Positions 1 through 64,000 of a stretch of DNA of 64,000 nt are shown here, piece by piece. Each line of letters begins with the position of its first letter. Position 1 is the first letter of the stretch. The stretch comes from Pelagibacteraceae bacterium AG-390-O04 (GTDB lineage: Bacteria > Pseudomonadota > Alphaproteobacteria > Pelagibacterales > Pelagibacteraceae). The notes beneath the pieces were generated by a model. It made no database searches and was not told the origin of the DNA. It worked only from the letters and a program-made list of their open reading frames with translations. The translations under genes were made by a program, and so were the position numbers. The stretch spans positions 1 to 64,000 of the forward strand of contig QCHE01000001.1 of assembly GCA_003278065.1 (NCBI GenBank), in the 5' to 3' direction.

Positions 1-482
1 GGAAAATAGTTTTTATTTTCTTGTAAAAAATCTGAAATAACTTCTCCAGGAAATGAATTTTTTCTGTTATCAACAATTTTACCAGATATTGTTTCAATTT
101 TGTTTATCATTTCATGATCTTTTTTTTTTAGAATATCACCTAATCTGACTATAGCTTTTCCTATTTTTGGATTCGTTCCAACTAGATCTTTAACTTCTGG
201 ACCTAAAATATCTAAATCTTCAAACAATTTATCATCTAATATTTCTGATAAAGTATTTTCTAAATTGATATCTGTTTTTGATGTTAATTGTGAAAGCTCA
301 ATATTAAGTTTTTCACAAATCTTTAATAGCAAATCTCCATCAATTTTTCTTTTTCCCCCTTCTATAAGGTTCAAATAACTCGGTGAAATGTTTAATTCTT
401 CAGCAAGTTTATTTGCTTGAAGACCTAATTGTCTTCGAAAAGCCTTAATTTTTGGACCAATCTTTAAATCTAATTGACTCAT
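1..482 (-). CDS. XRE-family regulator of short-chain acyl metabolism (ScfR/RamB/PccR-like), 3' part cut off by the window edge
   Basis: The protein starts at the ATG read from 482 (MSQLDLKIGPKIKAFRRQ) and runs off the left edge after about 160 residues. Residues 9-65 form an XRE helix-turn-helix with the typical LGLQANKLAEELNISPSYL recognition region. What follows resembles the linker before an ImmA/IrrE-like domain. This architecture is that of RamB/ScfR/PccR regulators, which sense short-chain acyl-CoA status and control glyoxylate-shunt or propionyl-CoA genes. It is divergent from the isocitrate lyase gene, with repeated TTTGTAAA elements at its own 5' end, so autoregulation and control of aceA are likely (inference). 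The C-terminal domain cannot be seen. The class of DNA-binding domain is certain; the ScfR-type role is moderately so. Confidence 0.82.
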   Translation of the reverse strand, partial: MSQLDLKIGPKIKAFRRQLGLQANKLAEELNISPSYLNLIEGGKRKIDGDLLLKICEKLNIELSQLTSKTDINLENTLSEILDDKLFEDLDILGPEVKDLVGTNPKIGKAIVRLGDILKKKDHEMINKIETISGKIVDNRKNSFPGEVISDFLQENKNYF

Positions 483-490
483 ATTTTCTA

Positions 491-594
491 TTTGTAAATT
501 TTGTAAATTTATTTTTACAATTTTTTTCTTTAATTTACAAGGATTTTAAACTTTTTTATAGATTTTGTAAATTCTGTAAATTATAAAATTTACA
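491..594. promoter_or_regulatory. Repeated TTTGTAAA operator region between the regulator and the small ORF
   Basis: TTTGTAAA occurs at 491-498 and 500-507, nine bases apart. The same spacing recurs with TTTGTAAA at 564-571 and TCTGTAAA at 573-580. Inverted copies are TTTTTACAA at 512-520 and AATTTACAA at 532-540, with a further AAAATTTAC close to the ATG at 594. RamB/ScfR-family regulators are known to bind TTTGCAAA-like sequences, so these are good candidate sites for the divergent regulator. Low GC makes A/T-rich repeats cheap, but the paired nine-base phasing is unlikely to be chance. Confidence 0.6.
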
Positions 595-755
595 TGGAAA
601 ATAAATTAAAAAACAGTGAAAATGAGGCTCAAATCATAAATCATGAAGATTTAGCTAAGCATAATAGCAGAGGCATATACATGAGAGATGATCATTGTGA
701 TTGGGGTTCAAGTGGAATGAAAGATCTAGTTGAGACCCTAAACGACTCAAACTAA
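594..755 (+). CDS. Small hypothetical protein, 53 aa, between the regulator and aceA
   Basis: An ATG at 594 opens a 53-codon frame ending in TAA at 753-755 (N-terminus MENKLKNSENEAQIINHEDL). The product is hydrophilic and acidic with no membrane segment. Its centre has the distinctive run HNSRGIYMRDDHCDWGSSGM, with one Cys and clustered His/Asp residues that could bind a metal. The frame sits immediately after the last operator repeat, with no room for a Shine-Dalgarno site, so a leaderless transcript is possible. It is 62 bases upstream of aceA on the same strand and probably cotranscribed. I do not recognise the family. Composition and position suggest a real gene, but conservation was not tested. 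Confidence 0.55.
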   Translation: MENKLKNSENEAQIINHEDLAKHNSRGIYMRDDHCDWGSSGMKDLVETLNDSN

Positions 756-817
756 TTCTATTTATTTAACTTAATTCATTTCTTAACTTTAAAATTTAAT
801 AGCACAGGTTACTAATA

Positions 818-2092
818 ATGAGCGCAGAAAATATCTCATATGATTTAAAAAGATTTGCAGGAATAAAAAGAGATTATACTCCAGAAGAAGTTGAGAGATT
901 AAGAGGCTCAATCAAAATTGAGTATTCAATGTGCAAACATCAATCTATAAAATTGTGGAATTTATTAAATTCTGAACCTTATGTTAATACTTTAGGTTCC
1001 CTTTCAGGAAATCATGCTGTGCAACATGCAAAAGCAGGTTTAAAAGCTATTTACTTAAGTGGTTGGCAAGTTGCAGCTGACGCTAATAGTGCAGGTGAAA
1101 TGTATCCTGATCAATCTTTATATCCTTATGACAGTGCACCAAAACTAGTTGAATCAATGAACAATGCTTTAATAAGAGCAGATCAAATTCAACATATGGA
1201 AATAAAAGATGGTGATATGAAAAAAGAAAAAAAAGTAGATTATATGTTGCCTATTATTGCTGATGGAGAAGCGGGTTTTGGTGGGCCATTAAATGTTTTT
1301 GAACTTGCAAAAAAGTTTATAAAGGCAGGTGCTGCAGGAGTTCATTTTGAAGATCAATTAGCAAGTGAAAAAAAATGTGGTCACATGGGTGGAAAAGTTC
1401 TTGTACCAACAGGAACTATGATAAAAAATTTAAAAGCTGCAAGACTAGCTGCAGATATTGCAGATGTGCCTTTAATAATTTTAGCAAGAACTGATGCAAA
1501 TGCTGCAAAATTAATAACAAATGATCATGATGATAATGATAAACCTTTTTTAACTGGAGAAAGATCTCCTGAAGGTTTTTACTATGTAAAAGCTGGGATT
1601 GATCAAGCTATCTCAAGAGGATTAGCTTACGCACCTTATTCAGATTTAATATGGTGCGAAACTGCAACACCTAACTTAGAAGAAGCTAAGAAATTTGCCG
1701 ATGCAATTCATGAGAAGTTTCCTGGTAAGCTTTTAGCTTATAATTGTTCACCTTCATTTAATTGGAAAAAACATTTATCTGATGATGAAATTGCTTCATT
1801 TCAACAAGAAATAAGTAAAATGGGGTATAAGTTTCAATTCATAACACTTGCCGGATTTCATACTCAAAATATTGCAATTTTTGAATTAGCGGAAAAATAT
1901 AAAAAAGAAGGTATGTCTGCTTACTCAAAAATTCAACAACAAGAATTTGCTAGAGAAAAAGATGGCTACACTAGTGTTAAACATCAAAGAGAAGTTGGTA
2001 CTTCTTATTTTGATGCTGTTTCCAATACGATAAGTAGTGGTAAAAGCTCAACAACAGCAATGGATGGCTCAACAGAGTCTGAACAGTTCTAA
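818..2092 (+). CDS. aceA: Isocitrate lyase
   Basis: Cleaves isocitrate to glyoxylate and succinate, the first step of the glyoxylate shunt, in the cytoplasm. The 424-aa length fits the bacterial enzyme. The catalytic signature KKCGHMGGK is at residues 185-193 with the nucleophilic Cys187. The metal- and substrate-binding stretches [10 protein letters not shown] (81-90), [10 protein letters not shown] (147-156) and VHFEDQ (175-180) are intact. Malate synthase is not in the window. Upstream lie a small ORF and the repeated sites of a ScfR/RamB-type regulator, a known controller of this gene in other bacteria, so acetate- or acyl-CoA-responsive expression is likely. Identification is secure. Confidence 0.97.
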
Positions 2093-2123
2093 TAAAACAA
2101 TTCCTCTTGTGTATTAGTAGTTT

Positions 2124-2147
2124 AACTGGCCCAGAAATGGGTCAGTT
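2124..2147. terminator. Hairpin between convergent aceA and the ABC permease gene
   Basis: AACTGGCCC (2124-2132) pairs with GGGTCAGTT (2139-2147), a nine-pair stem including one G-U, around the loop AGAAAT. It lies in the 79-base gap between two converging genes. The tail on the plus strand is only moderately U-rich (ACTTTAG), so it may act as a weak or shared transcript end. Confidence 0.55.
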
Positions 2148-2171
2148 ACTTTAGAAAAAAATTGCTTCTTC

Positions 2172-2939
2172 CTAAGATTTAATATTATAACCTTTTTTTA
2201 ATAATATTGAGACAGCGATCACACATATGACCAAAAATGACACCATTGAACCTACGCTTATCCAAATATTAAAATCTGATATTCCATAAAATGAAAATCT
2301 TAAGCCGTCAATTAGATAAACTACTGGATTAAAATAAGAAACCGTTTGCCAGAATGGTGGCAACATATCTAAACTATATAAACTCCCTCCTAAAAAAACC
2401 ATTGGTGTAATAACTAATGATGGAATTATAGACATTTGCTCGAAGTTTTTACTAACAACGCCAATTAAAAAACCAAATAATGCAAAAGTAAAAGAAACCA
2501 AAACTAACAAAAATATCATTAACATTGGATATAAAACAGTCACTTCAGCAAAAAATGAAGCGGTAATATAGATCACGGCACCGACAATTAAAGTTTTGGT
2601 AGCTCCTGCCCCAACAAAAGCTAAAACTGTTTCAAGAGTTGAAATAGGTGCTGCTAAAATCTCATTAATAGTTCCATTAAATTTTGGAAAAAATATCCCA
2701 AATGAGGTGTTACTTATTGACTGAGTAAGCAATGTTAACATTAATAAACCTGGAACAATATATGAACCATAACTTACACCATCAATTTTTTGAATGTAAT
2801 TACCAATCACTGAGCCAAAAACAACAAAATATAATGATGTAGATATTACTGGTGAGAGAAGAGACTGACCTACTGTTCTGTAGAATCTATTCATCTCATG
2901 AAAATATATAGCTTTAAAACCGTAATAATTAAATTTCAT
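2172..2939 (-). CDS. ABC-2 type transporter permease
   Basis: Membrane half of an ABC exporter, 255 aa, with about six predicted helices. It includes the C-terminal ABC-2 signature around [20 protein letters not shown], followed by [19 protein letters not shown]. It resembles YadH/NodJ-type permeases. The ATPase gene lies directly upstream and overlaps it by 11 bases, so the two are translationally coupled and form one transporter. The substrate is unknown; relatives export polysaccharides, lipids or drugs. The ATG start at 2939 is inside the end of the ATPase gene. Confidence 0.88.
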
Positions 2940-3864
2940 TATTCTCCTTAACTAAATTAACAAATATTTTCTCCAGATTACTTTGTTCTGTTTTTAAATC
3001 TCTTAATTTTAATCCAGTATCTTTTAAATCTTGCAACAAATTAGTAATACCAGTTTTTTCGGTTCCAACATTATAAGTATAAATTAAAGACATATGTTCA
3101 TCATCTATTTCAAGATTATATTTGGCTAAATCTTTAGGAATTTCTGTAATTTTTTCCTGTAATTCAATATTTAATTTTTTATGACCCATTTTCTTGATTA
3201 GTTCTTTTTTATCTTCGACAACTATTATTTCACCTTGGTTAATAACAGCAACACGGTCAGCAATAGCTTCTGCTTCCTCAATATAATGAGTGGTTAAAAT
3301 AATAGTCACTCCTGTTTTTCTAAGATCATCAACAACCATCCACATGTCTCTCCTAAGCTCAACGTCTACTCCAGCTGTTGGTTCATCTAAAAATAATATT
3401 TTTGGCTCATGAGATAAAGCTTTTGCAATTAAAACTCTTCTTTTCATTCCTCCGGATAACTGTCTTAATCGTTGATCTTTTTTGTCCCATAAACTTAAAT
3501 CTTTTAAAATTTTTTCTATGTGTTCTGGTTTTGGAGATTTTCCATACAAACCTCTTGAATATGATACAGTGTCAAAAACTGTTTCAAAAGATTCTAAATT
3601 TAGCTCTTGAGGAACCATCCCTATTCTTGATCTAGTTTCACGGTAATTTTTTATTATATCAAAACCATCTACAGTAACAGTGCCAGATGAAGGAGTAACA
3701 ATACCACAAATTATACTAATTAAAGTTGTCTTTCCTGCACCATTTGGTCCGAGCATAGCAAGAATTTCACCTTGTTTAACATTAAGATTAATTTTTTTGA
3801 GTGCATCAAAACCATTATCATAAACTTTTGAAAGATCATTAATAATTATCTGATTATCTGTCAT
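2929..3864 (-). CDS. ABC transporter ATP-binding protein (YadG-like)
   Basis: Drives the adjacent ABC-2 permease. All nucleotide-binding motifs are present: Walker [10 protein letters not shown] at 39-47, signature LSGGMKRR at 136-143, Walker B ILFLDEP at 156-162 and the H-loop His in [12 protein letters not shown]. The 311-aa length includes about 80 residues after the ATPase core, typical of the ABC-2/CcmA-like exporter group. It lies 47 bases downstream of thiV on the same strand; readthrough is possible, but nothing else ties it to thiamine. Transported substrate unknown. Confidence 0.92.
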
Positions 3865-3911
3865 TGAAACAGATATATAGCTATTAATTCATTTAATACA
3901 ATCGAGTAATA

Positions 3912-5354
3912 TTAAAACTTTTTGGCTTTAAAAACTAATAGTGGTAAAAAAGTTGCAATTACAAAAGATAAAAACAATAATGATTGCGACACGAAAGCTC
4001 CAAACAGTTCTTTAGGTATTAAGACTCCAACGAGTAAACTTTTGGAAAAATCTGGAGAAGGAAACATTAAAAAACCACCAATTAATCCAACTATAATTGA
4101 TGCATATGCAGTTTTTTCATTTAAGTTTTTATTATAAAAGCTGTAAAAAACCGTTAATACAAAAGCACAACAAAATAAATCTGCTAATAAAAATAAATAT
4201 AAAATATCAAATCCTTTTGACGCAACAATAAAAGCAATTAAAGATAAAAATATAATCACATATTTTGAAAATTTTAAATAATCTGTTTTATTGTTGAAAT
4301 TAAATGTGGCTTTACCATCTACTACAATTAAACTTGATATTGCATTTATTAAAGTATCTACAGTTGAAATGGTGAGAGCTAAGCCAAGTATTATTACTAC
4401 CAATGCTAATAAACTAGTTTGCTCTTTAAGTAATAATGAAAAAAAACCAAGATCTGGTCTTATTGTTGAGTCTATTGAGAAAGCAACCATACCTGTAAAT
4501 CCCATATAAAAAACAATCGGTATAATTATAAAAAAGGAAATTATTAAACTTTTCTTTAATGTTTCAAAATTTTTTGCTGCATATACACGTTGCCAATTTC
4601 CTTGATGGAATAAGTTAGTTGCAGCAACTGCAATAAAAAATGTTAAACCAGCTGTATAACTTGGTAGATAAGAGCTGCTTAAAAGATGAGGATTCTTTTC
4701 TTTAATAAAATCAAAGGAAAATTGAGAACTGGTAAAAGAATTTATGTAAATAATAGAAATTAATAATAGAATTCCAATCACAATCATTTGAATATTGTCA
4801 GTAAATATTGAAGCTTTTAAGCCACCATATAAAGTATATGCTAATGTAGAGATTAATACGATTAAAGCTGTAATCCATAATTCTGTACCTGATATATAAT
4901 TAATTAGAACTGCTACTGCAGTTACCTCTGCACACAAGAAAATGAACATATAAAAGATAGTCATCAAAAGAATAAGTTTAAACAAACTTTTTCCAAATTT
5001 TTTTCTCATAAATTCAACTAGAGAAGACCCTTTAGGAAATTCTTTTCTTATTTTTTTTCCTAGAAATATTAAAAAGAACATTGGAAATGCTGTTCCTAGT
5101 GAATATCCAATAATTGAACCGACTCCACCCCATGTTGCAGCAGAAGCGGGTCCAAATAAAATCCATGCACCTAATGCTGAAGCAGTTAAACTTGTAGTTA
5201 AAGAGAATAGACCAATGTTTCTATTAGCTGTTAAATAATTATTTAATCCTTTATATTTTTTTGAATGATATAGGCCTAAAATTGCAAATATAAAACTTAT
5301 AACAATTATTAATGTTAATGAAGTAGATTGATTTATAAAATATGTTTTATCCAT
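3912..5354 (-). CDS. thiV: ThiV-like sodium:solute symporter, probably for the thiamine pyrimidine precursor HMP
   Basis: A 480-aa member of the SSS (sodium/solute symporter) family with about 13 hydrophobic helices and the early SSS core ASALGAWILFGPASAATWGG. A TPP riboswitch sits directly in front of its start codon, so thiamine pyrophosphate represses it. In SAR11 an SSS transporter under a TPP riboswitch, named ThiV, has been proposed to import HMP, because these cells lack ThiC and need the pyrimidine precursor. Family and regulation are read from sequence; the substrate follows from that knowledge. Other SSS substrates cannot be excluded by sequence alone. Confidence 0.85.
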   Translation of the reverse strand: MDKTYFINQSTSLTLIIVISFIFAILGLYHSKKYKGLNNYLTANRNIGLFSLTTSLTASALGAWILFGPASAATWGGVGSIIGYSLGTAFPMFFLIFLGKKIRKEFPKGSSLVEFMRKKFGKSLFKLILLMTIFYMFIFLCAEVTAVAVLINYISGTELWITALIVLISTLAYTLYGGLKASIFTDNIQMIVIGILLLISIIYINSFTSSQFSFDFIKEKNPHLLSSSYLPSYTAGLTFFIAVAATNLFHQGNWQRVYAAKNFETLKKSLIISFFIIIPIVFYMGFTGMVAFSIDSTIRPDLGFFSLLLKEQTSLLALVVIILGLALTISTVDTLINAISSLIVVDGKATFNFNNKTDYLKFSKYVIIFLSLIAFIVASKGFDILYLFLLADLFCCAFVLTVFYSFYNKNLNEKTAYASIIVGLIGGFLMFPSPDFSKSLLVGVLIPKELFGAFVSQSLLFLSFVIATFLPLLVFKAKKF

Positions 5355-5357
5355 TAT

Positions 5358-5425
5358 TCTCCCTTTCTGAATTACCGGACAGGTTCATAGGGTTTAATCT
5401 CAGTCTGTAAAGACACCCCTTCTAA
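5358..5425 (-). promoter_or_regulatory. TPP riboswitch (THI element) upstream of thiV
   Basis: Read on the minus strand, the THI-box core is clear: GGGGTG (about 5420-5415), CTGAGATT (about 5404-5397), then ACCC, GAACCTG and CCGG towards the gene. GGGT and ACCC form P2, and GAACCTG with the following bases forms the pyrophosphate-sensing half. The 3' end runs into AAAGGGAG, which is also the Shine-Dalgarno site six bases before the thiV ATG. TPP binding probably hides the ribosome binding site, giving translational control (inference). Confidence 0.93.
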
Positions 5426-5437
5426 ATTAATTTATTT

Positions 5438-5725
5438 TTAACCTTTATTATCTAATATTTCAATCATACATTTAGTAGCGTATTCACGCCACTCTGAAGA
5501 ATTTTTTCCTTTAAGACTATTAAGATGATCTCGATTATTTTTAATATCTACTATAAATTTAATTTTATCTTTATCATCTAAATTTTCTTCCATTTTTTTA
5601 AGATTTTTTTCCATTGCTGATATCCAGCTATTTCCTAGTTCGACACACTTTTGATCGTCTTTTTCATCACAAATTTGTTTAAAAAAATTAAAAATAACAT
5701 CATCAGTTTTAATTTTATTATTCAT
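5438..5725 (-). CDS. Hypothetical protein, 95 aa
   Basis: A hydrophilic, charged protein with no signal peptide or membrane segment, probably helical throughout. It has three Cys residues: CDEKDD near residue 19, CVELG near 27 and CMIEILDNKG near the C-terminus. WISAMEKNLKKMEENLDDKDK looks like a helical charged segment. Its ATG overlaps the stop of the upstream azoreductase gene (shared base 5725), so the two are translationally coupled. I do not recognise the family; coupling suggests a role next to the flavoenzyme. It is not part of the TPP-controlled unit, which starts downstream. Confidence 0.7.
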   Translation of the reverse strand: MNNKIKTDDVIFNFFKQICDEKDDQKCVELGNSWISAMEKNLKKMEENLDDKDKIKFIVDIKNNRDHLNSLKGKNSSEWREYATKCMIEILDNKG

Positions 5726-6309
5726 TACAAAATTAAATCTTTTATCTGCTTTTCTGCATCTTTTATTGATTTTTCATAATCAATAGACATTTGATCTGCT
5801 GAAATCGTTTTGATATCTTTAATACCAAAAAAATTTAGTACATGTTTAAGCCACGGTGTTAAATAATCGTCTTTACCACCGATTTTAGTTCCACCAGAAG
5901 TAATTACTAAATATACTTTTTTATTTTCTAAAAGTCCTATTTGTTTTCCATCAGGAGAATATTTAAAAGTTGATTTTACTCTAGCAGCAAGGTCAGACCA
6001 AGCTTTTAAAGTTGCTGGTGGACCAAAATTATATATTGGTGTTGAAATTATTATCTTATCACTATCTTTTAATTCCTTCACTAATTTATCAGATAATTCA
6101 AACATTTTCTTATGCTGATCAGTCCTTTCATTTTCAGGTATAGACATTCCAGATTCAGTAAGACCTGCTACAAAAAGCATTTCATCATCTAAATCTCTAT
6201 AGATTACCTCATCTCCAGGTTTTTTAATTTTTTCTAAAACCTTTTTAGCTAATGCTCTAGAAGTTGATCCTTCTTTTCTAGCACTTGAATCTATTTGATA
6301 AATTTTCAT
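5725..6309 (-). CDS. azoR: FMN-dependent NADH:quinone oxidoreductase / azoreductase (AzoR family)
   Basis: A 194-aa flavodoxin-fold protein. The N-terminal phosphate loop SSARKEGSTSRALA (residues 8-21) is typical of the AcpD/AzoR family. The STPIYNFGPPATLKAW segment (about 89-104) binds FMN and lines the active site, and VITSGGTKIGG follows near 136. The family reduces quinones in two-electron steps and azo dyes in vitro, using NADH. In the cell it probably limits quinone redox stress. It is followed by a coupled 95-aa gene and preceded by ccdA seven bases away. Assignment to the family is firm; the natural substrate is not known. Confidence 0.9.
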   Translation of the reverse strand: MKIYQIDSSARKEGSTSRALAKKVLEKIKKPGDEVIYRDLDDEMLFVAGLTESGMSIPENERTDQHKKMFELSDKLVKELKDSDKIIISTPIYNFGPPATLKAWSDLAARVKSTFKYSPDGKQIGLLENKKVYLVITSGGTKIGGKDDYLTPWLKHVLNFFGIKDIKTISADQMSIDYEKSIKDAEKQIKDLIL

Positions 6310-6316
6310 AAATTAA

Positions 6317-7024
6317 TTATCCAAAATTTTGTAAAAAAGGAAATATATCTAACAAGTAATAACCTAAAGCTTGAAGTTGGTTTGTTATTATCAATATTCC
6401 AGTAATTAATAAGATTATACCACCAATTTTTGATACTTTATTTATGTTCTTTTTAAAATTTTTTGAAAATATTAAGAATTTCTGCATTAGATAACCTGAC
6501 AAAATAAATGGTATTGCTAAACCTATTGAATAAAAACATAAAAGCAAAATACCTCTTCCTAAGCTTTCCTCTGTTGAAGCAAGAACTAAAATTGATCCAA
6601 GAATAGGACCAATACAAGGTGTCCATCCAAATGCAAATGCCATACCAATCAATATTGGGCTAAAAAAATTCTTACTAACATTAGTTTGAATTCTTTTTTC
6701 GAAATTCAAAAATTTGATATTAATTAAACCAATTATATGAAGGGACAGAATGATAATTATTAATCCAGCCAATATTCTTAATTCATAGGAATTTTGTAAA
6801 AGAACCTGTCCTAAAAAAGTTGATGCAGCTCCAAAAATTATAAAAACTGTAGAAAATCCGACAGTAAATAATATTATAGGAATCAAATTTATATTTTTTT
6901 TTTCTACCAATTCGCTCACTGAACTACCTGAAATATAAGAAATATAACCAGGTATAAGCGGTAAGACACAAGGAGATAAAAAACTTATCAACCCCGCACC
7001 CAAAGCAATAGTTAGTTCAATCAT
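6317..7024 (-). CDS. ccdA: CcdA-type transmembrane thiol-disulfide transporter
   Basis: Moves reducing equivalents across the inner membrane to periplasmic thioredoxin-like proteins for cytochrome c maturation. The 235 residues hold six hydrophobic helices. The two family signatures are present with their redox cysteines: SPCVLPLIPGYI with Cys19, and GWTPCIGPILG with a Cys near 138. It lacks the periplasmic domains of full-length DsbD, as expected for CcdA. It lies among unrelated metabolic genes on the minus strand, between a hydrolase and a flavoenzyme. Periplasmic c-type cytochromes such as the SorB-like protein at 10470 would need it. Confidence 0.92.
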   Translation of the reverse strand: MIELTIALGAGLISFLSPCVLPLIPGYISYISGSSVSELVEKKNINLIPIILFTVGFSTVFIIFGAASTFLGQVLLQNSYELRILAGLIIIILSLHIIGLINIKFLNFEKRIQTNVSKNFFSPILIGMAFAFGWTPCIGPILGSILVLASTEESLGRGILLLCFYSIGLAIPFILSGYLMQKFLIFSKNFKKNINKVSKIGGIILLITGILIITNQLQALGYYLLDIFPFLQNFG

Positions 7025-7038
7025 TAAATTTGTAATAA

Positions 7039-7887
7039 TTAATCTTTATAGGAAATAACTTGATGTTTTTGTTGACCTAATTTATCAATACCTAAAATTA
7101 CCTCTTCTCCACCTTTTAAAAAAATTGGAGGTTTCATATTTTCTCCAACTCCAGGAGGTGTGCCTGTACAACAAATATCACCTGGATGTAAACTCATACA
7201 TGAACTCATATAAGAAACTAAAGTCTTTACGTTAAATATCATTTTTTCAGTATTGCCAGTTTGCATTCTTTTTCCATTTACATCTAAAAACATATTTAAC
7301 TTTTGAAAATCCGTTAGCTCATCTTTTGTTACAATGTAAGGGCCTATTGGACCAAAAGTATCGAAACCTTTACCTTTATCCCAAGTTAATCCTTTATTTT
7401 TTTGATAATTTCTTTCACTTACATCATTTACTAAAAAGAATCCCAAAACATGATCTAAAGCTTGATCCACGCTAATGTTTACAGCTTTCTTGCCAATTAC
7501 AAATCCTAATTCAACTTCCCAATCAGTATGCATAGATCCTTTCGGAACAATAATTGGATCATTAGGTCCAGTAATGCAACTTGTAAATTTTGAAAAAATA
7601 ATTGGTTCTTTTGGAATAGGAAGGTTTTGTTCTTCTGCATGATCTTTAAAATTCAAGCCAATTCCTATAAATTTAGATGGTTTAGATACACATGCACCAA
7701 TTCTAAGATTTGATTCTAACACTGGAAGTTTTGACGTATCGATAGCTTTAATTTTCTCTAATGTTTCAAAATTCAATGTATCAGGATTTAAATCTTTTAT
7801 TATTGATGATAAATCTCGGTATTTATTTTCATTGTCTATTAAAGCAGGTTTCTCAGATCCTACTTCTCCTATTCTTAATAATTTCAT
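7039..7887 (-). CDS. Fumarylacetoacetate hydrolase family protein
   Basis: A 282-aa protein with an N-terminal cap domain and the FAH catalytic fold from about residue 70 (KFIGIGLNFKDHAEE). The metal ligands are visible as Glu124 and Glu126 in DWEVELGFVIGK, with a downstream Asp in FFLVNDVSERNYQ. The C-terminal TGTPPGVGENMKPP completes the active site. Such enzymes hydrolyse or decarboxylate 2-oxo acids: acylpyruvates, ureidoglycolate or 2,4-diketo-3-deoxy sugar acids. Three bases separate it from the upstream aldehyde dehydrogenase gene, so the pair likely acts in one degradative route. Exact substrate undetermined. Confidence 0.88.
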   Translation of the reverse strand: MKLLRIGEVGSEKPALIDNENKYRDLSSIIKDLNPDTLNFETLEKIKAIDTSKLPVLESNLRIGACVSKPSKFIGIGLNFKDHAEEQNLPIPKEPIIFSKFTSCITGPNDPIIVPKGSMHTDWEVELGFVIGKKAVNISVDQALDHVLGFFLVNDVSERNYQKNKGLTWDKGKGFDTFGPIGPYIVTKDELTDFQKLNMFLDVNGKRMQTGNTEKMIFNVKTLVSYMSSCMSLHPGDICCTGTPPGVGENMKPPIFLKGGEEVILGIDKLGQQKHQVISYKD

Positions 7888-7890
7888 TTA

Positions 7891-9333
7891 TTATCCTTTC
7901 AATCCCATGTGGGTATATTTTACATTTAAATAATCTTTAATTGCCATTGAGCCACCTTCTCTACCATATCCACTTTGTTTAATTCCTCCAAAAGGTGCTT
8001 CTGCAATTGCAATCATACCTGTGTTTACTCCTACTGTTCCTGTTTCTAGCTGTTCAGATGCTAAATGAGCTTTTTCCATAGAATTTGTACATACATAACT
8101 ACATAAACCTAATTCATGATTGTTTGCCCTTTCAATTACTTCATCAAATGATTTAAATGATAGCATGGGGACCAGTGGTCCAAATGGTTCTTGTTTCATT
8201 ATTGTAAAATCATCTTTTACATCATCAAAAACTGTTGGTTCATAGAAAAAACCTTTATTAAATCCAGCTGGTCTTTTTCCTCCAAGTAAAATTTTAGCAC
8301 CCTCTTGCTTAGTTTTTTCAACTAATTCCTCGATTTCATTTAATCTTTTCTTAGTGGTTAGCGGACCTAATTGAGTAGTCGGATCCATTCCATCTCCAAT
8401 TTTCAATTTTTTAGTTTTATCAATAAATAAATTTACAAACTCATCTTTTTTACTTTCATGAACATAAAACCTGTTTGGAGATATGCATACTTGTCCATTA
8501 TTTCTAAATTTAGCAGCGATTGCCATATCTGCGGCTTTTTTAATATCTGCATCATCAAACACAATAAAAGGTGAATGACCACTAAGTTCCATAGTCACTC
8601 TTTGAACTTTATCAGCAGCTTGTTTTAAAATTAATTTACCAACTCTTGAGGATCCAGTAATTGAAATCTTTTTGACTATATCTGAAGCAATTAATTGTTG
8701 TGCAATGCTAGGTGGATCACCTGATAAAAGATTGACTACACCTGGGGGTAATCCAGACTCTTTGCAAATGTCTACCATTTCCATTACAACTCCAGGAGTA
8801 ATTACATCAGGTTTGATTATAACAGAGCATCCGGCAGCTAAAGCAGTTGAAATTTTTCTAGCTGACAATACAGCTGGAAAATTCCATGGACTTAACGCTG
8901 CTACAACACCAACAGGTTGATAATAAACATGTACTCTTGTTTCTTCAAATCTACTTTCTACAGTTTGACCATAAATTCTTTTTGTCTCTTCGGCATTCCA
9001 TTCAAAAATATCTGCAGCACCACTAATTTCTCCTTTAGCTTCTGCTAATGGTTTACCGACCTCCAACGTCATCCATTTAGCTAATACGTCTTGCTTCTCT
9101 CTCATTTTGTCTGCAATCCGTCTAATTATATATGATCTTTTCCAGGGGGCAGTTTTTTTCCAAACTTCTAATCCTTTAGCAGCAGATTGTAATGCAGCCT
9201 CTACATCTTTTGGTGTTGCTTTTGATGCGTGTCCTAAAACTTCCTCATTTGCAGGATTAATAACCTCATAAGTTCCTTTATCAGAAGATTGTTGCCACTT
9301 ACCATTAATAAATTGCCCAAATTTTTCGTACAT
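7891..9333 (-). CDS. NAD(P)-dependent aldehyde dehydrogenase
   Basis: Oxidises an aldehyde to the acid with NAD(P). The 480-aa length is standard for the family. Visible landmarks are SPWNFP at 148-153, the nucleotide-binding ITGSSRVG at 225-232, the general-base Glu249 in MELSGHSP and the catalytic Cys283 in NNGQVCISPNRF. The C-terminal APFGGIKQSGYGREGG is the conserved succinate-semialdehyde/aldehyde dehydrogenase pattern. It is the first gene of a pair with the FAH-family enzyme. Succinate-semialdehyde and glycolaldehyde are plausible substrates; sequence alone does not choose. Confidence 0.9.
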   Translation of the reverse strand: MYEKFGQFINGKWQQSSDKGTYEVINPANEEVLGHASKATPKDVEAALQSAAKGLEVWKKTAPWKRSYIIRRIADKMREKQDVLAKWMTLEVGKPLAEAKGEISGAADIFEWNAEETKRIYGQTVESRFEETRVHVYYQPVGVVAALSPWNFPAVLSARKISTALAAGCSVIIKPDVITPGVVMEMVDICKESGLPPGVVNLLSGDPPSIAQQLIASDIVKKISITGSSRVGKLILKQAADKVQRVTMELSGHSPFIVFDDADIKKAADMAIAAKFRNNGQVCISPNRFYVHESKKDEFVNLFIDKTKKLKIGDGMDPTTQLGPLTTKKRLNEIEELVEKTKQEGAKILLGGKRPAGFNKGFFYEPTVFDDVKDDFTIMKQEPFGPLVPMLSFKSFDEVIERANNHELGLCSYVCTNSMEKAHLASEQLETGTVGVNTGMIAIAEAPFGGIKQSGYGREGGSMAIKDYLNVKYTHMGLKG

Positions 9334-9414
9334 AAAAGATAAATCTTATAATTGTCTATATTTATAACTCTCGCTTATTATTTTTCCAATCATTCTTATT
9401 AGCACATATTAAAT

Positions 9415-9966
9415 TTAATCTACATTTTTTGACTGTAATTTTCTCCATAGTCTTTTTTCCCAGCTTAAAGAAGTATATATGTGATTTTTCTTTAATATAC
9501 ATGGAGATTTAATACATATGCCTAGAAGCCATTTAAATCCTTCTTTGGTTTCAAAATTAGTATTTTGTAAAAATATAGTTCCTTTTTCTGTTACATAACC
9601 TTGTCTTCCTTCAACTTTTGATTTTACATCATCGATGTTTTTTATATATGGCCCCTCTGAAAAAGGATTCTCTACGTCTAAATTTTCTCTGATATATTTT
9701 ACAACTCTATCTGAACTCCACTCACCATCACAAGTATCTCCCCAAATAGTTATGCCACTATCAAAATTATAACATTTAATTATTTCGTTTTGTATAAATT
9801 TTACAACCTGATTATGATTTTTAATTAAAATCTGTCTTTTTTCATAAATTGAAGGTGCACTATAACTGAGCCAGACTACAACGATAGCTAAAATTGAACT
9901 TGATACGAAAGCAAGTCTTTCTATAAAATCATATTCTTTAAGATTAAATTTACTTATTTTAAACAT
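9415..9966 (-). CDS. Membrane-anchored hypothetical protein, 183 aa
   Basis: One hydrophobic helix near residues 18-38 (FVSSSILAIVVVWLSYSAP) anchors a soluble domain of about 140 residues, probably periplasmic. The N-terminal tail FKISKFNLKEYDF is short. Five cysteines in the outer domain (CYN, DTCDGEW, and GICIKSPCIL near the C-terminus) could form disulfides. I do not recognise the family. It stands alone, 81 bases downstream on the map from the aldehyde dehydrogenase start and divergent from the GYD-domain gene. The reading frame is uninterrupted and its composition matches neighbouring genes. Confidence 0.72.
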   Translation of the reverse strand: MFKISKFNLKEYDFIERLAFVSSSILAIVVVWLSYSAPSIYEKRQILIKNHNQVVKFIQNEIIKCYNFDSGITIWGDTCDGEWSSDRVVKYIRENLDVENPFSEGPYIKNIDDVKSKVEGRQGYVTEKGTIFLQNTNFETKEGFKWLLGICIKSPCILKKNHIYTSLSWEKRLWRKLQSKNVD

Positions 9967-10103
9967 TTAAGAATTAAATATATTAGGTTTTTTTAGATTA
10001 TAAATATTTATCATGACTTAAGGTTGTGTCTAGCATGCAAATAAAGCATATCAACATTTTTATATCGCTAGTAGAATAGATTTATAAAAAAAAAGGGGGA
10101 AAT

Positions 10104-10421
10104 ATGAAAGCATATATAATGGGAAACTATACTGCAAAAGCTTTTCAAGGATTTTTACAAGATCCAGCAAGTGATAGAAAAGCTGTAGTAAAACAACTTA
10201 CTGAAGCTATGGGTGGTAAGATGCATAGCATGGATATTGTTAGAGGTTCATATGATTTTATAGTAGTTACTGACGTACCAAGCTTTGATGATTTTGCTGC
10301 AATTAAATTAGTAGTAGAAGCATCTGGTGCAGTTAAAAATTTAACAATGTTAGAAGCTATTGACTTTACTAAGGCAACTGCAAAAGCAAGTAAAATTGGT
10401 TATAAAGCTCCAGGCCAATAA
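10104..10421 (+). CDS. GYD domain-containing protein
   Basis: A 105-aa small alpha/beta protein of the GYD family (dimeric ferredoxin-like fold). It starts at an ATG preceded by a strong purine-rich site, AAAAAGGGGGAAAT, one of the best Shine-Dalgarno sites in the window. The family signature shows in MHSMDIVRGSYDFIVVTDVP and the C-terminal half AIKLVVEASGAVKNLTMLEA. No catalytic function is established for the family. It is a single-gene unit closed by a strong hairpin, divergent from a membrane orphan and convergent with the cytochrome gene. The strong ribosome site suggests high expression. Confidence 0.88.
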   Translation: MKAYIMGNYTAKAFQGFLQDPASDRKAVVKQLTEAMGGKMHSMDIVRGSYDFIVVTDVPSFDDFAAIKLVVEASGAVKNLTMLEAIDFTKATAKASKIGYKAPGQ

Positions 10422-10430
10422 AAAAGAATT

Positions 10431-10461
10431 TTTAACTTCCAGTTTACTGCTGGAAGTTAAA
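10431..10461. terminator. Strong bidirectional hairpin between the GYD gene and sorB
   Basis: TTTAACTTCCAG (10431-10442) and CTGGAAGTTAAA (10450-10461) form a perfect 12-pair stem around the seven-base loop TTTACTG. It fills most of the 48-base gap between two converging genes. The A-run before and T-rich bases after let it work as an intrinsic terminator in both directions. Confidence 0.85.
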
Positions 10462-10469
10462 TTCAATCA

Positions 10470-10796
10470 TTACTTACCCGCTGCATTTACAACGTAGTAA
10501 GTTACTATATCTATTTCTTCTTTAGTTAGAATTTCACCCTCTCCAAAAGCTGGCATAACTCCTAATCCATTAGTAACCATGTCTGTAACAGACTCAATTG
10601 TCATACTTACTGTATCTAAATTAGGTCCTATGTTACCCACAGAGCCTGCTGCCTTTAAAACATGACATGCAGCACATCCAGCAGTTTCATTAAAAATTTC
10701 TAATCCTTTTTTCATTTTTGCTTCATCAGCAAAAGTATTTATACTACTTGTCATGGATACAAAAAAAACGATTAATAAAAATTTAAAAATTTTCAT
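10470..10796 (-). CDS. sorB: Monohaem c-type cytochrome, electron acceptor of the sulfite dehydrogenase
   Basis: A 108-aa secreted protein. Residues 1-23 form a signal peptide (KIFKFLLIVFFVSM, then SINTFADEA), followed by a single haem site CAACH at 41-45 and a probable axial Met81 in MPAFGEG. It lies 27 bases downstream of the molybdenum subunit gene on the same strand. That is the SorA-SorB arrangement, in which the small cytochrome passes electrons from sulfite to the respiratory chain. The size fits SorB better than the dihaem SoxD. Haem attachment would depend on cytochrome c maturation, including ccdA at 6317. Confidence 0.87.
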   Translation of the reverse strand: MKIFKFLLIVFFVSMTSSINTFADEAKMKKGLEIFNETAGCAACHVLKAAGSVGNIGPNLDTVSMTIESVTDMVTNGLGVMPAFGEGEILTKEEIDIVTYYVVNAAGK

Positions 10797-10823
10797 TAAT
10801 TAACTGTAAAACTTTTTATATTT

Positions 10824-12041
10824 TTATACTACTTTAATATTTACGCTATGGTCCTTCCAGCCATTATGAGCATAACCTCTTCGGTTTTCCATTCTTAACT
10901 CTGGCTGTTTATCACTACCATTAGAAGCCAAACTTGCAATATTATACGTTCCAGCGCTTAAAGTTGTTTCTAAAACAAACTGTCTCCAAGCATATTTTCC
11001 TAAATTTGGTCCAATGAATTTTGCTTTTTTCCAACTACCGCCTCCATCGACTGATACCTTAACACTTCTTACTTTTTTGGTACCACCCATAGCCACACCA
11101 ACTATTTGAACTTTTCCTGCTTTCACAGTTCCAGTTTCATCTGTAGGACGTGTTATCCATGATTTAACAGGCATTTCCCAACATGATGGATATTGAGATC
11201 CTTTTTTTCCTATTGGAGAAATTCTATAACTTGATTTCATGTACTTAACAGATGACTCTTTTGTGGTGAAAGCTACTTTACCAAGATGTTTTACATTGTT
11301 GATACCAAAATAACCAGGAGTTACCATTCGTAATGGACCTCCATGTGCATTAGGTAATGGAACACCATTCATTTCCCAAGCAAGCATTGCATCTTTAAAA
11401 ACTTTTCTCGGTACAGATCTTTCAATCATCGCTTTTTTGGGATCTAATCCTGTAGGTTGGTGATCAACACCTGCTGAAGTCATATAAACTGTGTCTCCAT
11501 TTATTCCACCACAGGCATCAACAACTGTTTTCATAGGAACTCCTGTCCAAAGCACGCATGCTGCAGCACCTGTTTTCCATTGTGAGCCTCTAGGCTTATG
11601 TTTAAAAAAACCTCTTCCATTTCCTGAACACTGTAAGATTGTGGCCATAGTCTCATGACCTAATTTTTGAAGTTGCGCTATTGTAAAAGTTTTAGGATTT
11701 TTAACGCCTTCAATTGAAACTTTCCAATCCATTCTATTTCCAATTTGCTCATCAGTCATTGTAGGCATATTATTTCTAATATAAATATTTCGATTAGGAG
11801 TGATTAAACTTTCACCAATGGCACTTCTATGAGTTTCAATACCTTTATCAGAATGCACTATCAGAGCGTCTCGATCTTTCCAACTTATAAAATCAGGTAA
11901 ACCTTTTTTGCCCTCTGAATGATTTGCATTAGCAATTGTAATTGGAACAACAGAGGCTGTAGCAGCAATACCTGCTAATGTTGCAGTTCCAGTTAAAAAA
12001 TTTCTTCTAGATAAATTTAATTTTTTTAATTTTTTTTTCAT
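10824..12041 (-). CDS. sorA: Periplasmic sulfite dehydrogenase, molybdopterin subunit (SorA/SoxC family)
   Basis: Oxidises sulfite to sulfate in the periplasm. The N-terminus is a Tat signal with SRRNFLTG at 11-18. The oxidoreductase molybdopterin-binding domain follows, with the Mo-ligating Cys138 in ILQCSGNGRGFF, then the Mo-co dimerisation domain (about 280-405). The 405-aa length fits SorA/SoxC. A good Shine-Dalgarno site, AGGAGAGG, precedes the ATG at 12041. No other sox genes are present, so SorA is preferred over SoxC. It is divergent from moaA, which starts the genes for its own cofactor. Confidence 0.9.
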   Translation of the reverse strand: MKKKLKKLNLSRRNFLTGTATLAGIAATASVVPITIANANHSEGKKGLPDFISWKDRDALIVHSDKGIETHRSAIGESLITPNRNIYIRNNMPTMTDEQIGNRMDWKVSIEGVKNPKTFTIAQLQKLGHETMATILQCSGNGRGFFKHKPRGSQWKTGAAACVLWTGVPMKTVVDACGGINGDTVYMTSAGVDHQPTGLDPKKAMIERSVPRKVFKDAMLAWEMNGVPLPNAHGGPLRMVTPGYFGINNVKHLGKVAFTTKESSVKYMKSSYRISPIGKKGSQYPSCWEMPVKSWITRPTDETGTVKAGKVQIVGVAMGGTKKVRSVKVSVDGGGSWKKAKFIGPNLGKYAWRQFVLETTLSAGTYNIASLASNGSDKQPELRMENRRGYAHNGWKDHSVNIKVV

Positions 12042-12218
12042 TTGACCTCTCCTAACAAAAATTTATTTTATCAAAAAAGAAAGTGAGGAAAAAGTAAAAT
12101 TGAAAAATTTATTCAATCAAAAGTTTTACAATCAATAGTTGAATTATTAATCTTTTACTAAGTTTTTCAAAGAATCATTTAAATTTATTAATTCTAATTT
12201 CTATTATAAGTTTATTAT

Positions 12219-13211
12219 GTGAAACATTTAGAGGATAATTTTGGAAGAAAATTTCCTTATATAAGAATGTCCATTACTGAAGTGTGTAATTTCAAATGTG
12301 GATACTGTTTACCGAATGGTTACCAGGTAGATAAGAGTGATAACCGAAAATTTCTCAATATTGATGAAATAAGAAGATTAGCAAAAGGGTTTTCAGAGTT
12401 AGGAGTTCAAAAAATTAGATTAACTGGTGGAGAACCAACTGTCAGAAAAGATTTCTATGAAATTGTTAAAATTTTAAAAAATGAAACATCTATTAAAAAG
12501 ATTGTTATTACAACCAATGGATATCATCTTGATCAAAAAGCAAAGCTGTTAATTGATAGTGGTTTGGATGGAATTAATATCAGTATTGATAGTTTAGATC
12601 GAGAAACATTCAAGAATATAACAAAACACGATAGATTGCCTGAAATCTTAAAAGGTATAGAGATCCTACAAAGTTTAAATTTTGATAATATTAAAATTAA
12701 TGCAGTTCTTTTAAATGGTGTTAATTCTTCAGAAAAAGACTTTAATGCATGGGCTGAATATATAAAAATCAACAAAGTAAATTTTAGATATATAGAATTA
12801 ATGCAAACCGGTGATAATTTAGAATATTTTAATAGATATCATGTTTCATCTAAAATATTTAAAAGTTACTTAAATGAAAATAAATGGATTTATCAAACCT
12901 TAGGCCAAGATTCAGGTCCATCATTAAACTATATAAATCCAGAATATAAAGGTAAGTTTGGAATTATTGCACCATATTCAAAAGATTTTTGTAAATCATG
13001 TAATCGTCTTAGAATTACATCAAAAGGTGATTTAAGACTTTGTTTATTTGGAAATACAGGAATTAGTATTAGACATTTGCTACAAAAAGATGATCAAACT
13101 GAAGAGTTGAAAGATTTAATTTTAGGACAAATGAAATTTAAAAAAGAATCTCATTATCTTGAACTTGGAGAAACTGGGTTAACAAAAAATCTTTCAAAGA
13201 CGGGTGGTTAA
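12219..13211 (+). CDS. moaA: GTP 3',8-cyclase MoaA
   Basis: Radical-SAM enzyme that starts molybdopterin synthesis by cyclising GTP. Two [4Fe-4S] sites are present: CNFKCGYC with Cys23, Cys27 and Cys30, and a C-terminal set Cys258, Cys261 and Cys275 in the region FCKSCNRLRITSKGDLRLC. The RLTGGEPTVR SAM-binding stretch is at 67-76. The protein ends in the essential Gly-Gly. It starts at GTG 12219 with no better in-frame start. It heads moaA-moaC-thioesterase-moaD-moaE-msrP-msrQ; moaC begins on the next base after its stop. Divergent from sorA across 177 bases. Confidence 0.96.
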   Translation: MKHLEDNFGRKFPYIRMSITEVCNFKCGYCLPNGYQVDKSDNRKFLNIDEIRRLAKGFSELGVQKIRLTGGEPTVRKDFYEIVKILKNETSIKKIVITTNGYHLDQKAKLLIDSGLDGINISIDSLDRETFKNITKHDRLPEILKGIEILQSLNFDNIKINAVLLNGVNSSEKDFNAWAEYIKINKVNFRYIELMQTGDNLEYFNRYHVSSKIFKSYLNENKWIYQTLGQDSGPSLNYINPEYKGKFGIIAPYSKDFCKSCNRLRITSKGDLRLCLFGNTGISIRHLLQKDDQTEELKDLILGQMKFKKESHYLELGETGLTKNLSKTGG

Positions 13212-13757
13212 ATGAAAAATTTTAAGATTGTTAATCAAGAGGAACTTAAAGATTGGGCAAAAGAAATATTCCGGAAGAACTCTTTTAATATGGTTGATGT
13301 TTCATCTAAGAAAGAAACATTTCGTAGAGCATTAGCATCTGGAAAAATTTACGTAGGAAAAAAAGTTTTTGATTTAATTAAAAACAAAAAGATGCCTAAA
13401 GGAGACCCAATTACTTTAGCTGAAGTATCAGCTGTATTAGGAGTAAAAAAAACAAGTGAGCTGATTCCTTTATGTCACCCTCTTCCAATTGATCATACTG
13501 CAACAAAAATTATTATGAATGAAGTTGATAATTCATTAGAAGTTTTTTGTGTAGTTTCAGCTGTTGCTAAAACTGGTGTTGAGATGGAAGCTATAATGGG
13601 TGTTAACGCTGCGTTGATTACTATTTATGATTTAAGTAAAATAGTAAATCCACATCTTAAAATAGATAATGTGAAATTATTAATAAAAGAAGGTGGAAAA
13701 AGTGGATTGTGGACTAATCCAGATGGGTTACCTGAATTTTTAAAAAATATATTCTAA
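13212..13757 (+). CDS. moaC: Cyclic pyranopterin monophosphate synthase MoaC
   Basis: Converts the MoaA product to cyclic pyranopterin monophosphate. The 181-aa length is slightly above the usual 160. The active-site motifs are LIPLCHPLPIDHT (about 78-90) and the C-terminal TGVEMEAIMGVNAAL. The ATG immediately follows the moaA stop codon, so translation is coupled. All residues expected around the phosphate and pterin pocket appear intact. Identification is secure. Confidence 0.96.
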   Translation: MKNFKIVNQEELKDWAKEIFRKNSFNMVDVSSKKETFRRALASGKIYVGKKVFDLIKNKKMPKGDPITLAEVSAVLGVKKTSELIPLCHPLPIDHTATKIIMNEVDNSLEVFCVVSAVAKTGVEMEAIMGVNAALITIYDLSKIVNPHLKIDNVKLLIKEGGKSGLWTNPDGLPEFLKNIF

Positions 13758-13763
13758 TTCTAC

Positions 13764-14234
13764 ATGTCCGTTTATCTAAGCACTCAAAAAGTAATTAAAG
13801 ATTGGATTGATTATAACAATCATATGAACGTTTCATATTATCTACTAATGTTTGATAAATATGGTGCTGATACATTAAATAATATTTTTCAGATGGGTGA
13901 ACACTCAGCAAAAACAACTAAAAAAAGCACAATGATTGTAGAGTCTCATATAACCTACAATCAGGAACTTAAACTAAATGATGAAGTAGATATTAATTGT
14001 ATTTATTTCGATCATGATAAAAAACGACTTCAATATAAGATGGAAATGATTCACAAAGAAAAAAAGTTCTTAGCCTCAACAATTGAAATTTTAGCCTTGT
14101 ACGTAGATCTTAATGAAAGAAAAGTTTCAGAATTTGAAGATGAAAAAATTAAGATAATGGATGACTTTATTAATAAAAATAAGTCTAAATTTAATAATGA
14201 AAATTTAAAATTTTCATCAAAATTAAAAAAATGA
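13764..14234 (+). CDS. Thioesterase-superfamily (4HBT hot-dog fold) protein
   Basis: A 156-aa hot-dog-fold protein with the 4HBT-type motif WIDYNNHMNVSYYLLMFDKYG at residues 14-34, where Asp16 and His20 are the likely catalytic pair. Such enzymes hydrolyse acyl-CoA thioesters; relatives in alphaproteobacteria sit with carnitine and other acyl-CoA pathways. Here it lies six bases after moaC and overlaps moaD by four, so it is cotranscribed with molybdopterin genes, which is unusual. Nothing in the protein suggests a role in the cofactor pathway. Substrate unknown. Confidence 0.82.
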   Translation: MSVYLSTQKVIKDWIDYNNHMNVSYYLLMFDKYGADTLNNIFQMGEHSAKTTKKSTMIVESHITYNQELKLNDEVDINCIYFDHDKKRLQYKMEMIHKEKKFLASTIEILALYVDLNERKVSEFEDEKIKIMDDFINKNKSKFNNENLKFSSKLKK

Positions 14235-14500
14235 AAATTAAGTTAGAATTATTTGGAGCAAGTCGAGATTTTAGTGATAAAGATCATTTGGAGATTGAGA
14301 TTCAAAATAAAGCTTCAATAGATGATTTAAGAAATGAAATCATTAAATATATAGATAAAAATTTTAATGGTAATGAAAACTTTATCAAAGTTGTAAAATC
14401 TTCAGCATTTTGTTCAGAAAATAATGAAATAATTAGCGACAATTATAAAATCACAAAAGATCAAAAGATTGGTATTATACCTCCTATCGGAGGAGGTTAA
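14231..14500 (+). CDS. moaD: Molybdopterin synthase small subunit (sulfur carrier) MoaD
   Basis: Ubiquitin-like sulfur carrier, 89 aa, that donates thiocarboxylate sulfur to cPMP. It begins IKLELFGASRDF and ends GIIPPIGGG, with the C-terminal Gly-Gly that becomes the thiocarboxylate. Its start overlaps the thioesterase stop (ATGA) and its stop overlaps the moaE start (TAATG). The codons for the last glycines read GGAGGAGGT, and so also provide the ribosome binding site for moaE. Confidence 0.93.
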   Translation: MKIKLELFGASRDFSDKDHLEIEIQNKASIDDLRNEIIKYIDKNFNGNENFIKVVKSSAFCSENNEIISDNYKITKDQKIGIIPPIGGG

Positions 14501-14952
14501 TGCTTCATACAAAAATAGTAGATAGTAAAAAAGATAAAATACTTACTTCAAACGCTGAAAAGTTTTTAAAAGACTCTAAGTTTGGGGCATCAATCTATTT
14601 TTTAGGCACTGTAAGAAATGTCAATGACAACAAAACAGTAACTGGAATTACTTATGACAGTCATGACGAAATGGTGATCAAAAGTTTTGAGGAAATTTAT
14701 AATGAAGCAGATCAAAAGTTAGATATCAAAGATAAAGCTGTATTTATTGAGCATGCTAAAGGACATTTAAAATTAGGTGAGGTTAGCATAATTATCGCAG
14801 TTGCTTGTAAACATCGTGATCAAGCATATGTTCTTTCAAGGTTTATAATTGAGGAAATAAAAAAAAGATCTCCAATTTGGAAAAAAGAACATTATGAAAA
14901 TGAAGAAAGCGAATGGTTAAAGGGTAACCCTATTGCTAATGAAAAGATTTAA
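14500..14952 (+). CDS. moaE: Molybdopterin synthase catalytic subunit MoaE
   Basis: Large subunit of molybdopterin synthase, 150 aa. Conserved parts are SIYFLGTVRNVND (about 31-43), IEHAKGHLKLGEVSIIIAVACKHR (active-site His and Arg region, about 83-106) and the C-terminal IKKRSPIWKKEHYE with the catalytic lysines. It starts at ATG 14500, sharing a base with the moaD stop and using the GGAGGAGG inside moaD as its Shine-Dalgarno site. The last codons overlap the start of msrP. Confidence 0.95.
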   Translation: MLHTKIVDSKKDKILTSNAEKFLKDSKFGASIYFLGTVRNVNDNKTVTGITYDSHDEMVIKSFEEIYNEADQKLDIKDKAVFIEHAKGHLKLGEVSIIIAVACKHRDQAYVLSRFIIEEIKKRSPIWKKEHYENEESEWLKGNPIANEKI

Positions 14953-15838
14953 GAATTCAGAAATTACTCCAGAAAAAATTTATAATAAAAGGAGATCTTT
15001 TATAAAATCTATGGGTTATGGATTAAGTGCACTTACCTTAAGTTCAGTGCCACTAATCAATGCTAAAGCTAGTAATCTAAATGAGCCAACTAGTTATGAG
15101 GACATAACAACATATAACAACTACTATGAGTTTGGTACTGGTAAAGGTGATCCACATAGAAAGGCAAAAAATTTTCCTACAAGACCTTGGAATATAAAAA
15201 TTGAAGGTGAAGTTGAAAAACCATTAGAACTTTCAATTGAAGAAGTTTTGACAATTAAATCTGAAGAAAGAATTTTAAAACTGAGATGTGTTGAAGGTTG
15301 GTCTATGGTTATACCATGGTTAGGTTTTTCATTAAGTGAATTACTTAATAAAGTTCAGATTAAATCAACAGCAAAGTTTGTTGAATTTGAATCAGTCTAT
15401 AACCCTGAACAAATGGTTGGTCAAAGGTTTCCTGTATTAAACTGGCCCTATATTGAGGGTTTGAGATTAGATGAAGCAATGCATCCTTTAACCACTGTCG
15501 TAACAGGTCTATATGGAAAAACTTTACCAACTCAAAATGGAGCCCCTTTAAGAATATTTATTCCATGGAAGTATGGATTTAAAAGCGCAAAAGCGATTGT
15601 AAAAATAAAATTAACAAAAAACATGCCAAACACTGCATGGAAAAATGCTTCACCAAGAGAATATGGTTTTTACTCTAATGTAAATCCTGAAGTTGATCAT
15701 CCAAGATGGTCACAAAAAACTGAAAGAGTCATTGGAAAAAGTATTTTAGCTCCAAGAATAAAAACTTTAATGTTCAATGGCTATGGAGATGAAGTTGCCC
15801 ATCTTTATAGTGGTATGGATTTGAAAAAAAATTACTAA
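14939..15838 (+). CDS. msrP: Protein-methionine-sulfoxide reductase catalytic subunit MsrP (YedY)
   Basis: Periplasmic molybdoenzyme that repairs oxidised methionines in envelope proteins. I start it at ATG 14939 rather than the TTG six bases earlier. The Tat signal has the RR pair at residues 18-19 (RRSFIKSMGYGLSAL). The Mo-ligating Cys is at 117 in LRCVEGWSMVIPWLG. The region PRPWNIKIEGEVEKP and the C-terminal PRWSQKTER match YedY. It overlaps the end of moaE and is followed six bases later by its membrane partner msrQ. It needs only Mo-molybdopterin, which the upstream genes help make. Confidence 0.95.
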   Translation: MKRFKNSEITPEKIYNKRRSFIKSMGYGLSALTLSSVPLINAKASNLNEPTSYEDITTYNNYYEFGTGKGDPHRKAKNFPTRPWNIKIEGEVEKPLELSIEEVLTIKSEERILKLRCVEGWSMVIPWLGFSLSELLNKVQIKSTAKFVEFESVYNPEQMVGQRFPVLNWPYIEGLRLDEAMHPLTTVVTGLYGKTLPTQNGAPLRIFIPWKYGFKSAKAIVKIKLTKNMPNTAWKNASPREYGFYSNVNPEVDHPRWSQKTERVIGKSILAPRIKTLMFNGYGDEVAHLYSGMDLKKNY

Positions 15839-15844
15839 AATAAA

Positions 15845-16426
15845 TTGAAAAACTATTTCAAGCCTACTGTTTTTTTAATATCACTTTGGCCACTGTGCAT
15901 AATCATTTATCAAATATTTTATAATAAATTAGGTCCTGAACCAGTTGATAGAATAATAAATCATTTTGGAGAGTGGACTTTAATCTTTATTTTCTTAACT
16001 CTTTCAATGACACCGCTTAAAAAAATCACAAAATCATTGGAGTGGATTAAATTTAGAAGAATGCTCGGATTATTTGCTTTTTTTTATGCTTCTATACATA
16101 TGCTTAGTTATGTTGGTCTTGATTATAGATTTGATTTTGAACCTTTGATAGATGATATTTTAAAAAAGAAATTTGTGTTTATTGGTTTCTCTGCTTGGCT
16201 TCTACTAATTCCTTTAACAATCACCTCGTCAGATAAAATGGCAAGACTTTTAAAACAAAATTGGAAAAAACTTCATAGATTAGTTTATGTAATCGCAATT
16301 TTTGGAGTATTACATTTCATTTGGTTATCTAAAACTATATTCTTTAAACCACTCATTTTTTTAATAATTTTAATTATTCTTTTACTTTTTAGAATTAATT
16401 TTAATAAATCAAAATCTAAAATCTGA
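15845..16426 (+). CDS. msrQ: Haem-binding membrane subunit MsrQ (YedZ)
   Basis: Inner-membrane b-type haem protein that passes quinol electrons to MsrP. The 193 residues give five or six hydrophobic helices. Conserved features are NHFGEWTLIFIFLTLSMTPL (about 39-58), RRMLGLFAFFYASIHMLSY with a haem-ligand His near 85, and WKKLHRLVYVIAIFGVLHFIW with further His residues near 144 and 157. It starts at TTG 15845, since no ATG fits. Its 3' end overlaps the convergent nucleotidyltransferase gene by 18 bases. Confidence 0.93.
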   Translation: MKNYFKPTVFLISLWPLCIIIYQIFYNKLGPEPVDRIINHFGEWTLIFIFLTLSMTPLKKITKSLEWIKFRRMLGLFAFFYASIHMLSYVGLDYRFDFEPLIDDILKKKFVFIGFSAWLLLIPLTITSSDKMARLLKQNWKKLHRLVYVIAIFGVLHFIWLSKTIFFKPLIFLIILIILLLFRINFNKSKSKI

Positions 16427-16984
16427 GGCTTTATCAAAATCTTTAAAAGATTTATCACTACTAATTTTAATAAATCTAGTTCTATTCTTAAGTCTTTTGA
16501 CCATAAATTTTGCACCAAATTTACCTTTGATATTTTTAAATTTTTTCATAATTGAAGTATCAAAACCTATTGGATTACCTATTCTATTTTTGAACCTCAA
16601 AGCACAGACTAAATGCTTTTTAAGCTTTATCGAATTATAAATTTTATTAATATCTGATACTTTTATAAATGGCATATCTGATTGAACAACAATAAATCCT
16701 TTATCATTTCTTAATACTTTTTTTAATCCAACTTTAATAGATGATGCCATGCCTTTTTTATAATCCTTATTATAAACAAAAATATTTTTCCTATTTGTCT
16801 TAATTACTTTTTTAACTTCTTTATTTTGGTGACCAAGAACAATAATAATTTTATTAACTTTGCTTTTTTGTAATACTTTTAATGAATGATTTATTAATGG
16901 TATTTTTTTATATAATTTTATTAATTTGTTTTCAGATTTTAATCTCTTCGATTGACCTGCTGCTAATAAAATTGCACTAATCAC
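16409..16984 (-). CDS. MobA/MocA-like molybdenum cofactor nucleotidyltransferase
   Basis: A 191-aa NTP-transferase-fold protein. It opens with the nucleotide-binding loop ISAILLAAGQSKRLKSENKL and has the metal-binding QSDMPFIK near 99. The family adds CMP (MocA) or GMP (MobA) to Mo-molybdopterin. It is the last gene of the CoxSLM-xdhC unit, and CO-dehydrogenase/xanthine-dehydrogenase-type enzymes with bacterial MCD cofactor use MocA, so the cytidylyl role is favoured (inference). It starts at GTG 16984, overlapping the upstream xdhC stop (GTGA), and its end overlaps msrQ. Confidence 0.82.
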   Translation of the reverse strand: MISAILLAAGQSKRLKSENKLIKLYKKIPLINHSLKVLQKSKVNKIIIVLGHQNKEVKKVIKTNRKNIFVYNKDYKKGMASSIKVGLKKVLRNDKGFIVVQSDMPFIKVSDINKIYNSIKLKKHLVCALRFKNRIGNPIGFDTSIMKKFKNIKGKFGAKFMVKRLKNRTRFIKISSDKSFKDFDKASDFRF

Positions 16985-17661
16985 TTTTTATAAGTTTCTG
17001 AAACTAGTTGAGCGATTATTGATAAAGCTATTTCAGGCGCTGATCTTCCACCTAATTTAATTCCTATTGGTCCATGTATTGAGTTAATTTGTTCATCGCT
17101 AAAATCAGCTTCTTTTAGTCTTTGACATCTATTTTCGTGAGTTTTTTTACTTCCAAGAGCTCCTATATAATAAAATTTTTTATTTAAAGCATGTTGTAAT
17201 GCAGGATCATCAATTTTTGGATCATGTGTTAAAGCAATTAAAGCTGAGTTTTCATTTGTATCTATTTCTTTAAAAGCTTCATCAGGCCATTTATTGATTA
17301 TTTTTATATCAGGAAACCTTTGTTCGGATGCAAAGTAACCTCTAGGGTCAATTATACAAATTTCAAAATTTAAACTCTTTGCATAATCTACTAAGTATTG
17401 AGCAATATGAACTGCTCCGATTACAATTACTTTTATTGGCAATACATATGTTTCAACAAATATCTCAGAATTTTCTATAACTCCATTTTTTTTTGATTTA
17501 AAAAATTCATTAATTTGATTTGAATATATCTGCATTTCTTTACTTAAAGGTTTATCTTTTTCAAAAATTTCACTCTCTCCTGTTTTAAGATTAGTGATTA
17601 TTGCAAATTCAGATTTATTTTTCTTTTTTTCAATAATGGATTTTAATGTTTGTAACTTCAT
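16981..17661 (-). CDS. XdhC-like protein, C-terminal (Rossmann) half
   Basis: A 226-aa protein with the NAD-binding-like fold of the XdhC C-terminal domain. It shows VIVIGAVHIAQYLVDYAKSL (about 74-93), DPRGYFASEQRFPD, LTHDPKIDDPAL and the end IGLKLGGRSAPEIALSIIAQL-type helix (IGIKLGGRSAPEIALSI). XdhC proteins bind the molybdenum cofactor, promote its sulfuration and deliver it to the hydroxylase. The N-terminal XdhC/CoxI domain is encoded by the preceding separate gene, whose stop overlaps this start (TAATG). The two probably work as a complex. Confidence 0.88.
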   Translation of the reverse strand: MKLQTLKSIIEKKKNKSEFAIITNLKTGESEIFEKDKPLSKEMQIYSNQINEFFKSKKNGVIENSEIFVETYVLPIKVIVIGAVHIAQYLVDYAKSLNFEICIIDPRGYFASEQRFPDIKIINKWPDEAFKEIDTNENSALIALTHDPKIDDPALQHALNKKFYYIGALGSKKTHENRCQRLKEADFSDEQINSIHGPIGIKLGGRSAPEIALSIIAQLVSETYKK

Positions 17662-17990
17662 TAACTAACTTGTTCTAAATAAACAGCAATTTCTCCACCA
17701 CAAGCAAGCCCTACTTCCCAAGCACTTTCATTTGAAACTTTAAACTCTATTTTTTTACACGGTTTGTTATCTTTAATTAAACCAATACATTCTCTAACAA
17801 CCGCAGACTCTACACACCCACCTGAAACTGAGCCCGAGAAATCTCCCTTTTCATTGACAATCATTCTACTGCCAACCTGTCTTGGAGAAGAACCCCAAGT
17901 TTGAATTACTGTTGCTAAAACAACTTTTTGGTTAGCTGTTACCCAATCATTTGCTTCTTCTAAGATTTTTTCATCAAATGAGTTTTTCAT
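17661..17990 (-). CDS. XdhC/CoxI N-terminal domain protein
   Basis: A 109-aa protein equal to the N-terminal XdhC_CoxI domain. It shows VVLATVIQTWGSSPRQVGSRM (about 22-42), then FSGSVSGGCVESAVV with its conserved Cys, and VGLACGGEIAVYL near the end with a second conserved Cys. In full-length XdhC these residues hold the molybdenum cofactor. It lies 21 bases after coxM and is coupled to the C-terminal half downstream. It is a complete small gene and not a frameshift product, because both halves have their own start and stop in a TAATG overlap. Confidence 0.88.
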   Translation of the reverse strand: MKNSFDEKILEEANDWVTANQKVVLATVIQTWGSSPRQVGSRMIVNEKGDFSGSVSGGCVESAVVRECIGLIKDNKPCKKIEFKVSNESAWEVGLACGGEIAVYLEQVS

Positions 17991-18011
17991 TTGCTGAAAT
18001 ATAAATCTTAA

Positions 18012-18797
18012 CTAACAAGCTTCAACAGCTTTTTTTGTGTATAAAGATACCAAATTAGCTCTATATTCTGCAGATGCATGCATATCAGAATTCATACCCG
18101 AAGATTTTACTTCGGTACCTTCAATTGCTGATACTGAAAAATTAGAGCTTAATTTTTTTGACAAATCTTTATCAATATAAACACAAGATTTTGCTCCTGT
18201 TACAGCAACATTCACATCTTTTTTATGTTTTGCAACAAACACTCCAATAATTGCGTACCTTGATGCAGGGTTTGGATGTTTTTGATAATCAGCTTTTTCT
18301 GGAATTTGAAACTCTACAGCTTCCACAAGTTCACCACTTTTTAAAGCAGTTTCAAACATTCCTGTAAAAAACTTTTCTGCATCTATCTTTCTTTTATTTG
18401 TATGAATCACCGCATTAAGTGCAATACAAGCCGAAGGATAACATGCTGAAGGATCATTGTTAGAAATAGATCCACCAATAGTTCCTCTATTTCTAACTTG
18501 AGCATCACCAATGTTACCTGCTAACTTAGCTAAAGCAGGAATCGCTTTTTTAACATCTTTTGAAGTAGCAACTTCTACATGTTTTGTTGTTGCGCCCACT
18601 GTTACAGTTTTTCCACTTACTTTGATGCCTGATAGTTTTTTGATATTTTTAATATCAATTACATCTTTGTAACTTGCTAATCCTAACTTCATGGAAGGAA
18701 TAGTTGTCATTCCTCCTGCTAAGAAAGCAGAACTAGAAGATGCTAACTTAGAAGCATCTTTAACATCTTTTGGCGCGTGATAATTAAATGATTTCAT
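18012..18797 (-). CDS. Molybdenum hydroxylase FAD-binding subunit (CoxM/CutM type)
   Basis: Medium subunit of a xanthine-dehydrogenase-family hydroxylase, 261 aa. FAD contacts are visible in SSAFLAGGMTTIPSMKLG (about 22-39) and in the canonical GNIGDAQVRNRGTIGGSISNNDPSACYP spread over about 89-116. It transfers electrons from the iron-sulfur subunit to FAD. A strong site AGGAGG precedes the ATG at 18797, nine bases after coxL. The gene order S-L-M is that of form II CoxL-type enzymes. Confidence 0.92.
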   Translation of the reverse strand: MKSFNYHAPKDVKDASKLASSSSAFLAGGMTTIPSMKLGLASYKDVIDIKNIKKLSGIKVSGKTVTVGATTKHVEVATSKDVKKAIPALAKLAGNIGDAQVRNRGTIGGSISNNDPSACYPSACIALNAVIHTNKRKIDAEKFFTGMFETALKSGELVEAVEFQIPEKADYQKHPNPASRYAIIGVFVAKHKKDVNVAVTGAKSCVYIDKDLSKKLSSNFSVSAIEGTEVKSSGMNSDMHASAEYRANLVSLYTKKAVEAC

Positions 18798-18806
18798 GTT
18801 TTCCTC

Positions 18807-21185
18807 CTATGCTGCTTTAGCGTTAGATTTTTTTATTGACTTACAAGCCTTCCAAACTTTTTCAGCTGTAGCTGGCATTGAAATTTCTTGACCACCTAAT
18901 GCATCAATCACTGCATTCATTACTGTTGGCGGTGAAGCAATTGCACCTGCTTCTCCACAACCTTTAACTCCAAGTGGATTAGAAGTTGCGTGAGTACAAG
19001 TAAATCCTAAATTAAACTCAGGAAAATTATCAGCTCTTGGCATTGTATAATCCATATAAGAAGCTGTCATTAACTGACCAGTTTCATCATATTGAGTATT
19101 TTCATGTAAAGCCTGACCTATTCCCTGAGCAATACCGCCATGAACTTGTCCCTCAACGATCATTGGATTTACTATTCTTCCAAAATCATCAACTGCAGTA
19201 TATTTTTCAACTTTTACATTTCCAGTTTCAGGATCAATTTCTACCTCACAAATATGTGAACCAGCTGGAAAAGAGAAGTTAGCTGGATCAAAAAAAGAAG
19301 ATTCTATTAAACCTGGTTCATCACCTTCTGGTATTGGTGATTTCATTTCATCTCTTTGACCTGGTAAATAACAAGCAAAAGCAACTTCTCCTATTGTTTT
19401 TTTCTTGTTTGATTTAAGGGCAACGAATTCTCCATCCTTAAATTCAATTTCATCTTCATTGACTTCAAGCATTTTAGCTGCAACTCTTTTACCTTTAGCT
19501 ACAATTTTTTTACAAGCATTAACAATTGCAATACCACCTACAGTCAAAGATCTAGATCCATAAGTACCCATTCCAAAAGTTCCTTTATCAGTATCACCAT
19601 GAACGACATCTATATTTTCCATAGGTACGCCTAACTCATCTGCAGCTATTTGAGCAAATGTTGTATCATGACTTTGTCCATGACTGTGTGCACCTGTAAA
19701 TACAGATATCTGTCCTGTAGGATTAAATCTTACTTCAGCAGACTCCCAAAGTCCTACTCCACAACCCAATGACATTACTGCTGCCGAAGGAGCGATACCA
19801 CAAGCTTCAAAATAAGATGAAACACCTATTCCTCTCAACTTACCATTAGCTTCTGATTTTTTTCTTCTAGCTTCAAAGCCAGCATAATCAGCCATTTGTT
19901 TTGCTTTTTCTAATCCAGCAACATAATCACCAGAATCAACTGTATGAACTAATGTTTGTTTGAATGGAAACTGAGTTGGAAAGTTTTTCATTCTAATTTC
20001 AGTTTTATCCATACCTAATTCCATTGCAGCTTTTTCAACTAATCTTTCAATTGTATAAGTTGCTTCTGGTCTTCCAGCACCTCTATACGCATCAACTGGT
20101 GCAGTGTTAGTATATACAGCTTTAACATTAGAATATGCAGCTGGAATTACGTAAACACCCGTTGCGCAAGGACCGAATAAATAAGTTGGAGTAACTGTTC
20201 CAAATACTCTTGCATAAGCTCCTAAATTTGCAATTGTTTCATTTTTGAATCCTAAAAACTTACCATCATTAGTCACAGCAAGTTCTGCATGAGTAACATG
20301 ATCTCTTCCATGAGTATCTGTTAGGAAAGATTCTGTTCTCTCCGCAACCCATTTGATTGGTCTTTCAATTTTTTTTGAAGCCCAACTACAAACTATCTCT
20401 TCATTGTAAACATTAATTTTAGATCCAAATCCACCACCCACATCTGGAGCAACAACTCTTAATTTATTTTCTGGTGCAACACCTCCAAACGCTGACATAA
20501 CTAATCTTGATAGGTGAGGGTTTTGACTTGTTGTATATAAAGTGATTTCTTCTGAAGCTGTATTGTAATCAACTACACATGCTCTTGGCTCCATTGCATT
20601 AGGAACTAATCTATTATTGATTAAATCAACTTTAATAATTTTATCAGCTTTAGCAAAAGCTTCATCAACTGCTTTTCTATCACCAAGTAACCAGTCGTAA
20701 CAAAGATTTTTATCTACACCATCATGAATAGCTTCACTCTTCATTGCTTCAGCTGGATCTACTACAGCTTTTAAAACTTTGTAATCAACTTTCACTTTTT
20801 CTGCGCCTTCTTTTGCTTCATCTAAAGTTTCTGCAAAAACTACTGCAATAGGTTCGCCTACAAAGTTTGCTATATCTTTCGCCAATGGTGGATTTGCTGG
20901 AACTTTCATTTCAGATCCATCCTCACTTCTAATTGCCCATCCAGCAATTAGACCACCAATTTTATCTTCTGCAATTTCTTTTCCAGTAAGAACTCCAACT
21001 ACACCTGACGACTTTAAAGCTTTTGAAGTATCTACACTCTTAATCTTTGCTCTTGCATGCGGAGATCTTACAAACACAGCATATGTTTGATTTGCTATAT
21101 TTATGTCTGCTGTATATCTTCCTTTTCCTTGTAAAAATCTTGTATCTTCTTTTCTTTCAACTCTTGATCCAACTAAACTTGCCAT
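18807..21185 (-). CDS. Form II CoxL-type molybdenum hydroxylase large subunit
   Basis: Catalytic Mo subunit of the xanthine dehydrogenase/CO dehydrogenase family, 792 aa. The N-terminal a/b-hammerhead spans about 18-130. The cofactor loop GGGFGSK is at 250-256 and the active-site Glu lies in GCGEAGAIASPP near 753. The diagnostic loop reads AYRGAGR at 366-372. That is the form II signature; genuine aerobic CO dehydrogenase has AYXCSFR with a catalytic Cys. It therefore probably hydroxylates an aldehyde, purine or other small heterocycle and not CO (established distinction; substrate unknown). Confidence 0.92.
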   Translation of the reverse strand: MASLVGSRVERKEDTRFLQGKGRYTADINIANQTYAVFVRSPHARAKIKSVDTSKALKSSGVVGVLTGKEIAEDKIGGLIAGWAIRSEDGSEMKVPANPPLAKDIANFVGEPIAVVFAETLDEAKEGAEKVKVDYKVLKAVVDPAEAMKSEAIHDGVDKNLCYDWLLGDRKAVDEAFAKADKIIKVDLINNRLVPNAMEPRACVVDYNTASEEITLYTTSQNPHLSRLVMSAFGGVAPENKLRVVAPDVGGGFGSKINVYNEEIVCSWASKKIERPIKWVAERTESFLTDTHGRDHVTHAELAVTNDGKFLGFKNETIANLGAYARVFGTVTPTYLFGPCATGVYVIPAAYSNVKAVYTNTAPVDAYRGAGRPEATYTIERLVEKAAMELGMDKTEIRMKNFPTQFPFKQTLVHTVDSGDYVAGLEKAKQMADYAGFEARRKKSEANGKLRGIGVSSYFEACGIAPSAAVMSLGCGVGLWESAEVRFNPTGQISVFTGAHSHGQSHDTTFAQIAADELGVPMENIDVVHGDTDKGTFGMGTYGSRSLTVGGIAIVNACKKIVAKGKRVAAKMLEVNEDEIEFKDGEFVALKSNKKKTIGEVAFACYLPGQRDEMKSPIPEGDEPGLIESSFFDPANFSFPAGSHICEVEIDPETGNVKVEKYTAVDDFGRIVNPMIVEGQVHGGIAQGIGQALHENTQYDETGQLMTASYMDYTMPRADNFPEFNLGFTCTHATSNPLGVKGCGEAGAIASPPTVMNAVIDALGGQEISMPATAEKVWKACKSIKKSNAKAA

Positions 21186-21209
21186 TTTTTTATTCTCCTT
21201 TTGTATTGT

Positions 21210-21671
21210 TTACATTTTTGTTGCAGCTTCTTTGACTGCTGCGACTATGTTTTGGTAACCTGTGCATCTACAGATATTACCCTCTAACCATTCTCTAATC
21301 TCTTGATCACTTGGATTTTTCTTTGTCTGTAAAAGATCAACTGCACTCATGACCATGCCTGGTGTACAATATCCACATTGTAATCCATGAGTTTTTTTGA
21401 ATGCTGCTTGCATCGGATGAAGTTTTCCATCTTTAGCCAAGCCTTCAATAGTTGTTACTTTAGATCCTTCAACATCTGCTACTAATGTAGAACAACTTTT
21501 TATTGATTTACCATTAACATGAACAACACATGCTCCACACTGGCTAGTATCACAACCAACGTGTGTGCCTGTTAAATTTAAATTATCTCTTAAAAAAACT
21601 GATAAAAGTGTATGGTCTGGAACTTCTTTGCTGACCTTTTTACCATTTACTTCTAATGTTACTTTTGTCAT
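21210..21671 (-). CDS. Molybdenum hydroxylase [2Fe-2S] subunit (CoxS/CutS type)
   Basis: Small subunit with two [2Fe-2S] clusters, 153 aa from the ATG at 21671. That start has a strong GGAGA site and gives the standard N-terminus [16 protein letters not shown]; a longer frame upstream adds 19 unlikely residues. The plant-type cluster is at [17 protein letters not shown] and the second at [13 protein letters not shown] and [13 protein letters not shown]. It passes electrons from the Mo centre to FAD in the medium subunit. It is first of the S-L-M genes and lies 127 bases after coxG. Confidence 0.93.
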
Positions 21672-21710
21672 CAAGTGTCTCCTTCCTGAATAGATCCTAA
21701 GTACATCACA

Positions 21711-21733
21711 AGTAATTTTGAGAAGCAATTACT
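21711..21733 (-). other. Seven-pair hairpin between coxG and coxS
   Basis: AGTAATT (21711-21717) and AATTACT (21727-21733) pair perfectly around a nine-base loop in the 127-base gap between two same-strand genes. No T-run follows on the minus strand, so it is not a classical terminator. It could shape mRNA processing between coxG and coxS, or be an operator for a promoter in this gap. Confidence 0.35.
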
Positions 21734-21798
21734 AATTTTGTAACGTTTCTACTCCTACTAGAAATCTAAATTCTATTTGTTTTGATTTTTCTATGTTT

Positions 21799-22377
21799 TT
21801 AAATAAATGAATAAATCAAGATTGCTAAGATTGCCACAACACCAGCATAGATTAAAATTTTTTGATTTTGTTTTTTAGGTTCAGCTTCATTTGTTTGATC
21901 AATTTTTTTCTCAGATATCTTTTCACTAGATGAACTGTCGTCAGTTGAAATTAATTCTGAAAATTTTCCAAAAAAAATATCTGCCATTTTTTTTGCTGTC
22001 ATATCTATCAATCTAGATCCAACTTGTGCAATCTTTCCACCAACATTTGCTTCAACTTCATAAATAAGATTGGTTCCTTTTTCATGATCTTCTAGTTTGA
22101 CTGTCGCTTCTCCTGATGCAAAACCAACTGGAGAATTGCCAGAACCTGTGATTTTGTAACTATTGGGTGGATCTTGATCTGTAAGTTCGATATCTCCAGT
22201 AAAACTAGCATTAAAAGGACCAATTTTGTTTGTTGCAGTAGCTGTAAACTCAGTATCAGAATTTTTTGTAAACTCCTCGCATCCAGGTATTGCTTTTTTT
22301 AAAATTTCAGGATCATTTAATGCCTCCCATACCTTTTGTTTAGATAAATTAATTTGATACGATCCAGAAAGTTTCAT
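21799..22377 (-). CDS. coxG: CoxG-family SRPBCC protein with C-terminal membrane anchor
   Basis: A 192-aa CoxG-like protein. Residues 1-145 form an SRPBCC (START-like) hydrophobic-pocket domain beginning MKLSGSYQINLSKQKVWEAL, with AIPGCEEF near 35 and ANVGGKIAQVGSRLIDMTAKKM near 110. A charged Ser/Lys/Glu linker follows, and a single C-terminal helix (ILIYAGVVAILAILIYSFI) inserts in the membrane. In the CO dehydrogenase system CoxG tethers or recruits the enzyme to the membrane. Here it precedes coxSLM on the same strand, supporting membrane association of the form II enzyme. Only 23 bases separate its start from the divergent DUF1244 gene. Confidence 0.9.
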   Translation of the reverse strand: MKLSGSYQINLSKQKVWEALNDPEILKKAIPGCEEFTKNSDTEFTATATNKIGPFNASFTGDIELTDQDPPNSYKITGSGNSPVGFASGEATVKLEDHEKGTNLIYEVEANVGGKIAQVGSRLIDMTAKKMADIFFGKFSELISTDDSSSSEKISEKKIDQTNEAEPKKQNQKILIYAGVVAILAILIYSFI

Positions 22378-22400
22378 ATTATATTTATATATAAAATTTT

Positions 22401-22646
22401 ATGGATGATAAAACAAAAAAAGAATTACAATCTGCAACTTTTGATAGATTGGTCAGTCACCTTAGAGAAAGAAAAGATGTTCAAAACATTGATTTAATGA
22501 ATCTTGCTGGCTTTTGTAGAAACTGTTTGTCAAAATGGTATCGAGAAGAAGCAGAAAAAAAAGGAATTACTATTTCAGATCCTGATGCAAGAGAACATGT
22601 GTATGGGATGCCTTACTCTGAATGGAAAGATAAATACCAAAAATAA
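22401..22646 (+). CDS. DUF1244 family protein
   Basis: An 81-aa protein of the DUF1244 family, widespread in alphaproteobacteria. The family core NLAGFCRNCLSKWYREEA (about 37-54) has two Cys residues and is followed by DPDAREHVYGMPYSEWKDKY. No function is established. The start lies 23 bases from the divergent coxG start, with TATATA at 22387-22392. A transcript from that -10-like box would begin at or next to the ATG, i.e. leaderless (inference). Its stop directly abuts the stop of convergent moaB. Confidence 0.9.
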   Translation: MDDKTKKELQSATFDRLVSHLRERKDVQNIDLMNLAGFCRNCLSKWYREEAEKKGITISDPDAREHVYGMPYSEWKDKYQK

Positions 22647-23147
22647 TTATTTTTCTTTTAATCTTGGAAACAATTCAATAAAATTACAAGGTTTGTGATT
22701 AACATCCAATTGATGTTTCAAAATTCCTTCCCATGCATCAGTAACGCCACCAGATGAACCTGGTAAAGCAAAAACATATTTACCATTAGCCAAGACTGCA
22801 CAAGCCCTAGACTGTATTGCTGAAGTTCCAATTGTTTTTAAACTTATATTTCTAAATACTTCTCCAAAACCAGGAATATGTTTGTCAGCTATTTCATCCA
22901 AGGCTTCTGGTGTTATATCTCTTCCTGTCAAGCCCGTTCCACCAGTTGTGATAATTGCATCAATTTTTTCATTTTTTAACCATTCTTTTAAAATTAAAAC
23001 TATTTCATCTTTATTATCTTTACATATTTTTCTATCTATCAAATTATGATTAGTTTCTTTAATTTTATTTACTAAAATACCTCCAGATTTATCATTATCA
23101 ATTGTTCTCGTATCTGTTACAGTTAATAGTGCTATATTTACTTTCAT
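22647..23147 (-). CDS. moaB: MoaB/MogA-family molybdopterin adenylyltransferase
   Basis: A 166-aa MoCF-fold protein. It begins VNIALLTVTDTRTIDNDKSGG, has the molybdopterin-binding loop TTGGTGLTGRDITPEAL (about 82-98) and ends with ALPGSSGGVTDAWEGIL. It activates molybdopterin with AMP before metal insertion, though MoaB function varies between species. It fits the molybdenum island. A separate MoeA is not in the window. It converges exactly with the DUF1244 gene (adjacent stops) and is divergent by 14 bases from the TauE-like permease. Confidence 0.92.
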   Translation of the reverse strand: MKVNIALLTVTDTRTIDNDKSGGILVNKIKETNHNLIDRKICKDNKDEIVLILKEWLKNEKIDAIITTGGTGLTGRDITPEALDEIADKHIPGFGEVFRNISLKTIGTSAIQSRACAVLANGKYVFALPGSSGGVTDAWEGILKHQLDVNHKPCNFIELFPRLKEK

Positions 23148-23161
23148 AAAAAAATTTTTGT

Positions 23162-23908
23162 ATGATTATATTATCAATATTATTTTTTATAACAGCAATT
23201 TTATATTCAAGTGTTGGTTTTGGTGGAGGATCTACCTACTTGGCTCTTTTACTTATATGGGATATTCCTTACTTCATTTTTCCAATAATTGCGCTTTTGT
23301 GTAATATTATAGTAGTTTCAGGTAATTCTTTTAATTATATACGTGCTGGAAATCATAACTTTAAATTACTACTTCCTTTTTTAATAGGATCAGTTCCATT
23401 AGCTTTTTTTGGTGGAACATTAAAAATTGACAAAGATATTTTCGAAGTTCTATTATTTTTTGTTCTTTCTGTAGCAGGTATTTTGTTATTAATTAACAAT
23501 AAATCTTACTCAAGGGATAATTTAACAATTAAAAAATTAAATTTCTTTGTTTCTTTAATTATCGGTTCAGTCCTGGGATTAATTTCTGGAATTGTGGGAA
23601 TAGGCGGTGGAATATTTCTAAGTCCAATTCTTTTTTTACTTAGAGCAGAAAAACCAAAGATAATTGTTACAACAGCCTCCTTATTTATTCTGATCAATTC
23701 TATTTCGGGAATATTGGGACAACTTACAAAAGAAAATATTCTAATTGAATTATTAAATTATATACCTCTATTTATTTGTGTTTTTATAGGTGGGCTTTTA
23801 GGTAATTATTTAAACTTAAAAATTTTTAAAAATAGAGTTCTTGCAATAATTACATCTATATTGGTTATATTTGTATCAATAAGAATGGGAATTAGAATTT
23901 TTTTGTAA
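23162..23908 (+). CDS. TauE/SafE-family sulfite/anion exporter-like permease
   Basis: A 248-aa membrane protein with about eight helices and the internal repeat typical of the TauE/SafE family. The first half carries VGFGGGSTYLALLL (about 19-32), the second GIVGIGGGIFLSPILFLL (about 143-160). Family members export sulfite, sulfoacetate or related anions. It stands beside a molybdenum and sulfite-oxidation cluster, which fits sulfite handling, but substrate cannot be read from sequence. Only 14 bases separate it from the divergent moaB start. Confidence 0.87.
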   Translation: MIILSILFFITAILYSSVGFGGGSTYLALLLIWDIPYFIFPIIALLCNIIVVSGNSFNYIRAGNHNFKLLLPFLIGSVPLAFFGGTLKIDKDIFEVLLFFVLSVAGILLLINNKSYSRDNLTIKKLNFFVSLIIGSVLGLISGIVGIGGGIFLSPILFLLRAEKPKIIVTTASLFILINSISGILGQLTKENILIELLNYIPLFICVFIGGLLGNYLNLKIFKNRVLAIITSILVIFVSIRMGIRIFL

Positions 23909-23945
23909 ATTACATTTGATTAATTCCTAAATTTTAAATATAGTT

Positions 23946-23999
23946 TAGTTGCCGATTTGATCCTATTGCGGGCATAACAGCTAAAATGGAAATCCCATA
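23946..23999 (+). promoter_or_regulatory. SAM-II-type riboswitch, first aptamer of a tandem pair
   Basis: P1 is TGCC (23950-23953) with GGCA (23971-23974). Its loop carries the conserved GATTTGATCCTATTGC. The tail has AGCTAAAATGGAAATCC (about 23979-23995). GCTAAA pairs back with the TTGC of the loop and GGA with TCC, forming the H-type pseudoknot that binds S-adenosylmethionine. The GATTT...TATTGC...GCTAAA...GG core is the SAM-II consensus. It lies upstream of a second, related aptamer and the homocysteine methyltransferase gene. Confidence 0.85.
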
Positions 24000-24010
24000 A
24001 TTATCAATCT

Positions 24011-24069
24011 GCAGGCATTTGAACTATATTGTGCGCCTAGCATAATGCTGAAGCACTAAAAAAGTGAGG
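24011..24069 (+). promoter_or_regulatory. SAM-V-type riboswitch overlapping the Shine-Dalgarno site
   Basis: P1 is AGGC (24013-24016) with GCCT (24035-24038). The loop reads ATTTGAACTATATTGTGC. A small AGC/GCT hairpin follows at 24039-24049. GCAC (24053-24056) pairs with GTGC (24031-24034), and AGT (24063-24065) with ACT (24023-24025), giving a SAM-II-like pseudoknot. The pseudoknot ends on GTGAGG (24064-24069), the ribosome binding site of the next gene, so SAM would block translation. SAM-II/SAM-V tandems of this kind are known from Pelagibacter and marine metagenomes. Confidence 0.85.
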
Positions 24070-24075
24070 ATATTT

Positions 24076-24984
24076 ATGGACATTAATTTTTTTAAACAAA
24101 CTAGAATTTTAGATGGAGGAATGGGGCAAGAACTTCTTGCAAGAGGTATGGAACCTAATGGAACTTTGTGGAGTGCAAATGCATTGCTTCAAGACAAATA
24201 TCATCAACTATTACTGGATACCCACCTAGACTTCATTAAAGCTGGTGCAGAAGTGATTGTCACAACTACATTTACCACTAGGAAGTTAAGATTAAGAGAT
24301 AATAATGTAGAGGATAAATTTGAGTATCTAAATAATAAGGCAGGTGAAATTGCTCAAAAAGCAAAAAAACTCTATCCAAATACATTGATAGCTGGAGGGT
24401 TGCCACCTCAATATTTAACCTACGAAACTGACACAAGACCCGAAAATGAAATCAGGGATAATTTCTATCATCAAGCAAAAATACTTAATCCATATGTAGA
24501 TTTTTTTTATTTCGATGTTTTAAGCAGTGTTAAAGAATTTAAAATTGCAATCGAATGTATAAAAGAATTTGATAAACCATATTTAATTGGGGCCCACATA
24601 TCAGAAGGCACAAAATTACCAAGTGGTGAAAGTATTTCAGAAATCATAAATAGAATAGATCATGATAAACTGCTTGGAATAATCTTATCATGCATATCAC
24701 CTGAAAATTATGATTTGAATCTTAAAGAAATAAAAAATTTAAATGTTCCATTTGGATTTAAATTAAATGGATTTATAAAAACTAATCCAAAACCAAATTA
24801 CACCGGTGCCTTTAAAAAAAGTAAAACAGGAAATCCAAATGAATTTTTAGGTCAACGTAAGGACCTGACCCCAGATAAAATGGCAGAGTTTGCAAAAAAA
24901 TTTAAAGAAGCAGGTGCGACTATTCTGGGTGGATGTTGCGAAACAAGGCCTTCACATATTAATGCTTTTTCAAAACTTAAATAG
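24076..24984 (+). CDS. bhmT: Homocysteine S-methyltransferase (BHMT/MmuM family)
   Basis: Transfers a methyl group to homocysteine to make methionine. In SAR11 the SAM-V-controlled member is taken as betaine-homocysteine methyltransferase. The 302-aa protein begins ILDGGMGQELLARGM after a short lead and ends with the zinc ligands in ILGGCCETRPSH; a third ligand is the Cys in ILSCISPENYD. I use ATG 24076 rather than GTG 24064, because that GTG lies inside the Shine-Dalgarno site GTGAGG. SAM feedback by two upstream aptamers fits a methionine-forming enzyme. Methyl donor (betaine, DMSP or S-methylmethionine) is unresolved. Confidence 0.88.
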   Translation: MDINFFKQTRILDGGMGQELLARGMEPNGTLWSANALLQDKYHQLLLDTHLDFIKAGAEVIVTTTFTTRKLRLRDNNVEDKFEYLNNKAGEIAQKAKKLYPNTLIAGGLPPQYLTYETDTRPENEIRDNFYHQAKILNPYVDFFYFDVLSSVKEFKIAIECIKEFDKPYLIGAHISEGTKLPSGESISEIINRIDHDKLLGIILSCISPENYDLNLKEIKNLNVPFGFKLNGFIKTNPKPNYTGAFKKSKTGNPNEFLGQRKDLTPDKMAEFAKKFKEAGATILGGCCETRPSHINAFSKLK

Positions 24985-24988
24985 TTTT
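24972..24988 (+). terminator. Short hairpin with T-run at the end of the methyltransferase gene
   Basis: AAAACT (24972-24977) and AGTTTT (24983-24988) pair around TAAAT, followed by two more T. It straddles the stop codon and the last bases of the converging EamA gene. Weak stem, so a tentative transcript end. Confidence 0.4.
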
Positions 24989-25864
24989 TTGGTAATCTGC
25001 TTTTCTAACAAAGTAAATTCCAATACAAACTGCAATTAATGAAATTAATACTTTGAAAGTAATTAATTCTTTTAAAAAGATATAACTTAAAATAGTTCCA
25101 AAAATTGGTATTAAATATGATACTTGTGATTGAAAAATAAGTCCATTATTTACTAAAATTCTAAATCTTAATAACCAAGCAATTCCTGTTGAAACTAATC
25201 CAAGATAAACTACCGAAATAGTTGAGTCTAACCTTGGATTTAACTCCCATGGTTGTTCTATAAAACTTACAAGTGGAATTAAAATAATTGTGGCCCAAAT
25301 CAAAATTGATCCTGTTACATTTTCATTTTTTTTCTTACTTATTTTTAAGGTTAAAACACCACCTACAACATAACATGTGGAACCTAATAAAATTAATAAC
25401 GCTGATATGAAATTATTTTCATCAATTAAAAGATTATCAGAAAATAAAAATATGATTCCTGAGAATCCAATTAAAATTCCTATAGTTTTTATAAAATTAA
25501 ATTTTTCGTTTTTTGTATAAAAATGTGCGAGCACTGTTGAGCTTAAAGGAGTGGTGGACATTAAAATTGCTGCTAAATTACTTTGGACTGATTTTACTCC
25601 ATAAGCTATAAGAAAAAATGGAGCAACTAAGTTAATAAAACCTATCATCGCAAACCAATGCCAATCTTTAGAAAATGCTTCAATCTTAATATTCTTAAAA
25701 TAACATAGTAATAAAACTGGAATTGCTCCAAAAAAAACCCTAAGGAAAGCAATCGTTACAGGTCCAAATGAATAAGTTGCAATTTTTATATTAAAAAAAG
25801 CAGATGCCCAAATTAAAGCAAGTAAAACTAATAATAAATAATCTAATAACTTTGGTTGTTTCAT
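24977..25864 (-). CDS. EamA/DMT-family transporter (RhaT-like)
   Basis: A 295-aa membrane protein with ten hydrophobic helices in two EamA repeats. Family features are the first-helix ALIWASAFFNIKIATYSFGP (about 17-36) and, in the second repeat, STISVVYLGLVSTGIAWLLRF. Such carriers export amino acids, their metabolites or other small molecules. It overlaps the upstream YbaK gene by four bases (same strand) and converges with the methyltransferase over eight bases. Substrate unknown. Confidence 0.88.
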   Translation of the reverse strand: MKQPKLLDYLLLVLLALIWASAFFNIKIATYSFGPVTIAFLRVFFGAIPVLLLCYFKNIKIEAFSKDWHWFAMIGFINLVAPFFLIAYGVKSVQSNLAAILMSTTPLSSTVLAHFYTKNEKFNFIKTIGILIGFSGIIFLFSDNLLIDENNFISALLILLGSTCYVVGGVLTLKISKKKNENVTGSILIWATIILIPLVSFIEQPWELNPRLDSTISVVYLGLVSTGIAWLLRFRILVNNGLIFQSQVSYLIPIFGTILSYIFLKELITFKVLISLIAVCIGIYFVRKADYQKTI

Positions 25865-26340
25865 TCTGTTATTTCTTTTATTGAACCATTAGTTATTTTT
25901 TGTAAGTCTACAAAATTTATTTCAAATACACAGTTAGGGTGTCCTGCGGCTGCAAAAAGAGATGTGAATCTTTCTAAGGAATTGTCTATAAAAATATCAA
26001 TTTTTTTTAAATGGCCAATTGGTGATACTCCTCCAATAGTAAAACCAGTAGAATTTTTGACATCATCAGCAGATGCCATAGAAGCATCTTTAATATTTAA
26101 TGTTTTTTTAATTTTATTGAGTGAAGCTTTTTTATCTCCTGCTACTAGAAACAATGTAAAAGAGTTTTCTGTTTTAAAAAGTAGGCTTTTAACAATTGCT
26201 CCAATTTCACAACCTAAAGATGCAGCAGCATCATTGGCTGTTCTTGCAGAAGTGTCCAAAACTATAATTTTTTTTGATGGGTTAAAATCCCTTAAAATTC
26301 TCTCAACTCTTTTAACTGGTTCTTTGCTTAATAAAGTCAT
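25861..26340 (-). CDS. YbaK/ProX-family aminoacyl-tRNA deacylase
   Basis: A 159-aa YbaK/EbsC-domain protein. It hydrolyses mischarged tRNA in trans, commonly Ala- or Cys-tRNA(Pro). Landmarks are AASLGCEIGAIVKSLLFKT (about 39-57), LVAGDKKASLNKIKKTL with the conserved Lys (about 66-82), and FTIGGVSPIGH (about 101-111), which forms the amino-acid pocket. The stop overlaps the EamA start by four bases, so the two genes are coupled. It is divergent from glnA across 141 bases. Which tRNA it edits is not decided by sequence. Confidence 0.88.
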   Translation of the reverse strand: MTLLSKEPVKRVERILRDFNPSKKIIVLDTSARTANDAAASLGCEIGAIVKSLLFKTENSFTLFLVAGDKKASLNKIKKTLNIKDASMASADDVKNSTGFTIGGVSPIGHLKKIDIFIDNSLERFTSLFAAAGHPNCVFEINFVDLQKITNGSIKEITE

Positions 26341-26383
26341 TATTCAACTTTAAATTGTTAGTTATTTTAAACATTTAATTATA

Positions 26384-26408
26384 CACTTATGTGATAATTG
26401 CATAGGTG
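26384..26408. promoter_or_regulatory. Inverted repeat in the glnA/YbaK divergent region
   Basis: CACTTATG (26384-26391) and CATAGGTG (26401-26408) are inverted copies with one mismatch, nine bases apart, about 75 bases before the glnA ATG. Centre-to-centre spacing of 17 bases suits a dimeric regulator. The regulator is unknown; a nitrogen-responsive NtrX-type protein is one idea only. Confidence 0.4.
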
Positions 26409-26481
26409 TTATTAACTAAAAGAACATTATTTATCAGTCTTTTTTTGTTAATACAACTCGCAGAATTACATAGGAGAAAAA

Positions 26482-27888
26482 ATGAGCACTAAAGATGTTT
26501 TAGAATTTATAAAAGATAAAGAGGTAGAATTTGTAGACTTAAGATTTACTGATCCAAGAGGTAAATTACAACATCTTACCATGGATGCTTCAGTAGTAGA
26601 TGAAGATATGTTGAAAGATGGTGTATTCTTTGATGGTTCATCAATTGCTGGATGGAAGGCGATTAATGAGTCTGATATGATTTTAAAACCTGATACTTCA
26701 AGATTTTTTTTAGATCCTTTTACATCTCATAACACTGCAGTTTTATTTTGTGATATTTTAGACGCTGTAAAGAAAACTCCTTATGAAAGAGATCCTAGAG
26801 GTGTAGCAAAAAAAGCTGAGGAATATTTAAAATCTTCAGGTATTGGGGATAAAGCTTTTTTTGGTCCTGAACCTGAATTTTTTGTTTTCGATGATGTAAG
26901 AATTAAGAATGATATGAATGAATGTGGTTTTAAGATTGATAGTAAAGAAGGTCCATACAATTCTGGTAAAGAATACGAAAATGGAAATATGGGCCATAGA
27001 CCTCCAGTAAAAGGAGGATATTTTCCAGTTCCTCCTGTTGATAGTGAACAGGACATGAGAGGTGAATATTTAAAAAATTTAAAAGATGTTGGTATTAAAG
27101 TAGAAAAGCACCATCACGAAGTAGCTCCAAGTCAACATGAGCTAGGTATGTATTTTGGTACTTTGGTTAATCAGGCAGATAATGTTCAGCTTTATAAATA
27201 TGTGGTTCAAATGGTAACTCATTCTTTTGGAAAAACAGCTACTTTCATGCCAAAACCAGTAGCTGGTGATAATGGATCAGGTATGCATATTCATCAATCA
27301 ATTTGGAAAGGTGATACACCTGTGTTTTCTGGTGATGCTTATGCAGGGTTATCTGAAACTGCATTACATTATATCGGTGGAATATTAAAACATGCAAAAG
27401 CAATAAATGCATTTGCTAATTCAACAACTAATAGTTACAAAAGATTAGTGCCAGGTTTTGAAGCTCCAGTATTATTAGCTTACTCAGCACGAAACAGATC
27501 TGCATCTTGTCGTATACCAATTACCTTAAGTAAAAAAGGTGCTAGATGTGAAATTAGATTCCCTGATGCCTCAGGTAATCCTTATTTAACTTTTGCTGCA
27601 ATGTTAATGGCAGGTTTAGATGGTATTAAAAATAAAATTCATCCAGGTGAATCTTTTGATAAAGATTTATATGAGCTGCCTCCTGAAGAAGTAAAAGCTA
27701 TTCCTACTGTTTGTGGATCTTTAAGAGAAGCTATGGAAAGTTTAGATAAAGACAGAGAATTCTTAACTCAAGGTGGTGTATTTACTGATGATCAAATTGA
27801 TGCTTACATAGCACTTAAATTTGAGGAAATTCATAAGTTTGAACATGCACCTCATCCAGTAGAGTTTGAGATGTATTACAGTAGTTAG
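26482..27888 (+). CDS. glnA: Glutamine synthetase, type I
   Basis: Makes glutamine from glutamate, ammonia and ATP. The 468-aa length is that of GSI-beta dodecamers. Landmarks are FDGSSIAGW (about 50-58), the metal and glutamate site [10 protein letters not shown] (about 130-139), [16 protein letters not shown] (about 258-273) and NRSASCRIP. The adenylylation Tyr is in [10 protein letters not shown] near 400, so covalent control by GlnE is possible. A GGAG site lies six bases before the ATG. The upstream inverted repeat may serve nitrogen regulation. Its stop lies inside a terminator hairpin. Confidence 0.97.
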
Positions 27889-27905
27889 TTATTAATTACT
27901 GTTTT
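27878..27905. terminator. Terminator overlapping the glnA stop codon
   Basis: ACAGTAGTTA (27878-27887) and TAATTACTGT (27893-27902) form a ten-pair stem (one G-U) around GTTAT, followed by TTTG. It includes the glnA stop and the last codons of the convergent small gene, a shared end for both. Confidence 0.7.
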
Positions 27906-28066
27906 GTAGTAGCAACTGAATCTTTATTAACACCTTTTTTAACTACGTAGTCTTGTGTGCCGTTAGCACCAGTTTCAACCTCTTTACGTAGATCTTTAAA
28001 GAAAGTTTTTTCTTTTAAAGAGTCCTTTAGGCCTTTAACAAGATTTTTAAATTCAAATTTATTCAT
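27896..28066 (-). CDS. Small hypothetical protein, about 56 aa
   Basis: A short frame ending next to glnA. I prefer ATG 28066 (MNKFEFKNLVKGLKDSLKEK) over the upstream GTG at 28081, which would add five residues and has no ribosome site. The product is basic and hydrophilic with a helical first half and a Thr/Gly/Val-rich end; no Cys, no membrane segment. I do not recognise it. The open frame, codon use and the shared terminator with glnA support a real gene, but its length leaves doubt. Confidence 0.5.
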   Translation of the reverse strand: MNKFEFKNLVKGLKDSLKEKTFFKDLRKEVETGANGTQDYVVKKGVNKDSVATTKQ

Positions 28067-28099
28067 GTAAATCTTATACACTAGATATGCATTTTACAC

Positions 28100-28136
28100 A
28101 ATACTGCTATGCAACTTATGGGATAGTATTTTTTCT
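28100..28136. other. Hairpin with T-run just beyond the suf operon stop
   Basis: AATACT and AGTATT at 28100-28130 form the base of a stem with further partial pairing (CTAT/ATAG), followed on the plus strand by six T. On the minus strand it lies directly after the last suf gene, without a T-run. It may protect or end the suf mRNA 3' end, or end a plus-strand transcript. Confidence 0.35.
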
Positions 28137-28470
28137 AGCTTATTTTAAAGGACTCTCCGCAGCCACAACGCTCTGTTTCATTGGGATTATTAAATACAAA
28201 ACTAGATGAAAATTCCTCTTTTTTATAATCCATTTCGGTTCCTAAAAGATACATTACTGCAGCTGAATCTATAAAAACTTTAACACCTTTATCTTCAATC
28301 AACTCATCATTGGGATTAATTTCTTTTGAATATTCCATTACATAAGACATTCCAGCACAACCACCTGATTTAACTGAAACTCTTACACCCAACGCACTTT
28401 TCTCAGCAGTAGACATAATTTCTTTTATTCTATTTGCAGCGTTATCACTTAATTTGATTATTGGGTTCAT
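28135..28470 (-). CDS. sufA: A-type iron-sulfur carrier protein (SufA/IscA/ErpA family)
   Basis: Carries and delivers assembled Fe-S clusters. The 111-aa protein has the three conserved cysteines: SGGCAGMSYVMEY near residue 38 and RCGCGESF near 103. It is the last gene of the suf operon, sharing base 28470 with sufT. Position supports SufA over the closely related ErpA. Confidence 0.93.
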   Translation of the reverse strand: MNPIIKLSDNAANRIKEIMSTAEKSALGVRVSVKSGGCAGMSYVMEYSKEINPNDELIEDKGVKVFIDSAAVMYLLGTEMDYKKEEFSSSFVFNNPNETERCGCGESFKIS

Positions 28471-28766
28471 TATAAATTTAGCTCCAATTTAGCTGCATCT
28501 GACATCATATCCTTAGTCCAGGGTGGATCCCAAACTAATTGTAAATCGACATCATCTATTTCCTCAACTTGCATTGCACCCTCTTTTACTTCTTTTGGTA
28601 AACTTTCTGCAACAGGACAATTCGGTGTAGTTAATGTCATCTTAATTTCAGCTTTACGACCATTCACTTGTATATCATAAATTAAACCAAGTTCATATAT
28701 GTTCACTGGTAATTCGGGATCATAAATTTTTCTAATTTCTTCAATTATTTTGTTTTTTACGTCCAT
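28470..28766 (-). CDS. sufT: SufT-like DUF59/MIP18-family protein
   Basis: A 98-aa DUF59 (MIP18) domain protein that helps Fe-S cluster maturation. It shows RKIYDPELPVNIYELGLIYD (about 12-31), MTLTTPNCPVAESLP with the conserved Cys near 49 and the end VQLVWDPPW-like LQLVWDPPWTKDMMSDAAK. It lies three bases after the SufU-like gene and overlaps sufA. Its place in a suf operon is standard for this family. Confidence 0.93.
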   Translation of the reverse strand: MDVKNKIIEEIRKIYDPELPVNIYELGLIYDIQVNGRKAEIKMTLTTPNCPVAESLPKEVKEGAMQVEEIDDVDLQLVWDPPWTKDMMSDAAKLELNL

Positions 28767-28768
28767 AA

Positions 28769-29233
28769 TTAATTTTCTGTGGTTATTTCTTTCCCATCAT
28801 TTTCCATTGCAGATACCAAAGTGTGCCATGATAAGGTAGCACATTTAACTCTCATTGGATATTGTTTAACACCTGATAAACACATCAATTTTGTTTTATC
28901 GTCCTCTTTTAAAATATTATTTTTAAGTTCAGGATTTTCTTTAATCATTCCTAAAAAATCCTCAATTATTTCTTTAGCTTCATTATCACTTTTACCTTTA
29001 ATCAAATCAGTCATTATAGAAGCTGATGCCATTGATATTGCACATCCACTTCCCTCAAAAGAAATATCCTCTACTTTTCTTTGGTCGTTTAGTTTTAGAT
29101 ATACATGCACATTATCTCCACATAATGGATTATTACCTTTTGCATCTTTATTAAAATTTTCTGTTTTTCCTAAATTTCTAGGATTTTTTCCATGCTCTAA
29201 AATTATTTCTTGATATAATTCTTTTAAGTTCAT
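28769..29233 (-). CDS. sufU: SufU/IscU-like Fe-S scaffold or sulfur-transfer protein
   Basis: A 154-aa IscU/SufU-fold protein. Its three Cys are in NPLCGDNVHVYL (about 35-46), SGCAISMASASIM (about 62-74) and KCATLSWHTL near 131, with a nearby Asp40. SufU proteins accept sulfur from SufS with zinc, while IscU builds clusters; the suf context and the spacing between the second and third Cys favour SufU. No sufE is visible, so this protein probably takes that role. It overlaps sufS by four bases. Confidence 0.9.
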   Translation of the reverse strand: MNLKELYQEIILEHGKNPRNLGKTENFNKDAKGNNPLCGDNVHVYLKLNDQRKVEDISFEGSGCAISMASASIMTDLIKGKSDNEAKEIIEDFLGMIKENPELKNNILKEDDKTKLMCLSGVKQYPMRVKCATLSWHTLVSAMENDGKEITTEN

Positions 29234-30450
29234 TTTAAATCAAAAATTTTTTTACAATTATTAATACCTTCATTTAACTTATCTAAATCATCTTTAGTGT
29301 TATAAACTCCTAATGATGCTCGCGCACTTGCGGGTATACCTAATTTGTCATGAAGTATTTGACAACAATGATGACCCGCTCTAATAGCAACTCCAGTTTC
29401 ATCCAGAATAGTTGCAATGTCATGTGGATGAACCCCCTCTACCGTAAAAGATAGAACTCCACCTCGCTCTTTTGGATTTCCAATTAGTTTCACAGAATTA
29501 TTCTTTTTTAAAATTTCTTGGCCGTATTCTATTAATTCTTTTTCATGTTTAATTATATTTTCAATTCCAATACTTTCTAAAAATTTTATTGATTGATCAA
29601 ACGCGATGACTTGAGCTGTAGCCATTGTTCCAGCTTCATACTTATTTGGAAGTTCACCATAAGAAATTCTATCTTTTTTAACTTCATTTATCATTCCTCC
29701 ACCTCCTTGGTATGGTGGAAGTTGCTCTAACCATTTCTTTTTTCCATACAAAACTCCAAGTCCTGTCGGGCCATACATTTTGTGACATGATATTGCATAA
29801 AAATCACAATCTAGATCTTGCATATCTAATTTTAAATGTGGTCCTCCCTGACATCCATCTACTACAACAACTATACCCTTAGAATGTGCTAATTGGGTTA
29901 TCTCTTTGATTGGTAAAACTGCACCAGTGACATTGGATAAATGAGTTATTGCTATTACTTTAGTTTTATCTGTAATTTCTTTTTCTATATTTTCAATTGG
30001 GATATCTCCATCTTCATTTATCTCAGCAAATTTTATTTTAATATTTTTAGATTTTCTTAAAAAATGCCACGGAACATAATTTGAATGATGCTCCAGCTCT
30101 GTAATTAAAATTTCGTCATTCGGCTCCAAAATTGCTTGACCTAGTGTATTAGCTACCAAATTTAAAGCTTCTGTAGCACCTTTGGTAAATACAATTTCAT
30201 TTTTATCTTTCGCATTTATATATTTTTGTACAGAGGTCCTTGTATTTTCATACAAATTAGTAGCTGCAACAGCTAAATAATGTATGCTTCTGCCTACATT
30301 TGAAAACTGTTTAGAATAAAAATCATTTATTCTATCTAGTACAAGCTTAGGTTTTTGAGAAGAATTAGCGCTATCTAGGTAAACTAAATCATTATTCTGA
30401 ATTTTTTCATCAAAAATCGGAAACTCTTTTTTAATATTATTTATGTTCAT
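29230..30450 (-). CDS. sufS: Cysteine desulfurase SufS
   Basis: PLP enzyme that takes sulfur from cysteine, giving alanine and a persulfide. The 406-aa class V aminotransferase fold has the PLP Lys in SCHKMYGPTGLGVLYG (about 221-236) and the catalytic Cys in RAGHHCCQ (about 357-364). It sits between sufD and sufU with a one-base overlap at 30450. Length and the short active-site loop are those of group II (SufS) desulfurases. Confidence 0.95.
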   Translation of the reverse strand: MNINNIKKEFPIFDEKIQNNDLVYLDSANSSQKPKLVLDRINDFYSKQFSNVGRSIHYLAVAATNLYENTRTSVQKYINAKDKNEIVFTKGATEALNLVANTLGQAILEPNDEILITELEHHSNYVPWHFLRKSKNIKIKFAEINEDGDIPIENIEKEITDKTKVIAITHLSNVTGAVLPIKEITQLAHSKGIVVVVDGCQGGPHLKLDMQDLDCDFYAISCHKMYGPTGLGVLYGKKKWLEQLPPYQGGGGMINEVKKDRISYGELPNKYEAGTMATAQVIAFDQSIKFLESIGIENIIKHEKELIEYGQEILKKNNSVKLIGNPKERGGVLSFTVEGVHPHDIATILDETGVAIRAGHHCCQILHDKLGIPASARASLGVYNTKDDLDKLNEGINNCKKIFDLK

Positions 30451-31694
30451 TATTTTAATCCAATAATATTTGTAATTAAGTTTTTTATTTCTACGTCTGT
30501 AATCTTTTCAACAACATCCATTAAAAACCCATTAATCAAAAGTTCTTTTGACTGTTGATAATTCAAACCACGAGACATTAAGTAAAAAATTGAATTTTCA
30601 TCTAAGCTACCAGATGCTGATCCGTGAGAACATTTTACATCATCAGCATAAATTTCTAATTCTGGTTTTGCATTAAACTCTGATGTTTCATCGAGTAGTA
30701 TTGCTTTACTCAATTGATATCCATCAGTTTTTTGAGCTTTTGAATTTACAAATATTCTTCCTTGATATGCAGATTTTGAATTTTTTCCAAGAACACTTTT
30801 AATAAGCTGATAACTTTTTGTGTTTTCCACTAAATGATTGATTGAAGTTCTGATTTCGTGTTGTTGATTTTCCTTTAAGGAAAAAATACCATTAATAAAT
30901 GCTGATGAATACTCACCATTTAAATTACAATTAATCTCATTTTTAAAATAATCTGAACCAGCAGATAATATAAATGTTTCTGAAATACTGTTATTGCCCT
31001 GTTCAATATTGTTAAAAGAGTATTTTAAATTATTATTTATAAATTTATCAATTTTATAGTTTTTAAGGATTGAGTCTTTTTCTAAATTGAAGTTGTAAAA
31101 AATATTAATAAAGTTTTTCGTTTTGGTATTAGCAAAATAATCAATAAGCTTTAAACAACTATTTTCGCCTAATTCAAAATCTAATCTCAAATTGATATTA
31201 GTTGACTTTATTTTATCATTTGTTGAATGATAAATTATTAAAGGTTTCTTTAAAGAATAATCTTTTTTAATTATAATTTTAAAAACTTTATAAGTAAATG
31301 CGCTATTCAAATCAATTAGTGAATTTTCATAATCAAATGATATATCTTTTTTAGTTTCATCAATTATTTCAATTTTATTTTGGTCTTCGACGTTAAAATC
31401 AATTTTTTCAATTTTTCCATTTATAAATATAATCTTATTATGCTCCAAACCATCGACTAAAATAGACGGATCAATTTTATTTGATTGTGAATAGTCATTG
31501 AAAAAACTTAAATCGCTAATATTCTTTTTTATAATCTGACTAATATCTAAAAACTTCCAATCTTCTTGCTTTCTATTTGGAAAACCATTTTTAATGAAAT
31601 TATTCAAAAAATTTTTTTTAAACTTAATTTCTTCGTGAGAAAATTTTGAAGTTTTTACTAATTTATCAAAGTCTGACTGTAATTGCTCGCTCAT
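30450..31694 (-). CDS. sufD: Fe-S assembly scaffold subunit SufD
   Basis: Partner of SufB and SufC in the SufBC2D scaffold complex, 414 aa. The C-terminal half carries the SufBD beta-helix signature around AYQGRIFVNSKAQKTDGYQ, then KPELEIYADDVKCSHGSASG with the conserved Cys and His. The N-terminal half is less conserved and Lys/Asn-rich. It lies between sufC (gap one base) and sufS (overlap one base). Confidence 0.94.
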   Translation of the reverse strand: MSEQLQSDFDKLVKTSKFSHEEIKFKKNFLNNFIKNGFPNRKQEDWKFLDISQIIKKNISDLSFFNDYSQSNKIDPSILVDGLEHNKIIFINGKIEKIDFNVEDQNKIEIIDETKKDISFDYENSLIDLNSAFTYKVFKIIIKKDYSLKKPLIIYHSTNDKIKSTNINLRLDFELGENSCLKLIDYFANTKTKNFINIFYNFNLEKDSILKNYKIDKFINNNLKYSFNNIEQGNNSISETFILSAGSDYFKNEINCNLNGEYSSAFINGIFSLKENQQHEIRTSINHLVENTKSYQLIKSVLGKNSKSAYQGRIFVNSKAQKTDGYQLSKAILLDETSEFNAKPELEIYADDVKCSHGSASGSLDENSIFYLMSRGLNYQQSKELLINGFLMDVVEKITDVEIKNLITNIIGLK

Positions 31695-32429
31695 TTAATT
31701 AAAAACTTCGTATCCTTTTTTTTCTAATTCGATTGCTAACTCTGGACCACCAGATCTTATTATCTTTCCATTCATTAAAACATGAACAAAGTCAGGTTTA
31801 ATGTAATCTAATAATCTTTGATAATGGGTTATTATTAAAAAGGAATTATCCTTATTTCTTAAAGTATTAACTCCATCTGCAACTATTTTAAGCGCATCTA
31901 TGTCTAGGCCTGAGTCTGTCTCATCTAAAATAGATAATTTTGGGGCTAACATGGACATTTGCAGAATTTCATTTTTCTTTTTTTCTCCACCTGAAAATCC
32001 AACATTTAATTGTCTATTTAGTTTTTCTTCGTCAAATTTTAATTCTTTAGCTTTTTCTTTAACAAGTTTTAAAAATTCGATCGCATCTAATTCTTTTTCA
32101 CCTCTTGCTTTTCTAATTGCATTTAAAGATGTTTTTAAAAATATGTTTGTATTTACACCTGGAATTTCCAATGGATATTGGAAAGCCAAAAATATTCCTT
32201 TATGGGCTCTTTCTTCAGTCTCAAGATCAAATAAATTTTTATTTTCAAACAAGATTTCACCTGTCACCTCGTAGCCTTTTTTCCCTGAAAGAATATTAGA
32301 TAATGTGCTTTTTCCTGATCCGTTTGGACCCATAATTGCATGAACTTCGCCAGGATTTATATTCAATGAAAAACCCTTTAAAATCGATTTGTTTTCAACA
32401 TTGGCATTTAAATTACTTATTTTAAGCAT
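31695..32429 (-). CDS. sufC: SufC ATPase
   Basis: ABC-type ATPase that drives SufB-SufD, 244 aa. Walker A is GPNGSGKST near 34-42, the signature GFSGGEKKKNEILQM near 148 and Walker B LSILDETDSGLD near 170. The SufC-specific ETDSGLDIDAL is present. No membrane partner is expected. Coupled to sufB by a shared base at 32429 (TAATG-like). Confidence 0.96.
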   Translation of the reverse strand: MLKISNLNANVENKSILKGFSLNINPGEVHAIMGPNGSGKSTLSNILSGKKGYEVTGEILFENKNLFDLETEERAHKGIFLAFQYPLEIPGVNTNIFLKTSLNAIRKARGEKELDAIEFLKLVKEKAKELKFDEEKLNRQLNVGFSGGEKKKNEILQMSMLAPKLSILDETDSGLDIDALKIVADGVNTLRNKDNSFLIITHYQRLLDYIKPDFVHVLMNGKIIRSGGPELAIELEKKGYEVFN

Positions 32430-33871
32430 TAACCAACACTCCCTTCTAAGCTAATACCTACAAGTTTCTGGGCTTCAACAGCAAACTCCATTGGTAATTG
32501 TTGCAATACCTCTTTACAAAAACCATTAACAATTAATCCTACAGCTTCCTCAGGATTAAGTCCTCTTTGTTGACAATAATGCAATTGTTCTTCGCTAATC
32601 TTAGATGTTGTAGCTTCGTGTGCAATATTTGAATCAAAATTTTTATTTTTAATATATGGGACTGTGTGTGCACCACATTTATTTCCCATTAACAAGGAAT
32701 CACACTGTGTATAGTTACTAGAATTTTTAGCTTTTGAATTAATATCTACTAAACCTCTGTAAGTCATGTCAGAAAATCCAGCACTTATACCTTTTGAAAT
32801 AATTTTACTTTTAGTATTTTTTCCTAAATGAATCATCTTTGTTCCGGTGTCTGCTTTTTGATGATTGTTGGTAATTGCTATTGAATAAAACTCACCAATT
32901 GAATTATCACCTTTTAATACACAGCTTGGATATTTCCAAGTTATAGCTGATCCTGTTTCAACTTGTGTCCAAGAAATCTTAGAATTTTTTCCCTTACATA
33001 ATCCTCTTTTGGTTACAAAATTATAAATTCCTCCTTTGCCATTTTCATCGCCCGGATACCAATTTTGTACTGTTGAATATTTTATTTCTGCATCATCTAA
33101 AGCAATCAGTTCAACATTTGCAGCATGTAATTGATTTTCATCTCTCATTGGAGCGGTACATCCTTCTAGATAACTTACATAACTTCCTTTATCAGCAATA
33201 ATTAATGTTCTTTCAAATTGTCCTGTCTCAGATGCATTAATTCTAAAATAAGTAGAGAGTTCCATTGGACATCTCACTCCCTCAGGAATGTAAACAAATG
33301 ATCCATCAGTGAATACTGCAGAATTCAAAGTCGCAAAAAAATGATCAGTAACTGGTATTACTGTTCCTAAATACTTTTTTACAAGATCAGGATGCTTTTG
33401 AATCGCTTCAGACATTGAACAAAAAATTATTCCCTGTTTTGTCAGCTCTTCCTTAAATGTTGTTGCAACTGACACAGAGTCAAAAACTGCATCTACCGCA
33501 ATACCATTTAAACGAGCTTGCTCTTGTAGTGGAATTCCAAGTTTTTTATAAGTTTCTAAAAGTTTTGGATCAAGCTCATCAAGACTTTTAGGTTTATCCT
33601 TCATGCTTTTTGGAGCAGAGTAATAATACAAATCTTGATAATCAATTTTTGGATATTTTGGTTTTTGCCAATTAGGCTCTTTCAATTGTTTAAATCTTTC
33701 AAAAGCTTTTAACCTAAAATCTAACATCCATTTTGGTTCTTTTTTTATTTTTGAGATAAATTTAATTACATCTTCATTAAGACCCTTGGGAGCCTTTATA
33801 TTTTCAATATCAGTTGTAAAACCATATTTATAATCTTTTAAATTTTCTATATCTTTTTCTCTTTTATCCAT
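32429..33871 (-). CDS. sufB: Fe-S assembly scaffold subunit SufB
   Basis: Core scaffold on which clusters form, 480 aa from ATG 33871. A TTG 18 bases upstream extends the frame, but it lies inside iscR, while the ATG follows the iscR stop by one base. Signatures are [36 protein letters not shown] (split by the Cys of GCTAP) and the C-terminal [20 protein letters not shown]. The expected acceptor Cys residues are present. It is the second gene of the operon. Confidence 0.95.
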
Positions 33872-33872
33872 T

Positions 33873-34298
33873 TTAAACTCTTTTCTCAAAATTATTCTTA
33901 ACTAAATCCTCTAAACTTTTTTCCTCAAAAAAATTATTAATATGATTTTCAAGTTCATCCCAAAGATTATGGGTAATGCATTTGGTAGCTTTACCGTTAC
34001 ATCCTTTTTTAGAGTCTTTTTTACATTGAACCGTTTTTACTTTTTCATCAACTGCATCAAAAATATTTGTAAGCTTTATATCTTTGGCTTTTCTGTTTAA
34101 AACATATCCACCTTGAGTGCCTCTTACACTTTGCACTATTTCTTTTTTTCTCAATTTAGAAAAAATTTGTTCTAGATAATCTAAGGAAATTCCTTGTCTT
34201 AGTGATATATCTCTTAAAGAAACCGGGTTAATATTATTAAATCTTGCCAGGTCCATTAAAGCCATTACCGCATATCTGCCTTTAGATGTAAGTTTCAT
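33873..34298 (-). CDS. iscR: Rrf2-family Fe-S regulator (IscR-like)
   Basis: A 141-aa winged-helix regulator. The DNA-binding part runs [19 protein letters not shown] and [25 protein letters not shown] (about 3-52). Three Cys that can hold a [2Fe-2S] cluster are in [18 protein letters not shown], near residues 92-108. It is first in the suf operon, and an IscR type-1-like palindrome lies over its own promoter, so autorepression by the cluster-bound form is expected. Fits an IscR-like rather than a RirA-like protein by the cysteine spacing, although the two families are close. Confidence 0.9.
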
Positions 34299-34318
34299 AA
34301 ATCCGCTATTTTAGGGGG

Positions 34319-34350
34319 TATATATAAACCTGACTAAAATAGTCAAGTAT
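34319..34350 (-). promoter_or_regulatory. suf promoter with IscR type-1-like box
   Basis: On the minus strand, 34350-34324 carries ATACTTGACT and then the palindrome GACTATTTTAGTC, close to the known IscR type-1 consensus (ATA-SYYGACTR-WWW-YAGTCRRS-TAT). TTGACT (34346-34341) is also a perfect -35 box, with TATATA at 34324-34319 as -10 after 16 bases. A bound regulator would cover the -35 site. The iscR ATG is about 14 bases beyond the expected start of transcription. Confidence 0.78.
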
Positions 34351-34432
34351 CAAATCAAAAAAAAGACTAACATTTTGTCACGCAGTTATGATAAACCTAA
34401 TTTTTTTTTGAGAATAATAATCAATAACAATT

Positions 34433-35089
34433 ATGGATAACAAAGTTTTAGAAATATTTATCCCTGGGCCAGCAGGAAGGCTAGAGGCAAAATATTATAA
34501 AAGTAAAAAAAATACATCTCCGATCGCTTTAGTTTTACAACCCCATCCTCAGTATGGAGGAACAATGAATAACAAAGTCGTAGTAGAAACTTTTAAAATA
34601 TTTATGGAAAATGACTTTTCAGTATGCAGAGTTAATTTTAGAGGTGTTGGAAAAAGCGATGGTGAATTTGATAATGGTCAGGGAGAATTAGCTGATGCAG
34701 CAGCAGCTTTAGATTGGTTAGAAAGAGAAAATTTTGACAATTCACAATGTTGGGTATCTGGATTTTCTTTTGGTTCGCTAATTGCAATGCAACTATTAAT
34801 GAGAAGACCAGAAATTAATAGATTTATTGCTATTTCTCCTCAGCCTAATGTTTATGATTTTTCATTTTTATCTCCATGTCCAACTTCTGGTTTAATGATT
34901 TATGGTAAGAAAGATGAGTTAGTTCCGCTAGAATATGTTACTGAATTAAATAAAAGATTAAGTGCACAAAAAGGGATAAATGTTGAATTCCAATCAGTTC
35001 CTGACTCAAATCATTTTTTTTCAAAAACCGAAGATTTATTAATTAAAAACTTAGATAAGTATATTAAAAAAGAAACAGCTCTTTATTAA
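34433..35089 (+). CDS. Alpha/beta hydrolase
   Basis: A 218-aa serine hydrolase. HPQYGGTMNNKVV (about 36-48) precedes FRGVGKSDGEFDNG (about 67-80). The nucleophile elbow is SGFSFGS with Ser near 110, an acid lies in YGKKDELVPLEYV and the His in PDSNHFFSK near 203. This is the YsgA/dienelactone-hydrolase-like group sometimes found as a small general esterase. It lies next to the suf promoter, divergent from iscR by 134 bases, and its end overlaps anmK by four bases. Substrate unknown. Confidence 0.87.
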   Translation: MDNKVLEIFIPGPAGRLEAKYYKSKKNTSPIALVLQPHPQYGGTMNNKVVVETFKIFMENDFSVCRVNFRGVGKSDGEFDNGQGELADAAAALDWLERENFDNSQCWVSGFSFGSLIAMQLLMRRPEINRFIAISPQPNVYDFSFLSPCPTSGLMIYGKKDELVPLEYVTELNKRLSAQKGINVEFQSVPDSNHFFSKTEDLLIKNLDKYIKKETALY

Positions 35090-36231
35090 AAGTTTTTTAC
35101 TATAACTCCACCAGTAGATGGTTCTTTACAACCAGTTGTATCTGGAAATGAAATAGGTAGTTTTAAAAGTGATCTTATAGCAAGATAAGCGAAGGCTTGG
35201 GACTCTACAAAGTCTCCATCTATTCCATATAGATCTATTTGATCAATGCTTATTTTTTCAAAGTTATTTTTTATACTTTCTAAAAGATGTTTATTTTTTC
35301 GCCCTCCTCCACAGACTAACCATTTATTCATGTCTGATTGATTAATTTTATGAGCATAATTCATTCCATCAGTAATAAGACTTGCGGTAAAACTAGTAAC
35401 AGTTGCAGCTCCATTTTCTAATGAAAGACCTTTTGCAAAAAAAACATCAAAGTCTTTAATATCCAAAGATTTTTTGTAATTTGAATTGACAGTAAAATTT
35501 TCTAAAGCCTGATTTAATACTAATTTATCAACTGTACCAGAACTTGCTATTAGACCATTTTCATCATATTTTTTTGGAGAATTTTTTCTAATCCATTCAT
35601 CTATTAAGCAATTCCCTGGTCCAATATCAAAAGCATAGATTTTTTCTAAATGCTCTAAATTTTCCCAACTTACTGTAGAAGTAATATTTGAAATTCCTCC
35701 TATATTTAAAATGTTTAAAGGAAATCCTAAATTAAATTTTTTGCTTATTTTATTTGCAAGAACGTTGTGAAAAATTGGAGTTAAAGGTGCACCCTGCCCC
35801 CCATTTTCTAAATCATTTTGTCTAAAATTATAAATAACTTTTTTTTTTGTTAATTGAGATAATAGTTTTCCATCACCTAATTGTTTTGTAATTTTATTTT
35901 TTGGATCATGAAATATTGTTTGTCCATGAAAACCTATTAAATCTACTGAATATTTTGATTTTTCAAGAATCTCATTTGCGGCTTTAACATGAAATAAGGT
36001 GATCTCTCTCTCTAAATCATTAATTTCATTTGAGTATTCACTTAATTTCTCTAAATTTGTAATTTTTTCCCTAATATTCAATATTTTTTGAATTAATTCT
36101 TTGTTATACTCAAAATATTCATTTAATATTGATGAAATTTCTCTATTACCATCTGACTTAATTATAGATACATCTACCCCATCTAATGAGGTACCACTCA
36201 TAAAGCCCATTGCTGTATATATTTTACCCAT
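35086..36231 (-). CDS. anmK: Anhydro-N-acetylmuramic acid kinase
   Basis: Phosphorylates 1,6-anhydro-MurNAc from peptidoglycan turnover and opens the anhydro ring to give MurNAc-6-phosphate. The 381-aa protein has the ATP site GFMSGTSLDGVD at 9-20, ILNIGGISNIT (about 175-185) and FDIGPGNCLIDEW (about 201-213). LVCGGGRKNKHL closes the active site near 310. No other recycling gene is nearby. It is divergent from tyrS by 47 bases. Confidence 0.94.
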   Translation of the reverse strand: MGKIYTAMGFMSGTSLDGVDVSIIKSDGNREISSILNEYFEYNKELIQKILNIREKITNLEKLSEYSNEINDLEREITLFHVKAANEILEKSKYSVDLIGFHGQTIFHDPKNKITKQLGDGKLLSQLTKKKVIYNFRQNDLENGGQGAPLTPIFHNVLANKISKKFNLGFPLNILNIGGISNITSTVSWENLEHLEKIYAFDIGPGNCLIDEWIRKNSPKKYDENGLIASSGTVDKLVLNQALENFTVNSNYKKSLDIKDFDVFFAKGLSLENGAATVTSFTASLITDGMNYAHKINQSDMNKWLVCGGGRKNKHLLESIKNNFEKISIDQIDLYGIDGDFVESQAFAYLAIRSLLKLPISFPDTTGCKEPSTGGVIVKNF

Positions 36232-36278
36232 TCTTATTTTTTTTTATTAAATATTGTATATTGTGAAACTATAGACTT

Positions 36279-37508
36279 ATGAATAAATTTTTAAAAGAAT
36301 TTAAAGATAGAGGTTTCTTCTATCAATGCACAAATGAAGAAGAATTATCTAATTTATTAAATAAAGAAAAAATCAAAGGTTATATTGGTTTTGACTGCAC
36401 TGCTGAAAGCCTTCATGTTGGAAGTTTGCTTCAAATAATGTGTTTAAGACTTTTACAGAGGTATGGGCATAGACCTATAGTGTTATTAGGTGGTGGTACC
36501 ACTAGAATTGGTGATCCCTCTGGAAAAGATAAAACAAGGAATATTTTAAGTGAAAAAGAAATTGAAAAAAATATAAAAAATATAGAGAAAATCTTAAAGA
36601 ATTTTTTAGGTACTAAAGATCCAAAAACAAAACCAATTTTTGTAAATAATTATTCTTGGTTGAAAAACTTAAACTATATTTCTTTTTTGAGAGATATCGG
36701 AAAACATTTTACGATAAATAAAATGTTAAGTTTTGATAGTGTTAAAACTAGATTGGAGAGAGAACAGTCCCTTAGTTATATGGAATTTAATTATATGATT
36801 TTGCAAGCTTATGATTTTTTGGAATTAAATAATAAAAAAGATTGTATTTTACAAATAGGTGGTTCAGACCAATGGGGTAATATTGTAAATGGTGTTGAGT
36901 TAATTAAAAGATATTCTAATAAACATGTTTATGGCTTAACAACGCCACTAATCACATTAGCATCTGGTGCAAAAATGGGAAAAACTGAGTCTGGTGCTAT
37001 TTGGTTAGATGAAAAGTTCATGTCGGCTTATGAATATTGGCAATTTTGGAGAAATACTGATGATAGAGACGTAATTAAATTTTTAAAGTTTTTTACTGAT
37101 ATTGATTTAAATGAAATAAATGCTCTTAAGGATAATGATATAAATCAATTAAAAATACTACTAGCTAATAAAACTACGACAATGTTGCATGGTGAAAAAG
37201 CTGCTCTTAAATCAGAAAAAGCTGCTCAAGAAGCTTTTTCAGGAAGTTTACTAGGATCTAATCTACCAACCGTTAAGATCACAACAAAAGATTTTAATAA
37301 AAAAATTGATATTATTTACCTTTTGATCCTTGCTAAGTTGGAAACATCTAAAAGTGAAATAAGAAGATTAATTAAAGGAAATGCAATTAAGATAAATGAT
37401 AAAGTTATTTCTGATGAAAAATTAATATTAACTTCTGAAATGTTTAAAGAAAATTATTTGAAATTATCTATTGGAAAAAAAAGACACTTTAAAATCGAGT
37501 TAAGTTAG
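36279..37508 (+). CDS. tyrS: Tyrosyl-tRNA synthetase
   Basis: Charges tRNA(Tyr). A 409-aa class Ic synthetase with YIGFDCTAESLHVGSLLQ (HIGH-like, about 36-53), GGSDQWGNIVNG (about 194-205) and the KMSKS-equivalent KMGKTESG (about 234-241). An S4 RNA-binding domain occupies the last 60 residues (SEIRRLIKGNAIKIND). Long T-run follows the stop, which overlaps the convergent gene by four bases. Confidence 0.95.
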   Translation: MNKFLKEFKDRGFFYQCTNEEELSNLLNKEKIKGYIGFDCTAESLHVGSLLQIMCLRLLQRYGHRPIVLLGGGTTRIGDPSGKDKTRNILSEKEIEKNIKNIEKILKNFLGTKDPKTKPIFVNNYSWLKNLNYISFLRDIGKHFTINKMLSFDSVKTRLEREQSLSYMEFNYMILQAYDFLELNNKKDCILQIGGSDQWGNIVNGVELIKRYSNKHVYGLTTPLITLASGAKMGKTESGAIWLDEKFMSAYEYWQFWRNTDDRDVIKFLKFFTDIDLNEINALKDNDINQLKILLANKTTTMLHGEKAALKSEKAAQEAFSGSLLGSNLPTVKITTKDFNKKIDIIYLLILAKLETSKSEIRRLIKGNAIKINDKVISDEKLILTSEMFKENYLKLSIGKKRHFKIELS

Positions 37509-39694
37509 TTTTTTTTTATTTTTTCAAGTGTTCTAGTAATAAATCTTGGTGTTAATGTTTTTATTGGATTAACACTTGTTTCTAAATTTTTAGGTGGACC
37601 TTTAATTTTAAAACTTACACCAAAAACTCCCTCACCGATTTTTTTACCTACTAAAATTTCACCTAAAATTGGAATTGATCCTATTGATTTATTAATTGTT
37701 GTTGCAGGGACCAAGGTTCCTCTCAAACTGATAAGTTTATTTTTTTTGATATAACCATTCATTAAGATTGAGATTGCAGGACCAATTGCATAGATTTCCT
37801 CAATATTCATCATTTCCCCTTTGTTTGCAAATTTCATCTCAAACTCGTTAAACCTTATACCTTCACCAGATAGTAAATCCGCAATCCCTTGGAGTGATGC
37901 TAATGTTAATATTTTTGTTAACACTGGTAGTTCCTTTAATTTAAAATCATAAATTCTCAATGTTGAATTTGACTCATCATTATTTTCAACTGAATAAAAA
38001 TCAAGAGATCCTTCACTAAATCCTTTTATGAACTTGTATCTATCAACAAGAGGTTTTGCTTTATCGGTAAATATTGTTGTTATTTGCTTTTCACCGTTAT
38101 TTTTTATTGTAAATGTAATTTTCTTTTCATTTGTAAATTTTGAAACCAAATTTAATTCTGAAATTTTATTTTTTTGTAAAAATAAATATCCTTTAAGATC
38201 TTTAATAATATTTTCTTTATCAAGATAAATTTTTTTGACATCAAAATTAAATCTCAAATCTCTCTTAAATATTGACAATTTATTCTTATCATCAGAATTA
38301 AGAAGTGTTTCAATAATTCTATCAATATTAAAACTTTCTCCACTCACAAGATAACCTTTTCTATTTTTAATTACCTGTATTTTGTTTTTAAAATTATTTT
38401 TATCTAAAAAATCTACCTTTAAGCTTAAAAAATCTTCAATTTGGTTTTTACTAGATAATGATAAATTTTTGACAGAAATTGAATTATTTTTTTCTTTTAA
38501 AAGGATTTCTTCAAATATTTTTTTGTTATTTTTTGACTGTGCTTTAATATTAATTTCTAAATCAGAATTTTTATCTTTTTCATAATTCAAAAATTGTAAA
38601 TTAATTTGATTTTTAAAAATTACTTTGGCATTATAATTATTAACATCCTTATTTTTTGTTAATTTATATTCTATCTTATCAGGCGCATTTTGTAACATCA
38701 TTTTGCCTGATCCAGATATCTTTAAATCATTTTTTTTATAGTTTAGCTTTATTTTATGATCTCGAAGAATTAATTCTTTTTTTATTTTTGGAAAAAATTT
38801 TTTAATCTTAAAAGAATTTTTAATTTTTAAATCATTTAAAACTATATCTGAGTTGTAATTCAAATTATTTATCTTAAAATTCTTGTCTAGTTGAAAATTA
38901 AAATTGTTTTTAGAGTTGAAATTTATTTCATTAATTTCTAAACCAAAGTTTTTTGATATAATTAAATCATTAATTTCTTTTTTGTTAATAATTGTATCTT
39001 TATTTTCTATTTTTCCTGAAACTGAAAATTTATTATTCTGTTTCTGAGCTGTTATTTCGTTTGAATAAATTTTTTTTCCATTAAATAAAAATTTTAAATC
39101 CTCAAATTGATAAAGATTTTGCTTAAAATTAAATTTTAAATCAATTTTATCTAACTCATATTTGTCTGAAAATCTTAATGTGCCATTCTTAATAATTCCA
39201 TCTAATTTATAATTATTTCCAAATTTACCTTTTTCATCAAATTTAAATTTAATATTTGCAATTAGATAACCATTCTTTATAAATTGCTCTAATACAAAAA
39301 GTTTTGGATCGTTTTTAAATAAACGAATTATTGATATCGAATTTTTTAAATTTACAGATTTTGTTGATGCATTTAATCCAGTTAAAATAAATTTTTCTTT
39401 TTTAATTACTGACAATAACGATATATCGGCTCCAATTTGCTCTAATTGTAAAATTTTTCCTCTATAATTTAAATTAGCCCCTATTGTTTTTGCTTTTAAA
39501 CTAAAAGTTAAAGGATTTAAAATAACACTGACTTTGTTGAGTTCTATATCTAAATTTTTATCTAATTTTTTAAATACTTTTGAAATTCTTTTATTTAATC
39601 TATCAGTTTCAATGCCAACTGTGCTTAAATAAGTTATACTAATTATTACTAATATTGATGATAATACAAAAAGTCTTATAATTATTTTTTTCAT
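37505..39694 (-). CDS. AsmA-like / DUF3971-type envelope protein
   Basis: A 729-aa protein with one N-terminal membrane helix (IIIRLFVLSSILVIISITYL) and a long beta-rich Asn/Lys-rich remainder that would face the periplasm. The last 130 residues match the AsmA-like C-terminal region: RIYDFKLKELPVLTKILTLA, then DLLSGEGIRFNEFEMKF and IPILGEILVGKKIGEGVFGVSF. Such YhdP/AsmA-type proteins are thought to bridge the membranes for lipid transfer. It is the last gene of the PBP1a-prfB unit and overlaps prfB by four bases. Family assignment rests mainly on the C-terminal part. Confidence 0.8.
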   Translation of the reverse strand: MKKIIIRLFVLSSILVIISITYLSTVGIETDRLNKRISKVFKKLDKNLDIELNKVSVILNPLTFSLKAKTIGANLNYRGKILQLEQIGADISLLSVIKKEKFILTGLNASTKSVNLKNSISIIRLFKNDPKLFVLEQFIKNGYLIANIKFKFDEKGKFGNNYKLDGIIKNGTLRFSDKYELDKIDLKFNFKQNLYQFEDLKFLFNGKKIYSNEITAQKQNNKFSVSGKIENKDTIINKKEINDLIISKNFGLEINEINFNSKNNFNFQLDKNFKINNLNYNSDIVLNDLKIKNSFKIKKFFPKIKKELILRDHKIKLNYKKNDLKISGSGKMMLQNAPDKIEYKLTKNKDVNNYNAKVIFKNQINLQFLNYEKDKNSDLEINIKAQSKNNKKIFEEILLKEKNNSISVKNLSLSSKNQIEDFLSLKVDFLDKNNFKNKIQVIKNRKGYLVSGESFNIDRIIETLLNSDDKNKLSIFKRDLRFNFDVKKIYLDKENIIKDLKGYLFLQKNKISELNLVSKFTNEKKITFTIKNNGEKQITTIFTDKAKPLVDRYKFIKGFSEGSLDFYSVENNDESNSTLRIYDFKLKELPVLTKILTLASLQGIADLLSGEGIRFNEFEMKFANKGEMMNIEEIYAIGPAISILMNGYIKKNKLISLRGTLVPATTINKSIGSIPILGEILVGKKIGEGVFGVSFKIKGPPKNLETSVNPIKTLTPRFITRTLEKIKKN

Positions 39695-40786
39695 TTTATT
39701 TGGTACAAAGATTTCTCTAAAAATTCATCTATCTCACCATCTAATACTTTATCAGGGTTTGAACTTTCATGGCTTGTTCTGTTATCTTTAACAAGTCTAT
39801 AGGGTTGAAGCACATAAGATCTGATCTGATGTCCCCAACCTATTTCTGATTTAGAGGCTATAACATTTTGGTTCATTTCCTCTTTTTTTTTTATTTCAAA
39901 ATCATATAATCTAGCTTTAAGCATGTTCATGCAAGTTTCTTTATTTTTATGTTGTGATCTTTCATTTTGACACTGAACAACTATTTTCGAAGGTATATGT
40001 GTAATACGAACAGCGCTATCTGTAGTATTTACGTGTTGACCACCCGCTCCACTTGATCTGTAAGTGTCTATTCTCAAATCTTTTTCTAAAATCTCTATGT
40101 TAATATTTTCATCTACTACTGGATATATCCAAACACTAGCAAAACTTGTATGTCTTCTAGCACCAGAGTCAAATGGAGATATTCTTACTAATCTATGAAT
40201 TCCAGACTCTTTTTTAAGCCAACCAAATACATAATCACCTTCAATTTTAATTGTTGATGATTTAATACCAGCTTCATCTCCCTTATGTTCACTAACTATC
40301 TGATATTTAAAATCTTTATTATCAGACCATTTCAGATACATCCTTCTTAACATATCAGCCCAGTCTTGACTTTCGGTGCCCCCTGCACCAGCATGTATTT
40401 CAATATAAGTATCTAGTGAGTCTAGTTCATTAGATAGGAAACATTTGATTTCATTTTTTTTTACAAGTTTTCTTAACTCTTTTATATTTTCATATACTTC
40501 TTTTTGTATGTCTATATTATTTTCTGATATAGCAAGTTGATTTAATTCATTTAAATCATTCAATTGTTTAATAGATCTATCATATGAATTAATTAGATCC
40601 TCAAAAAACTTTTTTTCTTTAACAATTTTTTGAGAATTGGCTTTATCTTGCCAAAAATTAACATTAAGCATTTGTTTATTATAACTATCTACTTTTAAGA
40701 AAATTTTATTTTTTTCAAAGATACTCCTTAACTCTTTGATTAATTTTCTCTATCTCTTTTTTAAAATTTAAATATTTATCATCCAT
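39691..40786 (-). CDS. prfB: Peptide chain release factor 2, with programmed +1 frameshift
   Basis: Terminates translation at UGA and UAA. A frame from ATG 40786 encodes 23 residues (MDDKYLNFKKEIEKINQRV then KEYL) and meets TGA at 40717-40715. Shifting +1 over the T continues with EKNKIFLKVDSYNKQML and on to 39691, giving about 364 aa, the normal RF2 length. The site reads AAGGAG-TAT-CTT-TGA, the known RF2 autoregulatory arrangement. The factor carries the RF2 SPF tripeptide in RISPFDSGARR and the catalytic GGQ in SSGAGGQHVN. A start at 40671 would lose the N-terminal helices. The ATG overlaps the stop of PBP1a (TAATG). Confidence 0.95.
40715..40729 (-). promoter_or_regulatory. RF2 recoding site
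   Basis: Minus strand AAGGAG (40729-40724), TAT, CTT, TGA (40717-40715). The internal Shine-Dalgarno-like AAGGAG lies three bases before the slippery CTT, the same geometry as in E. coli prfB. When RF2 is scarce, the ribosome pauses at UGA, slips +1 on CUU-U and makes full-length RF2. Confidence 0.95.
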
Positions 40787-43125
40787 TAGTAAAACCTTAG
40801 TATATTATTAACATCTAATCTATTATTATTTAAGTAAAGAACTTTGCCATCAGATATATTTTCACTTTTATAAGACTCTATAATTGTATTTTTTGAAGTA
40901 AATTTTGCTTTTTCTCCTGTTGTTGGGTCTACAACCATTAATGTTATGCCGGCTGGAACTTTAAACGGTCTTGCCTCAGATTTTTTTATAGACATTTTTA
41001 CAAAATTTTCAAAAATAGGTAAGGCAGCCTTTGAACCTGTTTCAAATTTTCCTAAAGGTTTAGGATTGTCCATTCCCACATAAACTCCTATGACTAAATT
41101 AGAGGTATATCCAATAAACCAAGCATCTGTATTCTCATTAGTTGTACCTGTTTTACCGGCTATATTTAATCCCAGTTTTTTTAATTTTTTACCAGTTCCT
41201 CTCGTTACAACACCTTGTAAAATAGACGTAATTTGATAAGCGGTTTGAGGAGAAATAATTTGATTAAAATTATCTTCAATTATTGGAAAATCTTTTCCAG
41301 TAAAAGAAATATTATTACAATTTGTGCATTTTCTATTTTCATTATTAATTATTGTATTTCCTTCTCCATCTTGAATTCTATCAATTAATATGGGGTTGAT
41401 TAACTTACCACCATTAACAAAAGAGCAATATGCTGAAGTTAAATTCAGTAAAGTTGTTTCAGCAGATCCTAAAGATATTGATAATAATTCTTCTGGTTTT
41501 TTATAAATTTTCATTTTTTTAGAAAAGTTTGCAACTTTATCTATACCAAGGTTTTGTGCCACCCTAACTGTCATTAAGTTTCTTGATTTTTCAAGACCGA
41601 CTCTAACAGTCGATAATCCATAAAATTTTTTTCCATAATTTTCTGGTTTCCATTTTTTTAAATCTATACCTTGATCTAAAACTAAAGGTGCATCTAAAAC
41701 TAGAGATGATGGAGTATATTGATTTTCTAGTGCTAAGGCATATACAAATGGTTTGAATGCTGAACCTGGTTGCCTTAAAGCTTGAGACGCTCTATTAAAC
41801 TCAGTATTTTTAAAACTAAATCCTCCGCTAAGTGCTAAGATTCTGCCAGTAAAAGGATCCATTACGACTATTCCACCGTTTATTTTAGGTAATTGTTGAA
41901 GACTATAAAAATTTTTGTTTAATTTTTTTACATATATTACATCACCTTTTTTAAACAAATCATCAAATTCTTTTTTAGTCCATGATATATCTTTATATCT
42001 AATTATACCTTTTGAATTATTTTTGGTTTCTATTTCTGTGTTAAATTGATTAATGTTTTTAACTACAGCGATTTCCCATTGAATTGATTTCTCTAATTTA
42101 TACTTTTTATCAATTTTTTTAAACCAATCTTTTGAATAATTAATATTTTTTATTGGGCCACGCCAACCTTTTCTTTGATCATATGCTATTAATCCATCTC
42201 TTAGAGATTTTGTTGCAATTTTTTGCAAATTTAAATTAATAGGTGTGTTAATATTATATCCTTGTTTGTAAACTTTATCATAAGTTAATTTTTCAATTAT
42301 ATTTTTTCGAACATCCTCAATATAATATTGAGCGTCTTCTAAAAAAATTTTTTTATTTTTTTTTAATTTAATTGGTTGCTCTTTGAATTTGATAAATTCA
42401 TCTTTATTTAAAAAATTATTATCTAATAAATTTTTAAGTACTAAATTTCTTCTAAATTTAGCTAATTCAATATCTCGATAAGGATTGTATTTACTTGGAG
42501 CTTTTGGAAGTGCTGCTAATAATGCTGATTCAATATAATTAAGTTCTTTAATTGATTTGTCAAAATATTCTAAACTTGCTGCAGCTACTCCATAAGATCC
42601 GCTCCCTAAATATATTTGATTTAGATATAATTCAAGAATTCTCTCTTTTGTAAGAGCTCTTTCTATTCTAAAAGCTAATATTGCCTCTTTAATTTTTCTA
42701 TTGAGACTTACTTCATTAGTTAATAAAAAATTTTTTGCTACTTGTTGTGTGATTGTGGATGCGCCCTCAAGTCTTTTGGAGGTCATTAGATTTTTAATAT
42801 TATTTATAAAAGCTCTTAAAACACCTTTGGCATCAACACCAGGATGTGAGAAAAAATTCTTATCTTCAGCTGATAGAAAGGAATTAATAACATTTTTTGG
42901 AATAGCGCTATACGGGATAAATATTCTTTTTTCCTTTGAAAAATCTGCTACTAATTCTCCATTTCCTGAATACATTTTGCTGGAAACTGGAGGTTTGTAA
43001 TTCTTTAGAAATTTATAATCTGGTATACTGTTTGAAAAAGACCATAAAACAATCAAAATTATAATTGAAAATAGCAGCAATAATCCTGAAAAAGCTATAA
43101 ATATATTTTTAAATAAATTAGTCAT
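40786..43125 (-). CDS. mrcA: Penicillin-binding protein 1A (bifunctional transglycosylase/transpeptidase)
   Basis: Polymerises and cross-links peptidoglycan at the inner membrane, 779 aa. After an N-terminal helix (residues 5-30) comes the GT51 domain with SAEDKNFFSHPGVD (about 90-103) and EGASTITQQVAKNFLL (about 119-134). The transpeptidase has SxxK in GSAFKPF (about 455-461), SRN in GLEKSRNLMTV and KTGTT near 658. It ends by overlapping the prfB start. The cell evidently keeps a wall, in line with anmK. Divergent from RNase E/G across 105 bases. Confidence 0.95.
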   Translation of the reverse strand: MTNLFKNIFIAFSGLLLLFSIIILIVLWSFSNSIPDYKFLKNYKPPVSSKMYSGNGELVADFSKEKRIFIPYSAIPKNVINSFLSAEDKNFFSHPGVDAKGVLRAFINNIKNLMTSKRLEGASTITQQVAKNFLLTNEVSLNRKIKEAILAFRIERALTKERILELYLNQIYLGSGSYGVAAASLEYFDKSIKELNYIESALLAALPKAPSKYNPYRDIELAKFRRNLVLKNLLDNNFLNKDEFIKFKEQPIKLKKNKKIFLEDAQYYIEDVRKNIIEKLTYDKVYKQGYNINTPINLNLQKIATKSLRDGLIAYDQRKGWRGPIKNINYSKDWFKKIDKKYKLEKSIQWEIAVVKNINQFNTEIETKNNSKGIIRYKDISWTKKEFDDLFKKGDVIYVKKLNKNFYSLQQLPKINGGIVVMDPFTGRILALSGGFSFKNTEFNRASQALRQPGSAFKPFVYALALENQYTPSSLVLDAPLVLDQGIDLKKWKPENYGKKFYGLSTVRVGLEKSRNLMTVRVAQNLGIDKVANFSKKMKIYKKPEELLSISLGSAETTLLNLTSAYCSFVNGGKLINPILIDRIQDGEGNTIINNENRKCTNCNNISFTGKDFPIIEDNFNQIISPQTAYQITSILQGVVTRGTGKKLKKLGLNIAGKTGTTNENTDAWFIGYTSNLVIGVYVGMDNPKPLGKFETGSKAALPIFENFVKMSIKKSEARPFKVPAGITLMVVDPTTGEKAKFTSKNTIIESYKSENISDGKVLYLNNNRLDVNNILRFY

Positions 43126-43128
43126 TTT

Positions 43129-43150
43129 AATTCCATTATATAATGGAATT
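43129..43150. promoter_or_regulatory. Perfect 22-bp palindrome between PBP1a and RNase E/G genes
   Basis: AATTCCATTAT followed by ATAATGGAATT, exact dyad symmetry without a spacer, three bases upstream of the PBP1a ATG on its strand. It could be an operator, or a hairpin in the RNase E/G 5' leader, which begins in this gap. TATAAT lies inside it on both strands, so it may hold overlapping -10 boxes. Confidence 0.5.
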
Positions 43151-43230
43151 TGTTAAAGATAAGGCAGTAATTTAAAACAAAATTTTTTTATAAAAATAAA
43201 TATTAAAATGAAACAATTAAATCAAAAAAT

Positions 43231-45078
43231 ATGGAAAAAAATTTATATATTGATGCTTCGCATCCAAATGAAACTAGAGTCGTACTCAAATCAGGTGATA
43301 ATATTGAAGACTATGAGTATGAAGGTTTAAAAAATAACTTAATAAAAAACAATATTTATCTCGGTAAAGTTAGTAGAATTGAGCCCTCTCTGCAAGCCGC
43401 TTTTATTGATTTCGGTAGAGAAAGACACGGCTTTTTATCATTCAATGATATTCAATCAGATTATTACCAAATCCCAAAAAGTGATTTAGAGTTAATTAAA
43501 CAAGAGGAAGAAAAAGAAAGAGAGAAGTTATCAAAAGAAGTTGAGGCAAAAGAAGAAAAAGATTTAGCAGAAGGAAAGTTAGAGTTAAATGATCCTATTG
43601 AAATTAAAAAATTTGAAAATTCTGAGGTAATTTTAAATAATGATAAACAAGAATCTGATAATAATATTGAAAATTTAGATACAAAAGACTCAGATGAATT
43701 AAAAGACAGTAAAGATAGAAAATTTGAAAAACGTTTCAAATTTAAGAAATATAAGATTCAAGAAGTTATAAAGCCCAATCAAGTAATTCTGGTTCAAGTT
43801 ATAAAAGATGAAAGAGGTCAAAAAGGAGCTGCTCTAAGTACTTTTATTTCGGTTGCAGGAAAATATATTGTTTTGATGCCTAACACTCCAAAAGGTGGGG
43901 GTATTTCAAGAAAAATTTTTAATCCTGCTGATAGAAAAAAAATTAGATCTATACTTAATGAAATTGAAATTCCAAAAGAAATGGGGCTTATTGTAAGAAC
44001 TGCTGGTAGTAATAAGACAAAAAATGAAATTAACCAAGATCTAGAAACTTTAAAAAATACTTGGAACCAAATTAAAGTCAATGCTTTAGCCTCAATAGCA
44101 CCTTCCTTAATTCATCAAGAAAGTGAAATTGTGAAAAGAACTTTAAGAGATATGTACGACGAAAATACTAAAAATGTAATCATCGAAGGTAATGAAGGTT
44201 ATAAAAAAGCTCAAAATTTTATGAAAATGATGATGCCTTCTCATGTTAAAAGAATAAAAAAATATAGAGGAAAAATTCCTCTTTTTATTGAGGAAAATAT
44301 TGAACAGAAATTAAATCAAATATTTGACTCAGAAATTAAACTTAATTCAGGAGGCTATTTAGTTATTAATCCAACAGAAGCACTGGTATCAATTGATATT
44401 AACTCAGGTAGTTCTATAAAACAAAAAAATATTGAAAGTACTGCACTAGACACAAATCTTGAGGCTGCAGAAGAGATAGCAAGGCAAATTAAGATAAGAG
44501 ATCTCTCAGGTTTAATCATTATAGATTTTATTGATATGTTAAGTTACGGTAATAGAAGATTAGTTGAAAAACGTTTAAAAGAAAAATGTAGAATTGATAG
44601 AGCAAGAATTCAAATTGGTAGAATTAGTAATTTTGGTTTACTTGAGATGTCAAGACAAAGATTAAGGGAAAGTGCTGTCAAATGGAAAGTTGAACTCACT
44701 GATGAATCTTTTGCCCAAAAATTATTAAAAATAGTAGAATTAAAATCGGTTTTAAATAAAGGAAAATTTGTTGAATTAAAAGTTTGTAAAAAAATTTCTG
44801 ATTTTTTGAAAGAAAATTTTGTTGAAGATTTAACTTATTTTGAAACAAAAAATAAGATGAAAATTGACATAATTACAGACAACTCACTAATAATTCCAGA
44901 ATATATAATAGACATTAAGAATAAATCAAAAAAAACCATCGAATTAGTTAAACACCATGAAAAACTTAAAAATCTTGAACAGCAAATAATTGATGAAAAA
45001 ATTATTGAAAAAAAAGATAAGAAAAAATTTATAAAAAAGAAAAATTATAAAAAAAAATTTTTCAAAAAAACTAAATAA
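43231..45078 (+). CDS. rne: Ribonuclease E/G
   Basis: Endonuclease for mRNA decay and rRNA processing, 615 aa. The S1 domain (about 35-215) is interrupted at about 90-170 by an acidic and Lys-rich low-complexity insert, a common alphaproteobacterial trait. The catalytic core has Asp389 in SIDINSGSS and Asp435 in [23 protein letters not shown] follows, but the CPxC zinc-link of RNase E/G is absent. The tail ends in a Lys-rich stretch and lacks the long degradosome scaffold. RNase E/G identity is certain; E versus G is by size. Confidence 0.93.
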
Positions 45079-45089
45079 GTCCTTTAGTT
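45069..45089 (-). terminator. Terminator at the end of thiG
   Basis: On the minus strand AACTAAA (45089-45083) and TTTAGTT (45075-45069) pair around GGACTTA and run into a T-run (45070-45064). It includes the thiG stop codon and overlaps the last codons of RNase E/G on the other strand. Confidence 0.65.
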
Positions 45090-45844
45090 GGTGATGATGG
45101 ATTTCCCATTAATGTTTTATCAATTCTACCAGAAAGATAAGATTGTCTACCAGCTAAAACTGCATTTTTAAATGCAATAGCCATATCAAAAGGTTTTTTA
45201 GCTTTCGCTATTGCTGTATTAACTAAAACTCCATCACATCCAAGTTCCATTGCTATTGTAGCATCTGATGCCTGACCAAGACCAGCGTCAATTATTAAAG
45301 GTAAATTTGTTTGATTTCTAATTATTTTTATATTTACCTTATTTAATATTCCAAGACCCGAACCGATTGGAGCTGCTAACGGCATAATGGCTGATGCTCC
45401 AGCATTTTCTAATCGTTTTGCCATTAGCGGATCATCATTGCAATACACCATTACATTGAAGCCTTCTTTAGTTAAAACTTCTGTTGATTTTAATGTTTCA
45501 ATCATTTCAGGAAACAAGTTTTTTTTATCGCCTAAAACTTCAAGTTTAACTAATTTCCAGCCACCTATTTCTCTAGCTAATCTTAAAGTTCGCAACGCTT
45601 CTTCAGAGGTAAAACATCCAGCAGTATTTGGTAAATATGTTATTTTTTTTGGATCAATATAGTCCATTAATAATGGTTTTTTTTTATTTGATATATTTAC
45701 TCTTCTTACTGCAACCGTGACTATTTCGGCGCCAGATAGCTTAACTGCTTTAGCGCACTCTCTCATATTCTTATATTTACCTGTGCCTACAATTAATCTA
45801 GAATTAAATTTTCTATTTGCTATTTTTAATTTATTTTTATTCAA
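45071..45844 (-). CDS. thiG: Thiazole synthase ThiG
   Basis: Forms the thiazole phosphate of thiamine from deoxyxylulose 5-phosphate, an imine and ThiS thiocarboxylate. The 257-aa TIM barrel begins [14 protein letters not shown], has [11 protein letters not shown] with its Arg-Arg pair, and ends [30 protein letters not shown] before the tail. TTG 45844 is the start, two bases after the thiS stop. No thiC or thiE in the window; with thiV it points to thiamine made from an imported pyrimidine and a home-made thiazole. Confidence 0.95.
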
Positions 45845-45846
45845 TT

Positions 45847-46065
45847 TTAACCGCCTCCGATAAAATGAACTATTTCAATTTTATCATTATTTTTAATGTT
45901 AATTTTCTTAAGCTTTTTTTTATCTAATATTTCTTGATTTAATTCAATCGCTACTTTTTTTAAAGGTATTTTTAAATCATTCAAAAGATTTATAATATTA
46001 CAATTTTCATCAATTGCTTTTATTTTACCATTTAATTTTATTTTTATTTTTTTTATTTTTTTCAT
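45847..46065 (-). CDS. thiS: Sulfur carrier protein ThiS
   Basis: Ubiquitin-like sulfur carrier for thiazole synthesis, 72 aa. It runs from [13 protein letters not shown] to a C-terminal IVHFIGGG, with the Gly-Gly needed for the thiocarboxylate. Middle motif [11 protein letters not shown] (about 38-48) is typical of ThiS. It is directly before thiG. The N-terminus KKIKKIKIK is Lys-rich as is common in this genome. Only 16 bases separate it from the divergent aroQ. Confidence 0.92.
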
Positions 46066-46081
46066 CGTATATAAGAGATGG

Positions 46082-46528
46082 ATGAATAATAAAATTATTA
46101 TTATTAATGGTCCAAATCTTAATCTATTAGGTGAAAGAGAACAATCACAATATGGATCGATTACTTTTGAAAAATTAAAAGAAAATTGCTTAAAAGAATC
46201 GAAAAAATTAAATTTAGAGCTAAATTTTATTCAATCTAACATAGAGGGGGAAATTGTCGATTTAATACAAAATTCTAGGGTAAATTACGATGGAATGATT
46301 ATAAATGCTGCAGCATTTACTCATACTTCGGTCGCAATAAGAGATGCTTTAAGTATTTTCAAAAAACCTATTATAGAGTTACATATTTCAAATATATACA
46401 AAAGAGAAGAATTTAGACATAAATCATTAATAAGTGACCTAGCGACTGGTGGTATATTTGGTTTAGGTGCTAATGGTTATATTTTAGCCATAATTGCAAT
46501 GCAAAAGATTTTAAAAAATGAAAATTGA
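46082..46528 (+). CDS. aroQ: 3-dehydroquinate dehydratase, type II
   Basis: Third step of the shikimate pathway, 148 aa. The N-terminal INGPNLNLLGERE (about 8-20) has the conserved Asn and Arg. The catalytic Tyr is in EQSQYGSITFEKL, and the acting His in NAAAFTHTSVAIRDAL (about 75-90). The C-terminal LHISNIYKREEFRHKSLIS completes the active site. It overlaps accB by 11 bases; aroQ-accB-accC order is known in many bacteria. Confidence 0.96.
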   Translation: MNNKIIIINGPNLNLLGEREQSQYGSITFEKLKENCLKESKKLNLELNFIQSNIEGEIVDLIQNSRVNYDGMIINAAAFTHTSVAIRDALSIFKKPIIELHISNIYKREEFRHKSLISDLATGGIFGLGANGYILAIIAMQKILKNEN

Positions 46529-46952
46529 TAAAAAAATAATTAAAGAGTTAAGTGATTATTTAGATGAATTTAATCTAACTGAATTAGAATATACAGATAA
46601 AGATACAAAAATAAAAGTTTCTAAAAATAATGTATCGATTAGTAATAATTCTAATCCCACAGGAAATAACATCCAGGCCTCATCGGAAAAAATAAATTCA
46701 AATTCTGATATTAAAAAAGGGGTTGAAATTACTTCTCCGATTATAGGCACTGCTTATCATGCACCTGAGCCTGGAGCAAAAAAATTTGTTGAGGTTGGAA
46801 AAAAAATTAAAAAAGGAGACACAATTATGATTGTTGAAGCTATGAAAACTATGAATCATGTACCTTCAACTGCTGATGGAGTAGTTAAAGAAATTTGTGT
46901 TGACGATGGTCAAGCTGTAGAGTTTGGTCAAACAATTATTATCCTAGAGTAA
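46518..46952 (+). CDS. accB: Acetyl-CoA carboxylase biotin carboxyl carrier protein
   Basis: Biotin carrier in the first step of fatty acid synthesis, 144 aa. An Asn/Ser-rich linker (about 38-66) joins the N-terminal helix to the biotinyl domain, which starts EITSPIIGTAYHAPEPGAKKF. The biotinylated Lys is in VEAMKTMNHV near 112; the usual EAMKMMN is here EAMKTMN. It overlaps accC by one base (TAATG). Confidence 0.95.
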   Translation: MKIDKKIIKELSDYLDEFNLTELEYTDKDTKIKVSKNNVSISNNSNPTGNNIQASSEKINSNSDIKKGVEITSPIIGTAYHAPEPGAKKFVEVGKKIKKGDTIMIVEAMKTMNHVPSTADGVVKEICVDDGQAVEFGQTIIILE

Positions 46953-48289
46953 TGTTTAAAAAAATATTGATTGCAAACCGTGGGGAAATTGCAGTTAGAA
47001 TTATTAGAGCATGTAAGGAATGGGGAATTAAAACTGTAGCAGTCCATTCAGATGTAGATAGAGATAGTATGCATGTAAGATTAGCAGATGAAAGTGTTTG
47101 TATAGGATCTCATCAACCAGCAAATAGTTATTTAAATATTCCTGCACTAATGTCGGCTATTGAAATAACTAACGCTGAAGCTGTTCATCCGGGGTATGGT
47201 TTTTTGTCAGAAAACGCTAACTTCGCAAAAGTTTTAGAGGAAAATAATATTAAATTTATTGGTGCTTCTTCTAAATTAATTAAAATGATGGGAGATAAAA
47301 TTCAGGCAAAAAGGATTGCTAAGGAACATGGGCTACCTGTAATTGAAGGTTCTGAAAATGGAATTAAGGATATTAAAGAAGCAAAGGATCTTTGTAAAAA
47401 AATTGGTTTTCCTGTTTTAATAAAGGCCTCAGGTGGAGGTGGTGGTAAAGGTATGAAAATCGTTCATAAGGAAGAGGAGATTGAAGTATTATTCTCAACT
47501 GCAAAATCTGAGGCTCAAAAATATTTTGGTAATGATGAAGTTTATATAGAAAAATTTTTTCAAAATCCAAGGCACATCGAAGTTCAAGTACTGGCAGGAA
47601 AAAATAGAACTGTTCATTTGCACGAGAGAGATTGTTCGGTGCAAAGAAGACATCAAAAATTAATAGAGGAAACTCCTAGTCCTGTTTTAAATGAGGAAAT
47701 TAGGAAAGACTTATTTGAACGGACGGTAAAAATGGTTAGTAAGATTGGTTATGAAGGTGCTGGAACTGTTGAATTTATTTATGAAGATGGAAAGTTTTAT
47801 TTTTTAGAGATGAATACTAGGGTTCAAGTAGAACACCCTGTCTCTGAAATGGTTACAGGAATTGACATTATAAAAGAACAAATATGGATTGCATATACTG
47901 GCAATACAGCTTTAGAGCAATCTGACATTAAACCAAGAGGGCATGCTATTGAATGTAGGATAAATGCTGAAGATCCATCTAAAAACTTTCAACCATCACC
48001 TGGAATAATAAAGATGTGTCATCAACCATCAGGTTTTAGAACGAGAGTAGATGGGGCTATTTTTCAAGGTTATAAAGTTACTCCCTACTACGATAGTATG
48101 GTTTGTAAATTAATTTGTCATGGTCGAAATAGGAAAGAAGCCATACAAAGAATGAATAGATCTTTAGACGAGTTTGTAATTGAAGGTATTACAACTACAA
48201 TACCATTACATAAAATATTGCTTAATCACGAAAAATTCATAAATTCTGATTTTAACGTAAGCTGGCTGGATAAAGAGAAAGTTATCTAA
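46952..48289 (+). CDS. accC: Acetyl-CoA carboxylase biotin carboxylase subunit
   Basis: ATP-dependent carboxylation of biotin on AccB, 445 aa. N-terminal ANRGEIAVRIIRACKEWGI (about 7-25), ATP-grasp loop IKASGGGGGKGMKIV (about 156-170), HLHERDCSVQRRHQKLIEE (about 225-243) and catalytic EMNTRVQVEHPVSE (about 286-299) are all intact. It forms a unit with aroQ and accB. Its end overlaps the convergent DUF2155 gene by four bases. Confidence 0.97.
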   Translation: MFKKILIANRGEIAVRIIRACKEWGIKTVAVHSDVDRDSMHVRLADESVCIGSHQPANSYLNIPALMSAIEITNAEAVHPGYGFLSENANFAKVLEENNIKFIGASSKLIKMMGDKIQAKRIAKEHGLPVIEGSENGIKDIKEAKDLCKKIGFPVLIKASGGGGGKGMKIVHKEEEIEVLFSTAKSEAQKYFGNDEVYIEKFFQNPRHIEVQVLAGKNRTVHLHERDCSVQRRHQKLIEETPSPVLNEEIRKDLFERTVKMVSKIGYEGAGTVEFIYEDGKFYFLEMNTRVQVEHPVSEMVTGIDIIKEQIWIAYTGNTALEQSDIKPRGHAIECRINAEDPSKNFQPSPGIIKMCHQPSGFRTRVDGAIFQGYKVTPYYDSMVCKLICHGRNRKEAIQRMNRSLDEFVIEGITTTIPLHKILLNHEKFINSDFNVSWLDKEKVI

Positions 48290-48693
48290 TAACAGTTTAC
48301 TAACCAGATGTCATAAACAGGATGATCAAAGGGTGCTATTGATGGGCTTGATGAAAACATCCAGCCATTAAAAACATAAACTTTATCATTATCATTTATT
48401 GTTAAATCCTTTACTTGAATGTAAGCTTTAATTTCTGGATTATCATCAAATTTAGAATTAGTGCATTTCATGCTTTTAATTGATAAATCTTTATAAATAT
48501 ATTCCTCACCATTTATTAATTCGATTAACTCATTTTTTGAACTAATTTTATCTAAAATTTTAACATTGGTATTTTTTCCAACTAAATTATTTTCAGAATT
48601 TGTATTTTCAAAAAAAAATAATGATAAACAAATAATTATAAAGCTGTAGATTTTTTTAAGATTTCCAACTTTTGTATTTTTTATTAACGGCAT
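48286..48693 (-). CDS. DUF2155 domain secreted protein
   Basis: I start this gene at ATG 48693 (MPLIKNTKVGNLKKIYSF), giving 135 aa; a longer frame to 48768 lies wholly inside the upstream gene. Residues 10-33 look like a signal peptide (LKKIYSFIIICLSLFFF, then ENTNSE). The mature part has FNGWMFSSSPSIAPFDHPVYDIWLVNCY, the typical DUF2155 end. Two Cys may bridge. DUF2155 genes often follow the NDUFA12-like gene in alphaproteobacteria, as here, with a 38-base overlap. Function unknown. Confidence 0.82.
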   Translation of the reverse strand: MPLIKNTKVGNLKKIYSFIIICLSLFFFENTNSENNLVGKNTNVKILDKISSKNELIELINGEEYIYKDLSIKSMKCTNSKFDDNPEIKAYIQVKDLTINDNDKVYVFNGWMFSSSPSIAPFDHPVYDIWLVNCY

Positions 48694-49018
48694 TTTCTTT
48701 ATTTTTATTTGGATAATAGGCTGACTCAGTTCCAGTAAGATTTGATTGATGTGGTTTTTGCCATTCATATTTTTTTAAATCATGATTTTTTTCAATTCTA
48801 TTTGGTGTGAAGTGCATCCATGAATACCACTCGACTGGAATTTTACTTGCATCAATTTCATTTGAATAGATAACCCATCTCTTACCAGCTTTGCTCTCGT
48901 AATACTTGTTGCCAAAAGAATCTGACCCTACAAATTTTCCAAATAGAATTGTTTTTAATTTAGTTCCAAAAGTATCTTGATTCCACCAAATGAAAATTTT
49001 TTTAAAAAGTGTCAACAT
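48656..49018 (-). CDS. NDUFA12-like complex I accessory protein
   Basis: Accessory subunit of NADH:ubiquinone oxidoreductase, shared between alphaproteobacteria and mitochondria, 120 aa. It shows GKFVGSDSFGNKYYESKAGK (about 28-47), RRWVIY-like RWVIYSNEIDASKIPVEW and the family core WMHFTPNRIEKN near 68. The main nuo genes are not in the window, as is usual for this one. A 38-base overlap couples it to the DUF2155 gene. Confidence 0.92.
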   Translation of the reverse strand: MLTLFKKIFIWWNQDTFGTKLKTILFGKFVGSDSFGNKYYESKAGKRWVIYSNEIDASKIPVEWYSWMHFTPNRIEKNHDLKKYEWQKPHQSNLTGTESAYYPNKNKENAVNKKYKSWKS

Positions 49019-49132
49019 TCAATTTTTTTTTTTTTCAATTTAAAATTGTATAAATTAAATTAGACTAAAATATGAATTTGTATATAAATGAATTGATTCA
49101 TTATTCAAATTAATTTTTTAAATTGAGGTAAA

Positions 49133-49957
49133 ATGGCAAAATATTTAGTTGAAACTTATTACACATGTACGTTTAAAGTTAACCACTACTTGGATGATAT
49201 AAATGAGACAGAGCTTAAAAAACTTGAAAAAAGAGATGATGGAAAATTTGAAATCTTAGATGTAAAGCTAGATAACAGAAAAACAAAAAGTTTAGATCCA
49301 AAAAATAATAAAATTATTGATAAAAAAATTGATTTAATAAGTAAAAATAATAATGAAGATAAAAAAGAAAATATAGAAAAATCTGTCAGTCAAATTTTAA
49401 ATAAATCTGAAAAAAATGGCAAAAGATTTAGTATGCCAGATAGAAGAAAAGGTTATATTCAAAAAGCTACTATTGGTGATCATAAAGTTTATCTACACAC
49501 AGGTGAATATGAGGATGGTAAAATTGGTGAGATTTTTATTGATACTAGTAAAGAAGGTGAATTAGTAAAAGCTTTAATGAATAACTTTGCTATAGCAGTT
49601 TCACTTGGGTTACAATATGGAGTGCCTTTAGATGAATATATAAGTGCATTTGTTGGTACTAAATTTGAACCTTCAGGTAATGTTCATGGAAATGATAGAA
49701 TACTAAGTGCTACATCAATCTTAGATTATATATTTAGAGAGTTAGCAATTTCATATCAAAACAGAGAGGATTTAGCTCATACCCCTGCTATTGGTGAATC
49801 TGAGTCAAATAATTTTGATGACCATAACTCAGATGACCAAAATCAATTATTAAAAATTGTAAAAGATATAACTAGCAAAGGTTTTGTTAGAAATAATTAC
49901 AAAAAAAATCTTGTAGATCTATCTGATGTGAAGATAAGTTTAAAAGGTAAAAAGTAA
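49133..49957 (+). CDS. Stand-alone protein resembling the C-terminal part of B12-dependent ribonucleotide reductase (TSCPD/NrdJ-like)
   Basis: A 274-aa protein with two parts. Residues 1-55 ([19 protein letters not shown]) are unfamiliar. After a Lys/Asn linker, residues 100-225 match the C-terminal region of class II reductase Nrd[57 protein letters not shown] and [19 protein letters not shown]. No radical or substrate site is present, so it cannot reduce nucleotides alone. It has a GAGGT ribosome site and its own promoter region with a 6-4-6 inverted repeat at 49087-49102. It may be a regulator, a subunit or a degenerate copy. Confidence 0.8.
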
Positions 49958-51742
49958 TTATTTTTTATTCTTTAAAGAGAGATTTAATTCTTTTAATTGA
50001 TTTTCACTTATTTCTGATGGGGCATTCATCATTAAATCTTGAGCATTTTGGTTCATAGGAAACATTGTAACTTCTCTTATATTTTTTTCATTTGCTAATA
50101 GCATAACAATTCTATCAATTCCTGGAGCAATTCCACCATGAGGTGGGGCTCCATAACTTAAAGCATTTATCATTCCACTAAATTTATTATCTATGTCGTT
50201 TTTTGAATAACCGGCAATAGAAAAAAGTTTATACATTAATTCTGGAATATGATTTCTTATAGCTCCTGATGACAACTCAATACCGTTACATACAATATCA
50301 TATTGATATGCTAGAATTTCTAAAGGTTTTTCAAAATTAATTTTTTCAATATCTCCTTGAGGCATTGAGAATGGATTATGACTAAATTGTATTTTATTTG
50401 ATCCCTCTTCTTTTTCAAACATTGGATAATCAACAATCCAACAAAATGCAAAGATATTTTCATCAATTAATTCTAAATCCTTTGCAATTTTATCTCTGGC
50501 CAAGCTAGTTATTTTTTCTAATTCATTTAGCTTAGCGCAAGCAAAGAAAATACTGTCTCCTATTTCGGCTCCTGTTTTTTTCATAATTTCCTTAAGTGAA
50601 TCTTTTGAAAAAAATTTTCCAACAGGTCCCTTTGCAAAAACTTCTTTATCATTTTCTATAGAAAAGTATGCTAAACCAGAAGCACCTTGTTCCTTAGCCC
50701 ATTTGTCTATATTGTCAAAGAAACTTCTGGGATTATTATGAGTATTTTTTGTAACAATACATCTGACTCTTGATCCAGTTTTTACAAGTTTTTTAAAAAT
50801 TTCAAATGAAACATCATCTCTTGAAAAAATTTCTGTTATATCATTTATAATTAAAGGATTTCTTAAGTCTGGTTTATCAGAACCATATTTCAACATCGCT
50901 TCTGCATAAGAAATCTTGGGAAATTTATCAAATAATAATTTTTTATTAGAAAACTCTTTAAATGTACTTACAAGTAATTTTTCTACTACTTTAAAAACAT
51001 CCTCTTGTTCAACGAAAGACATTTCTAAGTCTAATTGGTAAAATTCTCCCGGGCTTCTATCGGCTCTCGCATCCTCGTCTCTAAAGCATGGAGCTATCTG
51101 AAAATATTTATCAAATCCCGAAACCATAATAAGTTGTTTGAATTGTTGTGGTGCTTGTGGAAGAGCATAAAATTTTCCAGGATTTAATCTGCTAGGTACT
51201 AAAAAATCTCTTGCACCTTCTGGACTTGATGATGTTAAAATTGGAGTTTGAAACTCCAAAAATCCGAACTTACTCATTTCATTTCTTATAAAAGAAATTA
51301 CTTTTGACCTTAAAATTATATTTTCATGAATCTTTTTTCTTCTTAAATCTAGAAATCTATATTTTAATCTGATTTCTTCTGCATACTCTTGATCGCTAAA
51401 TACAGGCAAAGGTAATTCTTTACAAGTACCTAGTATCTTAAAATTTTTGATATTAATTTCTATTTCACCTGTTTGGATTTCTTTATTAATAGTTTCTTTG
51501 GATCTATTTATAACAGTGCCTTCAATTTTAATTACTGTTTCAAGTTGAATTTTTTCTAGTTCTTTAAAATTTGAATTTTCCTTATCAATTATACATTGAG
51601 TAATTCCATAATTATCTCTCAAATCAATAAATAATAAATTTCCATGGTCTCTTTTTTTATTAATCCATCCAGAAAGATAAATATCTTTACCCACATTATC
51701 TTTTCTTAATTCGTTACAGTTATGGGTTCTATATTTATTCAA
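49958..51742 (-). CDS. aspS: Aspartyl-tRNA synthetase
   Basis: Charges tRNA(Asp), perhaps also tRNA(Asn). A 594-aa bacterial-type class IIb enzyme: OB fold at 15-110 (DIYLSGWINKKRDHGNLLFID), motif 2 around FQIAPCFRDEDARADRSPGEFYQLD, a GAD insert at about 300-410 and motif 3 in YGAPPHGGIAPGIDRIVMLL near the end. It starts at TTG 51742, directly after the stop of the Hda-like gene. Whether a non-discriminating enzyme would depend on gatCAB elsewhere. Confidence 0.95.
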   Translation of the reverse strand: MNKYRTHNCNELRKDNVGKDIYLSGWINKKRDHGNLLFIDLRDNYGITQCIIDKENSNFKELEKIQLETVIKIEGTVINRSKETINKEIQTGEIEINIKNFKILGTCKELPLPVFSDQEYAEEIRLKYRFLDLRRKKIHENIILRSKVISFIRNEMSKFGFLEFQTPILTSSSPEGARDFLVPSRLNPGKFYALPQAPQQFKQLIMVSGFDKYFQIAPCFRDEDARADRSPGEFYQLDLEMSFVEQEDVFKVVEKLLVSTFKEFSNKKLLFDKFPKISYAEAMLKYGSDKPDLRNPLIINDITEIFSRDDVSFEIFKKLVKTGSRVRCIVTKNTHNNPRSFFDNIDKWAKEQGASGLAYFSIENDKEVFAKGPVGKFFSKDSLKEIMKKTGAEIGDSIFFACAKLNELEKITSLARDKIAKDLELIDENIFAFCWIVDYPMFEKEEGSNKIQFSHNPFSMPQGDIEKINFEKPLEILAYQYDIVCNGIELSSGAIRNHIPELMYKLFSIAGYSKNDIDNKFSGMINALSYGAPPHGGIAPGIDRIVMLLANEKNIREVTMFPMNQNAQDLMMNAPSEISENQLKELNLSLKNKK

Positions 51743-52405
51743 TTACGCTCCTAAAATTTCTTTAATTATTTTAATATCTATAGGTTTTTTCTTTTTCAAG
51801 CTTAATTCATCAACCTTATATATGAAATCAAATATTTTACTATACGATCTGTCAATTCTTTTAATTATGAAATCTATTAGTTTTTTATCAATTGAAATTT
51901 GACGATCTGACAAATTTTTTAAAATTAATGCAAAAATTAATTCATCTTCAGGTTTAGTTATATTTTGTAAAAGAAAATTCTTTGTTCTTGATTTCAAATC
52001 AATCAAATCAAAATTAATATTTACAATAGGAATTTTAGAAGTAACAATTATAAATTTATTATCTAAATCAATAATATTTAATAAACTATATAAAAGTTTC
52101 TCATCTACATTTTTATCAAGATTCTCTAAAATTATATTTTCGTGAATCTTAATTTTTTTCAAATCATCATCCTTTAAAGAGGAACTATCTATTTTAATTC
52201 CTTTAAATTTTTTTATGAAGATATTCACAAGATGAGTTTTTCCTGAAAATTTTTCTCCACTTATATTTAAAAAATTTTTTTCCCATTTTGGCCATTGATT
52301 TAATAAAGAAAAAATATGTTCATTACTTTTTGAAACATAAAAATCATCATCCTTAAAATTTGGTTCATAATCAAATTTTAAAATTAATTGATTAAAGTTA
52401 TTCAT
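51743..52405 (-). CDS. hdaA: DnaA-like regulatory inactivator (HdaA family)
   Basis: A 220-aa AAA+ protein like the ATPase core of DnaA without its DNA-binding domain. It has DFYVSKSNEHIFSLLNQWP (about 21-39), a Walker A of the form ISGEKFSGKTHLVNIF and a Sensor-2-like end region IDRSYSKIFDFIYKVDELSL. HdaA with the sliding clamp stimulates ATP hydrolysis by DnaA and prevents re-initiation. The first part of Walker A (GEKFSGKT) departs a little from GPEGSGKS. In alphaproteobacteria it neighbours purM, as here. Overlaps the DUF2066 gene by eight bases. Confidence 0.85.
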   Translation of the reverse strand: MNNFNQLILKFDYEPNFKDDDFYVSKSNEHIFSLLNQWPKWEKNFLNISGEKFSGKTHLVNIFIKKFKGIKIDSSSLKDDDLKKIKIHENIILENLDKNVDEKLLYSLLNIIDLDNKFIIVTSKIPIVNINFDLIDLKSRTKNFLLQNITKPEDELIFALILKNLSDRQISIDKKLIDFIIKRIDRSYSKIFDFIYKVDELSLKKKKPIDIKIIKEILGA

Positions 52406-53462
52406 TTAAAATCCAAATTTTTTTTTGGGTATTAAAATTATAATTTCTATTTCTCATTATATTAATAAAATTTTTTGGTGTTCCATTAAATATAATTTCG
52501 TAATAGATAAAATCTTTATTAAATTTATTTATCGAGTAATCGCTTATCAAATCAATACTATTTAAAACTTTTTCAAATTTTAAAGATATGTCTAATTTTT
52601 GATTGTTGACTTGAATCATTAAAGGAAGTTTAATAGATGTGTTTATTTGGTTATGTTCTTTCCATATATCTTCATAAATTATTTTCAATTTATCAATTAA
52701 ATTTTCTAATTTGTCGTCATTATAAACATCTATCCCTTTAAATGAATCATTTTTAATAAGCACTTTATCTTTTATATTTATCTTAGATAAAATTTTAATT
52801 TCTTCATCATTTTTAAAAATCAAAGTAATTATTGAATGATCAAGGAAATATTTTTCAATAATTTCTTTAAAATCATATTTTTCAATATTACTTAAGTTTT
52901 TTTTTATTAGATCAAAATCTTCTAAATCTTCAGTTGGTAAAAGATATTTGATTAAATAATTAGGTTTTTCTAGCTTATTCCAATTTTCGTAAAGTGGATT
53001 ATCAGAAAAAACTTTTATATCATCTCCTTTTTGATCAATTACAATTGGTACAAATAGAAAAGTTTTGTCTATTATTTGAGTTGGAAAAATATTTTTTTTT
53101 TCTAAAAAGTCATAAACTTTTTTTTTATCAAAAGAAACACCTAAACTCACGTGATAAATTTGATTTATAAATTTTTCTTCTTTTATAGAAAACGTGTCTA
53201 CCATGCCTTTTATTTCATTTACTTTTACTGAATTTATCTTTTTTAAATCTGAAGATTTTACCAATGAATTAATCAATTCATAAAAAGCATTCTCAAAGCC
53301 TTTATATATCAGGGAATTTTTATCAAAATTACTTTCAAAAGGTTGTGAAATTTCTATGTCTTCAATCAGAAATGCTTTGGCATTTAAATTTTTTGTGGAA
53401 AAAAAAAATATATTTAAAGCTACAATAATAAAAAAAATATATAAACCTTTTAAATAATGCAT
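52398..53462 (-). CDS. DUF2066 domain secreted protein
   Basis: A 354-aa protein with an N-terminal signal or anchor helix (LYIFFIIVALNIFFF) and a Lys/Asn/Asp-rich remainder with no further helix. Central parts YHVSLGVSFDKKKVYDFLEKK and FLFVPIVIDQKGDDIKVF fit DUF2066, a family found next to hdaA and purM in alphaproteobacteria. No function known. Only 22 bases separate its start from the divergent purM. Confidence 0.75.
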   Translation of the reverse strand: MHYLKGLYIFFIIVALNIFFFSTKNLNAKAFLIEDIEISQPFESNFDKNSLIYKGFENAFYELINSLVKSSDLKKINSVKVNEIKGMVDTFSIKEEKFINQIYHVSLGVSFDKKKVYDFLEKKNIFPTQIIDKTFLFVPIVIDQKGDDIKVFSDNPLYENWNKLEKPNYLIKYLLPTEDLEDFDLIKKNLSNIEKYDFKEIIEKYFLDHSIITLIFKNDEEIKILSKINIKDKVLIKNDSFKGIDVYNDDKLENLIDKLKIIYEDIWKEHNQINTSIKLPLMIQVNNQKLDISLKFEKVLNSIDLISDYSINKFNKDFIYYEIIFNGTPKNFINIMRNRNYNFNTQKKIWILNE

Positions 53463-53484
53463 AATAATTTTAATTTTTATATTA

Positions 53485-54513
53485 ATGAATAAAAAAACCT
53501 TTACCTACAAAAAAAGTGGCGTCAATATTGCTAAAGCTGATAAATTTGTAAATTTCATAGCAAATATATCAACAAAAAAAAGAGGCAATAAAAAGTTCAA
53601 TAATATTGGTGGATTTGGTTCAATTTCTAATATCCCAAAAAAAATCAAAAAACCTAAAATAGTAGCTTGCACAGACGGTGTTGGTACCAAAATAGAAATT
53701 GCAAATTTAATAAAAAAATATGACACGATTGGTATTGATTTAGTTGCTATGAGTGTAAATGATTTAATTGTGCAAGGAGCTAGGCCAATTTTATTTTTAG
53801 ATTATATTTCAATAAATAAAATTGATTTAATTAAGCTTAAATCAATACTTAAAGGTATAGTCAAAGGATGTAAAATTTCTAACTGTGAGTTAGTTGGTGG
53901 CGAGACAGCAGAAATGCCTGGAACTTATGAAACAGGTAAATTTGATATTGCAGGATTTGCAGTAGGCGTAGTAGATGAGAATAAGATTTTAAATAAAGAT
54001 AAAATTAAAAAAAATGATTTAGTTTTAGCAATACCTTCTAATGGTATTCATTCAAATGGTTTTTCCTTAATAAGATATATTTTAAAAAAAAAAAGGATTA
54101 ATATAAAAAAAAATAAATTTTTAAAAAAAGAGCTCTTAAAACCAACAAAAATTTATGTAAAAGAAATTTTAAAATTAATTGAAAATCAGTTAATTAATGG
54201 TTGTTCACATATTACTGGTGGTGGGCTAGCTGATAATATCAAAAGAATAATTCCTGATAATCTTTGTGCTGAAATTAATTTAGATAAAATTAAAACTTTA
54301 AAAATCTTTAGGTGGATAAAACAAAATAACTTGAGTGACAATGAAATGTTAAAAACTTTTAATTGCGGTATTGGATTTTGCTTAATCATTAAACCAAAGA
54401 ATTTAAATAAAATCGGAAAATATTTTTCAAAAGAATTTAAGCCCTATGTAATTGGAAAAATTATATCAGGATCAAAGAAAGTTAAATTGAATGATAAAAT
54501 TAAATGGATTTAA
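53485..54513 (+). CDS. purM: Phosphoribosylformylglycinamidine cyclo-ligase
   Basis: Makes aminoimidazole ribotide in purine synthesis, 342 aa. Landmarks are ACTDGVGTKIEIAN (about 59-72), GIDLVAMSVNDLIVQGARPI (about 81-100), LVGGETAEMPGTY (about 137-149), SNGIHSNGFSLIRY and the Gly-rich HITGGGLADNIKRI. Residues for ATP and substrate are all present. It overlaps purN by ten bases. Confidence 0.96.
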   Translation: MNKKTFTYKKSGVNIAKADKFVNFIANISTKKRGNKKFNNIGGFGSISNIPKKIKKPKIVACTDGVGTKIEIANLIKKYDTIGIDLVAMSVNDLIVQGARPILFLDYISINKIDLIKLKSILKGIVKGCKISNCELVGGETAEMPGTYETGKFDIAGFAVGVVDENKILNKDKIKKNDLVLAIPSNGIHSNGFSLIRYILKKKRINIKKNKFLKKELLKPTKIYVKEILKLIENQLINGCSHITGGGLADNIKRIIPDNLCAEINLDKIKTLKIFRWIKQNNLSDNEMLKTFNCGIGFCLIIKPKNLNKIGKYFSKEFKPYVIGKIISGSKKVKLNDKIKWI

Positions 54514-55076
54514 AAAAAATAAATATTGCTGTATTTATATCTGGACAAGGGAGCAATCTTAGGAATCTAATTAAATTTCAAAATAAAAAAAATTCAAAAT
54601 ATAAAATAGATCTTATTATTTCAAATAATTCAAAAGCAAAAGGTTTAATTTATAGTAAACAATTTAAAATTAAAAAAAAAATTATAATTTATTCAAATAC
54701 TAAAAATGCAGAAAAAAAAATTTTGATACATTTGAAAAAGAATAATATCAAATTTATATGTCTTGCAGGATTTATGAAAGTATTATCTAAAAATTTTATT
54801 AAATCTTTTAATAGCAAGATAATCAATATACACCCGTCCTTATTACCAAAATATAAGGGGCTTAATACCCATCAAAGAGCTATTAATAATAATGATAGAT
54901 ATTCCGGTTGTACAGTTCATTATGTGAGTGCAAAACTTGATTCTGGTAAAATAATTATGCAAAAAAAGGTTAAAATTTTAAAAAAAGACACTCCGAAAAG
55001 TTTAGCTAAAAGGATACTTAAACAAGAACATATTTTATATCCAAAAGCCTTGAGTAAAGTTTTGACTAATTTTTAA
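54504..55076 (+). CDS. purN: Phosphoribosylglycinamide formyltransferase PurN
   Basis: Adds a formyl group from 10-formyl-THF to GAR, 190 aa. It begins IAVFISGQGSNLRNLI (about 8-23) and has ICLAGFMKVLS, then NIHPSLLPKYKGLNTHQRAI with the catalytic Asn and His (about 107-126), and CTVHYVSAKLDSGKII with the conserved Asp near 148. It follows purM. Its end overlaps the convergent ndk by 11 bases. Confidence 0.95.
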   Translation: MDLKKINIAVFISGQGSNLRNLIKFQNKKNSKYKIDLIISNNSKAKGLIYSKQFKIKKKIIIYSNTKNAEKKILIHLKKNNIKFICLAGFMKVLSKNFIKSFNSKIINIHPSLLPKYKGLNTHQRAINNNDRYSGCTVHYVSAKLDSGKIIMQKKVKILKKDTPKSLAKRILKQEHILYPKALSKVLTNF

Positions 55077-55476
55077 AGAAAAAATCTATTTCAATTTTAG
55101 CATTCTCTATACTGTCTGATCCATGAACTGAATTTTTATCAATTGAAATTCCATATTTTTTTCTAATAGTTCCCTCTTTTGCATCATTTGGATTTGTTGC
55201 ACCCATTATTTCTCTATTAGCTAGAACTGCATTTTCCTTCTCAAGAACCATTACGACGATAGGGCCAGATGAGAGATAGGCACAAAGATCATTATAAAAT
55301 GGCTTTGTTTCGTGAACTTTATAAAATTTTTCTGCTTCAGATTTTTCTAATTGAATCTTTTTTTCTTTAATAATTGAAAAACCTCTATTTTTAAAAAGTT
55401 CTTTTATCTCGTTTTCTAAATTTCTTTCAACTGCATCAGGTTTGATAATTGAGAGTGTTTGTTCCATATTATTCAT
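55066..55476 (-). CDS. ndk: Nucleoside diphosphate kinase
   Basis: Transfers phosphate from ATP to nucleoside diphosphates by a phospho-His. From ATG 55476 it is 136 aa; a GAGG lies six bases upstream, which favours it over an ATG six bases earlier. It starts [15 protein letters not shown] and has the catalytic His in [16 protein letters not shown] near 115. It starts within the last codons of pepA. Confidence 0.95.
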
Positions 55477-56926
55477 AATCATCCTCTATTAGTTTATTTA
55501 ATAATCTCACACCAAAACCAGTTGCTCCACCAGAATTCAACGCTCCACCATATTTTGAAAAAGCCATACCTGCAATATCAAGGTGGGCCCATGGTGTTTT
55601 GTTTAAAATAAATCTTTGTAAAAATTGTGCAGCTGTTGTTGATCCAGCACCACCAACATAATTTATATTTTGCATGTCTGCATTTTTTGAATTTATCAAT
55701 TTATCATAATTTTTACTTAATGGCATTCTCCAAACTTTCTCTTCAACTTTTTCGCCTGCATTAATTAATTGTTTTGATAAGTTATTATCATTAGAAAATA
55801 ATCCTGCATATTCTGAACCTAAAGCAACAATAATTGCACCTGTTAGTGTTGCTAAATCTACTATAAACTTTGGTTTAAATTTTTTTTCAGTAAAAGTTAA
55901 AGCATCAGCTAAAACTAACCTACCCTCTGCATCTGTATTAAGAATTTCAATAGTTTTACCGCTATAAGATTTAACGATATCACCAGGTCTCTGTGCATTA
56001 CCTCCTGGCATATTTTCAACAAGACCAACAACTCCAACAGCATTTATTTTTGCTTTTCTTAAAGCAAGATTTTTCATTAAACCAACCACCACTGCTGAAC
56101 CCGCCATATCATATGTCATGTCTTCCATGAATTTTGCAGGTTTTAGTGAAATTCCACCTGTATCAAAACAAACCCCTTTACCAACAAATGCTAAAGGTTT
56201 TGAGTTATTCTTCAGACCCTTCCATTCAATGGTTACTAAATATGATCCTCTAATACTTCCCTGACCAACTCCTAACAACGCATTCATTCCAAGTTTTTTT
56301 AATTTTTTTTCATCATAAATTTTAATTTTTAACCCAAATTTTTTAAGTGTATTAATTCTTTTTGCATATTCATCTGGGTGTAAAATATTTCCAGGTTCAG
56401 AAACCAAATCTCTTGTATAAAAAGTTCCTTCCTCAAGAGCTTTAAATTTTAATTGATTTTGAATTGAAAGATTATTTTTCTTTCCAGTTATATTTATTGA
56501 TATCAGTCTAGATGTTTTTTTTGATTTATATTTATTAAATTCATAAGATTTTAATCTAAGCCCATGTAAAAAATGTCCAATAAAATTTTCAATATTAGAT
56601 GCTATAGTGTCGGTATCAATAAGATATTCTGTATTCTTACCATGATTTATTCGACTATAAATTTCAGCTCCTAGATTTTCTATATCAGAAGAGTTAATTT
56701 TCTTCTTGATAGAAACTAAGATTATCTTTCTTTGTGAGCTAAGCTCATAAACAAATAAATTTTTGCTTAAATCACCAGTTTTCAAAAGATCACTAATATA
56801 AGAAAACTCAAATGAAGAAATTAAACCTTTGAGAGGTCTAGTATTAAATTTTTCATCTACAAATAAGATAAGATTTGCAGAGGTTTTTCTGGATTTGTTA
56901 TTTTTAAAATTAATTTTTACTGGCAT
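55469..56926 (-). CDS. pepA: Leucyl aminopeptidase (M17 family)
   Basis: Cytosolic two-metal aminopeptidase, 485 aa. The C-terminal catalytic domain has [21 protein letters not shown] (about 246-266), the metal loop [14 protein letters not shown] (about 334-347) and catalytic Lys in the first of these. The N-terminal domain is diverged. It also acts as a DNA-binding protein in some bacteria; nothing here tests that. It is coupled to ndk and divergent from lptF across 61 bases. Confidence 0.95.
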
Positions 56927-56987
56927 AAATTTTTAAATACACTCTATACGTGTTTCTGCTATATATGTTTAATATTATAAAATTTCA

Positions 56988-58127
56988 ATGGAAAAAATAT
57001 TATTTAGAAAATTATTGTTTGATTGTCTAGTTTTCTTTTTAATTACTTTAATAGCTTCTAGTACGGTAATTTGGATTTTTCAGGCTGTAAATTTTTTAGA
57101 TATCATAATAGATGATGGGCGTGACTATTTGGTCTATTTAAACTTTTCATTACTTAATTTCCCAAAAATTATCAGTAGAATTTTACCTTTTGTTTTTTTC
57201 TTTAGTTTTTTTTATATTATCACAAAGTATGAATTAAATAATGAATTAATAATTTTATGGAGTCATGGAGTAAATAAAATTTATCTTTTTAATTTTTTCT
57301 TAAAATTCTCTTTAATCTTAGTTATTTTACAAATATTTTTATCAAGTTTTATAGTTCCACATACACTTGATTATGCAAAATCATTCATAAGATCATCAGA
57401 TATAAATTTTTTAGATAATTTAATAAAACCCAGGAAGTTCAGTGATACTGCAAAAGGGTTAACAATTTACGCTGATAAAAAAAATGAATTAAATGAATAT
57501 GAAAATATTTATATTAAAAAAGGGAATAGTACAAACAACTCAAGAATTACATATGCTAAAAAAGGTATATCTGTTGAAAGAAAAAATAATTCAGTGTTAG
57601 AGCTTTATGATGGAGAAACAATAAGTATTGTTAATGGTAAAATTACAAGTTTCAAATTTTCAAAGTTTGATTTTTCGCTTCAAGATATAGACTCAAATAC
57701 AACTACATATATTAAAACTCAAGAGATGCCTACTTCTAAATTAATTAAATGTTATCTTAAAGAAAATCAAATAAAGATCTTCAATTTAAATTTTAAAAAT
57801 GAAATAATTGAAAATTGTTCAAAACAAAATTTAGATAATATTTTAAAAGAGACCAATAAAAGAACGATTATACCTTTTTATTTAGTATTATTAATGATGA
57901 CTATTTTAATGCTAATTCTTAAATCAAAAGAGAGTATTAACTACTTTAATTTTAGAATATTTATTTTTGTATCAGGTGTTTTGATAATCATAGTTTCAGA
58001 GTTAAGTTTGAGATTTATAGGTGCGACTCTTGAAGAGAGTAAATTACCAATATTATTGCCCTTCTTAATGATATTAATTATTTACTCATTTTTTTTAATA
58101 AAATTAAAATTTTCTTTTAAACAATGA
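56988..58127 (+). CDS. lptF: LPS export permease LptF
   Basis: Half of the LptFG inner-membrane permease that extracts lipopolysaccharide for transport with LptB, 379 aa. Three helices lie before and three after a periplasmic jellyroll domain (about 130-280). The family features FPKIISRILPFVFFFSFFYI and ELIILWSHGVNKIYLF are at about 53-105. It overlaps lptG by four bases. Presence of lptF, G and D shows an outer membrane with LPS or a close lipid. Confidence 0.92.
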   Translation: MEKILFRKLLFDCLVFFLITLIASSTVIWIFQAVNFLDIIIDDGRDYLVYLNFSLLNFPKIISRILPFVFFFSFFYIITKYELNNELIILWSHGVNKIYLFNFFLKFSLILVILQIFLSSFIVPHTLDYAKSFIRSSDINFLDNLIKPRKFSDTAKGLTIYADKKNELNEYENIYIKKGNSTNNSRITYAKKGISVERKNNSVLELYDGETISIVNGKITSFKFSKFDFSLQDIDSNTTTYIKTQEMPTSKLIKCYLKENQIKIFNLNFKNEIIENCSKQNLDNILKETNKRTIIPFYLVLLMMTILMLILKSKESINYFNFRIFIFVSGVLIIIVSELSLRFIGATLEESKLPILLPFLMILIIYSFFLIKLKFSFKQ

Positions 58128-59200
58128 TGCAAAAACATATTTCATTTCTGGTTAGTAGTTTTATAAAATCTTTTTTATTTGTTGTAATGATTTTAATATG
58201 TCTAATATTTATTTTAAATTTAGTTAATGAATTAGATTTTTTTAGAAATATTAATGTCGACGGATATTTTATTATATATTTAGCATTAATAAATTCACCT
58301 TCTTTTCTTTTTGAAATATTGCCTTTTATATTTTTAATATCTACACAACTCTTTTTTATTGAGCTATTTAAAAATAATGAAATGAATATTTTTAAATATT
58401 CAGGTCTTAAAAATTCTAAAGTAATTTCTATTATAAGCATTACAACAATAATTATAAGCATATTTTCCCTTATAATTTTTTATAGTTTTTCATCTAACTT
58501 AAAAAATATTTATATAAATTTAAAAAAAGATTTTACAAATGACGGCAAATATCTTGCTGTAATTACAAAAAATGGTTTATGGATTAAGGATGTTGTTGAT
58601 AAAAAAAATTATATTATTAATGCTGAAAGAATTGAGTTAAATTTTTTAAAAAAAACTTATATATCTGAATTTGATGAAAATTATAACATTATTAAAAACA
58701 TAAAAAGTCCAAAAATCAATATTAAAGACTCAAACTGGATAATCCATAAACCAGAAATTTTTAAAGACAATAAAACTACTAATTTTCCACAAATCAGACT
58801 TCAAACTAATTTTGATTATGAAATTATTCAAAATTTATATTCGAATCTTTCAACTCTATCAATTATTGAACTATTTGAATTAAGAAGTAACTATAAAAAA
58901 CTAAACTATTCTCTTACAGAAGTAAATTTAGAAATACTAAAGCTTTTTTCATATCCTTTGTATTTTTTGATAATGATATTATTTTCAAGCATAATAATGT
59001 TAAATACTAAAAAATTTAAAAGTTCAATTTTGAAAATTTCGATTGGATTAATATCAGCTGTAATTATTTTCTATCTTAACAATATCTTTTATGTGCTAGG
59101 GAAAACTGAAAAAATAAACTTAATTATCTCTGTATTTGCTCCTCTTTTAATACTTGCAATAATTAATACAATTATGATGAAAAAAATAAATGCTAAATAA
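58124..59200 (+). CDS. lptG: LPS export permease LptG
   Basis: Partner of LptF, 358 aa with the same topology of three, periplasmic domain, three helices. SPSFLFEILPFIFLISTQLF (about 52-71) and EMNIFKYSGLKNSKV (about 86-100) are the conserved parts. The end YPLYFLIMILFSSIIML then ISAVIIFYLNNIFYVLGK fits the family. It overlaps lptF by four bases and lptD by 11. Confidence 0.92.
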   Translation: MMQKHISFLVSSFIKSFLFVVMILICLIFILNLVNELDFFRNINVDGYFIIYLALINSPSFLFEILPFIFLISTQLFFIELFKNNEMNIFKYSGLKNSKVISIISITTIIISIFSLIIFYSFSSNLKNIYINLKKDFTNDGKYLAVITKNGLWIKDVVDKKNYIINAERIELNFLKKTYISEFDENYNIIKNIKSPKINIKDSNWIIHKPEIFKDNKTTNFPQIRLQTNFDYEIIQNLYSNLSTLSIIELFELRSNYKKLNYSLTEVNLEILKLFSYPLYFLIMILFSSIIMLNTKKFKSSILKISIGLISAVIIFYLNNIFYVLGKTEKINLIISVFAPLLILAIINTIMMKKINAK

Positions 59201-61637
59201 ATTCAATTTTTCATTTTTATTATTAATTTCATTTAATTTATTTTTTTTAAATTCGTTTGCTGAAAATGAATTTAGTTTTGACATCACTGAAGTTGAAATA
59301 TTAGAGGATGGTAATAAAGTAATTGGAAAAAATAGAGGTACTATTACATCTGATAGTGGAGTTATTATATCCTCCGATAATTTCGAGTATGATAAAATAA
59401 AAAATATTATTATTACTACAGGTAATGTAATTATTAAAGATAATCCTAATGATGTAATTTTATTTTCAGAAAAAGTTATTTATAAAAAAAATTTAGAAAA
59501 TTTCTTTAGTGAGGGTAAAACAACATCAAAAATTTACTCTAGATATGATCTTGTTTCAGAAGATCTCAATTATAATAGCCAAACGAAAATTATTAATTCT
59601 GAAAAAAATACTTCTTTAGATGATACAAAAAATAAAATATTTTATGAAGCTTCAAGATTTAATTTTCAAATTGATACTGAAATCTTAAAAGGTGAAAAAG
59701 TTTTTATAAATACTGATTATGATCTACCTAATAGTGATAAATATTATTTTAAGAGTGGTATATTTAATTTGTTTAATAGAAGTTTTTTATCTAAAGATAT
59801 AAAAGTTTTTGTTAAAAAAGATATCTTTAGTGATTTAGATAATGATCCAAGAATTGAAGGAGTATCTGGTACTAGAAAAAATGAAATTACACAGATTAAT
59901 AAAGGGGTATTTACGAGTTGTAAAAAAACAGACAAATGTCCTCCATGGGTGATTGAAGCAAAAAAAATTGTTCATGATAAAAATAAGAAGACATTAACTT
60001 ATGATGATGCATGGTTAAAAATATATGATGTCCCTATTTTATACTTTCCCCATTTTTTTCATCCTGATCCATCTGTTGATAGACAATCAGGATTTTTAAA
60101 ACCCGAATTTAATAATTCTAATGTTTTGGGTTCTTCATTTGGTATACCTTATTTTCATGTAATTTCGCGAAGTAAAGATATTACAGTCAAACCTGTCTTG
60201 TTTGAAAAAGAAATGCAAATGATTCAAGGTGAGTATAGACAGGTTAATAAACATTCAACTTTATTTGCAGATTTTGGTTTTGTGAATGGTTATAAATCCT
60301 CAATTTCTAATAGTAAAAATAGCTTAAGTCACCTCTTTACTAAATTTTATTCTAATTTAAATTTAGATAATTTTGATAAAAGTGAATTAAATATTAAATT
60401 AGAAAAATCATCCAATGATACCTACTTAAAAATTTTTGATGCAAATTTGACTGAAAATGAGGTTACACCAAAAAATTTGAATGTTCTTAATTCTCAAGTT
60501 GAACTTAAGCTTATCAACGATGACATTAATTTTGTTACAGGAATGCACTCCTATGAAAATTTAACTGTAAAAAGTAGTGACAGATATCAATATATATTTC
60601 CTTATTATGAACTTGAAAAAGGATTGTTTCCAAATTTCGAAAATGGCTACATTACTTTTAATTCAAGTGGGAGCAATGAGTTGATAAACACAAACAATTT
60701 AAAAACTAAAATCATTAATGATATTAAATATGAAAGTTTAGATCTTATTACCAATAATGGTTTTCAAAATAACTTAAATTTATATTTAAAAAACTTAAAT
60801 ACAGTTGCAACAAATGACACCAATTATAGATCTAGCCCACAGACTGAGCTTATGAGTACAATTGAGCTTGCATCAAGTATACCTTTAATTAATAATTCCC
60901 TTAAAAATAATATAGATTATTTAACACCAAAAATTTCTTTTCGATATAACCCTGGTGATATGAAAAATTATGCATCAGATGATCGATCTATTAATGTTGA
61001 TAATATTTTCAATATTAACAGGCTTGGAATAAATGATACTTTTGAAGAGGGAAAATCTTTAACTCTTGGGATTGATTATAAAAAAGAGAGGCTTTCTGAT
61101 ATAAATAAGTATTTTGAAGCAAAACTTGCTACTGTATTAAGAGATGAAAACGAAAAATCTATTCCTACAAAAACTACTTTAAATAATAAAAATTCAAATA
61201 TTTTTGGATCTATATCAAATAAATATTATGATTTTTTAGATATTGAATACGATTTTGCTTTAGATAATAATTTAGATAAATTTGAATTTAACTCAATTAA
61301 TTTAAATCTAAATTTTGAGAAACTAACTTCTGAATTTTACTTTATAGAAGAGAGAGGTGTGATGGGAAGCACAAATTCGATAGAGAATTCCACAACTTAT
61401 GAAATAAATAATAGAAATTTTTTAACCTTCGGCACTAGACGAAATAGAGAAATCGATCTAACTGAATATTATGATCTTATTTATGAATATAAAAATGATT
61501 GTTTAACAGCAGGTATTAAATATAATAAAACCTATTATCAAGATAGAGATGTTAAACCAACAGAAAATTTATTATTCACAGTAACTCTATATCCTTTAAC
61601 TACTTTTGAACGTAAAGTAGGGGTATTAGGACAATAG
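59190..61637 (+). CDS. lptD: LPS assembly outer-membrane protein LptD
   Basis: Inserts lipopolysaccharide in the outer leaflet, 815 aa. Signal peptide at 1-24 (LLLISFNLFFLNSFAENE). The OstA/LptA-like jellyroll covers about 30-215, and a beta-barrel with many aromatic and Asn-rich strands follows. The conserved joint is near 265-310: LKIYDVPILYFPHFFHPDP and RQSGFLKPEF. Cys in FTSCKKTDKCPPW may bridge. Overlaps lptG; surA starts two bases after the stop. Confidence 0.92.
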   Translation: MLNKFNFSFLLLISFNLFFLNSFAENEFSFDITEVEILEDGNKVIGKNRGTITSDSGVIISSDNFEYDKIKNIIITTGNVIIKDNPNDVILFSEKVIYKKNLENFFSEGKTTSKIYSRYDLVSEDLNYNSQTKIINSEKNTSLDDTKNKIFYEASRFNFQIDTEILKGEKVFINTDYDLPNSDKYYFKSGIFNLFNRSFLSKDIKVFVKKDIFSDLDNDPRIEGVSGTRKNEITQINKGVFTSCKKTDKCPPWVIEAKKIVHDKNKKTLTYDDAWLKIYDVPILYFPHFFHPDPSVDRQSGFLKPEFNNSNVLGSSFGIPYFHVISRSKDITVKPVLFEKEMQMIQGEYRQVNKHSTLFADFGFVNGYKSSISNSKNSLSHLFTKFYSNLNLDNFDKSELNIKLEKSSNDTYLKIFDANLTENEVTPKNLNVLNSQVELKLINDDINFVTGMHSYENLTVKSSDRYQYIFPYYELEKGLFPNFENGYITFNSSGSNELINTNNLKTKIINDIKYESLDLITNNGFQNNLNLYLKNLNTVATNDTNYRSSPQTELMSTIELASSIPLINNSLKNNIDYLTPKISFRYNPGDMKNYASDDRSINVDNIFNINRLGINDTFEEGKSLTLGIDYKKERLSDINKYFEAKLATVLRDENEKSIPTKTTLNNKNSNIFGSISNKYYDFLDIEYDFALDNNLDKFEFNSINLNLNFEKLTSEFYFIEERGVMGSTNSIENSTTYEINNRNFLTFGTRRNREIDLTEYYDLIYEYKNDCLTAGIKYNKTYYQDRDVKPTENLLFTVTLYPLTTFERKVGVLGQ

Positions 61638-61638
61638 A

Positions 61639-62559
61639 ATGAAATATAAATTTATTATTTATTTCATTTTTATTTTGAATTTATTTCACAATGCTAATTC
61701 AACTGAAAATAAAATTTTAATCAAGATAAATAATGAGATTATTACAACTATGGATATTTATAACGAAATTAATTTTTTAAAGTCAATGAATCCAAATCTA
61801 CAAAATCTTGAAAGTAAAAAAATATTTGAAATTGCAAAAAATTCCTTAATAAAAGAAAAAATTAAAGAAATTGATTTACTAAGAAATGTTAAAGAAATTA
61901 AATTATCTAAAGAAGATTTTGAAAAAATAATTCTTAATACATATTCAAAACAAAATGTAAATAATTTAGATGATCTAAAAAAATTTTTAAATAATTTCGA
62001 AATTAAGGTTGAAAATTTAGAAAAAAAATTAGCTATAAATATTTTTTGGAATGAAATTATAGTTAAAAGATTTTCTAAAAATGTAAGTATTAATCGAGAA
62101 CAAATAAAAAAAGATTTACTAAAAAATAATAAACAAAATGAATATAACCTATCTGAAATTTTATTTAATTTAGATGTTGGTGGAAATCTAAATAATAAAT
62201 ATGAGGAAATTAAAAAATCAATCATAAATCAAGGATTTGAGTCTTCAGCATTATTATATAGTGCTTCAGATTCTTCCTCAAATGGTGGTAAAGTTGGTTG
62301 GATAAAAGAAAATTCTCTTAACTCTAAAATTAGAAAAAACCTTATAAATCTAACTACGAATGATTTTACTAAACCAATTTTGGTTCCTGGTGGTTTTTTA
62401 ATTTTAAAGATAAATAATATTAGGCAAACAAATAAATATAAAGATTTAAATAAAGAAATTGATTCTGTTGTAAAAACTCAAACTTCTAATCAATTAAATC
62501 AGTTTTCAAATTTATATTTTAATAAAATAAGAAAAGATATAAATATAGATGAATTATAA
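61639..62559 (+). CDS. surA: SurA-like periplasmic chaperone / PPIC-type peptidyl-prolyl isomerase
   Basis: Escorts outer-membrane proteins through the periplasm, 306 aa. Signal peptide at 1-22. The SurA N-terminal region is ILIKINNEIITTMDIYNEI. A single parvulin-like domain follows: LSEILFNLDVG (about 171-181) to GGKVGWIKENSLN and FTKPILVPGGFLILKI near 264. Shorter than E. coli SurA, which has two such domains. Placed with lptD, its known client. Confidence 0.88.
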   Translation: MKYKFIIYFIFILNLFHNANSTENKILIKINNEIITTMDIYNEINFLKSMNPNLQNLESKKIFEIAKNSLIKEKIKEIDLLRNVKEIKLSKEDFEKIILNTYSKQNVNNLDDLKKFLNNFEIKVENLEKKLAINIFWNEIIVKRFSKNVSINREQIKKDLLKNNKQNEYNLSEILFNLDVGGNLNNKYEEIKKSIINQGFESSALLYSASDSSSNGGKVGWIKENSLNSKIRKNLINLTTNDFTKPILVPGGFLILKINNIRQTNKYKDLNKEIDSVVKTQTSNQLNQFSNLYFNKIRKDINIDEL

Positions 62560-63511
62560 ACCAATAATTTTAATTTCGGGAGAACCAAATAGTGTTTTTT
62601 TAGAAATCTTTTTTAAATCAATAAAACATAAAAAAATTAGAAGTCCTTTGATTTTAATTTGTTCGTTAAAACTTTTAAAATTACAAATGACATATTTTGG
62701 TTTTAAAAAAAAAATAAAAGTTTTAGATATAAAAAAACTTAATTATAAAATAGATAATTCTTCTATAAATATTATAAATGTTGATTATAATGTTTCAAAA
62801 GCTTTTGAACCTATTTCAAAAAAATCTTACAATTATATTAAAGACTCTTTTTCTATTGCTTTTAAGTTAATAAGATCGGGATATACAAATAAGTTAATTA
62901 ATGGACCAATATCAAAAAAACAATTTCTCAACAAAAGATTTCCTGGTGTGACAGAATTTATAGCAAATGAATTTAATGAGAAAAAGATTGGAATGCTTAT
63001 ATACAATAAATCACTTTCTGTTTGTCCAATAACAACTCATTTACCAATAAAATTAGTGGCTAAAAAGATTAATAAAAAATTATTAGTTGAAAAAATTAAT
63101 TTAATAAAATCATTTTATAAAAATTCTTTCAAAAAAAATCCAAAAATAGGTGTTGTTGGTTTAAATCCCCACTGTGAGAGTATTAGTAAAATTAATGAAG
63201 ATGAAAAAATAATCAAACCAGCAATTCAACAAATAAGAAAAAAAAACATTAATGTTTCTGGACCTTTTTCATCAGATACTATCTTTCTAAAAAAAAATAG
63301 GAGTAAATTTGATGTTATAGTTGGAATGTATCATGATCAAGTTTTGACACCGATTAAAACCCTATTTGAGTATGACGCTATAAATATTACTATGGGCCTT
63401 CCATTTTATAGGATTTCTCCTGATCATGGACCAAATGAAAAAATGCTAGGTAAAAATAAGTCTAATCCATTAAGCTTAATTAATTCTATTAAATTTTTAG
63501 ATCGAAGGTGA
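62549..63511 (+). CDS. pdxA: 4-hydroxythreonine-4-phosphate dehydrogenase
   Basis: Oxidative step of pyridoxal phosphate synthesis (DXP-dependent route), 320 aa. Landmarks are the substrate and metal residues NGPISKKQF (about 114-122), TTHLPIKLV (about 170-178), VVGLNPHCES (about 207-216), GPFSSDTIF (about 242-250), the metal His in GMYHDQVL (about 265-272) and ITMGLPFYRISPDHGPN near 285. Overlaps surA by 11 bases and rsmA by four. Confidence 0.94.
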   Translation: MNYKPIILISGEPNSVFLEIFFKSIKHKKIRSPLILICSLKLLKLQMTYFGFKKKIKVLDIKKLNYKIDNSSINIINVDYNVSKAFEPISKKSYNYIKDSFSIAFKLIRSGYTNKLINGPISKKQFLNKRFPGVTEFIANEFNEKKIGMLIYNKSLSVCPITTHLPIKLVAKKINKKLLVEKINLIKSFYKNSFKKNPKIGVVGLNPHCESISKINEDEKIIKPAIQQIRKKNINVSGPFSSDTIFLKKNRSKFDVIVGMYHDQVLTPIKTLFEYDAINITMGLPFYRISPDHGPNEKMLGKNKSNPLSLINSIKFLDRR

Positions 63512-64000
63512 TTAAAGCAAAAAAAAGTCTTGGACAAAATTTTCTAATAAATGAGTCTATTATTGATAAGATATTAAATATTGTAGATATTAAGAATAAA
63601 ACCATTTTAGAAATAGGTCCTGGATCAGGAAATTTAACATCTGGAATTTTAAATAAAGAACCAAAAAAATTGATAGTTATTGAAAAAGATGAAAATCTTG
63701 TTGAATTATTAAAAGACAAATTTCAAAAAAAAATACAAATTCTTAATGAAGATGTTTTAAAAGTTGATGAAAATATACTTGATAATGAGATTTTAACTGT
63801 TTTTGGAAATTTACCTTATAACATTTCAACTGAAATTTTAAGTAAGTGGATTTTAAATATTAAAGATGAAAATTTTTGGTTTGACAATCTCATACTCATG
63901 TTTCAAAAAGAAGTAGCAGATAGAATAATATCTGATTTTAATTGTAAGAATTATGGAAGGTTGTCTATTTTAGTTAACTGGAAATTAGATGTAGAAAAAA
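63508..64000 (+). CDS. rsmA: 16S rRNA dimethyladenosine transferase RsmA, 5' part
   Basis: Dimethylates two adenines near the 3' end of 16S rRNA. The gene starts at GTG 63508, overlapping the pdxA stop (GTGA), and leaves the window after about 164 codons. The N-terminus is IKAKKSLGQNFLINES, followed by the SAM site ILEIGPGSGNLTSGIL (about 35-50) and the catalytic FGNLPYNISTEIL (about 97-109), then FQKEVADRI. This follows the pdxA-rsmA pairing common in proteobacteria. Confidence 0.95.
   Translation, partial: MIKAKKSLGQNFLINESIIDKILNIVDIKNKTILEIGPGSGNLTSGILNKEPKKLIVIEKDENLVELLKDKFQKKIQILNEDVLKVDENILDNEILTVFGNLPYNISTEILSKWILNIKDENFWFDNLILMFQKEVADRIISDFNCKNYGRLSILVNWKLDVEK

Follow-up and report, generated by a model that had tools for sequence, protein, structure and literature searches.

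A predicted compact tandem of SAM-II-like and SAM-V aptamers in SAR11 mmuM and metY leaders

SAR11 ranks with the most abundant groups of bacteria in the ocean. We analyzed a stretch of 64,000 nucleotides (hereafter the window) from a draft SAR11 (Pelagibacter) genome (31 contigs, 1.06 Mb in total). A gap of 167 nt between a TauE/SafE-family gene and a homocysteine S-methyltransferase gene contains a promoter-like site and two pseudoknot cores (Table 1). The downstream gene had been called a homocysteine methyltransferase in an earlier note on this DNA, an assignment borne out by its Pfam match, and its N-terminus matches that of the HTCC1062 gene behind leader L035, which is annotated as mmuM (PMC2704228). 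The start listed for this open reading frame, a GTG at 24064, falls within the second core, and the ATG at 24076 was taken as the start instead. The TauE/SafE-family permease gene (23162-23908) lies directly 5' of the leader in the same direction and may be linked to sulfur metabolism. The promoter-like site would place the start of the transcript at approximately the first base of the upstream core, which we refer to as E1. Most of 98 leaders carry a TATAAA-like -10 element equally far from E1 (T, A and A at -13, -12 and -10 in 83, 87 and 86%, respectively).

Table 1. Positions in the window of the leader features and of the gene that follows them.
Feature	Position	Strand	Basis or remark
Promoter-like TTGATT-17-TATAGT	23916..23944	+	Consensus scan
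E1, compact SAM-II-like pseudoknot, putative aptamer	23948..23992	+	Model R1, 65.1 bits (window copy in model)
P0 3' strand (alternative helix)	24003..24013	+	Pairs with E1 23950-23961; overlaps first base of SAM-V P1
SAM-V riboswitch aptamer	24004..24067	+	Rfam RF01826, 66.6 bits (gathering 41)
Shine-Dalgarno-like GAGG	24066..24069	+	Directly 3' of SAM-V P2a; read from sequence
mmuM-type homocysteine S-methyltransferase	24076..24984	+	PF02574, E 3.6e-52; ATG start

The second core is a clear member of the SAM-V family by its covariance-model match (RF01826; E 1.1e-8 over 64 kb) and is predicted to bind SAM. Its P1 (AGGC 24013-24016 / GCCT 24035-24038; loop ATTTGAACTATATTG) is accompanied by P2 (24030-34/24053-58), P3 (24039-42/24046-49) and P2a (24023-25/24063-65), and the element closes on GTGAGG (24064-24069), 6 nt ahead of the ATG. 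In the SAM-V mechanism, bound SAM forms P2a and thereby hides the ribosome binding site (PMC6061858). Many mmuM copies of SAM-V also contain CACU-AAAAA-AGUG (24054-24066 in the window), a possible hairpin that would rival P2 and end at the GAGG. The earlier note had placed two related pseudoknot cores in a row here, the second ending on GTGAGG; the P1 stems and loops of both cores, as well as this ending, were confirmed by the sequence.

E1 is a real element. With up to 3 mismatches allowed, the 23-mer GCCGATTTGATCCTATTGCGGGC matches once in the window and not at all in 100 shuffles. At least 119 stretches of public genomes contain a 22-base E1 core pattern, with all 80 among the matches listed named as Pelagibacteraceae or Pelagibacterales. 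The exact core pattern was absent from viral_contigs, and no phage copies were found there. A covariance model of E1 (R1, window copy included) matches 135 of 397 Pelagibacterales genomes. The fold consists of P1 (TGCC 23950-23953 / GGCA 23971-23974; loop ATTTGATCCTATTG), P2 (U23967-A23983, G23968-C23981 and C23969-G23980, with U23982 bulged) and P2a (U23961 C23962 C23963 / G23988 G23989 A23990). Standard pairs fill 92.6% of the pair cells in a 58-sequence alignment, and the pseudoknot pairs better than shuffled and slid controls. In an alignment of 65 leaders, AUUU, UAUUG and GCUAAA are invariant. The crystal structure of SAM-V shows SAM contacted by U8, U9, U10, A18, U20, G21, U47, A48 and A50 (PMC6061858), and each of these bases falls on a column of E1 that is invariant in 65/65. 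We also considered whether E1 controls a short upstream ORF, a candidate that was rejected since no ORF begins just past E1.

It is improbable, in our estimation, that E1 is a relic or scaffold past SAM binding, comparable to the ghost aptamers of glycine riboswitches. Although its P1 is only 3-4 bp long, and the SAM-II half of the bhmT tandem discussed below is silent in the full-length RNA (PMC11508383), such an origin is at odds with the invariance of the pocket columns, with the pairing of P1 and P2a, which is kept through two-sided changes in some lineages, and with the retention of E1 on its own in some leaders.

Which known class E1 belongs with is less apparent from Rfam. The SAM-II families RF00521 and RF01726 gave no match to E1 even at E<=10; thus, of the Rfam covariance search proposed in the earlier note, the SAM-V part held for the second half, while the SAM-II part failed on the first. 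Two sister copies of E1 score 15.6-16.7 bits with RF00521 (cutoff 36). However, the bhmT SAM-II of HTCC1062 (L033, 299-374, minus strand), which is reported to bind SAM with a KD of 1.2 uM (PMC5069961), itself reaches only 15.5 bits with SAM_alpha/RF00521 against this cutoff of 36. The silence of RF00521 on E1 therefore says little in this lineage, and surveys that rely on Rfam will miss part of the SAM-II elements of SAR11. We used R1 in turn against SAM-II-type and SAM-V aptamers. It matches SAM-II-type aptamers elsewhere with 33.7 (genus g2), 34.6 (family f25) and 36.1 bits (family f142), and the metX aptamer of family f2 with 17.5 bits, compared to ~15 bits at most for SAM-V. Judged by these scores (~16-36 bits in other genera and families vs ~15 or less), E1 is nearer to SAM-II than to SAM-V. 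With SAM-II (RF00521) it shares the GAUUU, UAUUGC and GCUAAA core, the pseudoknot topology and the lack of a P3 hairpin, but it differs in its 3-4 bp P1, its shorter 3' loop, the absence of a terminator and a score below the Rfam threshold. A duplicated SAM-V was rejected as the source of E1, which has neither P3 nor a 5-bp P2 and scores nearer SAM-II. The SAM pocket of SAM-V is common to SAM-II. The SAM-II kinship that the earlier note had claimed for the first half is thus backed by the R1 scores and the invariant pocket, and the binding core that it had claimed for both halves by the SAM contacts on invariant E1 columns.

We assembled 187 distinct E1 leaders, consisting of SAM-V loci from relatives together with genomes added by an E1 pattern search. 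Near-identical E1 lies ~60 nt upstream of SAM-V in 136 metY leaders (in one of these, L240, SAM-V was assigned by reading rather than by pattern) and 44 mmuM leaders; the remainder are 6 mmuM leaders without SAM-V and 1 metX-like leader. E1 is present in every metY or mmuM leader read from the window's genus with the exception of a single metY leader (L076), which carries canonical SAM-II; the metY leaders of genus g5 (L049, L052, L077 and L078) are also of the canonical SAM-II type. In HTCC1062 (G011, identified by SAM-V coordinates that agree with PMC2704228), E1 precedes both metY (L034) and mmuM (L035), whereas both leaders are given in the literature as SAM-V only (PMC2704228 Table 1; PMC5069961). 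The window's own genome (G000) bears a second compact tandem before metY (L001, contig 16, 1442-1567).

Some leaders contain aptamers of this kind in other settings. The six SAM-V-less mmuM leaders with E1 are from Pelagibacter (L120, L128, L129, L131, L133 and L208), indicating that E1 can exist without coupling, and some of them retain an E1-complementary linker (GAUCAAAU). Two minus-strand leaders, L136 (genus g8) and L272 (genus g2), have compact SAM-II-like aptamers followed by AAAUCG, and the aptamer in L136 precedes a metX-like gene. This AAAUCG could pair with either the CGAUUU of the aptamer or a CGAUUU close to the start codon, making a simple translational switch possible.

The 87 distinct SAM-V leaders that we inspected, a sample that leans to high-scoring SAM-V loci, fall into 69 compact and 18 bhmT-type leaders (L062 and L076, respectively, were classed by reading), and none is without an upstream partner. 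Compact leaders consist of E1, a linker of ~20 nt and SAM-V, and a T-run or terminator between the halves was found in 0/69. In contrast, canonical SAM-II is followed by an obvious hairpin and T-tract, and then by SAM-V, in 18/18 bhmT-type leaders. Likewise, no intrinsic terminator was found in 23850-24120 of the window. As a result, the suggestion of the earlier note that the first half acts on transcription and the second on translation is unsupported. Its statement that a marine SAM-II/SAM-V tandem is already published was correct, but the published architecture is the bhmT type, with a terminator. The original paper on this bhmT tandem of Ca. Pelagibacter ubique is reportedly that of Poiata et al. 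in 2009. The tandem is also described in PMC5069961, PMC9481103 and PMC11508383. In the tandems known to the authors of PMC9481103, an intrinsic terminator always follows SAM-II, and the compact form therefore appears to have gone unrecognized.

SAM-bound E1 might nevertheless stop transcription by other means (e.g. Rho or pausing), leaving SAM-V to block translation. The bhmT tandem works in this manner on paper (PMC9481103), and the metY leader L135 (G388, genus g9), which has an intrinsic terminator between an E1-like core and SAM-V, is a possible intermediate between the two architectures and could mean that a terminating ancestor gave rise to the compact form. Since the window and all 69 compact leaders are devoid of terminator-like sites and linker T-tracts, respectively, and since the linker is instead conserved for pairing with E1, we consider this division of labor unlikely.

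The pairing in question forms an alternative helix, P0, between the linker and the 5' strand of E1. For the window, the P0 duplex is predicted at -7.6 kcal/mol vs -3.5 kcal/mol for shuffled linkers, a marginal difference (p 0.055). The median for 135 metY leaders is -11.0 vs -4.2 kcal/mol (p<=0.05 in 98%) and that for 44 mmuM leaders is -7.8 vs -3.7 kcal/mol (p<=0.05 in only 52%), and P0 is part of the MFE structure in 127/135 and 34/44, respectively; the leaders are kin to one another, and these tests and counts do not represent independent events. The linker targets the E1 5' strand specifically, with a median of -10.5 compared to -2.5 to -4.6 for segments that do not cover it. In metY leaders, the last linker bases, immediately ahead of SAM-V P1, are UCGG(U/C), which complement (G)CCGA in E1; UCGG precedes SAM-V in 0/18 bhmT-type leaders. 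The solutions vary: E1-complementary linkers include AUCGGU, AUCAAAUAAGCAA and, in the window, AUCAAUCUGCA, with AUCAAUAAGCAA found besides the latter two among mmuM leaders. The mmuM leader of HTCC1062 (linker AAUUGGU, E1 ACCGAUU) is the sole case in which both sides of P0 have changed. Because E1 is almost invariant, covariation of the 5' strand is limited, and the case for P0 rests mainly on these different linker solutions and on the shuffles.

P0 also reaches SAM-V. In metY leaders it adjoins SAM-V P1 with invariant spacing, and the base at -1 pairs with the linker in 132/132, while that at -2 pairs with SAM-V P1 in 104/132 (79%). P0 thus takes in the first base of SAM-V P1 in these 104 of 132 metY leaders, as well as in 39/44 mmuM leaders. 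Since P0 uses both the P1 5' strand and the triplex strand of the pocket, it excludes folded E1. Locking E1 in a nested-fold calculation raised SAM-V P1 only slightly, from 0.023 to 0.042 for metY and from 0.062 to 0.099 for mmuM. A coupling in which P0 hinders SAM-V P1 would fit the geometry.

Given the two aptamers predicted from the sequence, the invariance of the pocket, the P0 complementarity and the lack of a terminator, we somewhat favor the view that the mmuM leader is a compact tandem composed of two SAM aptamers and one translational expression platform, with a switch helix between them. The only evident platform is the SAM-V ribosome binding site, and the lack of a terminator leaves other platforms possible. 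E1 would begin at approximately the first nucleotide of the transcript and fold first, with SAM-V emerging ~20 nt further on and ending at the ribosome binding site. P0 would represent the SAM-free state: when SAM is scarce, the E1 5' strand (UGCCGAUUUGAU) would pair with the linker before SAM-V, opening the E1 pocket and encroaching on SAM-V P1 by one or two pairs, and the gene would be on. When SAM is plentiful, we infer that nascent E1 would bind SAM and fold, blocking P0 and freeing SAM-V P1; SAM-V would then bind SAM, and the ribosome binding site would be occluded. The sign of the coupling, in which occupancy of E1 favors SAM-V, is part of this inferred scheme.

Alternatively, P0 may be merely the unbound fold of E1, with E1 acting alone as an independent sensor that affects, e.g., mRNA stability or, via its AAGGA-like 3' end, ribosome loading. 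The six mmuM genes preceded by E1 without SAM-V, some of them with the complementary linker, and the metX-type leaders of g2 and g8, with their compact SAM-II-like aptamers and similar alternative strand AAAUCG, are in keeping with this idea. We nonetheless find it rather doubtful: the position of metY P0 against SAM-V P1, its invariant spacing and its frequent pairing with the first P1 base exceed what E1 alone would need. Returning to the coupled tandem, we tentatively raise the broader possibility, toward which we remain more skeptical than convinced, that the metY and mmuM leaders of SAR11 are cooperative SAM sensors, in which occupancy of the first aptamer sets the response of the second via the linker helix.

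The pair in the window appears from its sequence to be a new form of SAM-II/SAM-V tandem that is common in SAR11. All 87 of the inspected SAM-V leaders are doubles, most of them without a terminator, whereas the literature consulted treats the metY and mmuM leaders of SAR11, those of the cultured strain HTCC1062 among them, as single SAM-V switches. If E1 binds SAM, this would be, to our knowledge, the first SAM tandem with one expression platform. In that event, only part of the system would be described by the SAM-V affinities in print and by the 149 tandems counted in PMC9481103, and, if the cooperative reading is true, the widely studied metY SAM-V has been characterized without half of its switch.

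The closest known system is the bhmT tandem, which resembles that of the window in placing a SAM-II-type aptamer ahead of a SAM-V that sits at the ribosome binding site, in preceding a methionine-cycle gene and in coming from the same lineage. It differs in its long-P1 SAM-II, intrinsic terminator and longer linker, whereas the tandem described here has a compact first aptamer, lacks a terminator and carries a linker that complements this aptamer. According to PMC11508383, SAM cannot bind the SAM-II half of the bhmT tandem on account of the linker, and synergy was not observed in vitro. That silencing offers a parallel for the proposed coupling, and the linker helix in turn offers a direct test of the unexplained SAM-II silence. 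Cooperative tandem aptamers with one expression platform have been tabulated for glycine and guanidine-II (PMC9481103 Table 1). Like these, the tandem described here would join two adjacent aptamers for the same ligand to one evident expression platform; unlike them, it would do so with two related but distinct SAM folds and a mutually exclusive linker helix.
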